Source: Komagataeibacter xylinus (lineage in GTDB: Bacteria > Pseudomonadota > Alphaproteobacteria > Acetobacterales > Acetobacteraceae). From it: DNA of 64,000 bases. The stretch covers positions 62,001-126,000 of the forward strand of contig NZ_QQBI01000003.1 in assembly GCF_004302915.1 (NCBI RefSeq). Reading direction: 5' to 3'. The notes beneath the pieces were generated by a model. The model saw only the letters and a program-made list of their open reading frames with translations, was not told where the DNA came from and did no database searches. A program made the translations under genes and the position numbers. Of this stretch, positions 1 to 64,000 are shown one piece after another (the stretch's first letter is position 1; every line of letters starts with the position of its first letter).

Positions 1-1
1 C

Positions 2-295
2 TGGTCGGAGGGCATGGTGGCGGGGCGTGGATGGATTGCGCTGGCGCTGGTGATCTTTGCGGGCTACCGGCCCGTTATCGTCACTCTCTCCGCCCTGCTG
101 TTCGGCCTGGTCACCGCGCTGTCCTTTGTGGGGCAGGCGCATAACTGGCCGATTGACCCCGCCTTCCTCAACATGCTGCCCTATATTGGCACCATGGCTT
201 TCATCATCGTGCCGGTGGTGGTGTGGCACCGCATGCGCCGGGTCATGGCAGCGCCCGCCGCCCTGGCCCAGCCCTATTACCGCGACGTGCGCTAG
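2..295 (+). CDS. ABC transporter permease, C-terminal part (cut by window start)
   Basis: Only the last 97 codons are present; the frame is open to the first base of the window. The visible protein begins with a segment rich in G, A and R (SEGMVAGRGWIALALVIFA), followed by two further hydrophobic stretches and a basic tail. The EGM-x-AGRGWIALA motif is typical of the last part of permeases in the simple-sugar/nucleoside (BMP-type) ABC importer group, where such inner-membrane subunits pair with an ATPase and a lipoprotein receptor. The substrate cannot be read from this fragment. It converges on the next gene, which is on the opposite strand, so the two are not one operon. Confidence 0.75.
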   Translation, partial: WSEGMVAGRGWIALALVIFAGYRPVIVTLSALLFGLVTALSFVGQAHNWPIDPAFLNMLPYIGTMAFIIVPVVVWHRMRRVMAAPAALAQPYYRDVR

Positions 296-302
296 GCCCG
301 CC

Positions 303-1385
303 TTATGGCCGCGGCTGGGCAGGGTGCAGGATATCGGCTGAGATGCGGCGGGCGTAGCTGGCGGAATTGAGACTGTCGGGGAACTGGCCGAGCAGCTTGA
401 GTTCATCGACATAACGCGCGATCTGGGTTTTCAGGTCATTGCCCACGGGGCTGATGCCCAGCACCTCGTGGCGCATCATCTGCAATATGGCGTCCTGCTG
501 CATGCCATCAACGCGGCCATCAAGCAGGCTGGCCGCCTCGGCCATGTGGGCGGGGAGCCAGTGGGCGGCATTATAGAGCGCGAGCACGAGGGCCACGGCC
601 GCCCCGGGCGCATCACGCAGCACATCGGTGGACAGGCCCAGCGCCAGATTGGTGCGCCCGGCATATAACCCGTTTACGCTATTGACCAGTTCCACCACAT
701 CAAGCGCCGGGTTGCGCAGCAGCCGCCAGGCGAGCGGGTCGTGCAGGGCCACGGCATCGACCGTGCCAGCGGCAAGCGCGTCGTCAATTTCATCGGGCGG
801 CAGGATGACCCAGTTGGGCGCGGTGTCAGGGTTCAGCCCCTTGCGGCGCAGGATGATGGAGAAGAACAGCCGGTCGGCCATATCGGCATTGAGCACGGCA
901 ATGCGGCGGCCGATCAGATCCTCGATTTTGGCAATACGCAGTTTGCGCCGCACCAGCAGGCGAAAGGTGCCCGCCTGCAACCCCATGACCAGCCGCACCG
1001 GCAGGTCGGGACTGGCCTGCCACGCCTGCAGCCATGACAGCACGGGGGCCACGGCCGCCATGGCGCGGCCTGCCTGCAGGTCGGCAATGGCGTCACGCCC
1101 GTTGGCTACGCCATCGCGCAGTTGCACGTTCAGGCGGTACTGCAAAAAGAAATCCTGCCGCAGGGCAACATTATACAGGGTGGAAGACTGCGCGTAGGGC
1201 CATGCCAGCGTCATGTCATGGGGCTGGCCATCGAGCAGGGCATCATCGCGGCGCACGATCCGTGCCTGCTGGCGGCTCTGTACCCATTGCGAGCCCACCA
1301 CGGCGCACCCTCCCGCCACCAGCATGGGCACGAATGCCCGGCGGAGCAGCTGGCGTGGCTTTCCTTCCCTGTTCTGTTCGACCAT
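303..1385 (-). CDS. ABC transporter substrate-binding protein, NrtA/SsuA/TauA-like
   Basis: 360 residues. A single hydrophobic segment (about residues 17-32) after a basic N-terminus looks like a signal anchor or an uncleaved export signal. The rest resembles the periplasmic binding proteins for nitrate, sulfonate or taurine type ligands: a region on the duration of bound ligand lobes such as DLIGRRIAVLNADMADRLF and repeated Ala-rich helices. In that family the protein captures an anion or thiamine-precursor-like ligand for an ABC importer. No permease or ATPase of the same system lies next to it on this strand, so the ligand is unknown. The ATG at 1385 is used; a purine-rich stretch (TCAGGAGAAA) lies just upstream on the coding strand. 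Confidence 0.7.
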   Translation of the reverse strand: MVEQNREGKPRQLLRRAFVPMLVAGGCAVVGSQWVQSRQQARIVRRDDALLDGQPHDMTLAWPYAQSSTLYNVALRQDFFLQYRLNVQLRDGVANGRDAIADLQAGRAMAAVAPVLSWLQAWQASPDLPVRLVMGLQAGTFRLLVRRKLRIAKIEDLIGRRIAVLNADMADRLFFSIILRRKGLNPDTAPNWVILPPDEIDDALAAGTVDAVALHDPLAWRLLRNPALDVVELVNSVNGLYAGRTNLALGLSTDVLRDAPGAAVALVLALYNAAHWLPAHMAEAASLLDGRVDGMQQDAILQMMRHEVLGISPVGNDLKTQIARYVDELKLLGQFPDSLNSASYARRISADILHPAQPRP

Positions 1386-1530
1386 TAGCTGCGGTTTCTC
1401 CTGAGATGCGAAGGCATTACCCTTCTTTTAGCCTGCCGGGGTTCCCTTTTTTCCCCTTTTTTAAAAAAAGTTCAAAAGGGGGGTTTACGCTCCCCCATCT
1501 GTGTGGCTATAAGCTGCTCACCAACGCTGA

Positions 1531-1606
1531 TCCCGAATAGCTCAGTTGGTAGAGCAAGCGACTGTTAATCGCTGGGTCGTAGGTTCGAGTCCTACTTCGG
1601 GAGCCA
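1531..1606 (+). tRNA. tRNA-Asn (GTT)
   Basis: Complete cloverleaf of 76 bases with encoded CCA: acceptor TCCCGAA pairs with TTCGGGA, D-arm GCTC...GAGC, anticodon stem AGCGA/TCGCT with loop CTGTTAA (anticodon GTT), and T-arm GTAGG TTCGAGT CCTAC. Stand-alone gene. Confidence 0.97.
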
Positions 1607-2018
1607 CCTTTCCTTAAAAATTAGTGTTAAATCAGTAGGTTACGGATTTATTTAAATCTGAGCCCATGATGAGCAATGCGCTTTCCGGGGACGTTTCGAC
1701 ACGTCCAGACCGGTTTTGATCGCGGTTTGGGCCTGTTCCAAACCCTCATAATCACCCCCATCATTTTCACATCCCAAGCGGTCATGCCTGCAGTCACCAG
1801 CCTACAGGCGACAGCTTCTTTGCTCTGGTTGAAAATTGTAAGGAAGCCTTGCCGTGGATGACTGTGCCTTGGTGCATGGGTCTAAACACCCAAGATATGC
1901 GTCAATTGCCAAGCCATATTGACTGGGGCACGATCTGCCGCACAATTGGTACAACAGTCCTGAATGAACACGATAGCCTGTGGGCCAGCAGTACGAGAGG
2001 CATGATGGGGGCGCGTGC
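1607..2018. other. Intergenic stretch downstream of tRNA-Asn, no recognisable gene
   Basis: About 410 bases without a convincing coding frame. Short open frames exist on both strands (for example 1858-2019 on the plus strand) but none matches a family I know and none has a good ribosome site. The position directly behind a tRNA gene is where integrated elements often leave scars; I could not identify an integrase or IS fragment. Confidence 0.4.
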
Positions 2019-2562
2019 ATGAATGCTTTTATTCCGTGCAGAATTCTTTTTGCCTGCGCCTGCGTGCTTGTATCCCCTTCCCTCGGGCTGCAGGAGGCGC
2101 GGGCGCAGGGCGCGGAGACGCACGGTCCCTCGGCCGAGCAGAAGGCCGAGATTGAACGGGCCGTGCACGAGGCCATGCAGCATGATATTCAGAGCGCTGC
2201 CGAGTACAAACTCCCCAAGGATTTTTTTGCCCGCATGCTGCCCCTCATCCGGGCCATCCGGCAGGCGCATCTCACGCCGCCCATGCAGACCAGAAACATG
2301 CCGCTTGCCGTCACGATCCGCCGCACCGAGGCCATGCCGGAACTTCAGGCGATCCTGCAGGAACATGACATGTCGGCACGGGATTTTGTCATGAGCCTCA
2401 CCACTTTTGAAATGACGGCAACCATGAGCGACGCCCCCCCGGCAGACAGGAAAAACGCCCCCCCGACTGAACCGTGATAACGTGCGGCTCATCCAGTCCC
2501 ACCGGGCGCTGACGCAGGCACTTTTGCATGACATGGATGAGGATAGCGAGAAGCTGCAGTAA
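2019..2562 (+). CDS. Exported protein of unknown function, apparently frameshifted near its 3' end
   Basis: The ATG at 2019 opens a clear signal peptide (MNAFIPCRILFACACVLVSP, then an Ala-rich cleavage zone ending at QEARAQG). The mature part is helical and charged, with no known motif. As written, the frame stops at 2477 after a low-complexity tail (DAPPADRKNAPPTEP). The tail is crossed by two runs of seven C (2434-2440 and 2458-2464). Removing one C from the second run gives NAPRLNRDNVRLIQSHRALT and continues to a stop at 2562, a charged helical C-terminus that looks more natural. I therefore give the longer extent; the uninterrupted reading is 2019-2477. Whether this is a sequencing error or a real slip cannot be decided here. 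Confidence 0.55.
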
Positions 2563-2606
2563 CCTCCGCCACGGTGCGGCCCGATAATGCCGTAAAGACC
2601 ATAAAA

Positions 2607-2738
2607 GACTGTTTGAAAAGTTAGCCCGGCAAACATCCAGAAATCATAAGGAAGTTTCTGGTGAGGCTTTTTTCAAAAAGCTTCGAAGAATACTGCCTTT
2701 TTGAAAAAAGGCGGCGCCCAGCAACCTTTCTGCATTTT
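2607..2738 (+). repeat. Interspersed ~130-bp palindrome-containing element, copy A
   Basis: Matches copy B (39966-40096) base for base over most of its length when aligned by eye: GAAAAGT-AGCCCGG, AACATCCAGA-ATCATAAGGA, a first stem-loop GAGGCTTTTTT/AAAAAGCTTC and a second one GCCTTTTTGAAAAAAGGC. It overlaps the 3' end of the HbpS-like gene. No coding frame; the hairpins could act as transcription stops. Confidence 0.75.
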
Positions 2739-3277
2739 AACGGAATTCCGCCCGGTATTTTGCCACCGCCGCCTGCGCGCAGGCTTCATCCTTCTCGCCG
2801 CCCGGCGCACCGGATACGCCAATGCCGCCAAGGGCCGCGTTATCGGCCCCCCCGCCGCAACGTCACCCCGCCGGGCACGAACAATACTTCGGGAATGGTA
2901 TTGAGCGCGCCATTGGCAGGCCCCGTTACCTTGGCGGCAATCAGTTCGCTGGTGGTGTTCATGTTGAAGGCCAGGCCGTAGGCAAAGGCGGTATAGGCCT
3001 TGCGATAGGAAACGGACAGCGATTGCAGCGGCACGCTATCCCCCTTGATGACGGCCTGCTGCTGCCCGCTCGTATCAACCACCGTGGCCGTGACGGAATA
3101 GCCCTGCGCGGCACAGGCCCTGACCGCCTCCTGCGCCAATTGGGCGGCAAGCTGCCAGTCAAGCTTGGGGGTCAGGACAACATGGCCTTGCGCATGGGCG
3201 GCAGGAGCCGCCATGATGAAGGCCGCCACAAGGCCGCCACGGCACGCGCATTGGCGTAATTGCATCATCTGGCGCAT
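2737..3277 (-). pseudogene. HbpS/GlcG-like (DUF336) exported heme-binding-type protein, broken by a +1 frameshift
   Basis: A signal peptide (MMQLRQCACRGGLVAAFIMA, cleavage after AHA) is followed by the DUF336 fold: LAQEAVRACAAQGYSVTATV, VDTSGQQQAVIKGD and SYRKAYTAFAYGL are hallmark segments. As written, the frame stops at 2840 after VTLRRGGR. Deleting one base in the run of seven C at 2847-2853 (G on the coding strand) restores ADNAALGGIGVSGAPGGEKD and the family's usual C-terminal helix, ending at 2737. This is a clear homology-based proof of a one-base excess. The family includes heme-binding sensors and GlcG of unknown role. ATG at 3277 is preferred because the upstream codons to 3331 precede the signal peptide. 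Copy A of an interspersed repeat abuts the 3' end. Confidence 0.8.
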
Positions 3278-3391
3278 TCCCCTCACACACGGGCAGCATG
3301 ATGCAAAGCCGGGCCTGCGGCCTGCAACCACAAAAGCGGTCGTACACGCAATGGTGCCTGCCCCGGGCAGCGACCGGGGCGGGCCTTACCC

Positions 3392-4348
3392 TTACAGGCC
3401 CAGCGTGCGCTTGAGCCCCGCGCAATACGCCTCCATGAACCGGCGCGACAGTTCGGCCTCGGGCACGAACATGTCGAATACATGATAGGCGCCGGGCACC
3501 ACCATCACCTCGGTCGGCACGCCCGCGGCCATGAGGCGGCGGCTGTATTCCAGATCCTCGCACAGGAACAGATCCATCGACCCCACGCCAATGAAGGTGG
3601 GCGGCAGGCCGGTCAGGTCCTTTGCCCGCGCGGCAGCGGCATAGGCCGGGGTATCATCACCACCTGCCGCAGCCCCCAGATAGGCTTCCCATGCGTATTT
3701 ATTGGCCGAGCGGGTCCAGACAAACTCGCCAAAATCAGGCGCCGGATCGACCTTGGTGGCCGTGCGGTCATCAAGCATGGGGTAGATGAGCAACTGGTAG
3801 GTCAGCTTGTACTCCTGGCGGTCGCGCGCCATGAGCGACAGGGCCGCACTCAGGCCCCCGCCCGCGCTTTCGCCCGCCACGGCCACCTTGTCGCGGTTGA
3901 TGCCAAGCTGTGCCGCGTTGTCATGCACCCATTTGAGGGCGGCGTAGCAATCCTCGATCGCAGCGGGGTATTTCACCTCCGGCGCAAGGCGGTAATCGAC
4001 CGATACGATCACGAAGCCCATCTTGCTGGCCAGCACCTGGCATTTGGGGTCGTCGACCTCCGGGTGACCGGACACCAGGCCGCCACCGTGGATATAGACC
4101 ATGGCCGGGGCATTGGGCCGCCGCGTGCGGGGGCGATAGACCAGCACGCGCACATCCGGCGCGCCTGCGGGGCCGGGAATGTATTCTTCCTGCACTTCCA
4201 CATCCGGCAGGGGCCTGCCTTCGATCAGGCGCACCGATGTCATGAAGATTTCGCGCACTTCGGGCAGGGAGCGGCCGGACAGGCCATCGAAGGACGGCAT
4301 CTTCTCCAGAATGGGCAGGAATTCGGGATTGACGACATTTTTGGGCAT
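3392..4348 (-). CDS. Alpha/beta hydrolase, hormone-sensitive-lipase (HSL) family esterase
   Basis: 318 residues, normal for the family. The oxyanion-hole motif HGGG is present in MVYIHGGGLVSGHPEV (about residue 85), the nucleophile elbow reads GESAGGG (Ser about residue 160; GDSAGG in most relatives), an acidic residue lies in GVGSMDLFLCEDLEY and the catalytic His in PGAYHVFDM. These enzymes hydrolyse short-chain acyl esters in the cytosol. YRLAPEVKYPAAIEDCYAAL is the conserved strand-helix after HGGG. The gene stands alone between the HbpS-like gene and an AT-rich intergenic region. The natural substrate cannot be deduced. Confidence 0.9.
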   Translation of the reverse strand: MPKNVVNPEFLPILEKMPSFDGLSGRSLPEVREIFMTSVRLIEGRPLPDVEVQEEYIPGPAGAPDVRVLVYRPRTRRPNAPAMVYIHGGGLVSGHPEVDDPKCQVLASKMGFVIVSVDYRLAPEVKYPAAIEDCYAALKWVHDNAAQLGINRDKVAVAGESAGGGLSAALSLMARDRQEYKLTYQLLIYPMLDDRTATKVDPAPDFGEFVWTRSANKYAWEAYLGAAAGGDDTPAYAAAARAKDLTGLPPTFIGVGSMDLFLCEDLEYSRRLMAAGVPTEVMVVPGAYHVFDMFVPEAELSRRFMEAYCAGLKRTLGL

Positions 4349-4369
4349 GGTGAAGGTCCTCTTTCATCA

Positions 4370-4995
4370 CAGGCTCCCCTTTGGGGGCGGCCTCGATGCG
4401 GGTAGCGTCACGCACGGCAGCGTGAGCAACCATGATCAGGATCAAACAAAAATGGCGACATCTGAATATAAAATATAAAAATATAGGATTCTTTTATCTA
4501 TTATATTTTAAAAATAACTCATTTTCAAAATACCTAGATCATATAGAGATAACGAATATGAATATTCTCCATACGATTTCAAAACAATATTCAAATCAAC
4601 CTTCATTCCTGCCTGTCGGGACAATCCTGAACTGGTTTTCCACGTCATGGACAGACCATCCGCATCAGAAGGCTCACCGGAAAGACCTTTTCCGACACTT
4701 TGATCGGGTGACGGGTCTGCCGTTCTCTTCAACACCCGGAGGTGGCGGCAATCGCCGTCATACCATCAAATATGTCAGACCCGTTCCGAACCACCATGCC
4801 TGCACCGCGTTTGATGCCAATGCCGGAATTTGCCTGCCGCTTTGCCGGGCATGGTTCGCTGCAAGATCAAAAAGAACATAATAAGAACTAATCTTGCATA
4901 TATTCATTATTCTGCGCAACTTAAAAAAAATAAATCCCAAATGATTTTTTTATGCATATAACATATGCCTGTTTATAAATGGGAAAGGATAGCCA
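4370..4995. other. AT-rich intergenic region between divergent genes
   Basis: About 620 bases separating the esterase gene (leftward) from the antiporter gene (rightward). The A+T content is visibly higher than in the flanking genes, especially 4430-4600 and 4870-4980, which suits a double promoter region. One frame is open through 4432-4881 but has atypical composition and no recognisable protein features, so I do not call it a gene. Confidence 0.4.
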
Positions 4996-6222
4996 TTGTC
5001 AGACATTACGGCCCTTGTTCTTGATGCCGGTCTCTTTGTTCTTCTCCCATGGGGGCTGTGGCGGCTGCTGGGGCGGACAATACCGATTGTTGTCCTGCCC
5101 ATCCTGCTCGGCATCATCCTGGCCGTCATGCATGCCCCGGTGCAGCGCTTTGGCATTCCCTCCGTCTATGGCGACAACCTTGGCTGGCTGGCCGTTCTGG
5201 TGCTGGCCTTTACCGCCGGGCTGGAAATGTGGCAGCCGCCCGATGCCCATGTCTCGGCCCACACCATCCCTGCCCCGCCGCTGGGCCGCCTGCTGGGCGG
5301 GGCGGCCGTGGCGCTGGGCGGGCCGTTCGTGGTTGGCTCACTTCTGGTCTTTTGCTTTTTCCTGCCGCTGCATGGCTGGCAGCCGCCGCATGTGGGGCCG
5401 GTGGTCGGCGCCATGGCCATCGGGCTGTGCATCGCGGTCAGTGCCCTGCCGGTGCTGATCGGCATCGTGCGCGAGCTTGACCCCACCCAGCGTTCCATCG
5501 GCCAGCTTGCGCTCAAGCTGGCGGTGGTGGATGACGCGGCTCTCTGGATAGGGCTGGTAGTGCTGCAATTCGCCGCCCGCGGCCCTGCCGCCCTGCATGG
5601 CTGGACCGGGCTGGAAGCCGTGGCCGTGGCCCTGCTGGCGCTGCTGGCCCTTGCGGGCAACTGGGCCACGCGCAACATGCCCAACCCGCCTGCCCCCGTC
5701 ATCTGGCTGGCGGTGCCCATCTATCTGGCCGCTGGCTCATGGGCCAGCATGCAGCTGGGGCTGCATGAGCTGATCGGGGCCTATTTCGCGGGCGCGCTCA
5801 TGCCGCCGCGCTGGGTGGCGCGCCTGCCGGTGGAACAGGTGGGCACGTTCTCGCTCATCTGGCTTGCCCCCATGTTCTTTGGCCATAGCGGGCTGCACAT
5901 CAATGGCGATGCGCTGACCTGGCCCTCGGTCGTGGCGTCGCTCATGCTGGTGGTGATTTCCGTGCTGGCCAAGATGGCCTCGGTCTATGCCTTCCCGCCC
6001 GCGCCCGGCCTGTCACGGCGGCAGGCGCTGAGCGTGGGCGCGCTGCTGCAATGCAAGGGGCTGATGGAAATCGTGGCCGCCACCATCCTGCACGCGCAGG
6101 GCATGCTGTCGGACTTCGCCTTCGCCTCGCTCATGGTGCTGGCGGTCATCTCCACCGCGCTGACCGGCCCGCTCTTTCGCCTGTTCGCACCGCGCACGGG
6201 GGCGGGCGGGCAATTGCGCTAG
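4996..6222 (+). CDS. Cation/proton antiporter (CPA2-type Na+/H+ exchanger family)
   Basis: 408 residues, almost entirely hydrophobic, with about twelve transmembrane segments. Family landmarks are a first repeat with LPILLGIILAVMHAP, the discontinuous-helix region around GLEMWQPPDAHVS, AVSALPVLIGIVRELDPTQR, the DD pair in LAVVDDAALWIGLVVLQ (the ion-binding ND/DD position of CPA antiporters) and GALLQCKGLMEIVAATIL. It would exchange Na+ or K+ for protons across the inner membrane, useful in an acid-producing cell. There is no RCK/TrkA nucleotide-binding tail. The start is TTG at 4996, chosen because GGGAAAGGA lies seven bases upstream. Confidence 0.88.
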   Translation: MSDITALVLDAGLFVLLPWGLWRLLGRTIPIVVLPILLGIILAVMHAPVQRFGIPSVYGDNLGWLAVLVLAFTAGLEMWQPPDAHVSAHTIPAPPLGRLLGGAAVALGGPFVVGSLLVFCFFLPLHGWQPPHVGPVVGAMAIGLCIAVSALPVLIGIVRELDPTQRSIGQLALKLAVVDDAALWIGLVVLQFAARGPAALHGWTGLEAVAVALLALLALAGNWATRNMPNPPAPVIWLAVPIYLAAGSWASMQLGLHELIGAYFAGALMPPRWVARLPVEQVGTFSLIWLAPMFFGHSGLHINGDALTWPSVVASLMLVVISVLAKMASVYAFPPAPGLSRRQALSVGALLQCKGLMEIVAATILHAQGMLSDFAFASLMVLAVISTALTGPLFRLFAPRTGAGGQLR

Positions 6223-6264
6223 GGGCTGGCATAGCCGACAGTCACAGGCATTCCCCCTGACCTG

Positions 6265-6660
6265 CTACGGCTTCAGCGCCATGTGCCTGTTGCGTTCCAC
6301 GCAATCGAGCAGTTCCGCGTGCTCGGCGCCCCAGCGATAGAGCATTTCCAGCGGGGTGACAAAGTGCTGGCCCAGAGGGGTCAGGCCGTATTCAACAGCG
6401 GGCGGCATGACCTGCATGACTTCTCGTGCAACCAGCCCCATCTGTTCAAGCTCGCGCAGGGTCTGGGTCATCATCTTTTTTGACAGGCCGGGAATGGCGC
6501 GCTGGAGTTGGCCGGGGCGGGATGCCCCGCCAAGCAGGTGCAGGGTATGCAGGATCATGGTGGTCCATTTGCCGCTGAACAGGCGTAGCAGGCGGCGCGG
6601 TGCACAGTCCTCCACAAAGGGAGCATGTCGATACTGATCGGGCAGCGGGGCGAGGTTCAT
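6265..6660 (-). CDS. HxlR-family winged-helix transcriptional regulator
   Basis: 131 residues. The family signature is clear: a conserved Cys near the start (VEDCAPRRLLRLFSGKWTTM), a winged helix with FSGKWTTMILHTL, and the recognition helix GLSKKMMTQTLRELEQMGLV followed by the wing residues VEYGLTPLG. The Cys in the position usual for redox-sensing HxlR proteins (HypR, QorR) suggests a thiol or quinone/aldehyde switch. It is divergent from the reductase gene starting at 6771, with about 110 bases between the starts; HxlR regulators commonly control such a neighbour. The ATG at 6660 is used because the codons upstream to 6756 run into the divergent promoter region. Confidence 0.92.
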   Translation of the reverse strand: MNLAPLPDQYRHAPFVEDCAPRRLLRLFSGKWTTMILHTLHLLGGASRPGQLQRAIPGLSKKMMTQTLRELEQMGLVAREVMQVMPPAVEYGLTPLGQHFVTPLEMLYRWGAEHAELLDCVERNRHMALKP

Positions 6661-6770
6661 GTACAGACTCCCGGGAACCTTTGGGTAACCAGGGCACGAA
6701 AAGGTGCCGGATTGCCTTTTGTAGCGTTTGCCAACAGCGTGTGAAACCCACGGCATTCATGGAGGAACAG

Positions 6771-7835
6771 ATGTCTCACAAAGCACTCGTTGTCGGGGCA
6801 AGCGGCATTGTTGGCCAGAACCTTGCCAACCGCCTGGTGGCGGAAGGATGGAGCGTTTACGGCCTTGCAAGGCGGGTCGGGAACCTGCCTGCAACCGTCA
6901 TGCCGGTTGCGGCCGATGCGCTCGACCCGGCCTCCCTGCGTGCGGCGCTGGCCGGTGTCATGCCCACCCATGTGTTTTTCACCACATGGACCCGCCGCGC
7001 CACCGAGGCGGAAAACTGCGTTGCCAACAGCGCCATGATCCGCAACGTATTCACGGCCCTGCCCAGGCCACAGGCTCTTGTGCATGCCAGTCTTGTTACG
7101 GGGCTGAAACATTATCTGGGCCCGTTCGAGGCCTATGCGCAGGGCGCGGCGCCACAGACCCCGTTTCGCGAGAGCATGCCCCGGCTGGACGTGGAAAACT
7201 TCTATTACGCGCAGGAAGACGTGCTGTTCGAGGCAGCCGACCGGCACGGCTTTGCATGGACGGTCCATCGTCCGCACACGGTTATCGGCCATGCCATCGG
7301 CAACCTCATGAACATGGGCACCACGCTTGCGGTCTATGCCACGCTGTGCCGTGAGGCGGGGCTGCCCTTTGTCTTTCCCGGCTCGCCTGCGCAGTGGCAG
7401 AGCCTGACGGATGTTACGGATGCACGCCAGCTTGCCAGCCAGATCCTATGGGCCGCCACCTGCCCTGCCGGGCGCAACAGGGCGTTCAATGTGGTCAATG
7501 GCGATGTATTCCGCTGGAACTGGCTCTGGCCTGAACTGGCCGCCTGGTTTGGCATCGAAGCCGCACCCTATCCCGGCCATGCCACATCGCTTGAACAGAT
7601 GCTTGCAGGCAGGGAAGCACAATGGGCCAGCATTGCGGACAGGCACGGACTGCGCGAGCCGGCCCTCGGGCGACTGGCCTCGCCGTGGCACACCGATGCC
7701 GATCTGGGGCGGCCGGTCGAATGCGTGACCGACATGAGCCTCAGCCGCAGGCTCGGCTTTACCGGCTACCAATATACGCCCGATTCATTCTTTGACCTGT
7801 TCGAACGCCTGCGGACCGGACGCTACATTCCCTGA
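6771..7835 (+). CDS. NAD(P)-dependent short-chain reductase, PRISE (progesterone 5-beta-reductase/iridoid synthase)-like SDR
   Basis: 354 residues. The Rossmann dinucleotide motif is VVGASGIVGQNLANRL at the start. Later segments fit the atypical extended SDR group related to progesterone 5-beta-reductase: THVFFTTWTRR, ALVHASLVTGLKHYLGPFE, the FYYAQEDVLFE stretch that supplies the catalytic YxxxD/E-type segment, and TVHRPHTVIGHAIGN. Bacterial members reduce activated C=C bonds (enones). The start at 6771 is preceded by GGAGGA at ideal distance. The gene is divergent from an HxlR regulator that probably controls it, perhaps in response to an electrophile. Confidence 0.88.
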   Translation: MSHKALVVGASGIVGQNLANRLVAEGWSVYGLARRVGNLPATVMPVAADALDPASLRAALAGVMPTHVFFTTWTRRATEAENCVANSAMIRNVFTALPRPQALVHASLVTGLKHYLGPFEAYAQGAAPQTPFRESMPRLDVENFYYAQEDVLFEAADRHGFAWTVHRPHTVIGHAIGNLMNMGTTLAVYATLCREAGLPFVFPGSPAQWQSLTDVTDARQLASQILWAATCPAGRNRAFNVVNGDVFRWNWLWPELAAWFGIEAAPYPGHATSLEQMLAGREAQWASIADRHGLREPALGRLASPWHTDADLGRPVECVTDMSLSRRLGFTGYQYTPDSFFDLFERLRTGRYIP

Positions 7836-7868
7836 TAACACAAAAAGGCCGGGATGCCGGCACGGCAC

Positions 7869-7908
7869 ATGACATCACTCCCGCCGACCTATTGCGGGGT
7901 GATGTCAT
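7869..7908. terminator. Bidirectional hairpin between convergent SDR and MFS genes
   Basis: ATGACATCAC (7869-7878) pairs with GTGATGTCAT (7899-7908), and the inner CCCGC/GCGGG extends the stem. It covers the stop codon of the MFS gene and lies just downstream of the SDR gene. Confidence 0.6.
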
Positions 7909-9157
7909 CCAGCCGGTCCACGCGCCACAGGGTGGGGAACATCCGTATCCACAACCCGGTTATGACCAGCGTGCCAACACCGCCCAGCGCCACGGCCCCG
8001 ACCGGGCCGATCAGCGTGGCCAGCATGCCGCTCTCGAACTCGCCAAGCTGGTTGGATGAGCCGATGAACAGCATGTTCACCGCCGAGACCCGCCCGCGCA
8101 TGCTGTCGGGCGTGCGCAGCTGCACCAGCGCGCCGCGCACCACAACACTCACCACATCCGCCGCCCCCAGCACCGCCAGCGCGATAATGGACACGGCCAT
8201 GGAGCGCGAAAAGGCGAACACCACCGTGGCCAGCCCGAATATGGCCACGGCCATGAACATGCGCGCCCCGGCCCGGTGGTTGAGCGGTTTCCACACCATG
8301 AAGACGGAACACGCCACCGCCCCGATGGCGGGCGCGCCGCGCAAAAGCCCCAGCCCCACCGGGCCGGCATGCAGGATGTCACTGGCATAGACCGGCAGCA
8401 TGGCGGTGGCGCCGCCAAGCAGCACGGCAAACAGGTCAAGCGATATGGCGCCCAGCATGTCGGGCCGCGCGCGCATGAAATGCGCCACCTCGACAAACGT
8501 GGCCAGCGAGAGCGGCACCCGCGGCCTTGGCGCAAACACCAGCCGGATGCACAGCGTGCCGATGCACGCACACGCAAACCCCAGCGCGCACACAAGGTAG
8601 CACACCCCTGCCCCCGCCCCGTAAAGCAGCCCGCCCACCGATGGCCCCGTCACCGCCGCCGCCTGGAACAGCGAGGAGGACACCGCCGCCGCGCGCGGAA
8701 ACACATGGGCGGGCACCAGCGATGGCAGGAAGGTCTGCTGGCAGGGCATCTCGAATGCGCGGGCCGCGCCGAAGATCATCACCATGGCATAGATCATCCA
8801 CGGCGTGGTCCAGCCGCCAAACGCGGCAATGGCCATGAACAGCGCCGAGAGCGCCTCGATGGCCTGGCATGTGACCACGATCACCCGGCGGTTGAAATGG
8901 TCCGCCGCGTGGCCAGCGGGCAGCAGAAGCCCGGCCATGGGCAGGAACTGCGCCAGCCCCACCAGCGCCAGCGCCGTGGTGCTGTGGGTGAGCGCATAGA
9001 TCTGCCACCCCACGGCCACGGCCTGCACGCAGGCCGAAAAGGAGGATGCCGTGCGGGCGGCAAGGAAAGCCAGAAGCCCCGGATGACGGTGCAGCGGCAG
9101 GGATGTTGCGCAAGGCGTGGGGCCTTGCGCGCCGGATGGAGCGGAAGCAGGAGGCAT
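7889..9157 (-). CDS. MFS transporter, EntS/MdtH-like multidrug-type exporter
   Basis: 422 residues with about twelve hydrophobic helices. The N-terminal half shows the EntS/enterobactin-exporter-like pattern RHPGLLAFLAARTASSFSACV, VGWQIYALTHSTTALALVGL and LPAGHAADHFNRR (the loop 2-3 motif A region). Later segments ARAFEMPCQQTFLPSLVP and GRVSAVNMLFIGSSNQLGEFE are typical of this MFS group. Such proteins export small molecules by proton antiport across the inner membrane. The substrate is unknown; no siderophore genes are adjacent. It converges with the SDR gene and shares a terminator hairpin. Confidence 0.88.
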   Translation of the reverse strand: MPPASAPSGAQGPTPCATSLPLHRHPGLLAFLAARTASSFSACVQAVAVGWQIYALTHSTTALALVGLAQFLPMAGLLLPAGHAADHFNRRVIVVTCQAIEALSALFMAIAAFGGWTTPWMIYAMVMIFGAARAFEMPCQQTFLPSLVPAHVFPRAAAVSSSLFQAAAVTGPSVGGLLYGAGAGVCYLVCALGFACACIGTLCIRLVFAPRPRVPLSLATFVEVAHFMRARPDMLGAISLDLFAVLLGGATAMLPVYASDILHAGPVGLGLLRGAPAIGAVACSVFMVWKPLNHRAGARMFMAVAIFGLATVVFAFSRSMAVSIIALAVLGAADVVSVVVRGALVQLRTPDSMRGRVSAVNMLFIGSSNQLGEFESGMLATLIGPVGAVALGGVGTLVITGLWIRMFPTLWRVDRLDDITPQ

Positions 9158-9265
9158 GATGGCTGTATCCTAACAGCAGCACTCGTGGATATCCTACGCT
9201 TTCCCCATCAAAAAAACGCATTCCCCCGTTTGCAAATCCGCCCCAACACGGGCAAAAGCGGTTGC

Positions 9266-9631
9266 ATGACAGACCCTGTAGAGCATGCCACCGTGCCCGG
9301 CACACAAGGGGAAGCCCGTGAATGGCTCGATATCCGGGCCGGCACGGTCGTGGAGGCACGGCCCCTGCGCGAGATGCGGCCGCACGCCTTCTGGCTCACG
9401 ATTGATTTCGGGCCCCATATCGGGGTGCGGTCATCGGTGGTGCAGGTCAATCACCGCTATGTGCCGGCCCGGCTGGTGGGCCGCCAGATCTGCGCGGTGA
9501 TCAACGTGCCGCCCCGGCAGGTCGGTCCCTTCCGCAGTGAAGTGCTGACGCTGGGCATGCCCGACAGTAATGGAGAAGCCGTCCTGATCCGCCCGGATGG
9601 CCGTGTTCCCGATGGAGGAAAACTTTTCTGA
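9266..9631 (+). CDS. CsaA-like tRNA-binding-domain protein
   Basis: 121 residues forming a single OB-fold tRNA-binding domain. Recognisable stretches are DIRAGTVVEARPLREMRPHA, LTIDFGPHIGVRSS, VGRQICAVINVPPRQVGPF and SEVLTLGMPDSNGEAVLIRP, which match the CsaA chaperone-like family and the C-terminal domain of MetRS and Arc1p. CsaA has been linked to protein secretion in Bacillus and binds tRNA-like RNA. Its stop codon overlaps the start of the next gene (TGATG), so the two are translationally coupled. The ATG at 9266 has only a weak ribosome site. Confidence 0.85.
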   Translation: MTDPVEHATVPGTQGEAREWLDIRAGTVVEARPLREMRPHAFWLTIDFGPHIGVRSSVVQVNHRYVPARLVGRQICAVINVPPRQVGPFRSEVLTLGMPDSNGEAVLIRPDGRVPDGGKLF

Positions 9632-10113
9632 TGGCCAAGAGCTACGCAACCGTAACATGGGACCAGCTGCACCGCGATGCCCGCCAGCTAGCCAGCACGC
9701 TGATGAACCGTGGCCCCTTCAAGGGCATTGTGGCCATCACGCGCGGGGGCATGATCCCCGCCGCGATCATCGCCCGTGAACTCGACTGCCGCCTGATCGA
9801 GACCATCTCCGTCGTGACCTATGACGAGGAGAAGATGGGCGAGGCCAACGTGATCAAGAAAGCCGAGGCCGCCGGTGATGGCGAGGGCTTCGTGATCATC
9901 GATGACCTGGTGGATTCGGGCGTGACCGCCCAGCTCGTGCGCAAGCTGCTGCCCAAGGCGGTGTTTGCCTGCCTTTACGCCAAGCCCGCCGGCCGCCCCG
10001 TTACCGACCTGTTCGTGGTCGAGGTGCCGCAGGATACGTGGGTGCTCTTCCCGTGGGATACGGCGCCGCTGTTCATTCCGCCGCTGGCCAGCAAATCGGT
10101 CGAGAAGGCCTGA
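9631..10113 (+). CDS. gpt: Xanthine-guanine phosphoribosyltransferase
   Basis: 160 residues, the usual length for XGPRT. The PRPP-binding motif is FVIIDDLVDSGVTAQLVRKL (about residue 90). GIVAITRGGMIPAAIIAREL is the N-terminal PRPP/pyrophosphate loop and DTWVLFPWDTAPLF the C-terminal purine-binding segment shared with E. coli Gpt. It converts xanthine, guanine or hypoxanthine plus PRPP to the nucleotide in purine salvage. The start codon overlaps the stop of the CsaA-like gene by one base, giving a two-gene operon. Confidence 0.95.
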   Translation: MAKSYATVTWDQLHRDARQLASTLMNRGPFKGIVAITRGGMIPAAIIARELDCRLIETISVVTYDEEKMGEANVIKKAEAAGDGEGFVIIDDLVDSGVTAQLVRKLLPKAVFACLYAKPAGRPVTDLFVVEVPQDTWVLFPWDTAPLFIPPLASKSVEKA

Positions 10114-10261
10114 CCCCTTCTGCGCGCCTGCCCCCATTACACGACGTGTTGTTCGCCGCACCAGCCTGCCCCGCTTGCCCGGGGCGGGCTGGCGCGGTAT
10201 TTTTTTGCAAGAATGTGCTTGCCAGAACAGCCGTTGCCCCATAGTTTCCCGCTCGTGGTCG

Positions 10262-10338
10262 CGGGGCGTGGCGCAGCCTGGTAGCGCGCGTGTTTTGGGT
10301 ACACGAGGCCCCCGGTTCGAGTCCGGGCGCCCCGACCA
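10262..10338 (+). tRNA. tRNA-Pro (TGG)
   Basis: 77 bases with encoded CCA. Acceptor CGGGGCG/CGCCCCG, D-arm GCGC...GCGC, anticodon stem CGTGT/ACACG with loop TTTGGGT (anticodon TGG), T-arm CCCGG TTCGAGT CCGGG. Confidence 0.97.
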
Positions 10339-10354
10339 TATCCTGGGAGTGACA

Positions 10355-10666
10355 ATGCTCATGCGAGCCCGGATTTACAGGCAGTCAAAGCCCGCTGGCC
10401 AGTCGGGCCAGGCCATGACCCATACATGGGTGCTGGATTACGGGCAGAACCGCCCCCGCCATGTCGATTCCCTCATGGGCTGGACCGGCAGCACCGACAC
10501 GCCATCGCAACTGCAACTCCAGTTTCCTGACCAGGACAGCGCCATTGCCTATGCCACCGCGCAGGGCATTGCATATGACATCGAGATCCCTGCCCCGCGC
10601 CACCGCAGGCCAAAGGCCTATGCCGATAATTTCCGGTATGACCGGATACAGAACTGGACGCATTAG
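10355..10666 (+). CDS. NDUFS4-like complex I accessory protein (ETC complex I subunit conserved region)
   Basis: 103 residues. The pattern MRARIYRQSKPAGQSGQA, WVLDY, DSLMGWTGSTDTPSQLQLQF and SAIAYATAQGIAYDIEIP is that of the NDUFS4/AQDQ family, an accessory subunit of complex I in mitochondria and alphaproteobacteria that sits near the FMN/Fe-S peripheral arm. The gene starts 17 bases behind tRNA-Pro (ATG 10355 with GGGAG five bases before; a second ATG at 10361 is possible) and ends 26 bases before tRNA-Arg. It is far from the nuo operon in this window (42.9-55.9 kb) but is probably a subunit of that enzyme. Confidence 0.9.
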   Translation: MLMRARIYRQSKPAGQSGQAMTHTWVLDYGQNRPRHVDSLMGWTGSTDTPSQLQLQFPDQDSAIAYATAQGIAYDIEIPAPRHRRPKAYADNFRYDRIQNWTH

Positions 10667-10692
10667 GCGCGATCTGGCACAAGGGCAGGCTC

Positions 10693-10769
10693 GCGCCCTT
10701 AGCTCAGTTGGATAGAGCAACAGCCTTCTAAGCTGTGGGTCGCTGGTTCGAATCCAGCAGGGCGCGCCA
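10693..10769 (+). tRNA. tRNA-Arg (TCT)
   Basis: 77 bases with encoded CCA. Acceptor GCGCCCT/AGGGCGC, anticodon stem ACAGC/GCTGT with loop CTTCTAA (anticodon TCT), T-arm GCTGG TTCGAAT CCAGC. Confidence 0.97.
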
Positions 10770-11000
10770 GATTTCAATGACTTGGCGGCTTAAAAGTTTG
10801 CACGGTTTGCAGATGGTTTGCAGTGCACTATGGCTCACCAAGCTAGCTATGCCCCCCAGATGACCCCGTGTCGTAGCGATCGAGACCACCTTGCTGGTCT
10901 CCTGCTCCTGATGCTGTTCCCACAACGGTATGCCCGTAACCGTCACTTCCGTGCGGCCGATTTTTCGGAGCTTCCATACGCCGCAGGCGCAGGCAAATAA
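10770..11000. other. Non-coding stretch behind tRNA-Arg with two GGTTTGCAG repeats
   Basis: Two direct copies of GGTTTGCAG lie at 10804-10812 and 10815-10823, flanked by TGCAC. No integrase is present. A short open frame on the minus strand (about 10790-10946) does not resemble a known protein. The position and repeats would fit the remains of an attachment site. Confidence 0.35.
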
Positions 11001-11027
11001 AAAGGCCCGGGAATAACCCGGGCCTTT
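11001..11027 (-). terminator. Rho-independent terminator of the glycine-rich protein gene
   Basis: Perfect 11-bp inverted repeat AAAGGCCCGGG / CCCGGGCCTTT with a 5-base loop, followed on the minus strand by a T-rich tail. It sits 18 bases beyond the stop of the leftward gene. Confidence 0.85.
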
Positions 11028-11044
11028 CTACCATTACGCCTGGA

Positions 11045-11452
11045 TCAGTTGGAGCTACCCTGGTCGCCGCGGCCTTCGCCACCATGACCGCCCCAGCCGC
11101 CATTCTGGCCGCCATGTTCGCCACCACGGCCTTCACCGCCACCGTGACCACCCCAGCCGCCATTCTGGCCGCCCTGCTCACCACCGCGACCTTCACCGCC
11201 GCCGTGGCCACCCCAGCCGCCATTCTGGCCGCCCTGCTCACCACCACGGCCTTCACCGCCGCCGTGGCCACCCCAGCCACCATTCTGGCCGCCCTGCTCA
11301 CCACCGCGACCTTCGCCGCCACCGTGACCGCCCCAGCCACCACGATGCTCGCCGCTTCCATTCTGGTTCGAACCATCGAACTGGGCGTGAGCCGCAACCG
11401 GCAGGGCAGCACCAAGAGCAAGGGCCAGCACAAATGCGCGTTTCATAATCAT
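11045..11452 (-). CDS. Small secreted glycine-rich repeat protein
   Basis: 135 residues (133 if the second ATG at 11446 is used). A signal peptide (MKRAFVLALALGAALPVAAH, cleavage after AHA) is followed by FDGSNQNGSGEHR and then four copies of a 20-residue unit, GGWGGHGGGEGRGGEQGGQN, plus a shortened fifth. Each unit carries one Trp, one His and two to three charged residues in a Gly backbone. This composition suggests a disordered, possibly adhesive or metal/polysaccharide-binding exported protein. I recognise no family and assign no function. It is a monocistronic gene with its own terminator. Unit copy number could vary without frameshift because the DNA unit is 60 bases. Confidence 0.75.
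   Translation of the reverse strand: MIMKRAFVLALALGAALPVAAHAQFDGSNQNGSGEHRGGWGGHGGGEGRGGEQGGQNGGWGGHGGGEGRGGEQGGQNGGWGGHGGGEGRGGEQGGQNGGWGGHGGGEGRGGEHGGQNGGWGGHGGEGRGDQGSSN
11048..11341 (-). repeat. 60-bp coding tandem repeat (about 4.9 units)
   Basis: Four nearly identical 60-bp units and a partial fifth encode the 20-residue repeat of the glycine-rich protein. Differences between units are mostly single bases, consistent with recent duplication. Confidence 0.9.
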
Positions 11453-12000
11453 TCCTTCATATCAACATATCGACCCTCAAGAGATTGGACTTCTCCGTGA
11501 TAAATAAAAGGGAAGGCCGTGTAACAAAGAGAATCAAAATCCCCGTTTGGGGAATTCAAAATTATTTAAGCCCTGAAAATATATCTTGCATGATTGTTTT
11601 CATCATTCCTGCATGTCTGATATAAATATCTGCAATATATTCACGACTATCGAAACATCACGATGTAATATTCCGTTACACACGGCATATATTTCAATTC
11701 CATTAAATATTTCCTGGCATTAACCAATCCGGCAGACTGATGCGGCAGCCCCGACCGTCAGGATGGATGGTCGATCGTGATCGGAGCTGCCATCGCCAGA
11801 CCACGTACGTTCCGGCGACAGGTCTTTATGCGGAAAATATTCCTAAAAAACTGATAATCAAACGACCTGCCTGAAAAAGGCGCTCGTTTTTTCAAGAAGG
11901 GCGAATGACTTCAAAGCCGTCAAAAAAAAGCATTGCTCCAGACGCCCTGCAGCGGCGCGGGCAGCCGCCTGCACGGGCTCTGCCCCTCCCGCTTTAAACT
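11453..12000. other. Intergenic region with AT-rich promoter part and a probable decayed repeat copy
   Basis: About 550 bases without a gene. 11500-11740 is AT-rich and lies upstream of the leftward glycine-rich gene. 11878-11950, read on the minus strand, resembles the interspersed element (GCTTTTTTT, GGCTTTGAAG, CTTGAAAAAA, GGCGCC-like spacing) but is much decayed. Confidence 0.4.
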
Positions 12001-12924
12001 TCAATGCAGGTGAAATGTAACCGGCAGCAGGACATGTGTACCCTCAAGCGAGCGCCCCTGCCCGGTGCACTGCACCTTGCGCGCAGCAGCAAGGGCCGTG
12101 CTGTCCAGATCATCATAGCCGGTGCTGGATTTCAGGCTGACCTGCGTTACCTGCCCCTCGCTGCCCAGAACGACATCAACCATTGCATTGCCTTCCTCAT
12201 GCATGTGGCGGGCCAGGGCGGGATAACGCCAGGCCGGAGGCGTGCAATGCGGTGCCGCTGGCGCGACAGCCGCTGCCTGCGCCGTGCTGGGTGCACCAGG
12301 CCTATTCTGCGTTGCCACAGGGGCCGACCCCGCCGGTGCGGCAGCGCCGGGCCGGGCTGGGGGCGGGGCAGACGATGCCCGGGGCCGCGTGGCAGGATGC
12401 ACGACCGGCGCTCCGGCAGGCCGCGCGGCAGCGGGCGGCGTGGCCACGGCTTTTGGCTGTGGCTGTGGCTGTGGCTGTGGCTGTGGCTGTGGCTGTGGCT
12501 GTGGCTGTGGCTGTGGCTGTGGCTGTGGCTGTGGCTGTGGCTGTGGCTGTGGCTGTGGCTGTGGCTGTGGCTGTGGCTGTGGCTGTGGCTGTGGCTGTGG
12601 CTGTGGCTGTGGCGTAGCCGCCATGGGGGGTGGCGCAACCCCTGGCCGGTCGAAAAAGACCTGAACGGTGTTTTTTTCAGCAGGCGCGGCAGGCACGGGC
12701 GCGCGGGCGGGCAGCAGCCACGCGGCAATCACGCCGTGGCCCAGCACGGCGGCCACGATGGCCCAGCCCGCAAGCAGCCGGCCCCGCCGCCAGCCGGTGG
12801 GGCCGGTTGGCGTGACAAGAATCCGGCCTGCCGTTCTGTCCTGCTGCTGCACGCTTCCATCCATTGGGGCATGGGCGCGGGCTGCCTTGTCATTTGACAA
12901 AAAGCCCCCGACCTCCGAGAACAC
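12001..12924 (-). CDS. tonB: TonB-family energy transducer with long Gln-Pro repeat
   Basis: 307 residues from a GTG at 12924; TTG at 12900 or ATG at 12864 are alternatives, and none has an ideal ribosome site. One N-terminal membrane anchor ([20 protein letters not shown]) is followed by a periplasmic Pro-rich span with about 26 consecutive Gln-Pro dipeptides, an Ala/Pro linker, and a C-terminal TonB domain: [40 protein letters not shown] and PVTFHLH. TonB proteins carry proton-motive energy from ExbB/ExbD to outer-membrane receptors; the QP stretch spans the periplasm. It is divergent from a DUF2946-like gene and a copper-type receptor gene, so probably serves that receptor. exbB and exbD are not in this window. 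Confidence 0.9.
12455..12610 (+). repeat. Hexanucleotide microsatellite (GGCTGT)26 within tonB
   Basis: Exactly 26 uninterrupted GGCTGT units (156 bases) by count. On the coding strand they encode alternating Gln and Pro. The unit length keeps the frame whenever a unit is gained or lost. Confidence 0.97.
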
Positions 12925-12970
12925 TCTCCTGTTACCGCCTTATCTTACAACCGCAAAGAACCTGTCCATC

Positions 12971-13435
12971 ATGGGCCAAGCCCGCCACCCCTTCCTGCAT
13001 GACATGCCTGTGATCCGCTGGGTCATGGTGCTGTGCGCGTGCCTGGGGCTATGGGGCCAGTTGCTGGTTGAAAGCCGCAGCCTGCCCGGCGAACTGCCGC
13101 GCGGCACCATCATGCGGCTGACCGGGATCGATATCGCCCCCGGCACCACGCAGGCGGACCGGCAGGCCGCGCTGCCACATCATCATATGATGATGGCGAA
13201 CGCGCCCGCCCCCCATGAGCATGGCAACACGCCCCCCCATGGCCACGACCATGCCGAAGGCTGCCCGCTCTGCCCGCTCCTGCACCTGCCTGCCCTTGCG
13301 CTGGTGGTTCTGCCCTTCCTGCCCCTGCCGCCCATGGCATGGGCGGCCCACCGGCATGAACCCCGCCAGCCCCGCGCGCCCCCTCCTGTTCCGCTGGGGC
13401 TGCCCCCGGCCTGCGGGCCACCTTCCATCTCCTGA
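12971..13435 (+). CDS. DUF2946-like His/Met-rich protein next to the copper receptor
   Basis: 154 residues. A hydrophobic N-terminal segment (VIRWVMVLCACLGLWGQLLV) acts as signal or anchor, and a second hydrophobic segment follows near residue 115. Between them are candidate metal ligands: HHHMMM, HEHGNTPPHGHDH and the CPLCP motif. Short proteins of this layout (DUF2946) often accompany TonB-dependent copper receptors. The Cys, His and Met ligands suggest copper binding on the periplasmic side. It lies between tonB (divergent) and the receptor (same direction, 76 bases downstream). The ATG at 12971 is a guess; 13004 is also possible. Confidence 0.65.
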   Translation: MGQARHPFLHDMPVIRWVMVLCACLGLWGQLLVESRSLPGELPRGTIMRLTGIDIAPGTTQADRQAALPHHHMMMANAPAPHEHGNTPPHGHDHAEGCPLCPLLHLPALALVVLPFLPLPPMAWAAHRHEPRQPRAPPPVPLGLPPACGPPSIS

Positions 13436-13511
13436 ACTCACACGCTGCCGCGGGCCCTCATGGGCGCGCGCGTCTTTCGTTTTTCCGTTCAGGACATGAA
13501 AAGTGACTTCC

Positions 13512-15659
13512 ATGAAAAAAACGGCCACCCCCATCGTGGTGGCCGCAGGCGGCTGCATGCTGGCAGCCTCCCTGCACCCGCTGGGCGCGCGCGCCCAGAC
13601 AACCGTAACCCTGCCCGGCCTCTCGATCGAGGATACGGCGGACAGCGCGCCCATGGGCGACCGCCTGCTTTCGGCGGCGTCCCCTTCCGCCGCGCAGCGC
13701 ACGGCGGCCAGCCTGAGCAGCCCCGATGCCGCCAGCCTGTTTCGCAACCAGCCCGGTGTCAGCACGTATTCCGCAGGCGGCCTCGCCGCGCTGCCCGTGC
13801 TCAACGGCATGGCCGATGACCGTGTGGCCACCGTGGTCGATGGCGTGCGCATCGCCTCGGGCTGCCCCAACCACATGAACCCCGCCCTGTCCTTCATCGA
13901 CCCCGACAGCGTGGATACCGCCACCGCCATCGCGGGCATAACGCCCGTGAGCATGGGCGGCGACAGCACCGGCGGCACGATCGATGTCGAGCGCAAGGAC
14001 CCGCAATTCGCGAAGCATGGCAAGGTGCTCGTGACCGGGCATGTCACCGGCACCTATCGCAGCAATGGCGGCGGCTATGGCGCCTCGGGCAGCCTGACGG
14101 TGGCGAATGACACGTTCAGCCTGCGCTACAATGCCTCCTACGCGCAGGCGGGCGACTATGAGGGCGGCGGGGATGCGGGGCTTGTGCGCTCGACCAGCTA
14201 CCTGACCTACAACCATGCCGTGACCTTTGGCGTGCACAAGGGCAACCATCTGCTTGCCCTGACCTTCGGCCAGCAGGACACCCCGCATGAGGGCTTCGCC
14301 AACCAGTACATGGACATGACGAACAACCGCTCCACCTTCGTCAACGGCAAGTATCTCGGCACGTTCAACTGGGGCGAGCTCGAGGCGCGTGGCTACTGGC
14401 AGCGCGAGGACCACGCCATGGACTTCCTGCCCGACCGCGCCAAGACCACCCACATGCCCATGAACACCAACGCCCGCATGGCAGGCTACAGCATCAAGGC
14501 CACCATCCCCCTAGCGGAAGGCCAGACCCTGCGGCTGGGCAGTTCGTTCGACCATTCCGGGCTCAATGACTGGTGGCCGCCGGTTGCGGGCAGCATGATG
14601 ATGGGGCCGGACACCTATCACAGCATCAATAACGGCCACCGCGACCGGTTGGGCCATTTTGTGGAGTGGGAGGCCGCCTGGACCCCGCGCGTGACCACGC
14701 TGCTGGGCTTTCGCAATGATCTGGTCATGATGAATACCGGCCCGGTATCAGGCTATTCATCGACCATGAGCATGATGAACATGGCCAACATCAACGCGGC
14801 CAATGCGTTCAACACCACCGACCGGGGCCGGACGGACGTGAACTTCGATGTCACGGCCCTTGTGCGCTGGAAACCACGCCGCGACCTGACCATCGAGGGC
14901 GGCTATGCCCGCAAGACCCGCTCGCCCAACCTGTATGAGCGCTATGCCTGGGGGCGCTCGGCCATGGTCACGAGCATGATCAACTGGTTTGGCGATGGCA
15001 ACGGCTACGTGGGCAACCCCGACCTCAAGCCCGAGGTGGCCAATACCGCCTCCATCACCGCCGACTGGCACGACCCCGATGGCGACCGGTGGGACCTGAA
15101 AGTCCAGCCCTACTACACCTACACCCACGACTACATAAACGCCTACCGGCTTGCCAGCGCGGGGCAGTTCTACACGCTGGGCTTTGCCAACCATAATGCC
15201 CAGAGCTATGGCATCAACGGCTCGGGCAATTACCGGCTGTGGCAGAATGCCCGCTTTGGCCGGGGCGAGATCGTGGCCAACCTCAACTGGGTGCGCGGGC
15301 AGGACCTGACCAATGGCGCGGGGCTGTACCACCAGATGCCCACCAATGGCAGCGTCACGCTGAACGAACGGTGGAAGAACTGGAGCGGCCGGGTCGAGAT
15401 GACCTTCGTCAAGGCCAAGGACACGGTGGACTGGGTGCGCAACGAACCCCGCACCCCCGGCTATGCCCTGCTGGGGCTGGGCGGGCAGTATCACTGGCGC
15501 TACATGACGCTCGATGCCAGCATCGACAACGTCTTGAACCAGAAATACGAACTGCCGCTGGGCGGCTGGTCGCTGGCCGATTACGCCGCCACCGGCAGCC
15601 TGCGTGCCCTGCCCGGCATGGGCCGGTCGTTCAATGTGAGCCTGACGGCAAGCTTCTGA
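13512..15659 (+). CDS. TonB-dependent copper receptor, OprC/NosA-like
   Basis: 715 residues from ATG 13512 (GTG 13503 is in frame). A signal peptide ends near GARAQ, then comes a plug domain with the diagnostic GMADDRVATVVDGVRIASGC followed by CPNHMNP: the Cys-Met-containing CPNHM motif is characteristic of OprC/NosA copper receptors. The barrel is unusually rich in Met (SMMMGPD, TMSMMNMAN) and ends in a C-terminal Phe. It would import Cu ions through the outer membrane with energy from TonB. Its neighbours are a DUF2946-like His/Met-rich gene and a divergent tonB, making a compact copper-uptake module. A hairpin terminator lies at 15667-15692. Confidence 0.93.
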   Translation: MKKTATPIVVAAGGCMLAASLHPLGARAQTTVTLPGLSIEDTADSAPMGDRLLSAASPSAAQRTAASLSSPDAASLFRNQPGVSTYSAGGLAALPVLNGMADDRVATVVDGVRIASGCPNHMNPALSFIDPDSVDTATAIAGITPVSMGGDSTGGTIDVERKDPQFAKHGKVLVTGHVTGTYRSNGGGYGASGSLTVANDTFSLRYNASYAQAGDYEGGGDAGLVRSTSYLTYNHAVTFGVHKGNHLLALTFGQQDTPHEGFANQYMDMTNNRSTFVNGKYLGTFNWGELEARGYWQREDHAMDFLPDRAKTTHMPMNTNARMAGYSIKATIPLAEGQTLRLGSSFDHSGLNDWWPPVAGSMMMGPDTYHSINNGHRDRLGHFVEWEAAWTPRVTTLLGFRNDLVMMNTGPVSGYSSTMSMMNMANINAANAFNTTDRGRTDVNFDVTALVRWKPRRDLTIEGGYARKTRSPNLYERYAWGRSAMVTSMINWFGDGNGYVGNPDLKPEVANTASITADWHDPDGDRWDLKVQPYYTYTHDYINAYRLASAGQFYTLGFANHNAQSYGINGSGNYRLWQNARFGRGEIVANLNWVRGQDLTNGAGLYHQMPTNGSVTLNERWKNWSGRVEMTFVKAKDTVDWVRNEPRTPGYALLGLGGQYHWRYMTLDASIDNVLNQKYELPLGGWSLADYAATGSLRALPGMGRSFNVSLTASF

Positions 15660-15666
15660 CGGGATC

Positions 15667-15692
15667 GGGACGGGTCATCACGCCCCCGTCCC
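15667..15692 (+). terminator. Hairpin terminator after the copper receptor gene
   Basis: GGGACGGG (15667-15674) pairs with CCCGTCCC (15685-15692), with a 10-base loop and then GCCTTTCC. It overlaps the end of the convergent flippase gene. Confidence 0.6.
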
Positions 15693-17045
15693 GCCTTTCC
15701 CGCCCGGCGTTTCCGCCGTGGCGGGCCGGGCAGGCGCGCGCCCCGGGGCCATCTGGCCAAACCACGCCAGCACCGGGCGCAGGCAGATGCCAAACATGAT
15801 CAGCCCCGCCACGACGCCTGCCGCCGCCGCCCCCTCAAGCCGCCACAGCCGGGTCATGCCATACACCAGTGGCAGGTAGGTCACGGTGACGATGATGCGG
15901 GCACGGAGCACGCGCGAGACCTGCCCGATCACGGTCAGCAGCGGCTCGAGCGGCACGATGCCCAGGCCGAGCACGGCGCTGCCCAGCATGAGCATGATCA
16001 GGTGGCGGCCGCCATGCCAGTGTACATGCAGCATCCATGTCAGCAGGATGTTGCCCATCAGCATCGCCACCCCCATGAGAGCGATGGAAAAACCGCCAAT
16101 CGTCAGGAAAAGCTGCACGGTCACGCGCTTGATGCCGTACCAGTCCTGTTTGTCACGCAGGCGGATGAATTCGGGGTAAAGGGCGGGCACCATAAGTTGG
16201 GCCGGCTTGGCGATCCCTTCGCCAATCTGGCGCGAGACGCGATAGACGGCGGCATCGGCCGGCCCAAGCAGGCCGCCTACGAGCAGCGTGCCGAACTGGT
16301 TGAAAACCGAACTCAGCACATGGTTGCCACTGGTGGAAAGGGTGAAGCGCCAGATGCCCGGCGCATCGCCCTCCGCCAGGCGGGCAAACGGGTTGAAGCG
16401 GATGCCCCCCGCCAGCCGCAGCTGCAAAAGGCCCAGCACGGTGCTGGTGGTGAACATGGCCAGTTGCGTCATGCTCCACACCAGCAGGTAATAATCCAGC
16501 CCCATATGGTACATGAAGCCCAGACCCGACCCCACGGTGCGCACCAGCGTGCCCGACAGGTCAACCAGCATGTTCAGCCAGAAGGTATTGCACAGCCGGA
16601 ACACCCCTGCCGACCATGAAAAATTCATGAACGCGATGGTGGTCATATACACCATCGCCGCCCCCTGGTCGGCCGCGGGCCAGCCCATGGCGGTGCCGAA
16701 CAGCGCCACCCCCAGCGTGCCCACCAGCCAGCCAACCCCGCCACTGAGGTAATCGGCCCGCACACAGAACGCCAGCACGCGCGAGAACTGCGCGCGCCTG
16801 CCATTGGTGAAGGGATCGGTGCCATAATGCAGCAGCGGCTGCCATGACTGCAGGTGGGTTGCGGTCGAGATCGCGGTGCCGAAGGTCGTGACGAGCATGA
16901 GCACGCCAAAGCGCGACAGCCCTAACGCCCGCACCGCCCAGGCGATGTAGAGGAAGCTGCATATGGCATTGGTCGCGCGCCCTGCAATCAGGAAGCCCGT
17001 ATTGCCAAAAATACGCTTGAGCGCATCGCCCGATTCACTCGCCAT
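15678..17045 (-). CDS. Polysaccharide flippase (Wzx/MATE-like oligosaccharide flippase family)
   Basis: 455 residues with twelve to fourteen hydrophobic helices and few charged loops. The start MASESGDALKRIFGNTGFLIAG followed by ATNAICSFLYIAWAVRALG is the usual opening of Wzx-type flippases, and the central VFNQFGTLLVGGLLGPADAA plus YRVSRQIGEGIAKPAQLMVP is the conserved helix 7-8 region. Such proteins move lipid-linked oligosaccharides across the inner membrane for LPS, capsule or exopolysaccharide. It is upstream-adjacent on the same strand to an O-antigen-ligase-like gene, about 170 bases away. No glycosyltransferases are next to it. Confidence 0.85.
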   Translation of the reverse strand: MASESGDALKRIFGNTGFLIAGRATNAICSFLYIAWAVRALGLSRFGVLMLVTTFGTAISTATHLQSWQPLLHYGTDPFTNGRRAQFSRVLAFCVRADYLSGGVGWLVGTLGVALFGTAMGWPAADQGAAMVYMTTIAFMNFSWSAGVFRLCNTFWLNMLVDLSGTLVRTVGSGLGFMYHMGLDYYLLVWSMTQLAMFTTSTVLGLLQLRLAGGIRFNPFARLAEGDAPGIWRFTLSTSGNHVLSSVFNQFGTLLVGGLLGPADAAVYRVSRQIGEGIAKPAQLMVPALYPEFIRLRDKQDWYGIKRVTVQLFLTIGGFSIALMGVAMLMGNILLTWMLHVHWHGGRHLIMLMLGSAVLGLGIVPLEPLLTVIGQVSRVLRARIIVTVTYLPLVYGMTRLWRLEGAAAAGVVAGLIMFGICLRPVLAWFGQMAPGRAPARPATAETPGGKGGTGA

Positions 17046-17215
17046 GGGTCACCACACGCACAGATACCCGCGCCCGGCGCAAAGCCGGACACGTTCCTAC
17101 AGAACAACAGGGGGAAACGATGGCGCAGGCTCCCTTGGTTCAAGAACGGTCGCGGGCCGGAAAGGGCATACGGGCCGACCGCGCGGGGCACTCTAGTGCG
17201 CCGAGGGCGCCGGGG

Positions 17216-18484
17216 CTAGTCCCTGCCGCGCAAGGGTTGCAAATGAGAGGCAGGCGGAACACGGGCCAGCGCCCAGCCTATGGCCATGAACAGCCACCCC
17301 GCCGTGGGCTGGGTCAGCAACGAACTCGTCGACTGCAACGGCCACAGCACCACCACGCACGCCACCGCCAGCATCAGCCGTTGCGGATCGCACGGGGCCG
17401 TGGCAGCCCCCCCCCGCCACGCCCGCGCCAGCACGCAGGCGGCGAAGGCTGCAAACAGCACCATGGCCGGCACGCCGCCCATGGTGCCCATGAGCAGGTA
17501 GAAATTATGCGGATGCAGGTTGCACCCCACCGCCGCGCCATGCACGCCTTCGCGCACGCCAAGCCCGGGCAGGCCATGAAAATACGCCGGATCAGGGCAG
17601 GCATGGCGGAACCCGTCAAACCCCAGCCCGAACCATGGATGCCGCGCGATCATCACGCCCGCGCGGATGAACAGCATGCCATACGGGCTATCGGCAAAGC
17701 CCTGCATGTGCGCGACAAAGTTGAGCACCAGCTTGTGGTAGGCCTGGGGCGCCAGCAGCGGCGACAGGGCCACGGCCCCCGCCCCCAGCGCCACCGCCGC
17801 GCCCACCACGGCCCGCAGGCGGGGCACCAGCAGGCCGCACAGCCCCATGGCCAGCAGCAGGTGCAAAAGCGGCATGCGCTGGGCAATCAGCACCATGGTC
17901 ACCACCAGCCCCAGCAGCAGCGCCCCGGCCATAAGCCGCCCCCGCGCCCCATCGCGCCGCGCAAGGTCAATGGCCAGCGGGAACAGGCCCGGCAACGCCG
18001 TCATGACCAGCGCGTGCCCCGCGCGCGGCGCCCATAACGGGCCGAGCAGCGCGCCATCCGCCCACCGTCCGTACCCCATAAAATTGCGCCCGCACAGATA
18101 TTGCTGCCAGCACCCCGCCACCAGCCATATGGCCACGGCCCCATAAGCCCGGGCCAGCACCCGGCGCGTGCGCGGATCGGGCAGAACCCAGTGCTGAAGG
18201 GCGGCGACAAAGACAAAATACCGCATGAACGCCACGGCCTGCATAACACCATGTCCGGCCAGAAGGGAGGCGAGCACGATCTGCGCCCAGAGCAGTGCCG
18301 CCGCCACCACCCAGCCCTGCCGCAGCCAGGTCCAGTCCCGCCGCAGCAGGCAGTGGGCCACGAACAGGACTGCCACGGCGGTCATGACAATTTCCGCAGG
18401 TGCCAGGGCATAAAGCAGCAGTAGCGGCATGGGGATGACCAGCCCGGTTGCGATCCTGCGCATCCATTGCTCAACCTGCTGCAT
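17216..18484 (-). CDS. O-antigen ligase/polymerase-like membrane protein (WaaL/Wzy family)
   Basis: 422 residues with about ten to twelve membrane helices. A large periplasmic loop near residues 275-325 contains RHPWFGLGFDGF and the family-typical HPHN motif (GCNLHPHNFYLLMGTMGG), which is the conserved ligase loop; RMPLLHLLLAMGL corresponds to the conserved Arg segment. The family transfers or polymerises lipid-linked glycans on the periplasmic face. Together with the following flippase it forms a two-gene unit for a surface glycan. Which glycan is served cannot be told from the window. Confidence 0.85.
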   Translation of the reverse strand: MQQVEQWMRRIATGLVIPMPLLLLYALAPAEIVMTAVAVLFVAHCLLRRDWTWLRQGWVVAAALLWAQIVLASLLAGHGVMQAVAFMRYFVFVAALQHWVLPDPRTRRVLARAYGAVAIWLVAGCWQQYLCGRNFMGYGRWADGALLGPLWAPRAGHALVMTALPGLFPLAIDLARRDGARGRLMAGALLLGLVVTMVLIAQRMPLLHLLLAMGLCGLLVPRLRAVVGAAVALGAGAVALSPLLAPQAYHKLVLNFVAHMQGFADSPYGMLFIRAGVMIARHPWFGLGFDGFRHACPDPAYFHGLPGLGVREGVHGAAVGCNLHPHNFYLLMGTMGGVPAMVLFAAFAACVLARAWRGGAATAPCDPQRLMLAVACVVVLWPLQSTSSLLTQPTAGWLFMAIGWALARVPPASHLQPLRGRD

Positions 18485-18639
18485 TCACCCTGCCCATCGT
18501 GCCCTGTGTCCGTGCCGGTCTATCGCACCGGCATGCGGAAACAAAATGGATTGCATGCCCCCGCCGCGCCACGGGGCATGATGGTGGCCCAAACTCCTGC
18601 TGCCCCGCCGCGTTCAGGCGGTATTCACCGGAGGTCACG

Positions 18640-18792
18640 ATGCGCCTGATCCCCTGCCCCCTCGCCATTCTGCTCCTGACCCTGCTGCTTGCCGGCTGTT
18701 ATGGCCCCGAGCCGAGCCACCATAATGATGGGGGCATACAGGGACCGCCCCCCGGCGCCGGCCCCTCGGTGCACACGGACAGCAGATCCTGA
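18640..18792 (+). CDS. Small lipoprotein (50 residues) of unknown function
   Basis: Starts MRLIPCPLAILLLTLLLAGC: a basic N-terminus, hydrophobic core and lipobox LAGC with the lipid-bearing Cys at residue 20. GGAGGT lies four bases before the ATG. The mature part is about 30 residues (YGPEPSHHNDGGIQGPPPGA and a short polar tail), without a known motif. It probably sits in the outer membrane, though residue +2 (Tyr) only tells that there is no Asp retention signal. Confidence 0.75.
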   Translation: MRLIPCPLAILLLTLLLAGCYGPEPSHHNDGGIQGPPPGAGPSVHTDSRS

Positions 18793-18880
18793 TAAAAATT
18801 TTTTAAGTGTCGTCTTTTCTTAAAAAAGTGGCGTTCTTTGAAGCTTTTTGAAAAAAACTTCACCAAAAACTTTTTCAAAC
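18792..18880 (-). repeat. Interspersed palindrome-containing element, copy C
   Basis: On the minus strand this reads AAGTTTTTGGTGAAGTTTTT, CAAAAAGCTTCAAAGAACGCC and then a second T-rich stem, matching the core of copies A (2607-2738) and B (39966-40096) but lacking their first 40 bases. It lies between the lipoprotein gene and nrdB. Confidence 0.7.
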
Positions 18881-18964
18881 GGACAGATGGCTGTTGGCAT
18901 GAAAGGCAACCGCCCTCTAAACCGTAGACCCATCAAAATTCATGTTGTGGCAAAGGGACGACTC

Positions 18965-19942
18965 ATGAGCAAAGACACACCGAATCTTCTCTCGCCCAGC
19001 CCGGTCTACAAGCCCTTCCGCTACCCCTGGGCGTATGAGGCATGGCAGACCCAGCAGCAGTTGCACTGGCTGCCCGAGGAAATTCCCCTCGGCGATGACG
19101 TGAAGGACTGGAACAACAACCTGTCCGAAACCGAGCGCTATCTGGTCACCCAGATTTTCCGGCTGTTCACCCAGCAGGATACCGAGGTCGAGAACGCCTA
19201 TATCGACCTGTACATGCCGCGCTTCAAGCCGACCGAAGTGCGCATGATGCTCTCGGCATTTACGAACATGGAAAGCATCCATCAGGCGGCCTACAGCCAC
19301 CTGCTCGACACCATCGGCATGCCGGAGACGGAATATGCCGCCTTCCTCGAATATGAGGAAATGGCAGCCAAGCACGAGTTCCTCAAGCGCTTCAATATGG
19401 ACGACCATTACAACACGGCGCTGTCCATGGCCGTGTTCGCGGGCTTTACCGAGGGGCTTCAGCTTTTCGCCTCGTTCGCCATGCTGCTCAACTTCCCGCG
19501 CCATAACCTGATGAAGGGCATGGGCCAGGTCGTGACATGGTCGGTGCGCGACGAGAGCCTGCACGTTGAATCCATCACGCGCCTGTTCAAGACCTACATG
19601 CAGGAATTCGGCCACCAGATCGACAAGCCCGCCGTGGCTGCCGCCATCCACACCGCCTGCCGCGAGATCGTGACCAACGAGGACCGTTTCATCGACCTCG
19701 CCTTCCGCATGGGGCCGGTGCAGGGGCTGAGTGCCGATGAGGTCAAGCAGTATATCCGCTTCATCGCCAACCGCCGCCTGATCGGGCTTGAACTGGCCCC
19801 GATCTATGACGTGCCGAGCAATCCGCTGCCATGGATTGACGAGATGATGAACGCGGTGGAGCACACCAACTTCTTTGAAAACCGTGCGACCGAATACAGC
19901 CGCGGTGCTACGCAGGGCACATGGGATGAAGCCTTCGCCTGA
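18965..19942 (+). CDS. nrdB: Ribonucleoside-diphosphate reductase beta subunit (class I)
   Basis: 325 residues. The diiron-oxygen ligands and radical Tyr are in place: QDTEVENAY (first carboxylate region), ESIHQAAY (Glu, His and the tyrosyl-radical position, equivalent to ETIHSRSY of E. coli), EEMAAKHEF, and DESLHVE (Glu and His of the second half). NrdB makes the radical that NrdA uses to reduce ribonucleotides. The Tyr ending the C-terminal region is followed by WDEAFA. ATG 18965 is chosen over upstream Met codons because homology starts there and AAGGGA precedes it. nrdA is not adjacent in this window. The mop gene follows closely on the same strand. Confidence 0.95.
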   Translation: MSKDTPNLLSPSPVYKPFRYPWAYEAWQTQQQLHWLPEEIPLGDDVKDWNNNLSETERYLVTQIFRLFTQQDTEVENAYIDLYMPRFKPTEVRMMLSAFTNMESIHQAAYSHLLDTIGMPETEYAAFLEYEEMAAKHEFLKRFNMDDHYNTALSMAVFAGFTEGLQLFASFAMLLNFPRHNLMKGMGQVVTWSVRDESLHVESITRLFKTYMQEFGHQIDKPAVAAAIHTACREIVTNEDRFIDLAFRMGPVQGLSADEVKQYIRFIANRRLIGLELAPIYDVPSNPLPWIDEMMNAVEHTNFFENRATEYSRGATQGTWDEAFA

Positions 19943-20017
19943 GCCGCCAGCAGCCATTTGATTGACACGGCTTATGGGCCTACACCCACCCGTGAAGCCA
20001 GCAAGGAGACTGAAACG

Positions 20018-20221
20018 ATGAAAATCAGCGCACGCAACCAGATTGCAGGCACGATTAGCGGCATTACCAAGGGTGCGACCACGTCGCATGTCACGATTGA
20101 TGTGGGCGGCAACACCATTACCGCCTCGATTACGAATGAAGCCGTGGCCGACCTGAACCTGAAGGTGGGTGAAAAGGCGACCGCCATCATCAAGGCATCC
20201 GATGTGATGGTGGGCGTCTGA
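20018..20221 (+). CDS. Molybdopterin-binding (Mop/TOBE domain) protein
   Basis: 67 residues forming one TOBE/Mop domain: MKISARNQIAGTISGITKGA, VTIDVGGNTITASITNEAV, LKVGEKATAIIKASDVMVGV. Molbindins of this kind bind molybdate or tungstate in oligomers in the cytosol, as a store or for homeostasis. AAGGAG stands nine bases before the ATG. It follows nrdB by 75 bases and may be co-transcribed, although no functional link is obvious. A terminator follows at 20238-20262. Confidence 0.92.
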   Translation: MKISARNQIAGTISGITKGATTSHVTIDVGGNTITASITNEAVADLNLKVGEKATAIIKASDVMVGV

Positions 20222-20237
20222 CCCTCCTGCCCTGTTT

Positions 20238-20262
20238 CCGGGCCATCCGCAGGGTGGCCCGG
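20238..20262 (+). terminator. Hairpin terminator after the mop gene
   Basis: CCGGGCCA (20238-20245) pairs with TGGCCCGG (20255-20262); TTATCGTT follows. Confidence 0.65.
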
Positions 20263-20296
20263 TTATCGTTCCTGAACATGCGCGGGAAACGGGTTC

Positions 20297-20467
20297 ATGT
20301 CCTATACACCTGAAGATATTGAACGACTGGCCAGCAAGATCTTTCAGTTACACTACCCGGACCGGCAATGGACCATCGGAACCGATGCCCACGCCGCCAC
20401 GCTGGAAGAGCAGGAACGCTTCCGCATCCTGGCCCATGAACAGTTATCAAACCCGCATCCGTATTAG
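20297..20467 (+). CDS. Hypothetical 56-residue protein
   Basis: MSYTPEDIERLASKIFQLHY begins a soluble, charged, mixed-helical protein ending in EQLSNPHPY. Codon use and amino acid composition look normal for a real gene. GGGAAACGGG lies upstream. No known motif is visible, and its strand and spacing allow it to be separate from mop because a terminator lies in between. Confidence 0.5.
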   Translation: MSYTPEDIERLASKIFQLHYPDRQWTIGTDAHAATLEEQERFRILAHEQLSNPHPY

Positions 20468-20508
20468 GTCGGTTTGAATTGCTGCGCACTGCGGCTGTTC
20501 AGGTCAGA

Positions 20509-20976
20509 TTAAACGGACCCGATAACAGGAACCTTGCACGGGAAGCAGGATGCGCAAAGCGCCTGAACCTGTAGAATTGAATGAAACGGCACGGCGGGCC
20601 GATCCCATGCTTCACCCTGCTGCACGGGCTGGCTCCATTCCCTGCCTACGGCCTCCAATATTTCCAGAAAGCCCTGTAAGGCGTTTTCTTTTGCTTTGAT
20701 AAGTATTTTTTCTGCATTTTGGCAAAAGACAACATATTGGCTTCTGTTCATGATCCATGACAGGTCCGTCAGGATGTCCCGAAGTGCATTGAAGTTTTTG
20801 CCTGCATAGGGCGGTGCGTGGAATTGTTTGTAAATTTCGTTGTAGAATGCATCAGGCGTCTGCATTAACGATCCAGATAAAATGATTGGATCATAGCTAT
20901 TATAAACATCCGCCTGATGGTCTGTTTGGAAAAGCCACGGGGCCTCAATATTGTTCAATGTATCTTTTTTAAACAT
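20509..20976 (-). CDS. Barstar-family protein (RNase-inhibitor-like), no toxin nearby
   Basis: 155 residues. The barstar core is recognisable: QTPDAFYNEIYKQFHAP, then PYAGKNFNALRDILTDLSWI (compare the FYGRNWDALWDCLTG region of barstar, whose Asp residues plug the barnase active site) and FCQNAEKILIKAKENALQGF LEIL as the following strand and helix. Barstars bind and block barnase-type ribonucleases; many genomes carry them as immunity genes for secreted or contact-delivered RNase toxins. No barnase gene is near. The gene has lower G+C than its neighbours and stands alone, both pointing to acquisition. Confidence 0.8.
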   Translation of the reverse strand: MFKKDTLNNIEAPWLFQTDHQADVYNSYDPIILSGSLMQTPDAFYNEIYKQFHAPPYAGKNFNALRDILTDLSWIMNRSQYVVFCQNAEKILIKAKENALQGFLEILEAVGREWSQPVQQGEAWDRPAVPFHSILQVQALCASCFPCKVPVIGSV

Positions 20977-21160
20977 TTCAATTTCTAAAATTACAAGAAC
21001 ATTTTTGACACGGTTTTTTCCAGATAACCTTACGAAATCCTGTCTTTAAATAAAGTAGCCACTCAATACCATAAAAAATCTGATACAAAATGACATGCAC
21101 CAGACATACAGGCGACACATGCCCCCGTTAATATTTCCTCTCATTCAAGGGGAACTGTAC

Positions 21161-21280
21161 ATGATCAAGAAGGCCGTTTTCCTGGCGCTGGCCATTCTAA
21201 GCGCTGCACTGGTCAGTTATCCCACGATCAGCAATGCACATCGGCTTGCTGGTCCGGTTTCCCTTTTCGATCAGCACTAA
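21161..21280 (+). CDS. Small secreted peptide (39 residues)
   Basis: MIKKAVFLALAILSAALVSY is a good signal peptide with cleavage likely after SNA. The mature part would be only about 14 residues (HRLAGPVSLFDQH). AAGGGGA lies eight bases before the ATG. Function unknown; it could be a bare secretion product or a remnant of a longer gene. Confidence 0.5.
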   Translation: MIKKAVFLALAILSAALVSYPTISNAHRLAGPVSLFDQH

Positions 21281-21383
21281 CGCCTTTCATGGCAGCAATG
21301 GTTGCGCACCGGCATGCACGGCGCGGTTTTTGTGCGGCGTAACCTCTAGACGGCGGCAGCAGACCTAGCTAAACAGACCTTAT

Positions 21384-21473
<90 letters not shown>

Positions 21474-21535
21474 TCCTAGCTATTCACACCACATCAATCT
21501 GTTTCATACTGGTCGGGCTTTGGCTGGCCGTCAGA

Positions 21536-21840
21536 TCACATGATGCACGCCTGAGCGCCTGAAACCTGATGGGCATGCAGGATGTCTGAATCAAACATCA
21601 GAGGCTGATTGTCCGGATCGGCAACCGGCGTCTCAAAACCTTTTACCATCCCTGCATGGCACCAGCAGTGAAAGCGGCGATACACCGTCTGCCATTGGCC
21701 ATCCCGCTCAGGCAGGTGCTGCCAATACGCACCTGAACGCGCAGGATCAACAGGCAGCCATTCACGCACAGGCGGGTATCCGCTTCCGCATCACTGAATC
21801 TGCCGGGCAGAAGGGGCGCAACAAGCTACCATTGTGGCGT
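21536..21840 (-). pseudogene. Remnant of an IS5-family (IS1031-like) transposase
   Basis: The frame reads LPERDGQWQTVYRRFHCWCH and then LMFDSDILHAHQVSGAQ, which correspond to the N-terminal DUF4096-like part and the first catalytic Asp region (DST-x-x-xAHQ) of IS5-group transposases common in acetic acid bacteria. The rest of the transposase, including the later catalytic Glu, is missing and no terminal inverted repeats could be identified. It lies between tRNA-Ser and the 3' end of the cellulose synthase gene. Confidence 0.6.
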
Positions 21841-21989
21841 AATCAACCCGTAACGCTTTATCCCCACTCAAAACGCCATGCATCCAGAAGAATCTGTATC
21901 GCACGAAGCCAGGCTTTTCCCATCTGTCATCATGGCAGCACGCGTGGCAAACGGCGTGCTGCCATACAAACTACACCCAAACGGGCCTG

Positions 21990-24900
21990 TTAGTGCCCCT
22001 CCCCCCGCATGCGGGCTTCTTCATCGGCTTTTGCCTGTTCGCGCACCCGGCGTCGCGCCCGTGCGCGCAGCCACATCCACGCGCCCGTGCCCAGCATGAC
22101 CGCCCCCGTTACGCCGCATAGATACATCAGCAGCGGATGACGCGAGAGGAACCAGTCCACCCACATCCAGAACGGCAGGTGCCCCACGCTATAGGTGGGC
22201 GAGGTGCGGTAGGTCGTGAGCTGGCTGCCGTTTTTCAGCACCAGATCGCCCTGTATCTGCGGCAGCACCTTGCTGTCATGCAGGCTGGTCACCAGCTCCT
22301 CGATCCGGCCGCCATCATCACCTATCAGCGCCAGGACCGAGCGATGCGCCGCATAGGGCGATTCCGCCCCGATCATGAAAGCCGCTCCCTTGACGGGGGC
22401 ATCAAGATTGGCCGTAACACCATTGCGCAGGCCGGCACTATCGCGGTCCTGGAACAGGTACCAGATACCCTGCAGCCCCATGCTCTGCCCAACGGCAAGA
22501 TGACTGTCATCGATATGGTAGGCCGAACGCGACAGCAGTGCCGCGGCTCCGCCCATCTGCTGCACCGGCGCCAGCAGGATCACATCGCCCGAGGGTGGTT
22601 TCTGCGCAACCTGATCCGTGGTGGCCAGTTGCACGCCCGCAACCGGATAGCCCGTAAGCGACCCGAAAAAGCCCATCAGGTCCAGATAGGCGCCAAGCGT
22701 GTCGTGGTCAGGGGCGCGGGGCAGCACCACCGTGGTCTCGCCCAGATCGGCCATGCGCGAGAACGGGAAACCGATCTCGGCAAAATAGGACAGGTTGGGC
22801 AGCATGGTGAAATGCACCCCACGCCGGAAGTCGAGTATGGAATCCGAATCAACCGCCATCTGCACGTCACCGGGGGTGCGGCGGCATGCGCCAAAATCCA
22901 CCGGGCGGGTATTGAAGCTGAACTGAAGGTCATTCTGCCCGAACAGAAGCCACGGCGGCATGGCGGTGACATGCCCCACGGCCCCGGCATGCTGGGTCAC
23001 CATCCGCTCCGACCAGGCCCGCCACAGGCTGTTGGGACGGAGCGAATAGCTCTGGATATAATTGTGGTTGAGATGGATATCGAGCCGCGATGCATTGAGG
23101 TCCATTACCGCCCCGTCAGGCGCACGGAACCACAGATCCATCAGGAAAGGCAGCTGGTGCCAGGTATACAGGTCTGGCGGCAGGTGAAAGGGCACATGCA
23201 GGGGGGCGCCCACAAAACCCGAGGTCTGCAGGTCACTTGCGGCCACGAGTTCGCCCAGCCGCACCGGGCGGTCGGTGGGAATGAACGCGGGCGCGTCATA
23301 AGGCTGGCGCGGGCGCAGGCTGACATCCTGCACCACGATGGATGAAACATCGCCCAGCGTATCAGGCGAGAACACCAGCTTGCGCGCCGCGATCTCGACT
23401 TCCTTCGCATTGCGCCCGGTCACGACAAGGATGGTGCCCCATTTGTCGGCCGGGTTGGCAATCTCCAGCAGCGTGGGTCCCGCGGGCGGGTGGCCCTGCT
23501 CATCAACCGCAAGGTTCTCGCCAATCTCGATGGCGTTCCCGGTATCGGGCAATGCGGATGATACGGGGAAGGAAATCTGGTGCGAACCCGCCATCCGGCC
23601 CAGCCACGAGGCCACGAGCCCCGCCCCGCGCAGAACCTCCGGCGCTGGCGTTGCCGCGGGCAGGACAACCGGCACGCGCATCGCCACCCGCAGCGCGGGG
23701 TCAAAGAAAGGCGCGGGCAGGCGGGCAAGCGTGCGTTCGGGCGTGATGCGCGCGGTGGTGAGGGTAATGGTGGACTGGTCCGATATCTTGGCCCACAGCA
23801 CATCATTATACAGGTCGTTACAGTCGCGCCGGTATTCACCCGCGAAGCGGAAGTTGAGCTTGCTGTCCTCGGTAAAGTAGAGCGGGTCTATGGGGAACTC
23901 GACCGGCCCGAAGCTCGGGTGCGTGGGGTCGACCCGGATCGTGCCGACATACTGCTCGTTCAGCGTAATGTTGACGGCAGAGGCTTCTGGCAGAAGCGAA
24001 GGTGAAATCGCGCCGGACAGGCTCAGCGTCGCGTGCGTGACCACGCGGTTGGCCGGCACCACCACATCAAGCCCCTGGAGCGGGGAGATACCGGTCAGGC
24101 TCAGCGGCCCGTTGACCAGCCCCAGGTCGCGAAATGCAATGGTGCGCGTGACCTCGGTATCGGCTATGCGCCCGGCGGCGGCGGCATCCACCGGCTGCGG
24201 CACCGGCGGCAGGTCACCGGAATTGCTGTCGCCCCACGGCGTTGCGGATGAGACGCCCGTACGGTCAAAAACCGTGGGGTGCACGGGTTCAGCCGCCATG
24301 GCGGGAAGGACCGCCAGCATGAGGGATGCGATCAGCGCGCCCGCGGTGCCACGTATGCTGCTGGCATGGGTGGGGGGCACGATCAGGCTTTTCTTTTCCA
24401 GCTTTTCTTCCTCTTTCTTCCCTCCTGCTTCCTCCTCATCCCCGCTATCGCCTGAAGGGCTGATATTCCACAGATATGGCGGCGCAAGCAGCCCCCCGAT
24501 GCTCTTGATAACCTGATAGATACTGTTAAGCGGCCGGTCTTCCTTGAAGTCGGCCCAGTTATCCCATGCATCACTGCGCCCGAATACCATGCTCACAACC
24601 TGCCGTTCCTCTTCCAGCGTCTCGATCTTCCATTGCAGGTGCAGCCACGCGCCGCGCTGGCCCAGGATGCGGGTGGGCACGGACACTTCAATGCCATCCT
24701 CGGGGTGGGTATAGCGCAATTCGATATCGACGGGCGTTTCAAGCTTGGTGGGCAGGTTGAGCGTAACGCCCGCCCCGCCAAGCGAGATATCGGTTGTGTG
24801 GGCATGGAAGACATCGCCATTTTCAAAACAGATATCAACCGGCAGCTTGACCCGCACGCGCGGCGCATGCCGGATCTGCCGGGTTTCACGCCCCACCGCA

Positions 24901-26687
24901 ATGGAGGCCAGCACCACGATCAGGCTGATGGTGATCCACAGCGTATTGAGCGCGAAGGACTGGAACGCCAGTTTCTCGTGATAGTCGAACACCATGCCGA
25001 ACAGGCCGCGCACCATGCCGCCAAACAGGACCAGCGCCATGATGACATTGGGGTACACCGCGCTGAAATCAAAGTAGCCGCGCGCCAGCAGGCCGCCCTT
25101 GTCGGTCACGTTGAACTGGCCCTTGTGCGGCTGGAGCAGGGTCACGATGGTGATGCGCACCAGGAACAGCGCGAGCGAGGTCTCGTAAATCTCGCTCCAG
25201 AAGGAGTAGCGCCACCGCCCCTCGATGCGCGAGAGCGTCATGATGGAATGAAAGATATGCGGCAGCGCATAAACCGTAATGCCAAACGGGGAGGCCGCGA
25301 TGATGTTCTGCCCCAGGAACAGGAACGCCAGCGGCGAGACCAGAAAGGTCACCCTTGGTATGGCAAACAGGAAGTGCGACATGGCCGACAGGTAGCAGAG
25401 CCGCTGCTCCCACCGCAGGCCGCGGCCGAGCATGGGGTTGTCAAGCCGCATGATCTGGAGCATGCCGCGCGCCCAGCGCACGCGCTGGCCGATATGCAGG
25501 ATCAGCCGCTCGGTAGCCAGGCCGCCTGCCAGCGGCTGGCGCAGATAGGCGGTGCCCCACCCCTTGCGCTGCATCTTCAGCGCGGTGTGCGCATCTTCCG
25601 TGACCGTCTCGGTTGCGAACCCGCCCACGCTGAGCAGGGCCGAGCGGCGGATGGCGGCGCATGAACCACAGAAGAAGGTGGCATCCCAGAAATCATTGCC
25701 GTCCTGCACCAGGCCATAGAACATGTTGCCCTCGGGCGGCACGTCATAGCCTGCGGCCAGATTGCGCTGGAACGGATCGGGGGAATAGAAGTGATGCGGT
25801 GTCTGGAGCAGGGCCAGCTTGGGGTCGGCCACCATCCAGCCAATAGTCTTGAGCAGGAACGAACGCGTGGGCACGTGGTCACAATCGAAAATGACCACGA
25901 ATTCGCCTTTCGTGATCTTCATCGCATGGTTGAGATTGCCCGCCTTGGCATGATTGTTCTCGGAGCGGATGATGTAGCCTGCCCCGGATTCCTTGGCGAA
26001 GTCATGGAACGCCTTGCGCCGCCCGTCATCGAGAATATAGACGTTGAGCTTGCCCTCGGGCCAGTGCAGGTCCATGGCGCCGAGCACGGTGGAACGCACT
26101 AGTTCCAGATCCTCGTTATAGGAGGGGACGTACACATCGACCATCGGCCAGTCATCAAGGTTGTCAGGCAGGCGGTGAGGCTTGCGGTGGAGCGGCCACG
26201 ACATCTGGAAATAGCTCAGGCACAGGGTCGAGAGCGCATACCCCTCCGCCAGCAGGAGTGCGACTGACAGCACGCTCTGGAGCACGCTGCCAAACTGCAC
26301 GGTGCTGCCCAGCCGCCAGATCAGGTAACGGAAGGAGACAAACAGCGACAGCATCATGAGGATGCAGGTAATATGCCGCCCCGGCCTGCGGTTGAGAAAA
26401 AAGAACAGCCCAACCGTGCCAATGGAAATACAGCCCTGCTGCATGGGCGTGACGCTAACGCCGCCTACCGAGCCGCAGATGAGCGCACCACCTGCCATGA
26501 GCAGGAAGATCAGCCCCCTCTGCACGGCGGGCGTGGCCATCAATGCCGCCCCGCCCCACTTCAGCCATAATTCCCTGAACATGATTAACAACCAGATTAC
26601 CCGAACATAAAGCCCTACAATACGTATATGCATGCCCAGGGGCGCGCCGGAGCCCCTGCGGGCAACAGGTTGCCCCCCCTGCGCCAT
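21990..26687 (-). CDS. bcsAB: Fused cellulose synthase BcsA-BcsB (catalytic plus periplasmic subunit), solitary copy
   Basis: About 1565 residues. BcsA part: N-terminal membrane helices, then the GT2 core with LDDGRR (~219), FDCDH (~268), TEDAH (~364) and QRVRW (~401), the gating loop FNVTDKGG (~525), further helices, and a PilZ domain with RHAPR (~607) and DISLGG (~633), the two c-di-GMP motifs. A charged linker (DEEEAGGKKEEEKLEKK, ~750) leads into a hydrophobic segment ending AMAAE and the BcsB part with carbohydrate-binding modules, finishing in a single membrane helix and basic tail. UDP-glucose is polymerised to cellulose and passed to the periplasm. All motifs are intact. No bcsC, bcsD, bcsZ, bcsX or bcsY gene flanks it, unlike the major operons of Komagataeibacter. 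ATG 26687 is chosen for an AGGGAACAGG site; ATG 26789, 26633 and 26582 are in frame. Confidence 0.95.
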   Translation of the reverse strand: MAQGGQPVARRGSGAPLGMHIRIVGLYVRVIWLLIMFRELWLKWGGAALMATPAVQRGLIFLLMAGGALICGSVGGVSVTPMQQGCISIGTVGLFFFLNRRPGRHITCILMMLSLFVSFRYLIWRLGSTVQFGSVLQSVLSVALLLAEGYALSTLCLSYFQMSWPLHRKPHRLPDNLDDWPMVDVYVPSYNEDLELVRSTVLGAMDLHWPEGKLNVYILDDGRRKAFHDFAKESGAGYIIRSENNHAKAGNLNHAMKITKGEFVVIFDCDHVPTRSFLLKTIGWMVADPKLALLQTPHHFYSPDPFQRNLAAGYDVPPEGNMFYGLVQDGNDFWDATFFCGSCAAIRRSALLSVGGFATETVTEDAHTALKMQRKGWGTAYLRQPLAGGLATERLILHIGQRVRWARGMLQIMRLDNPMLGRGLRWEQRLCYLSAMSHFLFAIPRVTFLVSPLAFLFLGQNIIAASPFGITVYALPHIFHSIMTLSRIEGRWRYSFWSEIYETSLALFLVRITIVTLLQPHKGQFNVTDKGGLLARGYFDFSAVYPNVIMALVLFGGMVRGLFGMVFDYHEKLAFQSFALNTLWITISLIVVLASIAVGRETRQIRHAPRVRVKLPVDICFENGDVFHAHTTDISLGGAGVTLNLPTKLETPVDIELRYTHPEDGIEVSVPTRILGQRGAWLHLQWKIETLEEERQVVSMVFGRSDAWDNWADFKEDRPLNSIYQVIKSIGGLLAPPYLWNISPSGDSGDEEEAGGKKEEEKLEKKSLIVPPTHASSIRGTAGALIASLMLAVLPAMAAEPVHPTVFDRTGVSSATPWGDSNSGDLPPVPQPVDAAAAGRIADTEVTRTIAFRDLGLVNGPLSLTGISPLQGLDVVVPANRVVTHATLSLSGAISPSLLPEASAVNITLNEQYVGTIRVDPTHPSFGPVEFPIDPLYFTEDSKLNFRFAGEYRRDCNDLYNDVLWAKISDQSTITLTTARITPERTLARLPAPFFDPALRVAMRVPVVLPAATPAPEVLRGAGLVASWLGRMAGSHQISFPVSSALPDTGNAIEIGENLAVDEQGHPPAGPTLLEIANPADKWGTILVVTGRNAKEVEIAARKLVFSPDTLGDVSSIVVQDVSLRPRQPYDAPAFIPTDRPVRLGELVAASDLQTSGFVGAPLHVPFHLPPDLYTWHQLPFLMDLWFRAPDGAVMDLNASRLDIHLNHNYIQSYSLRPNSLWRAWSERMVTQHAGAVGHVTAMPPWLLFGQNDLQFSFNTRPVDFGACRRTPGDVQMAVDSDSILDFRRGVHFTMLPNLSYFAEIGFPFSRMADLGETTVVLPRAPDHDTLGAYLDLMGFFGSLTGYPVAGVQLATTDQVAQKPPSGDVILLAPVQQMGGAAALLSRSAYHIDDSHLAVGQSMGLQGIWYLFQDRDSAGLRNGVTANLDAPVKGAAFMIGAESPYAAHRSVLALIGDDGGRIEELVTSLHDSKVLPQIQGDLVLKNGSQLTTYRTSPTYSVGHLPFWMWVDWFLSRHPLLMYLCGVTGAVMLGTGAWMWLRARARRRVREQAKADEEARMRGEGH

Positions 26688-26789
26688 GGCTGCGCCCTGT
26701 TCCCTATAATCGATGGCTCCACAAAAAAAGGATGTGCCTGTTAGGTTTTTCTTAACGAGCCGGAACAGTAAATGAGCCGCCCACATCAC

Positions 26790-27075
26790 TGCAAGATATT
26801 ATCTGGTTTTTCCACTTATTTCACAAGCGGATGGCACAGACACGCCGCGCTGTTTATTTTGCCAGTACAAATATTGCAACATGCGGAAGACATGTCTGCA
26901 TTGGGCCCGATTTATAACTTTATTTAATTATTTCACATTAATTAATTCTAAATAATACACATCCAGACCTGTACCACATCATGCAAAAAGGCGCCCGACC
27001 AGAGGCCGGGCGCCCTTTTTCAATCATGCCGGCTGCCGTGGCCCACCTGCACATGCAAGGCGGGCCAAGGCCGGG
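26790..27075. promoter_or_regulatory. AT-rich upstream region of the cellulose synthase gene
   Basis: About 285 bases; 26870-26970 is very A+T-rich (many TTAATT and AATAAT tracts). It lies between the bcsAB start and the end of the DEAD-box helicase gene, both leftward, so it should contain the bcsAB promoter. No specific operator was identified. Confidence 0.45.
26989..27016 (-). terminator. Terminator of the DEAD-box helicase gene
   Basis: GGCGCCCG pairs with CGGGCGCC around a 9-base loop, with A-tract on one side and T-tract on the other, so it could work in both directions. Confidence 0.75.
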
Positions 27076-28419
27076 TCAGACCGCGCGGCGGCCGCCACCA
27101 CCACCACCGGAGCGGTTGCCACCGGGGCGACCACCCCGGCCACCTGCAGGCGGACGACCACCACCGGCCGGACGACCGCCGCCACCGGGGCGACCGCCAC
27201 CGGGACGACCACCGCCACCGCCACGGCCACGGCCACCACCACCAAGCACGGGCGGACGCATGGTCGAGTTCTCGGCGGCTTCCGAATGGTACGGATGCTC
27301 GGACACGACGGGGATCTTCTTGCCGATATTCTTTTCAATATCACGCAGCCAGGCACGCTGCTCGGCATCGCACAGCGAGACCGCCCAGCCCTCGCGCCCC
27401 GCGCGCGCCGTGCGCCCGATGCGGTGCACATAGCTCTCGGGCACGTTGGGCAGGTCGTAGTTGAACACGTGGGTCACGTCATCCACGTCGATGCCACGGG
27501 CCGCGATATCGGTCGCCACCAGCACCTTCACATTGCCCGAACGGAAGCCCGACATGGCGCGTTCACGTGCACCCTGCGACTTGTTGCCATGAATGGCCTC
27601 GGCGGTGATGCCGTGCTCGTTGAGGAAGGTCGCAACCTTGTTGGCCTCGTGCTTCATCAGCGTGAACACCACGGCGCGCTCGACCTTGGGCGAGTCAACC
27701 AGCAGCTTCAGCGCCTCGCGCTTGTTGCCGGTATCGACAAACATCACAGCCTGGCGGATGCGGTCCACCGTGCTCGACGGCGGGGTCACCTGCACGGTGG
27801 CCGGGTCGCGCAGCAGGCCGTGCGCCAGGTCCGATATGGTCTTGGGCATGGTGGCCGAGAACAGCAGGGTCTGGCGGTCGGTGGGCAGGGCGGCAACAAT
27901 CTTGCGGATATCGCGCACGAAGCCCATGTCGAGCATGCGGTCGGCTTCATCGAGCACCAGCACTTCAAGGCCGGACAGATCGACATGGCCCTGGCCCATC
28001 AGGTCAAGCAGGCGGCCGGGGGCGGCGACGAGCACGTCCACGCCACGGCGCAGCGCCTCGATCTGGCGCCCCTGCCCCACGCCACCGAACACGACAGCAT
28101 GGCTGAAGCGCATGTGGCGGGCATAGGATGCGAAGCTCTCCCCGATCTGGGAGGCCAGCTCACGCGTGGGGGCCAGCACCAGGGCGCGCGCGCCCTTGGG
28201 GTGCGCACGGCCCTTCTCACGGAAAAGACGGTCAAGGATGGGCAGCGCGAAGGCTGCGGTCTTGCCCGTGCCGGTCTGGGCCAGCCCAAGCAGGTCGCGC
28301 CCTTCAAGCAGGTAGGGAATGGCGCCGGCCTGGATGGGGGTGGGCGTGGCGTAGCCTTCCTCGTCCAGTGCCCGCAGCAGGGGCTCTGCAAGATGAAGAT
28401 CGGCAAACGTCGTTGTCAT
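27076..28419 (-). CDS. DEAD-box RNA helicase with Gly/Arg-rich C-terminal tail (RhlE-like)
   Basis: 447 residues. All helicase motifs are present: Q motif ([14 protein letters not shown]...TPIQ), I AQTGTGKT, Ia PTRELASQI, Ib [54 protein letters not shown]. The last 65 residues are a low-complexity RGG-type tail rich in GGGRP, typical of RhlE-like helicases and used for RNA binding. Likely roles are ribosome assembly and RNA turnover, especially in the cold. ATG 28419 is chosen because AGGAGG lies eight bases upstream; longer frames to 28524 lack homology. Confidence 0.95.
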
Positions 28420-28726
28420 GAATGGCGCCTCCTGGCGCAAAAAAACGGGGCAGCGACCCACTGGGGGCGCTGCGTGCCCGGGTGGCGAACCGACAGGTGA
28501 ATCCGAAACCGGCCCCATGTGCATGGAGGCGCTCGTTCTGTCGTCGCAAGGATATCATGTAAGGGATAAAGGCCGGTCCAGTCTGCTTATGGTCGTGTCC
28601 CCCGCGTCAAGGACACGTGCAATCTAGCCAGCACGGGGAACAGGCGCGGCCCGTTCCCGAGCGTGATGCTGTATCGCGTTGCGGGCCCGACCGCAAGCTT
28701 TTAATGCGCGTGGCCTGCGTCCGGCT
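28420..28726. other. Intergenic region between nitroreductase and helicase genes
   Basis: Both flanking genes point left. The segment should contain the helicase promoter and leader. GGGGAAC/GTTCCC (28637-28657) forms a short hairpin that may end the nitroreductase transcript. No gene seen. Confidence 0.35.
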
Positions 28727-29338
28727 TCAGCGCGGGGGAAAGCGGTCGGTCAGGATGACCTCGCTGTCGGGCAGCTTGCCCACGCGGGGGCGCGCCTCCT
28801 GCGTACCTTTGCCAATGACCACGAACATCGCCACCACATGGTTGGGCGGCAGGTTGACCAGTTTGCCCACGGCCTCGTAATCAAAGCCATCCATGGGGCA
28901 GGACTGGTAGCCCATGGCGGTGGCGGCGAGCATGAGCGTCTGGGCGGCAAGGCCGCAGCTGCGCATGGTCTCGTCCTGCTGCACCCATTCGCGGCCTTCA
29001 TAATAGCGGGTAATCGTGTCCGCCATCTGCTGCCTGACCGCATCGGGCGCGCCGCTGAAGTAGCGGGCGGGGTCTTCCTTCCACGCATCGCGGTCGGCGC
29101 ACAGCACGATCAGCACCGAAGCGTCGGTCACGTGCGGCTGGTCCCATGCCACCTTGCGCAGTTCGCGCCGCAGGGCGGGGTCTTTCACCACCACGAAACG
29201 GCAGTGCTGGACATTGAACGCCGAGGGCGCCATGCGGGCCGCCGAGAGCAGGGTGCGCAGTTCGGCATCGCTGATCCGGTGGTCGGGATCATAGGCGCGG
29301 ATGGCGCGCCGGGTGCGAATGGCTTCGAGTGTGTCCAT
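28727..29338 (-). CDS. Nitroreductase-family flavoprotein
   Basis: 203 residues. The N-terminal FMN phosphate-binding motif RTRRAIRAYDPDHRISD, the APSAFNVQHCRFVVV segment and the C-terminal GYQSCPMDGFDYEAVGKLVN plus VVIGKGTQEARPRVGKL are classic for FMN-dependent NAD(P)H nitro/quinone reductases, which act as homodimers in the cytosol. The natural substrate is unknown. GGGGAG is placed well before ATG 29338. The metW gene ends 26 bases upstream, so it may belong to the metX-metW transcript. Confidence 0.92.
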   Translation of the reverse strand: MDTLEAIRTRRAIRAYDPDHRISDAELRTLLSAARMAPSAFNVQHCRFVVVKDPALRRELRKVAWDQPHVTDASVLIVLCADRDAWKEDPARYFSGAPDAVRQQMADTITRYYEGREWVQQDETMRSCGLAAQTLMLAATAMGYQSCPMDGFDYEAVGKLVNLPPNHVVAMFVVIGKGTQEARPRVGKLPDSEVILTDRFPPR

Positions 29339-29364
29339 GGTCGGGTCTCCCCATCGTGGCGCGT

Positions 29365-29979
29365 TCAGGGGCGTGGGCCGTCCTTGCGCCGCAGCAGGAA
29401 CAGCGCCTGTTCGCCAAACAGGTTGGCCAGCCGGATCGAGCGCCGCCACGGTGCGCGCTCGCCGTCCTCATCAACGGCCATCCATTGCTGCACACCATAA
29501 CCCTCATCGCGGCACAGCGTCAAAAAGTCGAGAATGGTGCACGGGTGGATGTTGGGCGTGTCATACCACGGCCTGCTCCACACGCTGGTCATGGGCATGC
29601 GCCCGCGCGTGAGCAGTTGCAGGCGCAGCCGCCAGTGCCCGAAATTGGGGAAGGAGACGATGGCATACCGCCCGATGCGCAGCATCTGGCGCAGCACCTC
29701 ACGCGGGCGCTCGACGGCCTGGAGCGTGCGCTGCAGCACCACGTAGTCAAAGGCGTTATCGGGGTAATGGGCCAGGTCATGATCCGCATCGCCATGCATG
29801 ACCGGCAGGCCGTGGGCGACGGAGCGGGTGACTTCCTTCATGTCGATCTCGATGCCACGCGCATCACAGCCGCTGTTGCGGAACAGGTAGTCCAGCAGCG
29901 CGCCATCGCCGCTGCCCACGTCAAGCACGCGGGTGCGGGGGCGGATCATGCCGGCGATGAGTCGCTGGTCAAGGCGCAT
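29365..29979 (-). CDS. metW: Methionine biosynthesis protein MetW
   Basis: 204 residues. A class I methyltransferase-like fold: motif I RVLDVGSGDGALLDYL, then GIEIDMKEV, YDYVVLQRTLQAV-like FDYVVLQRTLQAVERPREVL, and FPNFGHWRLRLQLLTRGRMP with PWYDTPNIHPCTILDF, which are MetW-specific. MetW works with MetX in homoserine acylation in proteobacteria. The start is two bases beyond the metX stop codon (TGA at 29984-29982), so the two genes are translationally coupled. Confidence 0.94.
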   Translation of the reverse strand: MRLDQRLIAGMIRPRTRVLDVGSGDGALLDYLFRNSGCDARGIEIDMKEVTRSVAHGLPVMHGDADHDLAHYPDNAFDYVVLQRTLQAVERPREVLRQMLRIGRYAIVSFPNFGHWRLRLQLLTRGRMPMTSVWSRPWYDTPNIHPCTILDFLTLCRDEGYGVQQWMAVDEDGERAPWRRSIRLANLFGEQALFLLRRKDGPRP

Positions 29980-29981
29980 GG

Positions 29982-31151
29982 TCAGGCAATCCCGGCATGT
30001 TCGGCGGCTCCGCACAGGAAGCCACGGATGGTACGGTCAAAATCCGGCTCATCAAGCAAAAACGCATCATGGCCCTTGTCGCTCTCGATCTCGACAAACG
30101 ACACGTTGGCGGCCACCCGGTTGAGCGCGCGGGCCAGCAGCCGCGACTGCGAGGTGGGGAACAGCCAGTCGGATGAAAACGACACGATGCAAAAGCGCGT
30201 GCGCGTGCCCGCAAACGGGTGCGACATATCGCCATCATGCTCGGCGCCGAGGTCGAAATAATCCATGGCGCGGGTGATGGTGAGGTAGGAATTGGCGTCA
30301 AACCGCCGCACGAAGGTCGAGCCCTGGTGGCGCAGGTAGCTTTCCACCTCGAACATCTCGCCAAACAGCGAGCCCGGTCCCCCTGCCCCGCCCTTGCCCG
30401 GCTCATGGCGCACGCGGCGGCCGAATTTGCGGGTCAGCGCCGCCTCGGAAAGATAGGTGATGTGCGCCATCATCCGCGCCACCGCCAGCCCGCGCGCCGG
30501 GATCTCGCCGCATTCCCAATACCGCCCGCCATGCCATTGCGGGTCAGCGAAGATGGCCTGGCGGCTGACCTCGTTGAACGCGATGTTCTGGGCCGAATGG
30601 AACGGGCTTGTGGCGATGGGCATGGCCGCGAACACGCATCCGGGGTAGGTCGCGGCCCATTCGAGCACCTGCATGCCGCCCATCGAGCCGCCTACGACCG
30701 CCAGCAGGCGGGTAATGCCCAAGTGGTCGACCAGCAGCTTCTGCGCGCGCACCATGTCGCGGATGGTGATGGGGGGGAAGTCGGTGCCCCACGGCTCCTG
30801 CGTGCCATCGGGCAGCGTGCGCGGGCTGCGCGGCCCGGTGGTGCCCATGCAGCCGCCCAGCACGTTGCTACAGATGACAAAGAAGCGGTCGGTATCGATT
30901 GGCAGGCCGGGGCCGACCATGCGGCTCCACCAGCCGGGCTTGCCGGTGAGCGGATGCGGGTCGGCCACGTACTGGTCTCCCGTCAGCGCGTGGCAGACCA
31001 CGATGGCATTGTCGCGCGCGGGCGAGAGCGTGCCATAGGTGCGGTAGGCCACATCAACCGGGGCGAGATGGAAGCCGCAGTCAAGCGGCAGGCCCTCGGC
31101 AAAGGTCACGCTCTGGTGCGACAGGCTGGTGGCGGGAATGGCGTTGTCCAT
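29982..31151 (-). CDS. metX: Homoserine O-acyltransferase (annotated as acetyltransferase)
   Basis: 389 residues with the alpha/beta-hydrolase fold. The nucleophile elbow is [15 protein letters not shown], the oxyanion segment [11 protein letters not shown], and the catalytic Asp and His are in [10 protein letters not shown] and [28 protein letters not shown] is a strong MetX signature. It transfers an acyl group to the homoserine hydroxyl in the first committed step of methionine synthesis. Enzymes of this family may use succinyl-CoA; the acyl donor cannot be settled by eye. ATG 31151 is used because homology begins there. The first gene of a metX-metW unit; no SAM riboswitch could be recognised upstream. 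Confidence 0.93.
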
Positions 31152-31309
31152 TCTGTATCCGGCGTTGCATGAACAGGGATGATGCGCAAAAGGCAGCCCC
31201 TGCGTATGGCACCCCTGCCCTGAGCTTGCAAGGTTCATGCCCACACGACAAGGCAATGGGCCGCCCCGGAGCATTCTGCATTTATTTATACGTTATCAAT
31301 GAGTAACAT

Positions 31310-34300
31310 TTAAAACTGCTCGACCTTGCCCACCCCTTCAATGGCCTTGATCATCTGCGCCACGCGCGGGGTCACGCGGTAGCGCTCGGCCAGGGTCAGT
31401 TCCACATCCTGTGTTGCGGCGACCGAGGGCATCAGGATCACCCGCCCCCGCCCGCTGCCATGGCCAAGCAGCACGTCGCGGATCGGCTCGATGGCCTCGG
31501 CCTGATCGAACCAGATGCGCAGTTCCGCCGCCGCCTCCGCCGCCGCCTGTTCAAGCTCCATCACGTCGGATGCGGTAATGCGCAGCGCCTCGCCTTCCAG
31601 CTTGAGGTCGGCCGTGACCACCACGGCATTGCCTGCCACCAGAATTTCACGCGCGCGCGACAGCACCTCGGAAAAGAACGTGACCTCGCACCCGCCCGAT
31701 GCATCTGACAGGCGCACCCACGCCATCTTGTTGCCCGTGCGCGTGGGGCGCTCCTTGCGGTCGACCACGCAGCCCGCGATCTTGACGCGCCCGATCCCGG
31801 CCTGTGCCGCAGCCTCCAGCCCCGTGGCGCGGATTGCGCCCAGCCTGCGCATGAGCGGGCCGTAGGAATCCAGCGGGTGGCCGGTCAGGTGAAAGCCGAT
31901 GGCGTCCGCCTCCATGTTCAGCCGCTCGAATTCCGGCCAGTCCGCACAGCGCGGCAGGCGCAGCGGCTCGCGCTGGGCGGGTGCCCCACCGCCGCCGCCA
32001 AACAGGCCGATCTGCCCGCTTGCCGCCTCCTGCGCGTTGGCCTGCGCGCGGCGCATCACGGTCTCGGCCGCGCCACAGGCCTGCGCGCGGTTGGGCAGGA
32101 TGGTGTCGAACGCGCCCGCGCGGGCCAGGTTTTCAAGCTGCATCTTGTTGACCTGCCTGGGGTCAAGGCGGGCGGCCAGATCCTCAAGGTCGGTAAAGGG
32201 CTTGTTGCCACGCACCGCCACCAGCGACTGCATGGCCCCCAGCCCCACTTTTTTTATTGCCGCCAGCGCGTAGCGGATGCCGTATGTCGCGCCATCGGGC
32301 AGTTTTTCCACCGTAAAGTCGGCGCCGGACGCATTGATGTCGGGCGGCAGGAGCGCAATGCCCAGCCGGTCAGCCTCCTGCCGCAGGCCAGCCAGCTTGT
32401 CGGTCTTTTCACGCGCAAGCGACATGCAGGCCGCAATAAAGGCCACGGGGTGGTTCGCCTTCATCCACGCGGTCTGGTACGATACCAGCGCATAGGCTGC
32501 GGCGTGCGATTTGTTGAAGCCGTAATCAGCAAACTTGGCCATGAGGTCGAACACCTCGGCAGCCTTGTCCTGCTCGATGCCGCGCTTCATCGCCCCTTCG
32601 GTAAAGATCTCGCGCTGGCGGTCCATCTCGGCGCGGATCTTCTTGCCCATGGCGCGGCGCAGCAGGTCGGCCCCGCCAAGGCTGTAGCCCGCCATCTTCT
32701 GGGCAATCTGCATGACCTGCTCCTGATAGACCATGATGCCATAGGTCTCTTCAAGAATGTCGCGGATTTCCTCGTGCGGCGGCTCCCATGCCTCGCCATG
32801 CTTGCGCCGGCAGTAATCAGGGATGTTGGCCATCGGGCCGGGGCGGTACAGGGCCACGGCGGCGATCAGGTCTTCCAGCCGGGTCGGGCGCATCTGCTTG
32901 AGCACGTCGCGCATGCCAGCGCCTTCAAACTGGAACACGCCCGCCGTATCGCCTCGCGCCAGCATGTCATAGGTCAGTGCGTCATCCAGCGGCAGGGCGG
33001 ACAGGTCAACCTTGATGCCCATGCCGTGCAGGAACTGCACCGCGCGTTGCAGGATGGTGAGCGTGGTCAGGCCGAGGAAGTCGAATTTGACCAGCCCCGC
33101 CTGCTCCACGAACTTCATGTTATACTGCGTGACCAGCATCTCGCTCTTGGGGTCGCGGTAAAGCGGCACCAGTTCCACGAGTTCGCGGTCACCAATCACG
33201 ACACCCGCGGCATGCGTGCTGGCGTGGCGGAACAGGCCCTCGAGCTGCTGGCCAATTTCCAGCAGGCGGCGGATGGCCTCGTCCTCGTCGCGCATTTCCT
33301 GCAGGCGCGGTTCGCCCTCGATCGCCTGCTTGAGTGTGACCGGCTGGGCGGGGTTGTTGGGGATGAGTTCGGCCACGCGGTTGACCATGCCGAATGGCAG
33401 GCCCAGCACGCGCCCCACGTCGCGCACGGCGGCACGCGCCTGCAGCTTACCGAACGTGATGATCTGGGCCACCCGGTCCGGGCCGTATTCACTGCGGACG
33501 TAGCTGATGACCTCATCACGCCGGTCCTGACAGAAATCGATATCGAAATCCGGCATCGACACGCGTTCGGGGTTGAGGAAGCGCTCGAACAGCAGGTTGA
33601 AGGGAATGGGGTCGATATCGGTAATGGTCAGTGCCCAGGCGGCAAGCGACCCTGCGCCCGAGCCACGGCCCGGCCCTACGGGAATGTCATGCGCCTTGGC
33701 CCACTGGATGAAGTCGGCCACGATCATGAAGTAGCCGGGAAATCCCATCTGCGCGATAATATCGAGCTCGAATGCCAGGCGTTCCTCGTATTTCGTGCGC
33801 GTCTCGTCATCCACCTCCATGCGCGACAGGCGGTTTTTCAGGCCGGTGATGGCCATGTCGCGCAGGGTTTCATCCTCGGTCTTGCCGGGCTGCACCTTGG
33901 GGCACATGGGCAGCAGGGGTTTACGCGTTTCCACCTGGACTGCGCAGCAGCGCGCGATCTCGAGCGTGTTGTCACAGGCCTCGGGCAGGTCGGCAAAGAG
34001 TTCGCGCATGACCTCCGGCGGCTTGAACCAGTGCTCGGGCGTAACACGCCAGCGCTCGCGCTCGGCCATGGTGCGGCCCTGGGCAATGCACAAGAGCGCA
34101 TCATGCGCCTCGTACATGTCGGGCCGGGGGAAGAAGCACTCATTGGTGGCCACCAGCGGCAGGCCCATGCGGTCGGCCATGGCGATCATGCCCGGCTCCA
34201 CCGCGCGCTCGGCCGCCTGCCCGTGGCGGTGCAGTTCAACCGCCATGTGGCTGCCATAGGCCTCATGCAGGCGGTCCATGAAGCGGGTGGCTTCCTTTTC

Positions 34301-34744
34301 CTGCCCTTCGGCCAGCATGTGGAACAGCGGGCCACGGCTGCCGCCGGTGAGCAGGAACAGCCCGCCCGCGCGTTCGCATAACTGGTCGAGCGTTACGGTT
34401 GGCTCGTCCGTCTCGTGCTGCAAAAAACCTGCCGAGGACAGGAATTGCAGATTGGCCAGCCCCTCCGGGTTGCGCGCCAGCAGCACCAGCGGCTCGGCGG
34501 GCATGCCGGGCTTGTCGCTGCGCGACGGGAGTGCGAGCTGGCAGCCGATGATGGGCTGCACGCCTTTCTTGCCGCAATACTGCGAGAATTCGAGCGCGCC
34601 AAACATGTTGCCCGTATCGGTTATTGCAACGGCGGGCATGCGCATGTCATGCGCCAGTGCCACCAGTTCAGGCACGCGGATGGCCCCCTGGCTCAGGGAA
34701 TAGGCGGAGTGGACGCGCAGATGGACAAAATCGGCATGGGACAT
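31310..34744 (-). CDS. dnaE: DNA polymerase III alpha subunit
   Basis: 1144 residues, the normal size of DnaE1. The N-terminal PHP domain begins FVHLRVHSAYSLSQGAI, and the polymerase active site has the PDFDIDF triad (MPDFDIDFCQDRR, about residue 400). The GPGRGSGAGSLAAW palm segment, FEGAGMRDVLKQMRPTRLED, PYQEQVMQIAQKMAGYSLG-like VYQEQVMQIA, helix-hairpin-helix and the OB domain (VKIAGCVVDRKERPTRTGNK) follow. It is the replicative polymerase. Position downstream of lolD is the common alphaproteobacterial order, here separated by about 1.6 kb of unrelated DNA. Confidence 0.98.
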   Translation of the reverse strand: MSHADFVHLRVHSAYSLSQGAIRVPELVALAHDMRMPAVAITDTGNMFGALEFSQYCGKKGVQPIIGCQLALPSRSDKPGMPAEPLVLLARNPEGLANLQFLSSAGFLQHETDEPTVTLDQLCERAGGLFLLTGGSRGPLFHMLAEGQEKEATRFMDRLHEAYGSHMAVELHRHGQAAERAVEPGMIAMADRMGLPLVATNECFFPRPDMYEAHDALLCIAQGRTMAERERWRVTPEHWFKPPEVMRELFADLPEACDNTLEIARCCAVQVETRKPLLPMCPKVQPGKTEDETLRDMAITGLKNRLSRMEVDDETRTKYEERLAFELDIIAQMGFPGYFMIVADFIQWAKAHDIPVGPGRGSGAGSLAAWALTITDIDPIPFNLLFERFLNPERVSMPDFDIDFCQDRRDEVISYVRSEYGPDRVAQIITFGKLQARAAVRDVGRVLGLPFGMVNRVAELIPNNPAQPVTLKQAIEGEPRLQEMRDEDEAIRRLLEIGQQLEGLFRHASTHAAGVVIGDRELVELVPLYRDPKSEMLVTQYNMKFVEQAGLVKFDFLGLTTLTILQRAVQFLHGMGIKVDLSALPLDDALTYDMLARGDTAGVFQFEGAGMRDVLKQMRPTRLEDLIAAVALYRPGPMANIPDYCRRKHGEAWEPPHEEIRDILEETYGIMVYQEQVMQIAQKMAGYSLGGADLLRRAMGKKIRAEMDRQREIFTEGAMKRGIEQDKAAEVFDLMAKFADYGFNKSHAAAYALVSYQTAWMKANHPVAFIAACMSLAREKTDKLAGLRQEADRLGIALLPPDINASGADFTVEKLPDGATYGIRYALAAIKKVGLGAMQSLVAVRGNKPFTDLEDLAARLDPRQVNKMQLENLARAGAFDTILPNRAQACGAAETVMRRAQANAQEAASGQIGLFGGGGGAPAQREPLRLPRCADWPEFERLNMEADAIGFHLTGHPLDSYGPLMRRLGAIRATGLEAAAQAGIGRVKIAGCVVDRKERPTRTGNKMAWVRLSDASGGCEVTFFSEVLSRAREILVAGNAVVVTADLKLEGEALRITASDVMELEQAAAEAAAELRIWFDQAEAIEPIRDVLLGHGSGRGRVILMPSVAATQDVELTLAERYRVTPRVAQMIKAIEGVGKVEQF

Positions 34745-35260
34745 GCGGCCATTCTACCCCACTCAGGGCGCGATGTGCACTCCCCTGACGCGACCACAAG
34801 GCAGCGAAGGTGGTGCACGGCCAAGGCAGTTGTGGCCATGCAGCAATCCATTACACAATGCCTTTGGCGGAGAAATCATATTACGAAAACCGAACTTATT
34901 GATTCCCTGCCCTGCATTGAAAATGTCAATTCAATCATGAATGCAATGGAACAGGGCAGCGCGCACGACAAGCTGGCCTATATGCAGCCCTTACACATCA
35001 CTGGCTTTCTGTGCCCTGCTATTCCCCTCCATTATCGTGGTGGATGGGTGCTTCCTTCTGGAATATTATTATACTGAAAGCAATTTTCTGGACGCCCGCA
35101 AAAACTACAAGAATGATAAAAGAAAAGTTGAAGAAAACATGAACGGGAATTGGCCGTGAAATATTTTCATGATGAACAGGATTATGGTTCCGTTGTCACA
35201 TTCTGCCAGAAATAACTCTTTAATATTTCCATTCATACTCAATACATAAGGAACAGACAT
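34745..35260. other. Lower-GC region upstream of dnaE, start of an accessory patch
   Basis: About 515 bases between the dnaE start and a broken gene at 35261. 34745-34850 is dnaE promoter region. 34941-35159 is open for 72 codons with one membrane-helix-like stretch and a lysine-rich tail, but no homology. 35155-35215 has a further short frame beginning at GTG. The base composition is clearly lower in G+C than dnaE. Confidence 0.4.
34941..35159 (+). CDS. Possible small membrane protein (72 residues)
   Basis: The frame gives MQWNRAARTTSWPICSPYTS, a hydrophobic span LAFCALLFPSIIVVDGCFLL and a polar, Lys-rich C-terminus (NYKNDKRKVEENMNGNWP). One transmembrane helix with a positive cytosolic tail is plausible. 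There is no strong ribosome site and no known relative. It may be an artefact of an AT-richer region. Confidence 0.3.
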   Translation: MQWNRAARTTSWPICSPYTSLAFCALLFPSIIVVDGCFLLEYYYTESNFLDARKNYKNDKRKVEENMNGNWP

Positions 35261-35777
35261 ATGAAGGTTTGCAAAAATGGTCTTGATGAAAATATTTTGG
35301 AATTATTCACTGCTCCTTTCGATGATCATGATTTTTTCCTGCATGCCACGCATTTTGTCACAGTAGAGCAGGCCCTTGCCACAATCGGCATACTCAACCC
35401 GGATTTTTTTGAATATAGACGGCTATATTTTATGGAAAAACTCACAAACCAGACAATACATAGAAGAAAATAGAAAAATAGATGAAGGAAAACCAAGAGG
35501 ATTCAAGGAAAGACAGCGGATGGAACATTTCCTCAATCTATTTGAAATAGCCGGCCATTTCCAGAAATGGGAAGAATGGCCCCCTTCCCTCACGGATGAA
35601 GACGCACGGTATAAAAAAGACATCGAACTGATGGTCATCTTCGCCCACCAGATTGAGAAATACTGGCGCATGGCACTGAACAGGTGTTTTCCTGACAGAA
35701 AATTCGAATTTGAAATCTCCGCCGATGGCCTGGAAGGTGAATTGGGCGTGTGCCTGACCTTCTGGCAGGCGCAATAG
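35261..35777 (+). pseudogene. Unknown protein of about 170 residues, split by a +1 frameshift in a T run
   Basis: From ATG 35261 the protein reads MKVCKNGLDENILELFTAPF and onward to ILNPDFF, then stops at 35473. A second frame continues to 35777 with MEHFLNLFEIAGHFQKWEEW and EKYWRMALNRCFPDRKFEFE. The switch falls on seven T at 35404-35410; removing one T gives ILNPDFLNIDGYILWKNSQT and one continuous acidic, soluble protein. I do not recognise the family. Its size, composition and isolated position next to another unknown gene resemble immunity-type genes, but that is only an impression. As written the parts are 35261-35473 and 35376-35777. Confidence 0.55.
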
Positions 35778-35797
35778 GCGGGGCATGCGCCGCCCTG

Positions 35798-36274
35798 TCA
35801 GAAAAGCGTCGTAATCCTATGAATGAAATTCATCATCGAGAGCCTGAATTTATTCTCGATGGCTTCCTGTTCCTGCCGTTTCTGCCTTTCCTTCGCAAAT
35901 TTTACAATGCGGTTGATATCGAGCCCCGGTTCTTTTGCGAAAGGAGGATCACCCTCCAGCCGGAACAGGCCATGCTGCCGGGTGCATTCATCTGTAAAAA
36001 CAAAGAACTGTGCCTGTTCATGCGTTTTCTTCATATGAAGAAACAGGTCGTTTACATATGTTTCATATAAAATCGACGTAAATTCTTTAATGGCAAGGTT
36101 ATTATCTTCATACCAGATCGCATGCGCCAGTATGGAACCGTTCCAGTCAATCAGGAAACAGTCATCACAGATGCCGGGCGTGTCGTAACACCTGATCCAT
36201 TTCAGCGGCAGGTTACGCTCATCATGGCTGATCAGTTCAATATGGAGATGTCTATATCGTTCAAAATAACTCAT
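35798..36274 (-). CDS. Unknown cytosolic protein (158 residues) in the low-GC patch
   Basis: Begins MSYFERYRHLHIELISHDER and contains LKWIRCYDTPGICDDCFLID with two Cys three apart plus one earlier, FVFTDECTRQHGLFRLEGDP and a basic helical C-terminus (FAKERQKRQEQEAIENKFRL). GGAAGGG lies four bases before ATG 36274; longer frames to 36397 would overlap lolD. It is convergent with the broken gene at 35261-35777. No family could be assigned. Confidence 0.6.
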   Translation of the reverse strand: MSYFERYRHLHIELISHDERNLPLKWIRCYDTPGICDDCFLIDWNGSILAHAIWYEDNNLAIKEFTSILYETYVNDLFLHMKKTHEQAQFFVFTDECTRQHGLFRLEGDPPFAKEPGLDINRIVKFAKERQKRQEQEAIENKFRLSMMNFIHRITTLF

Positions 36275-36393
36275 ATCCCTTCCCCAGCCATTTTCCCGAT
36301 CATCCTGATACCATGAATCGCATCGCATGTGCGGCGCATGTCCAGCTTCCCGGCCAGGAAAACCACGCCCGCAGAACAACCGGGCGCGTAGGC

Positions 36394-37095
36394 TCAAGCT
36401 GCCACCGGCACCACCTTTCCGTCACGCAGGGTCACGATGCGGTCCATGCGGCGGGCAAGGTCCATGTTATGGGTCGCGATCAGGGCCGCCACGCCATGCG
36501 CGCGCACGGTCACCAGCAGGGCATCGAACACGGCATCGGATGTATGCACATCAAGGTTGCCGGTCGGCTCATCGGCCAGTAGCACATGCGGGCGGTTGGC
36601 CAGCGCGCGCGCAATGGCCACGCGCTGCTTCTCCCCGCCCGAAAGCTTGCCCGGCAGGTGGTCCAGCCGGTGGGCCAGGCCAAAATCGGCCAGCAGTTCA
36701 TCCGCACGCGCCTGTGCCTGCCTGCGTGGCACGCCCGCGATCATCTGCGGGATCATGACATTCTCGCGCGCGGTGAATTCCGCCAGCAGGTGATGGAACT
36801 GATAGACAAAGCCGATCCGGTCGCGCCGCAGTTCCGTGCGCCCGCCGTCAGGCAACGCACCGGCATCCTGCCCTGCCAGCAGCACGCAGCCCGCATCGGG
36901 TTTCTCCAGCAGGCCCGCCACATGCAGCAGGGTCGACTTGCCGGTGCCTGATGGGGCCACAAGTGCCACAATCTCGCCGCCGCGCAGCGTAAGGTCGGCT
37001 CCGCTCAGCACCTCGAGCGTTTCCTCGCCGCTGATATAGCGGCGCACCACGCCATCAAGATGCAGCGGCGGGGCGGTGTTTACGGTGTCATTCAT
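36394..37095 (-). CDS. lolD: Lipoprotein-release ABC transporter ATP-binding protein LolD
   Basis: 233 residues. Walker [11 protein letters not shown]-loop [19 protein letters not shown] (the FxxQxHHLLxEFTA segment is specific to LolD/MacB-like ATPases), signature LSGGEKQR, Walker [13 protein letters not shown] and switch His in IATHNMDLA are all present. It powers extraction of lipoproteins from the inner membrane for delivery to LolA. Its start overlaps the end of lolC by eight bases, so the two are coupled. Confidence 0.95.
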
Positions 37096-38332
37096 GGCGC
37101 AGGGCCTCCACCGGGTCGGTCTTGGCCGCCCGCCATGAGGGGTAGAGTGTTGCCAGCAGCGAGAGCACCAGCGCCATGGCGATCACCTCGATCACCTGCG
37201 ACCACACCAGCTTGGCGGGCAGGTGCTCGAGGTAATACACCTCGGCATTGAACAGGTCGGTGCCGGTCATGCGCTGGAGCATCTGGCGGATCCGCTCGAT
37301 GTTGAGGCAGAACACGATGCCCAGACCAGTGCCGACAAACGTGCCCGTTATCCCCACCGAGGCCCCGCACATGAGGAAGATGCGCATGATCGCCCCCCGC
37401 GTGGCGCCCAGCGTGCGCAGCACGGCAATATCGGCGCTCTTGTCCTTGACCATCATGATCAGCGAGGAAATGACATTGAAGGCAGCGACAAGGATGATGA
37501 GCGTCAGGATCAGGAACATCACGTTCTGCTCCACCTGCACCGCGCCAAAGAAGGCGTTGTTGCTCTGGGTCCAGTCCATCACGCGCACTTCGCCATTCAT
37601 CGCCTTTTCAATCGCCGTGCGGATGGGGATGACGTTTTCCGCATCCTTCGTCATGACCTGCACCTGCGTCACCTGCCCCGGTAGCTGGAAATAGACCTGG
37701 GCGGCATGCAGCGGCAGGAACACGTAGCTGGAATTATAGTCGCTCACCCCCGCATCAAAGATCGCCACCACGCGGTAGGCGCGCACGCGCGGCATGGTGC
37801 CGAATGCGGTGGCCGCCCCCTGTGGCGAGACAAGGGTGAGCCTGCCGCCCACGGTCAGCCCCGCACGCTCGGCCAGCGTGGTGCCGACAACGATCGTGTC
37901 ATCGCCGCCAAAATCATCAAGGCTGCCCGCGACAAGGTTGTCGCTCACCTCATGCAAGCCCACCAGGTCGGGCCGCGTCATGCCGCGCACCAGCCCGCCC
38001 GCATTGTAGCTGCCTGAATTGAGCAGCACCTGCGATTCAACCAGAGGCGCTGCCGAGACCACGCCCGGCACGCTCCGCACGCGGCCTGCCACCGCATCAT
38101 AATCGCTGATGGTGCGGCTCAGGCCGTACACGCTCAGATCACCATTAAGGCCGAGGATGCGGCCCAGCAGGTCGGCCTTGAATCCGTTCATGACCGACAT
38201 CACGATAATCAGCGTGGCAACGCCAAGCGCGATCCCGACCAGCGAAAAGATCGCGATGATGGAAACGAACCGCTCCCCCCGCCGGGCCCGCAGGTAGCGC
38301 CCGGCGATCATCCGCTCGAAGGGACCGAACAT
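37088..38332 (-). CDS. lolC: Lipoprotein-release ABC transporter permease LolC/LolE
   Basis: 414 residues. Four membrane helices in the FtsX-like arrangement: one after [20 protein letters not shown] ([20 protein letters not shown]), a large periplasmic domain, then three near the C-terminus, including [40 protein letters not shown] is a hallmark of LolC/E. A single permease gene is typical in alphaproteobacteria, which probably use a LolF-like homodimer. ATG 38332 lies two bases after the proS stop. The operon is proS-lolC-lolD. Confidence 0.93.
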
Positions 38333-38334
38333 GC

Positions 38335-39657
38335 TCAGCCCTGCAGTTTCGCAATAAGGGCCAGCGCGCCTTCTACCGTCTCCTCGGTGCGCTCGCCGGT
38401 GCGGCGGTTCTTGACTTCCACCTTGCCCTCCTTGGCACCCCGCGGGCCAACAATGAGCTGCCACGGGTGGCCCATCAGGTCGGCATCGGCAAACTTGGCG
38501 CCTGCGCGCTCGGAGCGGTCATCATACAGCAGGGCGCGGGGCGCTGCGGCGTAAAGCTGCTCGCACAGCGCATCGCACTGGGCATCACCATTCTTGAGGT
38601 TGATGATGACCGCCTTGAAGGGGGCCACGGATTGAGGCCAGATGATGCCGTTTTCATCATGGCTGGCCTCGATGATGGCCGCGACAAGGCGCGAGACGCC
38701 AATGCCGTAGGAGCCCATCTCGGGATAGAGCGGCGCGCCATCGGGGCCGCTGACCGCGATATCCATCGACTGGGTGTATTTGCGCCCGAAGTTGAAGATA
38801 TGCCCCACCTCGATGCCGCGCCCCTCGCGCTGGCGCGCGGCGGGCACCTTGGCCCAGGCTACCGCATCATGCATCTCGTCGGTCGCGGCATAGAACGAGG
38901 TCATGCGCGTGAAGAATTTTTCCAGCGAGGCACGGTCATTGGTGTCCACGTCCTCACCCAGCCAGTCCTGATCCTCGAGAGCACTGTCAAAGAACACGCC
39001 GCTCTCGCCCGTGGGGGCAAGAATGAGGAATTCATGGCTCAGCTCGCCGCCAATCGGTCCGGTATCGGCCCGCATGGGGATGGCGCGCACGCCAAGGCGC
39101 TGGAAGGTGCGCAGGTAGGCCAGCATCATGCGGCGATAGGTATCGACCGCCGAGGCCGTATCGAGATCGAAGCTGTAGCCATCCTTCATGTAGAACTCGC
39201 GGCCACGCATCACGCCAAAGCGGGGGCGCACCTCATCGCGGAACTTCCACTGGATCTGGTAGAGAACCTGCGGCAGCTCCTTGTAGGACTTGACCACCTG
39301 ACCGAAGATATCGGTAATCATTTCCTCATTGGTCGGGCCGAACAGCATGTCGCGCTCGTGGCGGTCGCGGATGCGCAGCATCTCGGGGCCGTAATCATCA
39401 TACCGGCCCGAGCGCTTCCACAGCTCGGCGGACTGCATGGTGGGCATCAGCACTTCCTGCGCGCCGGCTGCATCCTGCTCCTCGCGCACGATGTTGGCGA
39501 TGTTCTCGAGCACGCGCAGGCCCGCGGGCAGCCAGGCGTAGATGCCAGCCGATGTCTGGCGAATCATGCCCGCGCGCAGCATGAGCCGGTGCGAGGTGAT
39601 CTGGGCCTCGGCCGGATTTTCCTTGAGGGTCGGCAGAAAACTGCGGGACAGACGCAT
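38335..39657 (-). CDS. proS: Prolyl-tRNA synthetase (short alphaproteobacterial type)
   Basis: 440 residues, matching the short ProRS form without the editing insertion of E. coli. Class II motif 2 ([21 protein letters not shown], with the Arg) and motif 3 ([20 protein letters not shown]) are clear, and the start [20 protein letters not shown] is standard. The anticodon-binding domain occupies the last 100 residues. It charges tRNA-Pro and may depend on a separate YbaK/ProX deacylase for editing. First gene of the proS-lolC-lolD unit. Confidence 0.96.
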
Positions 39658-39905
39658 ATCCGTATGAACCTTGACGTATGAGAACCGATAATGCTGCGGA
39701 CCCTAGACCAATCGCAACGCCCGTGGAATGGGGCATGTGCGCCGCGCACCCTCCCATTACACTCAGGCGTGATGCAACTGGCCCGCATGGGCGTAAACAT
39801 CCGCGTGAGCAGGCATGGCCACGCGCCCCTTGCGGGCGTATGGTGCCCCCACAAATCGGGTTGCACGAAAGCCGCCGGGTTTAGGGAAAACGTACCAATA
39901 AAAAA

Positions 39906-39936
39906 TGGCAGGAAACGGTCCATCCGTTCCCTGCCA
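39906..39936 (-). terminator. Terminator of rnj
   Basis: TGGCAGGAAACGG (39906-39918) pairs with CCGTTCCCTGCCA (39924-39936) with one mismatch, and TTTTTATT follows on the minus strand. The rnj gene ends upstream at 40120; repeat copy B lies in between. Confidence 0.75.
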
Positions 39937-39965
39937 TAAATGTTTGCACTGTGGTGCCAGACTTA

Positions 39966-40096
39966 GGGACCGCCTGAAAAGTCAGCCCGGAAAAACATCC
40001 AGAGATCATAAGGAAGTTTTTGGTGAAGCTTTTTTTTCAGAAAGCTTCGCGGAACACCGCCTTTTTAAAAAAGGCGGCACCCAGAAACTTTTATCA
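39966..40096 (+). repeat. Interspersed ~130-bp palindrome-containing element, copy B
   Basis: Closest match to copy A: same order of GAAAAGTCAGCCCGG, ACATCCAGAGATCATAAGGA, stem-loop GAAGCTTTTTT/AGAAAGCTTC and stem-loop GCCTTTTTAAAAAAGGC, then CACCCAGAAACTTTT. Orientation is the same as copy A. Confidence 0.75.
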
Positions 40097-40119
40097 ATGA
40101 GTTGTTTTCAAACAGGTTC

Positions 40120-41763
40120 TCAGACGCGCAGCAGGTGCACATCCACCAGCGGGCGCTTTTGCAGCTTGCGGCCCAGCGCGCGGCGCAGCGCGGTCTTGGC
40201 GGCCTCGCGGAAGGTGGCGTCGTTCTCGCGCAGTTCATCGGGAATCTCATCCAGCGCATTGCCGAACTCTTCCGTCACGCGCGCAGTCTCGGGATCCTCG
40301 GCATCAAGCAGGCCCGGCGCGCTTACCTTCGGGTCGCCAATCAGGTAGCCCTCGTCATCCACGGCAAAGCTGCCCAGCACCATGCCGTTGAACAGCATGC
40401 GCCGCCGCGCCGACAGCACGCCACCATTCATGGGCAGGATGCGGCCGCCATCGAGCACTAGCCGCCCGGTGGGCGCGGTGTCGCCAACTTCCACACCGTC
40501 GCTGCGGATGTCGAGGATATCGCCATCCTCAAGCAGCACCGGCTCGATGTTGAGTTCCTGCGCAATGGCGGCATTGGCGGTCAGGTGACGCCACTCGCCA
40601 TGCACGGGAATGAGGAAGCGCGGGCGCACGAGGTCATACAGCTTGCGCACGTCGCCGCCCGTGGCATGGCCGGACACGTGCACGAGGTGGTCCTTGTCGG
40701 TAATGACATGCACGCCGCGCCGGGTCAGGTTGTCCTGCACCTGGATGACGGCCTGCTCGTTACCGGGAATCATGCGGCTGCTGTAGATGACCGTATCCCC
40801 CTCGCCCAGCGAGATGTTGGGATGCGTGTCGGATGCGATGCGCGAGAGCGCCGAGCGCGGCTCGCCCTGGCTGCCGGTCACGATCAGCATGATCTGGTTG
40901 TCCGGCACCGAATTGGCATCCTGCTCGGACAGGAAGTTCGGCACATCGGACAGGTAGCCGCATTCCCGCGCCGCAACCTCGAGGTTGCGCAGGCTGCGGC
41001 CCACCACGGCCACGCGGCGGCCTGCGGCCTGCGCCGCCTTGGCCAGCGTTTCCACGCGCGCCACGTTGCTGGCGAAGCAGGTGACGGCAATGCGCCCTTC
41101 CAGCGATGCGATGAGGCGGGTCATCTCGCGCCGCACATCGGCTTCCGAGGCGGAAGGCCCTTCGGTGCGCACATTGGTGCTGTCGCACACCATGGCCAGC
41201 ACGCCCTCGCGGCCAAGGGCTGCGAAGGTTTCAAGGTCGGTCGGCGGGCCGACCTGCGGGTCGGGGTCGATCTTCCAGTCACCGGTATGGATGATGATGC
41301 CCTGCGGCGTGCGCAGCACCAGCGACTGAGATTCCGGCACCGAATGCGTGACCGAGACAAAACGCAGGTCAAACGGCCCCACGTTGAACGCGCCGCCCGG
41401 CGCGATCACATGGATGGGCACCTGCTGCACCAGCCCCGCCTCACCCAGCTTGCGGCGCAGCACGGCGGCGGCAAACGGCGTGACATAGACCGGGCAGCCA
41501 AGCTGCGGCCACAGATGGGCGATGGCGCCCAGATGGTCCTCATGCGCATGGGTCACGACGAGGCCCGCCAGCGCCTTGCGCCGCTCGGCGATGAACACGG
41601 GGTCGGGCAGGATGATCTCGGCCTCGGGCGTGTCGTTGCCGCTGAAGCCAATGCCGCAATCCACCGCAAGCCACGTATCGCCCTGGCGGTAGAGGTTGAG
41701 GTTCATGCCGATTTCGCCGGTTCCGCCCAGCGGAAGGAAAGAAACGCCTGTCATGTCATTCAT
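40120..41763 (-). CDS. rnj: Ribonuclease J
   Basis: 547 residues. The metallo-beta-lactamase motif HAHEDHLGAI, LPLGGTGEIGMNLN at the start, SVTHSVPESQ, IHTGDWKID, the beta-CASP region (VTCFASNVARVETLAKAA, VTGSQGEPRSALSRIA) and VHVSGHATGGDVRKL mark RNase J. It has 5'-3' exonuclease and endonuclease activity and handles mRNA decay and rRNA maturation in alphaproteobacteria. Typical order is birA-coaX-rnj; here rnj follows birA after about 300 bases with no coaX. Confidence 0.95.
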   Translation of the reverse strand: MNDMTGVSFLPLGGTGEIGMNLNLYRQGDTWLAVDCGIGFSGNDTPEAEIILPDPVFIAERRKALAGLVVTHAHEDHLGAIAHLWPQLGCPVYVTPFAAAVLRRKLGEAGLVQQVPIHVIAPGGAFNVGPFDLRFVSVTHSVPESQSLVLRTPQGIIIHTGDWKIDPDPQVGPPTDLETFAALGREGVLAMVCDSTNVRTEGPSASEADVRREMTRLIASLEGRIAVTCFASNVARVETLAKAAQAAGRRVAVVGRSLRNLEVAARECGYLSDVPNFLSEQDANSVPDNQIMLIVTGSQGEPRSALSRIASDTHPNISLGEGDTVIYSSRMIPGNEQAVIQVQDNLTRRGVHVITDKDHLVHVSGHATGGDVRKLYDLVRPRFLIPVHGEWRHLTANAAIAQELNIEPVLLEDGDILDIRSDGVEVGDTAPTGRLVLDGGRILPMNGGVLSARRRMLFNGMVLGSFAVDDEGYLIGDPKVSAPGLLDAEDPETARVTEEFGNALDEIPDELRENDATFREAAKTALRRALGRKLQKRPLVDVHLLRV

Positions 41764-42060
41764 TAAAAGGTCCTGTTACAAGATATCATGGGTTGAAGAT
41801 GTGTTTGAAGAAAGGGCCCGGAACGCCTGTTCCGTGCCGGTCTGCCTGTCCTGTTGTCAGCCCGGTCGGGGCCAAGATCCTGTTCTCTCGCCAAAAGCTG
41901 GCAGTGCGCGCGGCCTGAAGCGGGCGGTGGAACCAGCGCATTTCCCGCCCGGAAAATGGCGTTCGACACCGCACCGAAACAAAACGACGCACGATGAATT
42001 CATGCAAGGGATTATCATGTAATCCCCCTGACTTAAATCTCTTTCCGCAATCGGGGCGGA
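41764..42060. other. Intergenic region between birA and rnj, where coaX is often found
   Basis: About 297 bases. No CoaX motif (such as the N-terminal D-x-GNT or later THT/DIGSA segments) is visible on the minus strand. The T-rich segment near 42000-42040 may carry the rnj promoter. No gene seen. Confidence 0.45.
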
Positions 42061-42852
42061 TTATTCTTGCCTGCCATCCGCCATCAGCACCTCGCCCGTC
42101 ACTACCTGCCGGGGGCCTGTGGGGGTGTCGAGCAGCAGGATTCCGTCATCCGCCAGCCCGGCAAACGTGCCGCTGAAGGCCCGGTTGCCCGCCACTACAC
42201 GCAGTTTCGTGCCCGGCGGGTGCGCACGCGCCAGCCACGCCGCGCGTATGGCGCCAAACCCCTGCGCCTCATGGCACGTCAGCCACGTATCGAGTGCCTG
42301 CAAAACGGCACGGGCCATGTCGGGCGGGGTGACCGTAACCCCGCATTCGGCCAGACAGGCCAGTTCGCGGCCTTCTATGCGCGGGGCGGCCCTGAGGTTG
42401 GCCCCCATGCCGATCACCTGCCACGGCCCTGCCTCATCCGCCCCGGTCTCGATCAGGATGCCCGCCATCTTGCGCCCGTGCAGCAGCAGGTCATTGGGCC
42501 ATTTGAGTTCCAGCGCGTCCGGTTCGGGCAGGAAACCCGCCACGGCCTCATGCAGCGCAAGACCCGCGATGAACGGCCATGCCCCCACCGGCACCACCGC
42601 CCCCTGCCCCACCAGCATGACCGACAGCGCCAGATTGCCCCCCGGATCACGCCATTCGCGCCCCCGGCTGCCGCGCCCCGCCGTCTGTTCAAGGGCCAGC
42701 ACCGCGAGCCCGTCCTGCCCGTGCCCTGCCGCCAGCATGTCCTTGCACAGGTTGGATGTGGAGCCCAGCCTGTCATGCACCTGCAATGGCCACGTGCGCC
42801 CCCCGCTGCGGGGAATGCTCATGGTGCGGAAGGCAGGAGGGCTATGGGTCAT
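42061..42852 (-). CDS. birA: Biotin--[acetyl-CoA-carboxylase] ligase, group I (no HTH)
   Basis: 263 residues. The biotinyl-AMP motif GRGSRGREW (GRGRxGRxW family), KWPNDLLLHGRKMAGILIET, GMGANLR and a C-terminal beta domain with FSGTFAGLADDGILLLDTPT are all present. There is no N-terminal winged helix, so it is a pure ligase without repressor function. It attaches biotin to the carboxylase carrier protein. The start is three bases after the nuoN stop, so it is co-transcribed with nuo, a standard alphaproteobacterial arrangement. Confidence 0.93.
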   Translation of the reverse strand: MTHSPPAFRTMSIPRSGGRTWPLQVHDRLGSTSNLCKDMLAAGHGQDGLAVLALEQTAGRGSRGREWRDPGGNLALSVMLVGQGAVVPVGAWPFIAGLALHEAVAGFLPEPDALELKWPNDLLLHGRKMAGILIETGADEAGPWQVIGMGANLRAAPRIEGRELACLAECGVTVTPPDMARAVLQALDTWLTCHEAQGFGAIRAAWLARAHPPGTKLRVVAGNRAFSGTFAGLADDGILLLDTPTGPRQVVTGEVLMADGRQE

Positions 42853-42855
42853 GGA

Positions 42856-44280
42856 CTACCTGAACAATGCAGCCGCCGCCGCCTGTGCCGCCGTGGCAAC
42901 CGGGCCGAGGGCTACGATGAAGAACACCGTGACCAGCCCCATGCCAGCGGAAACGAACGAGACCGAAACCGGCGCGCGATCAAGTGCGGGGGCAGCGGCA
43001 TCAAAAAACATGATCTTGACGATGCGTATATAATAATACGCCCCGATCACGCTACTGATGATACCGATTGCCGCCAGCCCGTAAAGCTGCGCGTTGATCG
43101 CGGCATAGAACACCATAAGCTTGCCAAAGAAGCCCGCCAGCGGCGGTGCGCCCGCCATGGAGAACATGAACACCGCCATGGCCAGCGCCATGCCCGGGTC
43201 GCTGCGGCCCAGCCCCGCAAGGTCGCTGATGCGGCTGACCGCGCGCCCCTTGCGCCGCATGGCCACGATGCCCGCGAACGCGCCCACGTTCATGAACAGA
43301 TAAGTCACCAGATAGACCAGCGTGCCGCGCGTGCCCTCCGTCGTGCCCGCAGCAAGGCCGATCATGGCGTAGCCCATATGCCCGATGGAGGAATACGCCA
43401 TGAGCCGCTTGATGTTGCCCTGCGGGATGGCGGCGAGTGCGCCAAACACCATCGACGCCGCCGAGACCACCTCGATCAGCAGCTGCCACTGGTGCGCCAT
43501 GGAGCCGAACGGCCCGGCCATGACCCGCAGCAGCACGGCGAATGCCGCGATCTTGGGCGCGCCCGCCATATAGGCGGTGACCGAGGTGGGGGCACCCTGG
43601 TACACATCGGGTGTCCACATATGGAACGGCACCATGGACAGCTTGAAGCACAGCCCCACCAGCACGAACACGATGCCCACCATAAGCCCCGCGGGCAGCA
43701 CGGCGCTGCCGCGCACGGCCTGCTGCAGCCCGGCATAATCCAGCGTGCCCGCAAAGCCATAGGCCAGCGAGATGCCATAAAGCAGGATGCCCGAGGCCAG
43801 CGAGCCGAGCACGAAGTATTTCAGCCCCGCCTCCGCCGCCGTAACCTGGTCGCGCGCAAACGCACACAGGATGTAGATGGACAGCGAGGAAAGCTCGAGC
43901 CCCACGAACAGCGTCATGAGGTTGCCCGATGAGGCCATGATCATGGCGCCAAGGGTCGAGAACAGCACCAGCACGGGGAACTCGAATTTGTCGATTTCCA
44001 TCTCGCGCGCATAGCCGATGCCCAGCACCAGCGAGAGCGCCGCCCCCGCCAGCGCCAGCACCTTCATGAAGCGCGCAAAGCCATCATTGATGAAAACATG
44101 GCTGTAACCCGTGCCATCGGGCGAGAGCACCACCAGCGCCGCCGTCACCACCAGGGCGAACAGCGTCATCATCGTGCATGAAAAGAAAGCCTGACCGCGC
44201 TTTTGCATCACCCCGGCCAGCAGGATGACCAGCCCGGACAGGGCCAGCACGATTTCGGGCAGAGCAAGTGTCCAGTTCAT
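42856..44280 (-). CDS. nuoN: NADH-quinone oxidoreductase subunit N
   Basis: 474 residues with fourteen predicted helices. The NuoN signature is clear: MNWTLALPEIVLALSGLVIL, SLSIYILCAFARDQVTAAEA, YFVLGSLASGILLYGISLAY and FKLSMVPFHMWTPDVYQGAP with TSVTAYMAGAPKIAAF. It is an antiporter-like proton-translocating subunit of the membrane arm. Normally nuoM precedes nuoN; here nuoL does, at a distance of 25 bases. The start codon overlaps the stop of a six-codon frame (ATGA). NuoN cannot be mistaken for NuoM: the C-terminal and N-terminal motifs are those of NuoN. Confidence 0.95.
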   Translation of the reverse strand: MNWTLALPEIVLALSGLVILLAGVMQKRGQAFFSCTMMTLFALVVTAALVVLSPDGTGYSHVFINDGFARFMKVLALAGAALSLVLGIGYAREMEIDKFEFPVLVLFSTLGAMIMASSGNLMTLFVGLELSSLSIYILCAFARDQVTAAEAGLKYFVLGSLASGILLYGISLAYGFAGTLDYAGLQQAVRGSAVLPAGLMVGIVFVLVGLCFKLSMVPFHMWTPDVYQGAPTSVTAYMAGAPKIAAFAVLLRVMAGPFGSMAHQWQLLIEVVSAASMVFGALAAIPQGNIKRLMAYSSIGHMGYAMIGLAAGTTEGTRGTLVYLVTYLFMNVGAFAGIVAMRRKGRAVSRISDLAGLGRSDPGMALAMAVFMFSMAGAPPLAGFFGKLMVFYAAINAQLYGLAAIGIISSVIGAYYYIRIVKIMFFDAAAPALDRAPVSVSFVSAGMGLVTVFFIVALGPVATAAQAAAAALFR

Positions 44281-44305
44281 TGGTTTGGCCCTGACATCCT
44301 TGGGG
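44281..44305 (-). other. nuoL-nuoN junction: nuoM missing
   Basis: Only 25 bases lie between the nuoL stop and the nuoN start. On the coding strand they contain CCAAGG followed by an ATG and the codons TCA GGG CCA AAC CAA, then TGA overlapping the nuoN ATG. The arrangement of ribosome site, start, and stop overlapping the next start is what would remain if the interior of nuoM were removed in frame. nuoM is normally about 1.5 kb here. Confidence 0.85.
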
Positions 44306-46243
44306 TTAGCTGGCGAACAGGATGGTGGTCAGCAGCACCACCAGCCCGATCAGCATGGAAAAGGCATAGACCGCCATCGACCCGGTCTGCACCCGCACGG
44401 CCTGGCCTGCAGTGCCTGCGGCAAGCCTGGCCAGCCCTTCGGGTATGCCTTCGACAATCCCTTCGTCAGCCCCCTTCCACAACAGCCGCGCCAGCGCGCG
44501 GTAGGGGCGCACGAACACGGCATCGTACACCTCGTCGAAATACCATTTGTTGAGCAGGAACAGGTAAAGCGGGCGCAGGCTGCGGGCGAGTGCTGCCGGA
44601 ATGCCGGGGCTTGCCATGTAGCACAGATAGGCCACCGCAATGCCCGCAACGCCAGCAAGGGTCGGCACCAGCGCAATCAGGCCCGGTGTCTGTTCAAGGC
44701 GCTCCATGATGTCATGCCCCGGCAGGCTGGCAATCGTCCCACCCCAGAACCCGGCCTGGTTGGCCCCCACATAGAACGGCGCCAGCACCACACCCGCCAG
44801 CACGGCCCCCACCGACAGGACAGCGAGAGGCACCATCATGGACGGCGGGCTTTCATGCGCGCCTTCGTGCAGGTGCGCATCACGCGGCTGGCCATGAAAC
44901 ACCAGGAAGATCAGCCGCCAGCTATACAGCGCGGTGAGGAACGCGGTGATGCAGCCCATGACCCAGCCATAATGGCCCATGGAGGAGCCTGACATCCACG
45001 CCGCCTCCAGAATGGCGTCCTTCGACCAGTAGCCCGCGAACGGGAAGATACCGGCAAGTGCAAGGCTGCCAATCCACATGGCGGCATAGGTATAGGGAAT
45101 TTTGCGCCACAGCCCGCCCATGCGGAACATGTCCTGCTCGTCATGCACGGCATGGATCACGCAGCCCGCCCCAAGGAACAGAAGCGCCTTGAAGAAGGCA
45201 TGCGTGGTGAGGTGGAACATCGACGCCTGATAGGCCCCCACGCCAACGGCCACGAACATGTAGCCCAGCTGCGAGCAGGTGGAATAGGCAATGGTGCGCT
45301 TGATGTCGGGCTGCACCAGCCCAACGGTTGCGGCAAAGAAGCTGGTGGTTCCACCAATGAGAATGATCAGGTCGCGCGTCACGGGTGCCAGTTCCACCAG
45401 CGGCGACATGCGCACCATCAGGAATACCCCCGCCGTGACCATGGTGGCCGCATGGATAAGGGCGGAAACCGGGGTTGGTCCCTCCATCGCATCAGGCAGC
45501 CAGGTGTGCAGGAACAGCTGCGCCGACTTGCCCATGGCGCCGATGAACAGCAGGGTGGCGATCACCTCCAGCAGCGGATGCGTGCCGAAAAGCTGGAACG
45601 TGTCATGCACGTGGTAGGGAATGGCGGCGAAGATCGCATCATACGACACGCTGCCCAGCCGGATGTAGATGAGCGAGATACCGACAAGGAAGAACAGGTC
45701 GGCAATGCGGTTGACCACGAACGCCTTGATGGCGGCAGCGCAGGCCGCAGGCCGGTCATACCAGTAGCCGATCAGCAGGTAGCTCGCGAGCCCCACCCCT
45801 TCCCAGCCGAAGAAGAGCTGGAGCAGGTTGTCGGACGTGACCAGCATGAGCATGGCGAAGGTGAACAGCGAGAGATAGGCGAAGAAGCGGTACACCGGCT
45901 GCGCCTCATGCGCCATGTAGCCCACGCTGTACACATGCACCAGCAGCGACACGGTGGTGACCATGGCCACCACGCTGACCGAGAGCATGTCCATGCGCAG
46001 CTGCCAGTCGGCCTCAAAGCCTGCTGCGTGGATCCAGTCGGCTACCGGCACAACAATCGGGTTCACGCCCCCCATCTCGAAGCCCAGCACACCAATGGCG
46101 GACAGCGCCGCGCACAGCATGAGGGCAATGGTGGTGAACCGCGCAGCACTGTCGCCCATCAGGCGGCCAAAGCCACCGGCGAGGAGAAACCCGATCAGGG
46201 GCGCGAAGACCGCGACTTCAAACAGGAAGGATGCCGCCTGCAT
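44306..46243 (-). CDS. nuoL: NADH-quinone oxidoreductase subunit L
   Basis: 645 residues, a normal NuoL. The key region FFGWEGVGLASYLLIGYWYD, GKSAQLFLHTWLPDAMEGPT, PVSALIHAATMVTAGVFLMV, YSTCSQLGYMFVAVGVGAYQ and HAFFKALLFLGAGCVIHAVH are diagnostic, including the conserved Lys and Glu used for proton transfer. The C-terminus includes the long lateral helix region and a final anchor helix (YAFSMLIGLVVLLTTILFAS). NuoL is the distal antiporter-like subunit of the membrane arm and normally contacts NuoM, which is absent here. It starts five bases after the nuoK stop. Confidence 0.96.
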   Translation of the reverse strand: MQAASFLFEVAVFAPLIGFLLAGGFGRLMGDSAARFTTIALMLCAALSAIGVLGFEMGGVNPIVVPVADWIHAAGFEADWQLRMDMLSVSVVAMVTTVSLLVHVYSVGYMAHEAQPVYRFFAYLSLFTFAMLMLVTSDNLLQLFFGWEGVGLASYLLIGYWYDRPAACAAAIKAFVVNRIADLFFLVGISLIYIRLGSVSYDAIFAAIPYHVHDTFQLFGTHPLLEVIATLLFIGAMGKSAQLFLHTWLPDAMEGPTPVSALIHAATMVTAGVFLMVRMSPLVELAPVTRDLIILIGGTTSFFAATVGLVQPDIKRTIAYSTCSQLGYMFVAVGVGAYQASMFHLTTHAFFKALLFLGAGCVIHAVHDEQDMFRMGGLWRKIPYTYAAMWIGSLALAGIFPFAGYWSKDAILEAAWMSGSSMGHYGWVMGCITAFLTALYSWRLIFLVFHGQPRDAHLHEGAHESPPSMMVPLAVLSVGAVLAGVVLAPFYVGANQAGFWGGTIASLPGHDIMERLEQTPGLIALVPTLAGVAGIAVAYLCYMASPGIPAALARSLRPLYLFLLNKWYFDEVYDAVFVRPYRALARLLWKGADEGIVEGIPEGLARLAAGTAGQAVRVQTGSMAVYAFSMLIGLVVLLTTILFAS

Positions 46244-46248
46244 GTCCC

Positions 46249-46572
46249 TTACCCCTTCATCATCGTGATATCGTCGACTTCAATCGAGCCGCGATTACGG
46301 AAATACACCGTGACAATGGCCAGCCCGATGGCGGATTCCGCCGCCGCGATGGTCAACACGAACAGGGTCATCACCTGCCCCGACAGGTCGCCGGTCGCAG
46401 CCGAGAACGCCACGAAATTGATATTGGCCGAAAGCAGGATCAGCTCGATCGACATCAGGATGATGATGACGTTCTTGCGGTTGAGAAAAATGCCGAACAC
46501 GCCCAGCACCAGCAGGATCGCGCCAATGCTCAGGTAGGGTGTCAGGCCGATGGCCTCAATCGGGCTATTCAT
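46249..46572 (-). CDS. nuoK: NADH-quinone oxidoreductase subunit K
   Basis: 107 residues with three membrane helices: [40 protein letters not shown] (conserved Glu) and [20 protein letters not shown] (second Glu). Both membrane carboxylates important for proton transfer are present. ATG 46572 is used because MARKER-like upstream codons are not in homologues; it overlaps the end of nuoJ by eight bases. Confidence 0.95.
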
Positions 46573-47338
46573 CGCCCTCTCCTTTCGTGCCATTTGCGGG
46601 CGTCTTGATCACCAGCGCGGTGCCGTCAGCGTCACGTGCTTCCGCCTCGCTCCAGGCCGCGGTACCATAGGTGCCGGGCACGGCGGCGATGTCATAGCTC
46701 TCACGCGGGCGCAGGAAGCCGCCCTGCGCATCAACGCCCGCGCCAAGCGGCACCTGCAGCATTTCAAGTGAGTCCGCCACCATGCGGTCGTGCTGGCGGT
46801 CGATGTTCTGCCGCCGTCCTGTGGGCCGCTCGCGCAGGGTGAGCACGATGGCCCCGATCATGGCCACGAGCAGCACCAGCGCGCAGGCCTGGAACAGGAA
46901 GATGTAGTGGGTGTAGATCACATCCCCCAGCGCCGCCGTGTTGGTGCGCGTGGGCGACGAGGGCACGAGATGCGCGATCTGCCCGATATTGGTCGCCGCG
47001 CGCCAGTGCATGAACGCCATGAGCAGTTCAATAAACAAAACCCCGCCCACAACCCCGCCAATGGGCGCATAACGCTGCACGCCTTCGCGCATCTGCGTGA
47101 AGTTGACATCCAGCATCATCACCACGAACAGGAACAGGACTGCTACCGCGCCCACATAGACAATGACCAGCGTCATCGCCAGGAACTCCGCACCCGCGAT
47201 CAGGAACAGGCCGGCTGCGTTGAAGAACGCAAGGATCAGGAACAGCACCGAATGCACGGGGTTGCGCGCGCTCACCACCATGGTGGCGGACAGGACCAGA
47301 ACCGCAGCAAAAACGTAAAAGACAATCTGGGTCATCAT
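46565..47338 (-). CDS. nuoJ: NADH-quinone oxidoreductase subunit J, with long C-terminal tail
   Basis: 257 residues from ATG 47338. Five helices, including [20 protein letters not shown] (the YVGA Tyr segment) and [20 protein letters not shown]. The usual subunit is about 190-200 residues; here a hydrophilic tail of roughly 75 residues follows ([20 protein letters not shown] and beyond). Acetic acid bacteria and relatives may share this tail; I cannot test it. AGGAAA precedes the start at suitable distance. Confidence 0.93.
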
Positions 47339-47416
47339 GGGTAGGTTTCCTGCCGCATGGATGTTTCCTCCTGCTGGCTCTGCCACTCCGGCACGCGCCG
47401 GGGCGGCCGGGCGCGC

Positions 47417-47905
47417 TCAGCGGTACGGGGCATCAAGCTCGAGCCTGCGGGCCAGCACGCTTTCCCAGCGGTCGCCATTGGCCAGCAGCTTGTCCTTGTC
47501 GTACATCAGTTCTTCGCGGGTTTCAGTCGCGAACTCATAATTCGGCCCTTCGACAATCGCATCCACCGGGCAGGCTTCCTCGCACAGGCCGCAATAGATG
47601 CATTTGGTCATGTCGATGTCGTAGCGCGTGGTGCGGCGCGAGCCGTCATCACGCGGTTCGGCCTCGATGGTGATCGCCTCGGCAGGGCACGTTGCCTCGC
47701 ACAGCTTGCACGCAATGCAGCGTTCTTCGCCATTGGGGTAGCGGCGCAGCGCATGCTCGCCGCGAAAGCGCGGCGAAAGCACGCCTTTCTCATAGGGGTA
47801 GTTGATCGTGGCCTTGGGCTTGAAAAATGCCTTCAACGTTGCCCCCATGCCTGCCGCAAGCTCGGCCAGCAGCATGGAGCGGGCGGCTTTGGTTAACGCA
47901 TTCAT
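47417..47905 (-). CDS. nuoI: NADH-quinone oxidoreductase subunit I (2 x [4Fe-4S])
   Basis: 162 residues. Two ferredoxin motifs, [12 protein letters not shown] and [12 protein letters not shown], bind clusters N6a and N6b on the route to quinone. The amphipathic N-terminus ([20 protein letters not shown]) lies on the membrane arm. It starts on the base where the nuoH stop ends, a one-base overlap. There is a 78-base gap to nuoJ, larger than elsewhere in the operon. Confidence 0.97.
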
Positions 47906-48927
47906 CAGCCAGCTCCTCCGGGCAGAAGGCCCGTTACCATCAGGAACCCCGCAGTCAGCACCATCCACGCCAGCGAGAACGGCAGGAACACCTTCCAGCC
48001 CAGCCGCATCAACTGGTCGTAGCGGTAGCGGGGAAATGTCGCGCGCACCCAGATGAACACGAACAGGCAGAACAGGATCTTGGCGATCAGCCACAGAGGC
48101 CCCGGTATCCATGTAAAGGGTGCAATGGCCAGCGGCGGCAGCCAGCCACCCAGGAACAGGATGCTGACCATGCCGGACATGAGGAACATGTTCGCGTATT
48201 CACCCAGGAAGAACAGGCCGAAGGCGAGCGCCGAATATTCCACGAAAAAGCCTGCCACCAGTTCGCTCTCGCCCTCGGGCAGGTCGAACGGCGCGCGGTT
48301 GGTCTCGGCCAGGGCCGAGATGAAGAACACGATGAACATCGGAAACATGGGCAGGCAGAACCACACATGGCGCTGCGCCAGCACGATGTCATTGAGGTTG
48401 AGGCTGCCCACCGCCAGCAGCACCGACACGATCACCAGCCCGATGGACACCTCATACGACACCATCTGCGCCGCCGACCGCAGCCCGCCGAGAAAGGCGT
48501 ATTTGGAGTTCGACGCCCAGCCCGCAATCAGCATGCCGTAAACACCGAGCGAGGAGATGGCCAGCAGGTAGAGGATGCCCACGTTGATGTTGGCGATGGC
48601 CAGCCCGTTGCCGGTGGGAATGACCGCCCACGCAATCATCGCCAGCGAGAAGGTGAGGAAGGGCGCAAACAGGAACAGCATCCGGTTCGCGCCTGACGGG
48701 ATGACCGTCTCCTTGGTCAGCATCTTGATGGCATCGGCAAAGGCCTGCAGCACGCCGAACGGACCGTTCACGTTCGGCCCCTTGCGCAACTGCATCGCGG
48801 CCATCACCTTGCGCTCGGCCAGCGTAAGGTAGGCCACGCCCAACAGCAGCGGCACGAGCACCGCAAGGGATTCCAGCACGATCAGCAGAAGCTGGCCAAG
48901 CGTGGTGTGAAAGAAGAAATCCGCCAT
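47905..48927 (-). CDS. nuoH: NADH-quinone oxidoreductase subunit H
   Basis: 340 residues with eight helices. [40 protein letters not shown] and [20 protein letters not shown] are the conserved quinone-site loops (Glu-rich) joining the two arms. ATG 48927 is used because residues upstream to 49011 lie within nuoG in another frame. Four bases separate it from the nuoG stop. Confidence 0.97.
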
Positions 48928-48931
48928 GTCC

Positions 48932-50998
48932 CTACTCCGCCGCCTCGGTTGCGGGGCGCACGTAAATCCCCGAACAGGTTTCCATGGTCGGGCTTGCGCG
49001 GCACACGGCATGGGTCAGGTAATAATCGGCAATGACCGGATGAAAGGGCGTTGCCGCGACTGCCACGCTGCCCGGCTGCGGGGCGGTCGTGTCCGCCGCG
49101 CCAAGGCGGGCATGTTCCGCCTGCCCATAGGCCGGGTGCGCCTGCGCCATCCGCGCGCGCAGGGCCTCGATCGTGTCATAGGGCAGCTTGCGGCCCGCCA
49201 CCTCCGAGAAGGCACGCAGGATGCGCCAGTCCTCGCGCGCATCCCCCGGCGGCATGACCGCGCGGAAGGCGCGTTGCACGCGGCCTTCGGTATTGGTGTA
49301 GGTGCCCGGTTTTTCGGCATAGAGCGCGCCCGGCAGGATCACATCCGCCCGCGCGGCCCCCGCATCACCATGATGGCCCTGATAGATGACGAAGGTGTCC
49401 GGCCCGATGTCATGCACCGCGAACTCATCGGCGTCCATCAGCCACAGCACGTCCACCCCGCCGCCCAGCATGCCCGCCACATCACGCCCCTGCGGGCCGG
49501 GCACGAGGCCAAGGTCAAGGGCCGCCATGCGGCTCGCCGCCGTGTGCAGCACGTTGAAGCCATGCCAGTCGGGGCGGATGGCATCCATCTGCACCGCCAG
49601 ATCCCAGCAGGCCTTTGCAATGGCCTGGCCGTCGGGGCGGGTCAGCGCGCCATGGCCCACGATGATCATGGGGTTCTTCGCGTTGGCCAGCACCTCGGCA
49701 AAAGGCAGTTCGCCTGCCGCAAGTTTGGCCAGCGTGTCCGGCCCCTCGCCCAGCACGGTGGCGGTATAGGTCGGGTCGGCATTGGGCGCGCCGATCATGG
49801 CGATGGGGAATTTGCCCCGTCCCGCATCGACAAACCGCCTGCGGATGCGGGCATTGAGCACCGGGGCTTCCTGCCGGGGGATGGAGCCCACGATCAGCAG
49901 CGCATCCGCCTCGTCAATGCCTGCGATACCGGTATTGAAGGTGTAGAAGTCACGGCGGGATGTATCGTAACGCGCGCCATCCTGACGGCAGTCGATATTG
50001 GGCGAGCCGAGCATGCCCATCAGGTCTTTCAGCGCCATCAGGCTCTCGGCGTCGCACATGTCGCCTGCGATTGCGCCGATGCGGGCACCCGGCACGCCTT
50101 TGAGGCGCGTTGCGATGAGCGAGAACGCATCCGCCCAGCCTGCGGGCTGGAGTTTGCCGTCCACCCGCACCCAGGGCCGGTCAAGGCGGCGACGGCGGAA
50201 GCCATCGACCACGAAGCGCCCCTTGTCGGCCAGCCATTCCTCGTTCACTTCATCATTGATGCGCGGCACGATGCGCAGCACCGATGCCCCGCGGGCCTGC
50301 ATGACGATGTTGGTGCCCACCGCGTCGCATACATCAATCGAGTCCGTGCGCTTGAGCTCCCACGGGCGGGCGCTGAAGGCGTAGGGTTGTGAGGTCAGCG
50401 CGCCCACGGGGCAGATATCGATCAGGTTGCCTGACAGTTCGGATGTCAGCGCCTTCTCGACATAATTGGTGATCTCAAGGTTCTCGCCGCGTGACACGCC
50501 GCCGAGTTCCGGCACGCCCGCCACCTCGGTGGAAAAGCGGATGCAGCGCGTGCACTGGATGCAGCGCGTCATCACCGTCTTGACCAGCGGGCCGAGATAC
50601 TTGTCGGTCACCGCGCGCTTGTTCTCGCGGTAGCGCGAATGATCCGCCCCGTAGCCGAAGGCCTGGTCCTGCAGGTCGCACTCGCCACCCTGGTCGCAGA
50701 TGGGGCAGTCAAGCGGGTGGTTGATGAGCAGGAACTCCATCACCGCCCGGCGGGCACGGCGCACCACCTCGGTGTCGGTAAAGATCTGCATGCCATTGCT
50801 GATGGGAAAGCCGCATGAAGCCACCGGCTTGCGCCCGCCTGATACTTCAACAAGGCACATGCGGCAGTTGCCCGCGACCGACAGCCGCTCATGGTAGCAA
50901 AAGCGCGGTATTTCCTTGCCAGCTGCCTCACACGCCTGCAACGCGGAAGAACCGGGCGCGACATCGACCACAATACCGTCAACGGTTACTTTGACCAC
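48932..50998 (-). CDS. nuoG: NADH-quinone oxidoreductase subunit G
   Basis: 688 residues, the alphaproteobacterial/mitochondrial length. N-terminal [2Fe-2S] ligands ([20 protein letters not shown]), the His-containing C/H cluster region ([20 protein letters not shown]), and the [10 protein letters not shown] and [10 protein letters not shown] 4Fe-4S motifs are intact. The C-terminal molybdopterin-like domain is present but without cofactor residues, as usual. It receives electrons from NuoF and passes them along the cluster chain. Starts five bases after the nuoF stop. Confidence 0.97.
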
Positions 50999-51003
50999 TG
51001 TTC

Positions 51004-52329
51004 CTACTCCGCCGCTTCAACAAGGCCGGTGGGCACCTGCACCGGTCGGCCGCCGCCATGCGCCGCCTTGTAGGCGTGGATGCGTTCCTCCATGACCGGA
51101 CGGAACCGGCGGATCAGCCCCTGTATGGGCCACGCCGCCGCATCGCCAAGCGCGCAGATGGTGTGGCCCTCGACCTGGCGGGTGACCTGCTCGAGCATGT
51201 CGATTTCCTCGATCTCGGCGCGGCCTTCCACCATGCGTTCCATGATGCGCATCATCCAGCCCGTGCCCTCGCGGCACGGCGTGCACTGGCCACAGCTCTC
51301 ATGCTTGAAGAATTTCGAGAACCGGGCGATGGCCGCGATGATGTCGGTGGACTTGTCCATCACGATCATGCAGCCGGTGCCAAGGCCGGAGCCTTCGGCG
51401 CGCAGGCTGTCGTAATCCATCAGCACGCTCTCGCACACATCACGCGGCAGCATGGGCACCGAGCAGCCACCGGGGATGACGGCCAGCAGGTTGTCCCACC
51501 CGCCGCGCACGCCGCCGCCATGCTTTTCAATGATCTCGCGCATCGGCACGCCAAGCTCTTCTTCAAACACGCAGGGCGTGTTGACGTGGCCCGATATGGC
51601 CATGAGCTTGCTGCCCGCGTTATTGGGCCGCCCCAGCCCCGCAAACCAGGCTCCCCCGCGCCGCAGGATGGTGGCGGAAACCGCAATGCTCTCCACGTTG
51701 TTGACCGTGGTGGGGCAGCCATACAGGCCCATGGCGGCGGGGAAAGGCGGCTTCATGCGCGGCTGGCCCTTCTTGCCCTCAAGGCTTTCGAGCAGGGCCG
51801 TTTCCTCGCCGCATATGTAAGCGCCCGCGCCACGGTGGATGTAGAAGTCGAAATCCCAGCCCGAGCCGCAGGCGTTCGGGCCGATCAGGCCCGCCTCATA
51901 CGCCTCGTCAATGGCGTGCTGGAGGTGCATGGCCTCGTTGTAGAACTCGCCGCGAATGTAGATGTAGGCCGCATGCGCCCCCATGGCGAAAGAGGCGATC
52001 AGCGCGCTTTCCACCAGCTTGTGCGGGTCGTGGCGCAGGATCTCGCGGTCCTTGCAGGTACCGGGTTCGGACTCATCGCCGTTGATGACAAGGTAATGCG
52101 GCCGCCCGTCATTCTTGCGCGGCATGAACGACCACTTGACCCCGGTGGGAAAGCCCGCGCCGCCGCGCCCGCGCAGGCCGGATGCCTTCATCTCGCCAAT
52201 GATGGCATCGCGCCCGCGCGCCAGGATTTCCGCCGTGCCATCCCAGTCGCCCCGGGCGCGGGCCCCGGCCAGCGTCCAGTCACCCTGGCCATACAGGTTG
52301 GTGAAGATGCGGTCCTTGTCTTGCAACAT
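51004..52329 (-). CDS. nuoF: NADH-quinone oxidoreductase subunit F (NADH/FMN site)
   Basis: 441 residues. The FMN/NADH segment [40 protein letters not shown], and the 4Fe-4S ligands in [14 protein letters not shown] with a fourth Cys near the C-terminus ([16 protein letters not shown]) are present. It oxidises NADH and feeds electrons into the cluster chain. The start follows the nuoE stop by five bases. Confidence 0.97.
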
Positions 52330-52334
52330 GCGCC

Positions 52335-52985
52335 TTACCCCTGTCCCTGCGGCTTGGCCGCCGTCTCATCCACCAGCACCCTGCGCCCGCCTGCCGGGGC
52401 TGAATTGAGGCGGTCGATGGTGGGGCCGGGCGTGGGGCGCTCGCCGCGCTTCAGCGCCTCGATCAGCTCAAGCGTGCGCGGACCATCGAGATCCTCGTAG
52501 TAATCATCATCAACCTGCAAAATCGGCGCATTGGCGCAGGCGCCGAGGCATTCCACCTCCGTCAGGGTGAACAGCCCGTCCGTGCTGGTCTCGCCAAACG
52601 CCCTGATGCCGGTGGCCTTCTTGCACGCCGCCGTCACATCATCCGACCCGCGCAGCCAGCATGATGTGGTGGTGCAGACCTGCAGGTGATAGCGGCCGAT
52701 CGGCTTCGTGTTGAACATGAGGTAGAAGGTTGCGACCTCGTACACCCGGATCGGCGCCATCTCGAGGCGCTCGGCCACCACATCCATGGCAATGCGCGGT
52801 ATCCACGCGCTGCCGGTCTGGCGGCCCATCTGCTTCTGCACCACGTAAAGCAGCGGCAGCACGCCGCTTGCCTTGCGCTCGGGCGGGTATTTGGCAAGGA
52901 TCACCGCGATCTGCTGCTCACTCTCGGCATCAAATGCGAAATGGGTCGGTTCCGCGCCCGTGGGCGCAGTGGGCTGGGTGGACAT
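52335..52985 (-). CDS. nuoE: NADH-quinone oxidoreductase subunit E ([2Fe-2S])
   Basis: 216 residues. A helical N-terminal domain ([20 protein letters not shown]) precedes a thioredoxin-like [2Fe-2S] domain with the ligands Cys-x4-Cys (CTTTSC) and Cys-x3-Cys (CLGAC). An extra 40-residue tail follows. ATG 52985, with AGGTG seven bases upstream, is preferred over a GTG at 52994 that overlaps the nuoD stop. It works with NuoF in the NADH module. Confidence 0.95.
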
Positions 52986-52990
52986 GTCGG

Positions 52991-54247
52991 TCACCTGTCA
53001 ATCTCGCCAAACACCAGGTCGAGCGACCCGATGATGGCTACGGCATCCGCCAGCATGTGCCGGCGCGACATCTCGTCGATTGCCTGGAGATGGGAAAAAC
53101 CCGTGGGCCGGATCTTGCAGCGATACGGCCGGTTGCTACCATCGGCCACCAGATACACGCCAAACTCGCCCTTGGGCGTTTCGGTCACCGTGTAGGTGGC
53201 GCCCGGAGGCACGTGATAGCCTTCGGTAAACAGCTTGAAATGATGGATCAGCGCCTCCATCGAGCGCTTCATCTCGCGCCGTGGCGGGGGCGTGATCTTG
53301 TGGTCGAGCACCTTGACCGGGCCGGGGCGGATCTGCTCGAGGCACTGGTTGATGATCTTCACGCTCTCGCGCATCTCAGCTACGCGCACGAGGTAGCGGT
53401 CATAGCAGTCGCCCTGGCGGCCTACGGGCACGTTGAACTGCACCTTGTCGTAATTATCATAGGGCTGGCTGCGGCGCAGGTCCCATGGCACGCCGGAGGC
53501 CCGCAGGCACGGCCCGCTGAAGCCCCAGGCCAGCGCCTGCTCGGTGGTGAACACGCCAATGCCCACCGTGCGCTGCTTCCAGATGCGGTTGCTGGTCAGC
53601 AGGCTTTCAAGGTCATCAATCCATTGCGGGAAGGTGCGCGCCCAGTTGGCGATGCGTTCCTCCAGCCCGGCGGGCAGGTCCTGCGCCACGCCGCCGGGGC
53701 GGACGTAATTGGCATGGAAGCGCGCGCCGGATGCGGCCTCATAGAACTCGATGAGCTTCTCGCGTTCCTCATATCCCCACAGCGCGGGCGTCAACGCGCC
53801 ACAATCCAGCCCGAAGGAGGTCAGGTTAAGGATATGGTTGAGGATACGCGTGATCTCGGCAAACATCACCCGAATCCACTTCGCACGGTCCGGGGCCTCG
53901 ATGTCGAGCAGCTTTTCCACCGCCAGCGCGAAGGCCTGCTCCTCGCACATGGGCGAGACGTAATCGAGCCGGTCGAAATACGGCAGCGCCTTGGGGTAGG
54001 TCTTGTATTCGATCAGCTTTTCCGTGCCGCGATGCAAAAGCCCCACATGCGGGATGGCGCGGGCCACGACCTCGCCCTCCATCTCCAGCACCAGCCGCAG
54101 CACGCCGTGGGCGGAGGGGTGCTGGGGGCCGAAGTTCAGCGCGTGGGAGTCGATCTCCACCACATGGCGCTTCACCTCGCCATCGGGTTCTTCTGGCAGC
54201 AGGCTGTCGGGAATGTCCGTATCGCTACGCAGGGTGACATCGCTCAT
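52991..54247 (-). CDS. nuoD: NADH-quinone oxidoreductase subunit D
   Basis: 418 residues. [20 protein letters not shown] carries the quinone-site His; [39 protein letters not shown] and [20 protein letters not shown] are family landmarks, and the last residues [12 protein letters not shown] complete the [NiFe]-hydrogenase-like fold. It forms the quinone cavity with NuoB and NuoH. ATG 54247 is used; upstream codons overlap nuoC. Confidence 0.97.
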
Positions 54248-54251
54248 CGGC

Positions 54252-54917
54252 TCAGCCCTTTCGCTTGATGTCGTGGCGGTCGGCATGCGCCTTTTCATCG
54301 CCCGGCAGGGTCAGGATGCCTTCCCATGGCGATTCAAATTCGAAATTGCGGAAGTCCTGCACCAGATCGACCGGCTCATAGACCACCTGCCGCCGTTCCT
54401 CGTCGTACCGCATCTCGACATAGCCGGTCAGCGGGAAGTCCTTGCGCAGCGGATGCCCCTCGAAGCCGTAATCGGTCAGGATGCGGCGCAGGTCCGGCTG
54501 GTCGGTGAACAGGATGCCGAACAGGTCATACGCCTCGCGCTCCCACCATGTGGCGGCGGGCCAGAGCTGGTGCACCGACGGCACGGGATGGGTCTCGTCC
54601 GTGGTCACGATCACGCGGATGCGGTGGTTATGGGTAACCGAGAGCAGGTTGTAGACCACCTCGAACCGCTCGGCCCGGTCGGGAAAATCCACGCCACATA
54701 TGTCCATCACCTGCTGGCAGGCATAAAGCGGGTCATCGCGCAGCATGGTCATGAGCGAAAGCAGGCGGTCACGCGTGGTGCGCACCACCAGCTCGCCTTT
54801 TTCGATGCCGGCGGACATGATGCCCGGCACGGTGGTGGAAAGCCGGAAGCTGATGGCCCCCAGGCTGCCCGTGACCCCACGTGGCTGGCCTGCGGGAAGG
54901 TTCTGTGCCTCAGCCAC
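54252..54917 (-). CDS. nuoC: NADH-quinone oxidoreductase subunit C
   Basis: 221 residues; separate from NuoD, as in most alphaproteobacteria (fused in E. coli). [40 protein letters not shown] and [20 protein letters not shown] are the conserved 30-kDa-subunit segments. It is a peripheral-arm structural subunit. Its start overlaps nuoB by eight bases, its end precedes nuoD by four. Confidence 0.97.
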
Positions 54918-55512
54918 GGCGGATTGTCCCTGTCCTGCGGATCTTCTTCTGCAGTTGCAGGATGCCGTAGATCAGCGCCTCCGCCGTGGGCGGGCAGCCG
55001 GGCACGTACACATCCACCGGCACGATCCGGTCACACCCGCGCACGACGGAGTAGGAATAATGGTAATACCCGCCCCCATTGGCGCATGACCCCATCGAGA
55101 TGACCCAGCGTGGCTCGGCCATCTGGTCGTACACGCGGCGCAGGGCCGGGGCCATCTTGTTGGTCAGCGTGCCCGCCACGATCATCACATCGGACTGGCG
55201 TGGCGAGCCACGCGGAATGATGCCCATGCGGTCGAGGTCATAGCGCGGCATGTAGGCGTGGATCATCTCCACCGCGCAGCAGGCCAGCCCGAACGACATG
55301 GGCCACAGGCTGCCCGTGCGCCCCCAGTTGACCAGCTTGTCGAGACTGGCGACGACAAAGCCCTTTTCCGTCATCTCGCCAGTGATGCCCTTTATCACCG
55401 CATCCTGCTCCGGCCCCGGGGGCAGCATCTCGCGGTTCCAGGCAATGCTGTCAGCGGGCCGGCCTGGCCCTGATGTATCGTCGTTGCCCATTGGGGCGCC
55501 TCCCCTTGTCAT
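54910..55512 (-). CDS. nuoB: NADH-quinone oxidoreductase subunit B (cluster N2)
   Basis: About 200 residues. The N2 cluster ligands are in [13 protein letters not shown] (tandem Cys), [20 protein letters not shown] and [39 protein letters not shown] precedes them. It gives electrons to quinone. The ATG at 55512 follows the nuoA stop after two bases; ATG 55491, with GGAGG seven bases before it, may be the true start. Confidence 0.96.
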
Positions 55513-55514
55513 GC

Positions 55515-55880
55515 TCAATCCCAGTCCAGCGCGCCCTTGCTCCATTCGTAAATGAAGCCGACCACCAGAACGCCGAGGAAACCCATCATGGAAGCAAAGC
55601 CGAACCAGCCGATGCGCGACAGGCTGAGCGCCCAGGGAAAGAGGAAAGCGACCTCAAGGTCGAAAATGATGAACAGGATCGCCACCAGATAGAACCGCAC
55701 GTCAAAACGGCGGCGGGCATTGTCAAATGCCTCGAAACCACATTCATAGGCCGACGTTTTCTCGGCATAGGGTTTCTGGTGGCCAAAAAGCAGCGAACTG
55801 CCCAGCATGGCCCCCGCGATCACCACAGCAATGCACCCGAATATCAGTACGGGTAAATAATCAGCGATAACGGAATGCAT
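55515..55880 (-). CDS. nuoA: NADH-quinone oxidoreductase subunit A
   Basis: 121 residues with three helices. [20 protein letters not shown] (loop with the conserved ECG and D residues) and [20 protein letters not shown] are the standard NuoA landmarks. First gene of the operon; translation from ATG 55880 ([15 protein letters not shown]). The promoter should lie within the 290 bases up to the tRNA genes. Confidence 0.97.
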
Positions 55881-56172
55881 CTTCCGTGTTCCCAACCTGT
55901 TAATACGCCGCCCGGTGTCTTTATCGACTTATGTGTGGCTGAAGGGATGCTAGACCCAACACCGTGGGGGGAACAGTTACTTAACCGTGTGCAGTCATGA
56001 ACATTACCGTGAAGATGAATACAGTAACGCTTCCGTCAACACTATTCCGTCATGACCATAATAGCACGATTTATTGTTCTCATTTTTCCGTGTGGAAAAA
56101 CGGGCATAAAAAAACGCCAGTGCAATGGCATCTGGCGTGGTGCAGAACATGATGATGGGCTGTGCGCCATAA
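55881..56172. promoter_or_regulatory. Upstream region of the complex I operon
   Basis: About 290 bases without a gene between nuoA and tRNA-Asp. AT-rich around 56030-56110. It should hold the nuo promoter and possibly the end of the tRNA transcript. No operator identified. Confidence 0.4.
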
Positions 56173-56249
<77 letters not shown>

Positions 56250-56283
56250 ATGGGGCATGTTCCCGTGCTGACACGAGAAGACA

Positions 56284-56358
56284 TGGTGGGCGATGACGGG
56301 ATCGAACCGCCGACCCTCTCGGTGTAAACGAGATGCTCTACCGCTAAGCTAATCGCCC
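56284..56358 (-). tRNA. tRNA-Val (TAC)
   Basis: 75 bases on the minus strand with encoded CCA. Acceptor GGGCGAT/ATCGCCC, anticodon loop within CTCGTTTACACCGAG (anticodon TAC). It precedes tRNA-Asp by 34 bases, so both are probably co-transcribed. Confidence 0.95.
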
Positions 56359-56378
56359 GCGCCCCTAGTAAGGGATTA

Positions 56379-56421
56379 CAAAAAAGGGGGCAACCCGGAA
56401 AATGGATTGCCCCCTCTTTTT
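56379..56421 (-). terminator. Terminator of hup
   Basis: GGGGGCAA (56386-56393) pairs with TTGCCCCC (56407-56414); A-run on one side and T-run on the other, so both strands can end here. Confidence 0.8.
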
Positions 56422-56441
56422 TTTCCTGAAAACAGGCGGTC

Positions 56442-56729
56442 TTACTTGCTGACCGCTTCCTTCAGGTTCTTGCCCGGCTTGAAACGCACGGACGTGGATT
56501 CCGGAATGTCCAGCGGTTCACCCGTGCGGGGGTTGCGGCCCTTGGCGGCCTTGCGGGTCGCCGTAACGAACGTGCCGAAACCGACCAGGCGAACTTCCTG
56601 ATTGTTTGCCAGCGCCTTTTCGATTGCACCGAAAACCGCATCAACCACTTCGCCAGCCTTGGCTTTGGCCAGATCGGCTTCCTCGGCTACCGCAGCAACC
56701 AGTTCCTGCTTGTTAAGTGGCTTCTCCAT
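56442..56729 (-). CDS. hupB: HU-family nucleoid protein
   Basis: 95 residues. MEKPLNKQELVAAVAEEADL is the N-terminal helix pair and VRLVGFGTFVTATRKAAKGR with NPRTGEPLDIPESTSVRFKP the DNA-binding beta arm (GFGTF and RNPxTG are universal HU markers). It bends and compacts DNA as a dimer. ATG 56729 is chosen by homology. It ends with its own terminator and follows lon, the usual order. Confidence 0.95.
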   Translation of the reverse strand: MEKPLNKQELVAAVAEEADLAKAKAGEVVDAVFGAIEKALANNQEVRLVGFGTFVTATRKAAKGRNPRTGEPLDIPESTSVRFKPGKNLKEAVSK

Positions 56730-56910
56730 TTTACGCCTTTCTTTGTACTGTGCGCTTACGCAATCGTTCAAACATCGCGCCGCATTTCTGCTCGCACTAT
56801 GCCGCTGTTTTTTCTCACGTCAACCAACAGAATTCGGGGAATGACAGAGAAAACCGTCATTCCCCTCCATCATGACATTTTTGCGACCACGCACCCCTGC
56901 CCTACGGCGC
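56730..56910. promoter_or_regulatory. Promoter region of hup
   Basis: 180 bases between the lon stop (56911) and the hup start (56729); both genes point left. GAATGACAGAGAAAACCGTCATTC near 56836-56859 forms a hairpin that could end lon transcription. No gene seen. Confidence 0.5.
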
Positions 56911-59406
56911 TCAATGCGTCAATGCAGGTGTTGCGGCCCCTTCGGTGGAAGGAGCGGCCACCGGCTCCGTCCACTCGATCGGCTCGGGCTTTTCCACCAG
57001 CGCCTGGCCAATCACTTCATCCACATGCGAGACCGGCAGGATGGTCAGCGCCTCGGTCACCACCGTGGGGATGTCCACCAGGTCCTTCTCGTTATCCTTG
57101 GGGATGAAAATGGTCCTGAGCCCCGCGCGGTGGGCGGCCAGCAGCTTTTCCTTCAGGCCGCCAATCGGCAGCACGCGGCCACGCAGCGTGATTTCGCCGG
57201 TCATGCCCACGTCGCGCCGCACGGGGATGCCCGTCATCACGCTCACGATCGAGGTGGCCATGGCGATACCGGCCGAAGGGCCATCCTTGGGCGTGGCCCC
57301 CTCGGGCACGTGCACGTGCAGGTCGCGCTTTTCAAACAGGTCAGGGCTGATGCCGAAGGTCACCGCACGGCTACGCACATAGGACAATGCAGCCGCGACA
57401 CTTTCCTTCATCACATCGCCGAGCTTGCCGGTCAGCTTGACGTTGCCCTTGCCGGGCACCATCACGCTTTCGATGGTCAGGATTTCCCCGCCCACTTCGG
57501 TCCAGGCCAGCCCGGTCACGACTCCGACCATGTCTTCCGACTCGGTCTCGCCATGGCGGAATCGCTTCACGCCTGCGTATTTTTCAAGGTTCTCGGCCGT
57601 GATCGCCACGGTCTTGGCCTTGCCGGTCACGATCTCGGTCACGGCCTTGCGGGCCAATGTCGCGATTTCGCGCTCGAGGTTACGCACGCCCGCTTCACGC
57701 GTGTAGCTGCGAATCAGTTCGCGCAGGGCATCATCGGACACCGACCACTCGCCCGGCTTGAGGTTGTTGGCCTCCGTCTGCTTGCCCAGCAGGTGGCGCT
57801 TGGCAATCTCGACCTTCTCGTCCTCCGTGTAGCCCGACAGGCGGATGATCTCCATGCGGTCCAGCAGCGGCTGGGGCATGTTCAGGCTGTTGGCGGTGGT
57901 GATGAACATCACATCCGACAGGTCATAATCGACCTCGAGATAGTGATCGCCAAAGGTCGAATTCTGCTCGGGGTCCAGCACTTCGAGCAGGGCGGAAGAT
58001 GGATCGCCGCGCCAGTCGGCACCGAGCTTGTCGATCTCATCAAGCAGGAAGAGCGGATTCGAGGTCTTGGCCTTCTTCATACCCTGGATGATCTTGCCGG
58101 GCATGGAGCCGATATAGGTGCGGCGGTGGCCACGGATCTCGGCCTCGTCGCGCATGCCACCAAGCGACATGCGCACATACTGCCGCCCCGTTGCCTTGGC
58201 GATGGACTTGGCAAGCGAGGTCTTGCCCACGCCCGGCGGCCCCACAAGGCACAGGATCGGCCCCTTGAGCTTCTGGGCGCGACTCTGCACGGCCAGGTAC
58301 TCGATGATGCGTTCCTTGACCTTCTCCAGCCCGTAATGGTCGGTGTCGAGCACCTTCTGGGCCTCGGACAGGTCATGGCGGACCTTCGAGCGCTTCTTCC
58401 ACGGAATGCCCAGAATCCAGTCGAGATAGTTGCGCACCACCGTCGACTCGGCGGACATCGGGCTCATGCTCCGCAGCTTCTTCAGCTCGGCCAGGGCCTT
58501 TTCGCGCGCTTCCTTGCTCAGCTTGGTCTTGGCGATCTTTTCCTCAAGCTCGGCGGTCTCGTCCTTGCCGTCCTCGCCTTCGCCCAGTTCCTTCTGGATC
58601 GCCTTGAGCTGCTCGTTGAGGTAGTACTCGCGCTGGGTCTTTTCCATCTGCCGCTTCACGCGGTTCCGGATGCGCTTTTCCACCTGGAGCACGCCGATCT
58701 CGGCTTCCATATGCGCAAAAACCCGCTCCAGGCGTGCATTCACGTCCTGGATCTCGAGGATTTCCTGCTTTTCGGGAATCTTCAGGTTCAGGTGGCTGGC
58801 AATGGTGTCCGCCAGCTTCGACAGGTCATCAATCTGGTTGAGCGAGACCAGCACCTCGGGCGCGATCTTCTTGTTCAGCTTGATGTACTGCTCGAACTGG
58901 CCGATCAGCGTGCGGCCGATGGCCTCGGCTTCCTTGCCGTCGGTTTCCTGCTCGGGCACGTCCTCGATCTCGGCCTCGAAGTGGCCATCGACTTCGTGCA
59001 GCGCGGTGATGTGGGCGCGCCTGCCGCCTTCAACAAGCACCTTCACCGTGCCATCGGGCAGCTTGAGCAGCTGCAGGATGGTGGAGACCGTGCCGTAGCG
59101 ATAGATGTCATCGGGCGTCGGGTCATCCTGCGCCGCGTTTTTCTGGGCCACGAGCAGGATCTGCTTGTCGCTGCGCGTCACCGCCTCAAGTGCGCGGACG
59201 GACTTCTCGCGCCCCACGAACAGAGGCACGATCATGTGCGGAAAGACGACAATATCGCGCAGGGGCAAGACAGCAATCGTGTCACGCGTCGTGTCGTCTT
59301 CAGCCTCCTCCACGCCACGCGTGGTGGCGACGGGGGTGCCGCCCGTATTGGTCTCGGTGGTTTCCGTGCCTTCAGGCACGGGAGTCAGTCTGTCAGTTTC
59401 AGACAT
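56911..59406 (-). CDS. lon: ATP-dependent protease Lon
   Basis: 831 residues. N-terminal substrate domain ([20 protein letters not shown], then [11 protein letters not shown]), coiled-coil, AAA+ with Walker [21 protein letters not shown] and Walker B LFLLDEID, sensor region, and the protease domain with Ser in [14 protein letters not shown] and Lys in [15 protein letters not shown]. It degrades misfolded and regulatory proteins in the cytosol. AGGAGG stands about 13 bases before ATG 59406. Order clpX-lon-hup is typical of alphaproteobacteria. Confidence 0.97.
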
Positions 59407-59568
59407 ATTGTTTTTTTGACCTCCTGATGGACGATCCCGGATGGGCACCCAACCATGTGGCCTGCCCATCCGTTGCGCCGCATATGCGACAACCTCACTT
59501 CAATGTTGTCACGACGCGCCACCACCACAAGCCCGGTGGCGACAATTCGGCGTAAAGCGGCCAGACCG

Positions 59569-60828
59569 TCAGGCGGACTGTTCGGCCGGCTGGTTCTTGC
59601 CATACACATAGACGGGCTGCGCCTTGCCCTCGGCCACTTCCTTGTTGACCACCACTTCCTCGACATTCTTCAGGCCAGGAAGGTCGAACATGGTCGACAG
59701 CAGGATGCTCTCGAGAATGGCGCGCAGGCCACGGGCGCCCGTGCGCCGCGCAATGGCGCGCTGGGCCACCTGGCGCAGCGCATCCTCGGTAAAGGTGAGC
59801 TGCACGTCCTCCATCTGGAACAGGCGGGCATACTGCTTGACGAGCGCGTTCTTGGGCTTGGTCAGGATCTCGATCAGGGCTGCCTCATCAAGGTCCTCGA
59901 GCGTGGCGACCACGGGCAGGCGACCGATGAACTCGGGGATCAGGCCGAATTTCAGCAGGTCCTCGGGCTCCACCTCGCGCAGCACGGCGCCCATGCGCCG
60001 CTCGTCGGGCGACTGCACATCGGCGCCAAAGCCGATGCCCGAACCCTTGCCGCGCGCGCTGATGATCTTGTCCAGCCCCGCGAACGCGCCACCGCAGATG
60101 AACAGCATGTTGGTGGTGTCCACCTGCAGGAATTCCTGCTGCGGATGCTTGCGCCCGCCCTGCGGCGGCACGGAGGCCACGGTGCCTTCCATGATCTTGA
60201 GCAGCGCCTGCTGCACGCCCTCGCCGCTCACGTCGCGCGTGATGGAAGGGTTGTCCGACTTGCGCGAGATCTTGTCGATCTCGTCGATATAGACAATACC
60301 GCGCTGGGCCTTCTCCACATTGTAGTCGGCCGCCTGCAAAAGCTTGAGGATGATGTTCTCCACATCCTCGCCCACGTAGCCCGCTTCGGTCAGGGTGGTG
60401 GCGTCGGCCATGGTGAAGGGCACGTCAAGGATGCGGGCCAGCGTCTGGGCCAGCAGGGTCTTGCCCGAGCCGGTGGGGCCGATGAGCATGATGTTGGATT
60501 TTGCAATCTCGACATCATTGTTCTTCTGGGCATGGGCGAGGCGCTTGTAGTGGTTATGCACCGCAACCGACAGCACCTTCTTCGCATGGCCCTGCCCGAT
60601 GACGTAATCATCGAGAATCTTGCAGATCTCACGCGGCGTAGGCACCCCGTCGCGCGACTTGACCAGATGCGTCTTGTGTTCCTCACGGATGATATCCATG
60701 CACAATTCGACGCATTCATCGCAAATGAACACGGTGGGACCGGCGATCAGTTTGCGGACCTCATGCTGCGACTTGCCGCAGAACGAGCAGTAAAGCGTAT
60801 TCTTGGAATCGCCGGACTTGTTATTCAT
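59569..60828 (-). CDS. clpX: ClpXP unfoldase subunit ClpX
   Basis: 419 residues. The zinc-binding four-Cys domain ([18 protein letters not shown] then [10 protein letters not shown]), Walker [16 protein letters not shown], Walker [11 protein letters not shown], and the pore loop GYVGEDV are all present. It unfolds proteins and feeds them to ClpP. The start at 60828 is supported by homology. It follows clpP after 134 bases, in the order tig-clpP-clpX-lon. Confidence 0.97.
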
Positions 60829-60962
60829 AACCGCTCCTATTCCCGCCTGGGGGAACTTCTCCATACCTTGCGACCGGGCAAAAAACGCTGCCTGGACCGC
60901 CGCAGGCAATCCTTCCCCACCGGGGCCGGGAGCGCGCCTGCGAACGCGCCCCCTGATGCAGA

Positions 60963-61604
60963 TTACTCTGCAGGTTTTGATGCAACGTTACGACGGACCA
61001 CTTCATCCACAATACCGAATGCCTGCGCCTCTTCGGCGGACATGTAGCTGTCGCGCTCCAGCTTCTGCTCGATCTCCTCGAGCGTGCGGCCGGTGTGCTC
61101 CTTGTAGATCTCGTTCAGGCGCTGGCGAATGGTCAGGATTTCCTGCGCCTGGATCTCGATGTCGCTGGCCTGGCCCTGCGCCCCGCCTGAAGGCTGGTGC
61201 ACCATGACGCGCGAGTTGGGCAGCGCGAATCGCCGCCCCTTCTCGCCGCCTGCCAGCAGCAGCGACCCCATCGAGGCCGCCTGCCCGATGCACACCGTGC
61301 TGACGGGGCAGCGGATGTACTGCATGGTGTCATAGATGGCGAGCCCCGCCGACACCACGCCGCCGGGGCTGTTGATGTAGAACGAGATTTCCTTGCTGGG
61401 GTTCACGCTTTCCAGATAAAGCAGCTGCGCGGAAACCAGCGCCGAGACCTGGTCATAGACCGGCCCGGTAAGAAAGATGATCCGTTCCTGCAGAAGGCGG
61501 GAATAGATGTCGAATGCCCGTTCCCCGCGGGAGGTCTGCTCGACCACCATCGGTACCAGAGCGTTATTGAAGATCTCTACGGGATCCCGATCCCTCATAG
61601 CCAT
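60963..61604 (-). CDS. clpP: ATP-dependent Clp protease proteolytic subunit
   Basis: 213 residues. Catalytic triad: Ser in [14 protein letters not shown], His in [13 protein letters not shown], Asp in [35 protein letters not shown] and [20 protein letters not shown] are standard. It forms a tetradecamer that works with ClpX. ATG 61604 or the ATG two codons later may be used. Confidence 0.97.
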
Positions 61605-61862
61605 ATTCCCGATCCTGAAAAGCAAGGGCCCGTTCCACGTTACCCGCCCGGTGCAGGAGGCACGGACAGCGCAGGCGCAGCCGGACCCTTCCCGGTTACT
61701 TATGACAAAATAGAGACAAACACGCCAGATACCACCCCACCCCTGTCATTTTGCCAGAAACGGGCCGCACAATCGGGGCGTGTTCCCCTATCCACAAACA
61801 CATACGGCGCGCGGAAGTCCCCTTCCGCGCGCCGCAGGCGTTACCTATGCCGCCAGAGCGGA
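61605..61862. promoter_or_regulatory. tig-clpP intergenic region with a strong inverted repeat
   Basis: CGGCGCGCGGAA (61805-61816) pairs perfectly with TTCCGCGCGCCG (61823-61834). It stands behind tig and before clpP and may end or attenuate tig transcription; the tail after the stem is not a clean T-run. The rest should hold the clpP promoter. Confidence 0.6.
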
Positions 61863-63200
61863 TCAGACGTCAGCTTCCGGCATTTCGGCCAGTTCTTCCG
61901 GCGTCACGACCTTGTCCTCGACCTTGGCCAGCTCGACGATGTAGTCGATGACCTTGTTCTCGAAGATCGGGCCACGCAGGCCATCGATCGCCTGCGGGTT
62001 CTTGCTGAAATATTCGAACACGGCCTGTTCCTGGCCCGGATAGCGCGCGGCTTCGGCCCGGACGGCGTGAACGATTTCTTCCTGGGTCACGGTGATGTTG
62101 TTCACACGACCGATTTCAGCCAGCAGCAGGCCGAGCTTCACGCGGCGCTCGGCAATCTTGCGATAGTCGGCGCGCAGGGTGTCCTCGTCCTTGTCCTTGT
62201 CTTCCTCATCGAGGCGGCCGGCCTTGCGGTCTTCCTCGATGCGGGCCCAGATCTGGCCGAACTCGGCCTCGACCATGCCCGGAGGCGCCTGGAAGTCGGT
62301 CTTTTCGGCCAGCTTGTCGAGCAGCTCGCGCTTGAGGCGCAGGCGGGACAGCTGGTCATATTCCTGCGTGACCTGCTGCGTAATCAGCTCGCGCACCTGC
62401 TCCAGCCCCTCGAAGCCGAGCTTCTTGGCCAGCTCGTCGTCGATCTTGGCTTCAATCGGGCGCTTGAGCTCCTTGACCTTGATGTCGAAGGTGGCTTCCT
62501 TGCCCGCAAGGTGCTCCGCGCCGTAATCGGCGGGGAAGGTGACGGTGATCACTTTTTCTTCACCGGCCTTCATGCCCACGATCTGCTCGGCAAAACCGGG
62601 AATGAAGCCCGCGCCGCCGAGTTCGACATTCACGTCGTCAGCGGAGCCGCCTTCAAAGGCCGTGCCGTCAACCTTGCCCACGAAGTCCACCGTCACCACG
62701 TCGCCATCGGCGGCGGGGCGGTCTTCCTCGACCTTCTCGAACTCGCGCTGGCGGCTCGCAATTTCCTTGAGCGCCTTGTCCACCGTCTCGGCATTCACCT
62801 CGGACTTGAGGCGCACGAGCGACAGGGTGGACAGGTCGGGAATGGTGATCTCGGGCAGGAGCTCGAATTCGACCGTGAACTTCAGGTCTTCCTTGCTGCC
62901 TGGCTCGCTGCCCGAAACGAGGTCAACCTTCGGCTGCATGGCAGGGCGCAGGCCGCGCTCGTCAAGCAGGGTGCGGGTCGCGTCGCTTACGACCTGCTCC
63001 ATCACCTCACCCTGCACGGATTCGCCATAACGCTGCTGCAGGATGCTCATCGGCACCTTGCCCGGGCGGAAACCCGGCAGCTTCATGGACTGTCCAACTT
63101 CTTTCAGGCGCGCGGTGCGCTTGCTCTCGATTTCTGCTGCGGGCACCGTAACGGTGAAACCGCGCTTCAGGCCATCGGAAAGCGTTTCAGTAACCTGCAT
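61863..63200 (-). CDS. tig: Trigger factor (ribosome-associated chaperone/peptidyl-prolyl isomerase)
   Basis: 445 residues. N-terminal ribosome-binding region MQVTETLSDGLKRGFTVTVP and the GFRPGKVPMSIL signature (GFRxGKVP), a PPIase domain (GDVVTVDFVGKVDGTAFEGG), and a helical C-terminal cradle. It binds nascent chains at the exit tunnel. ATG 63200 is preferred over ATG 63212 because the GAGG site is too close to the latter. Confidence 0.97.
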   Translation of the reverse strand: MQVTETLSDGLKRGFTVTVPAAEIESKRTARLKEVGQSMKLPGFRPGKVPMSILQQRYGESVQGEVMEQVVSDATRTLLDERGLRPAMQPKVDLVSGSEPGSKEDLKFTVEFELLPEITIPDLSTLSLVRLKSEVNAETVDKALKEIASRQREFEKVEEDRPAADGDVVTVDFVGKVDGTAFEGGSADDVNVELGGAGFIPGFAEQIVGMKAGEEKVITVTFPADYGAEHLAGKEATFDIKVKELKRPIEAKIDDELAKKLGFEGLEQVRELITQQVTQEYDQLSRLRLKRELLDKLAEKTDFQAPPGMVEAEFGQIWARIEEDRKAGRLDEEDKDKDEDTLRADYRKIAERRVKLGLLLAEIGRVNNITVTQEEIVHAVRAEAARYPGQEQAVFEYFSKNPQAIDGLRGPIFENKVIDYIVELAKVEDKVVTPEELAEMPEADV

Positions 63201-63297
63201 CTGCCAGGCCATCCTCTCGGTCAGAACGTGTCAAAGAACGCAAGAAGCCGGTTGGGGCCACCACGTCTGCTCGCATAACGCGACTTGCCGGGATCAT

Positions 63298-63382
<85 letters not shown>

Positions 63383-63463
63383 ACAGTGCCCAGCCTGTAA
63401 GCGCGCGGCTTTAGCGCACCACAGGCCATGGGGCAAGACGCGAAGGAAAAAGGATTGGGCTTT

Positions 63464-64000
63464 TCAGCCAAAAACTTTTTTCGCCATGCCCTCCGCCCGG
63501 TGGCGGGCGGCGCCGATATGGCGGTCGAAATCCTCGGCCAGCGGCCATTCGCCGGCATGCAGCGCCGCATCGCCATGCAGCCACACCCCCGCGCACGCCG
63601 CCTCCCACGCGGGCATGCCGGCGGCGAGCATGGCGGCGATGATGCCGGTCAGCGTATCGCCCGAGCCTGCCGTACCCAGCATGGGGGTGGCGTGTTCATT
63701 GATCGCCACGCGGCCATCGGGCGCGGCAATGATGGTATCGGGCCCCTTGAGCACCGTTACGGCACCCGTCTCGCAGGCGGCCCTGCGCGCGGCATCCACC
63801 CGGTCGGCACCCGGCTTGCCGAACACGCGCGCGAATTCGCCGATATGCGGCGTGATGATCGCCGCCCCCTTCAGCCGCTCCGGGTGGCCTGCCGCCATGC
63901 TGAAGGCCCCGGCATCGGCAATCACCGCGCGCCCTGCCCCCACCAGGGCGGGAAAGACCGCCGCCACCTCCGCCACCGAAAGGCCGGGGCCACACACCCA
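63464..64000 (-). CDS. ADP-dependent NAD(P)H-hydrate dehydratase part of Nnr (cut by window end)
   Basis: The frame is open to the last base of the window; 178 codons are visible. It shows a CGPGL motif, AVIADAGAFS, ITPHIGEFARVFG, VLKGPDTIIAAPDGRVAIN and the ATP/ADP-binding GTAGSGDTLTGIIAAMLAAG of YjeF C-terminal-type dehydratases. The enzyme repairs hydrated NADH and NADPH. In many bacteria the gene also encodes an N-terminal epimerase domain; that part lies beyond the window. Confidence 0.9.
   Translation of the reverse strand, partial: WVCGPGLSVAEVAAVFPALVGAGRAVIADAGAFSMAAGHPERLKGAAIITPHIGEFARVFGKPGADRVDAARRAACETGAVTVLKGPDTIIAAPDGRVAINEHATPMLGTAGSGDTLTGIIAAMLAAGMPAWEAACAGVWLHGDAALHAGEWPLAEDFDRHIGAARHRAEGMAKKVFG

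Follow-up and report, generated by a model that had tools for sequence, protein, structure and literature searches.

Complex I of the 14-subunit bacterial type usually, though not obligatorily, has nuoM between nuoL and nuoN in a single operon. In the stretch of Komagataeibacter xylinus DNA analyzed here (the window, 64,000 nucleotides within contig C35), the order on the minus strand is nuoA-B-C-D-E-F-G-H-I-J-K-L, 25 bases, nuoN and then birA, and no nuoM open reading frame is present between nuoL and nuoN. This locus raises the question of whether the organism builds a complex I without NuoM or draws the subunit from another place. A first-pass annotation of the window had offered three accounts of the gap, namely that the assembly had dropped about 1.5 kb, that the strain carries a deletion or that nuoM lies elsewhere, and had added that a working enzyme without NuoM would be a novelty for proton stoichiometry. 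The third account stands and the first two fall. Very probably the organism has an ordinary 14-subunit proton-pumping complex I, whose nuoM lies in trans beside mutL and descends from an old duplicate that displaced the operon copy.

The operon and the separate nuoM

NCBIfam and Pfam matches identify NuoA to NuoL and NuoN (Table 1), NuoI by its 4Fe-4S domains and position only, and bear out the order first described, in which nuoN follows nuoA-L without nuoM. The birA gene adjoins nuoN in many relatives too, whether nuoM is in place or displaced (tblastn).

Table 1. Complex I genes of the window, their flanking gene and the nuoM of the same genome. Positions are those of the window unless a contig is given.
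Feature	Position	Strand	Basis and remarks
nuoA	55515..55895	-	PF00507, 132 bits
nuoB	54910..55545	-	PF01058, 95 bits
nuoC	54252..54917	-	PF00329, 152 bits
nuoD	52991..54298	-	PF00346, 404 bits; ORF limits, real start may be further in
nuoE	52335..52994	-	PF01257, 174 bits
nuoF	51004..52329	-	PF01512, PF10589, PF22461
nuoG	48932..50998	-	TIGR01973, 706 bits
nuoH	47905..49011	-	NF004745, 513 bits; ORF limits, start likely internal
nuoI	47417..48112	-	PF00037, PF12838 (4Fe-4S); ORF limits, tested part from 47920
nuoJ	46565..47386	-	NF005164, 266 bits; PF00499
nuoK	46249..46593	-	NF004323, 155 bits; PF00420
nuoL	44306..46243	-	TIGR01974, 782 bits; ends with TAA at 44306
nuoL-nuoN gap, 25 bases	44281..44305	-	contains TCAGGG, read as nuoN ribosome-binding site
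nuoN	42856..44280	-	NF004440, 593 bits; TIGR01770, 467 bits
birA (biotin-protein ligase), directly 3' of nuoN	42061..42852	-	PF03099; tblastn
nuoM	C46:31533-32972	-	NF004499, 592 bits (cut-off 585); TIGR01972, 555 bits (cut-off 263.8)

The genome of the strain comprises 3.63 Mb in 101 contigs. A genome-wide search with PF00361 returns four places: besides NuoL and NuoN in the window, contig C46 encodes a full-length NuoM and contig C24 a weak HyfB-like protein. The C46 protein is intact, is the sole NuoM found in this genome and reaches only 134 bits with the NuoN profile, NuoM being its best profile. The account that placed nuoM elsewhere is thus the right one. As we read the sequences, mutL lies upstream of the gene on the same strand, and its other neighbor, on the opposite strand, encodes the B subunit of a type II topoisomerase. 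The mutL stop lies 134 bases from the nuoM ATG, and the 501-base mutL-nuoM region has no match to a sigma-70-like or terminator-like pattern, a result that says little.

The same genome holds a second complex-I-like gene cluster (C24:107-6251, minus strand, L298). It comprises genes for a NuoB-like protein over the Pfam cut-off (PF01058, 71 bits) and a HyfB-like protein of 577 aa, and an 876-aa reading frame that is NuoD-like at 558-768. All of these proteins fall far under the NCBIfam cut-offs, and the cluster resembles an Ehr or hydrogenase-4-related complex.

Throughout the genus, nuoM lies apart from the native nuoL-nuoN pair (19/19 Komagataeibacter genomes, the strain's own included), each NuoM scoring over the profile cut-off. 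The gene and the pair share one chromosome-sized contig in five genomes, about 435-720 kb apart, and are on different contigs in 14. A second nuo set, with nuoL, nuoM and nuoN together, occurs in 12 of the 19 (G001, G002, G003, G005, G008, G010, G011, G012, G013, G015, G017, G018). Because this set has a different NuoL/NuoM type and was not found in the genome of the window, it is not the source of the NuoM there.

At the level of the family, the NuoM profile finds a match at E 1e-20 in 148 of 160 genomes drawn; the remaining 12 have none. NuoL was sought in 47 family genomes (5 Komagataeibacter and 42 chosen mainly by NuoM scores) and is present in 45. By our reading of the coordinates, 35 of these have native-type NuoL, and in this group nuoM is displaced in 20 genomes and lies in the operon in 15; in the remaining 10, the only NuoL is of the second type. 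Scanning named genomes yielded 112 relatives, and the best 80 of the 112 were kept. In none of these 80 do the fetched flanks of the displaced nuoM (up to 8 kb, with less than 1 kb on one side in L097, L098, L100, L106 and L140) contain NuoL, N, H, G, I or J. Among the same best 80 of 112, a MutL match upstream of nuoM ends within 500 bases in 60 and farther away in 6, and is absent from the fetched DNA in 14. The genera with a displaced nuoM include Komagataeibacter, Novacetimonas, Gluconacetobacter, Acetobacter, Ameyamaea, Commensalibacter, Endobacter and Lichenicoccus, among others.

Two controls have NuoL and/or NuoN beside NuoM. The first covers 30/30 loci of the class that belong to other families (30 of 37 matches listed, the remaining 7 being without a locus and including the displaced G000 and G058). 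The second covers 30/30 top-scoring loci of the family (L015-L044), which are operon types by score and so validate the test without indicating the frequency of the split.

In several Acetobacter species (L095, L096, L115, L117, L120, L122, L136, L141, L142), no MutL match is present by the displaced nuoM in flanks of 8 kb. In some members of this genus, nuoM thus appears to have changed its place once more.

Origin of the displaced gene

The genomes with a displaced nuoM form one clade in two trees: 15 of 26 rows in the NuoL+NuoN tree (support 100/100) and 14 of 27 rows in the rpoB tree (100/99), which was built from 30 genomes, two of them without an rpoB match, with the partial row G068 left out. 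One ancestral change therefore suffices. The NuoM trees were made on chosen subsets of rows (80; 52; 36 and 33), all leaving out second-type NuoMs and the rows of the fast genus g30. In three such trees, the displaced NuoMs join a stand-alone NuoM of another genus, g100, in a single clade (100/100), and this support stays at 100/100 after the fast operon groups are removed (36- and 33-row trees). As a group on their own, the displaced NuoMs have lower support, of 83/78 (80 rows) and 96/85 (52 rows). Genus g30 (L046 = G047, L049 = G133) has small genomes and an in-operon NuoM with 35% identity to that of the window's genome.

Genus g100 has both a stand-alone nuoM and an ordinary nuoM next to NuoL in the operon (3/3 genomes: G117, G173, G394). 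Since the displaced NuoM groups with the stand-alone protein of g100 and not with operon NuoMs, the operon nuoM probably gave way to a diverged duplicate before the acetic acid bacteria radiated, as far as sequence comparison can tell. In the simplest course of events, an ancestor within the Acetobacteraceae would have duplicated its nuoM, and the stand-alone copy would have diverged. The operon nuoM would then have been lost cleanly in the ancestor of the acetic acid bacteria, while genus g100 would still hold both copies.

Seven positions carry a displaced-specific residue, defined as one found in at least 95% of displaced rows and at most 5% of operon rows. The stand-alone NuoM of g100 has four of the seven (Y150, T153, S256 and F316), two of which, Y150 and T153, lie next to E151. 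The operon NuoM of g100 has none, and of the five operon NuoMs nearest to the displaced ones, the four that were counted have none either. Among the matches listed, the next best matches of the g100 stand-alone protein are displaced NuoMs at 53-61%, compared with 50-53% for presumed operon NuoMs; in two of the latter rows (G097 and G098, 53%), NuoL-like and NuoN-like matches adjoin NuoM.

With the stand-alone protein of g100 as query against 397 genomes of the family, at most three candidates being scored per genome, at least five genomes among the matches listed have two matches at E 1e-150: the three of g100, G081 and G362. Both copies are in operons in G081 and seem to be so in the fragmented genome G362. 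With at most three candidates per genome and part of the matches listed, weaker second copies could be missed, as with G029, G119 and G175. These three genomes have an independent stand-alone NuoM duplicate (L173, L174, L175) besides the operon nuoM, and the TM8 lysine (position 261) is an asparagine in all three duplicates.

An unlikely alternative with some points in its favor is simple relocation, in which the ancestor of the acetic acid bacteria transferred its operon nuoM to the mutL locus and the gene then evolved fast, the g100 copy being an unrelated duplicate joined to it by long-branch attraction. A single displaced clade in the NuoL+NuoN and rpoB trees fits one such event, and both NuoM lineages have long branches: the stem of the clade uniting displaced and g100 proteins measures 0.57-0.97 changes per column, and a further long branch, of 0.8, leads to the stand-alone NuoM of g100. 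Long-branch attraction is thus possible, and the duplicate origin falls short of proof. The gene neighborhoods differ as well, as the stand-alone nuoM of g100 is not beside mutL and no neighborhood common to it and the mutL-linked nuoM was found (seven genes, 85 displaced loci). However, the clade of displaced and g100 proteins keeps its full support without the fast operon groups, and the four displaced-specific residues are shared with the stand-alone copy of g100 and not with its operon copy or the four nearest operon NuoMs counted. Furthermore, an AU test on the 52-row tree, with groups named only after the tree was seen, rejects a clade in which the displaced NuoM and its nearest operon group stand together and the g100 copy is left out (p 1e-71). 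It also rejects a duplication confined to g100 (p 5e-5).

A more doubtful extension of the duplicate origin gives the stand-alone NuoM a role of its own. It would be a functionally distinct isoform that first worked alongside the operon copy, so that two interchangeable forms of complex I existed, as g100 may still have. In the acetic acid bacteria it would then have replaced that copy outright, because changed TM5 surroundings (Y150 and T153 by E151) or separate regulation suited cells that live at low pH and whose quinone pool is fed by periplasmic oxidation.

Transfer of the stand-alone NuoM from outside the family, displacing the native gene, is highly improbable. The identity to the native operon NuoMs of the family that were read is a modest 48-56% (35% for genus g30), as such a transfer could leave it. 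However, the best-scoring genomes from outside the family among 150 sampled genomes of the phylum belong to the same class, at 50-51%, and the displaced NuoM nests inside the Acetobacteraceae in outgroup-rooted trees. Its nearest PDB relative by sequence is that of Paracoccus (434 bits, vs. 284 bits for Escherichia coli), the PDB chains being the only sample of other phyla. The duplicate origin within the family accordingly remains the preferred reading.

The nuoL-nuoN junction

The gap reads as first described, with an AAGG, an ATG and six codons whose TGA overlaps the nuoN ATG. The gap measures 24-26 bases in 19/19 Komagataeibacter genomes (own included), and its small reading frame varies. 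Six codons and a stop over the nuoN ATG are present in 10 of the 19 junctions, that of the window among them; in 7 the frame runs into nuoN without a stop, and in 2 the ATG is missing. The AAGG is not found in all 19 either. The constant element is TCAGGG (19/19), which ends 8-9 bases upstream of the nuoN start and is read as part of a putative ribosome-binding site of nuoN. In 15 displaced genomes of other genera, the junction ranges from a short overlap to a gap of about 60-70 bases, and no sequence is common to these gaps. Neither remnants of the nuoM ends (none seen at the 19 Komagataeibacter and 15 other junctions) nor room for nuoM (0/34 displaced-lineage junctions) are present. The six codons had been likened to the two ends of nuoM after an in-frame loss. 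As they are kept in only 10 of 19 junctions, the small frame is not conserved and gives no evidence for an in-frame excision; it is probably just the nuoN leader.

Although the window comes from a 101-contig draft, an assembly artefact or a strain-specific deletion between nuoL and nuoN is refuted, because the short junction without nuoM recurs across the genus, no displaced-lineage junction has room for the gene and loss of the operon copy is common to the sampled acetic acid bacterial lineage. A split common to all 19 genomes implies neither an assembly fault nor a strain-level event.

NuoM as a subunit of complex I

E151, K230, K261 and E403 are kept in 111/111 displaced rows, some genes having been fetched twice. 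We take these to be the proton-path residues of TM5 (Glu), TM7 (Lys), TM8 (Lys) and TM12 (Glu). Comparison of the nuoM of the window's genome with five congeners yields dN/dS values of 0.045-0.099, which at the sequence level indicate that the gene is under purifying selection. The AlphaFold model of a Komagataeibacter NuoM (L073, 98% identical) has a mean pLDDT of 73, residues 391-453, including E403, being below 50. Its best Foldseek match is the Paracoccus NuoM (8qby_M, TM 0.78), and the top 24 matches are NuoM/ND4/NdhD chains by their labels and lengths (TM (query) 0.68-0.78), so that the displaced protein is predicted to have the NuoM fold. Of five NuoMs of the displaced or stand-alone kind that were scanned, three score below the strict NF004499 cut-off of 585 (G103 577, G031 535, g100 515).

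Proteomic data for Acetobacter pasteurianus, as far as the available part of the report goes, list the operon proteins under ids 3342-3354 (PMC10742644). With NuoI at 3350 and NuoN at 3354, there is room for J, K and L only in between, and NuoM is detected under a separate id, 1610. Its ratios (0.62, 0.33, 2.16, 1.78) follow those of NuoN (0.93, 0.31, 2.22, 2.12) and of a second NuoB entry (0.51, 0.34, 2.37, 1.77), which argues that the remote nuoM is expressed in this species and varies with the complex (PMC10742644).

We infer that the remote NuoM is built into complex I. Thirteen genes of the enzyme would come from the window operon and the antiporter-like NuoM would be supplied in trans, taking its usual place between NuoN and NuoL; with this placement, the proton stoichiometry would be normal. 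A complex I without NuoM and with a shortened membrane arm, for which only the operon without nuoM speaks, is refuted at the gene level by the full-length nuoM under purifying selection on C46, and detection of the separately numbered A. pasteurianus protein (PMC10742644) also stands against it; the suggested novelty in proton stoichiometry goes with it.

A separate nuoM is already known for A. pasteurianus. In strain SKU1108, nuoM (APT_00690) lies apart from the nuo operon (APT_01737-APT_01725), and the gene inventory that lists it gives it as conserved in strains SKU1108, 386B and NBRC 3283 (PMC5158111). The layout is the same as here, a 13-locus operon plus a separate nuoM. The available part of that inventory deals with neither evolution nor function, and relative to it the lineage-wide extent, the mutL linkage and the paralogue origin are new; the history of the gene is a modest addition, and at the enzyme level the case is ordinary. 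Within the open-licence literature searched, no paper was found on a lineage-wide nuoM split or a duplicate origin. A published nuo tree was built from nuoHIJKLN, leaving nuoM out (PMC4596401), and the 13 coding sequences, counted by number, of Gluconacetobacter diazotrophicus GDI2459-GDI2471 are called a complete nuoA-nuoN (PMC2765452).

A second nuo set is known in acetic acid bacteria (PMC4596401), and a plasmid-borne Nuo is described for Komagataeibacter saccharivorans (PMC12361115). We infer from the accessible parts of these reports that they concern the second set of the 12 Komagataeibacter genomes, which is of another NuoL/NuoM type than the window operon's.

The complex I of Paracoccus denitrificans (PDB 8qby) has the same subunits and provides the best match in both sequence and fold for the displaced NuoM. 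Unlike the canonical 14-gene alphaproteobacterial complex I, that of the window's genome has its nuoM off the operon and in a diverged clade. A false claim of a NuoM-less complex I is removed, and annotation of acetic acid bacteria from the operon only would miscall their complex I as incomplete. The lineage is a natural example in which a diverged paralogue, expressed from its own locus, has probably taken over from a core antiporter subunit of complex I, and g100 holds both copies; in such a system, subunit exchange and the balance between operon and trans expression are open to testing.

Two further genomes have irregular nuo genes. In G105 (L181), the matches to NuoI, NuoL, NuoM and NuoN are each in two pieces in the operon, probably through frameshifts in the draft sequence. 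In G211, which also has an intact NuoM, the NuoM match at C34:15264-16664 contains three TGA codons in frame and may be a pseudogene or reflect another code.
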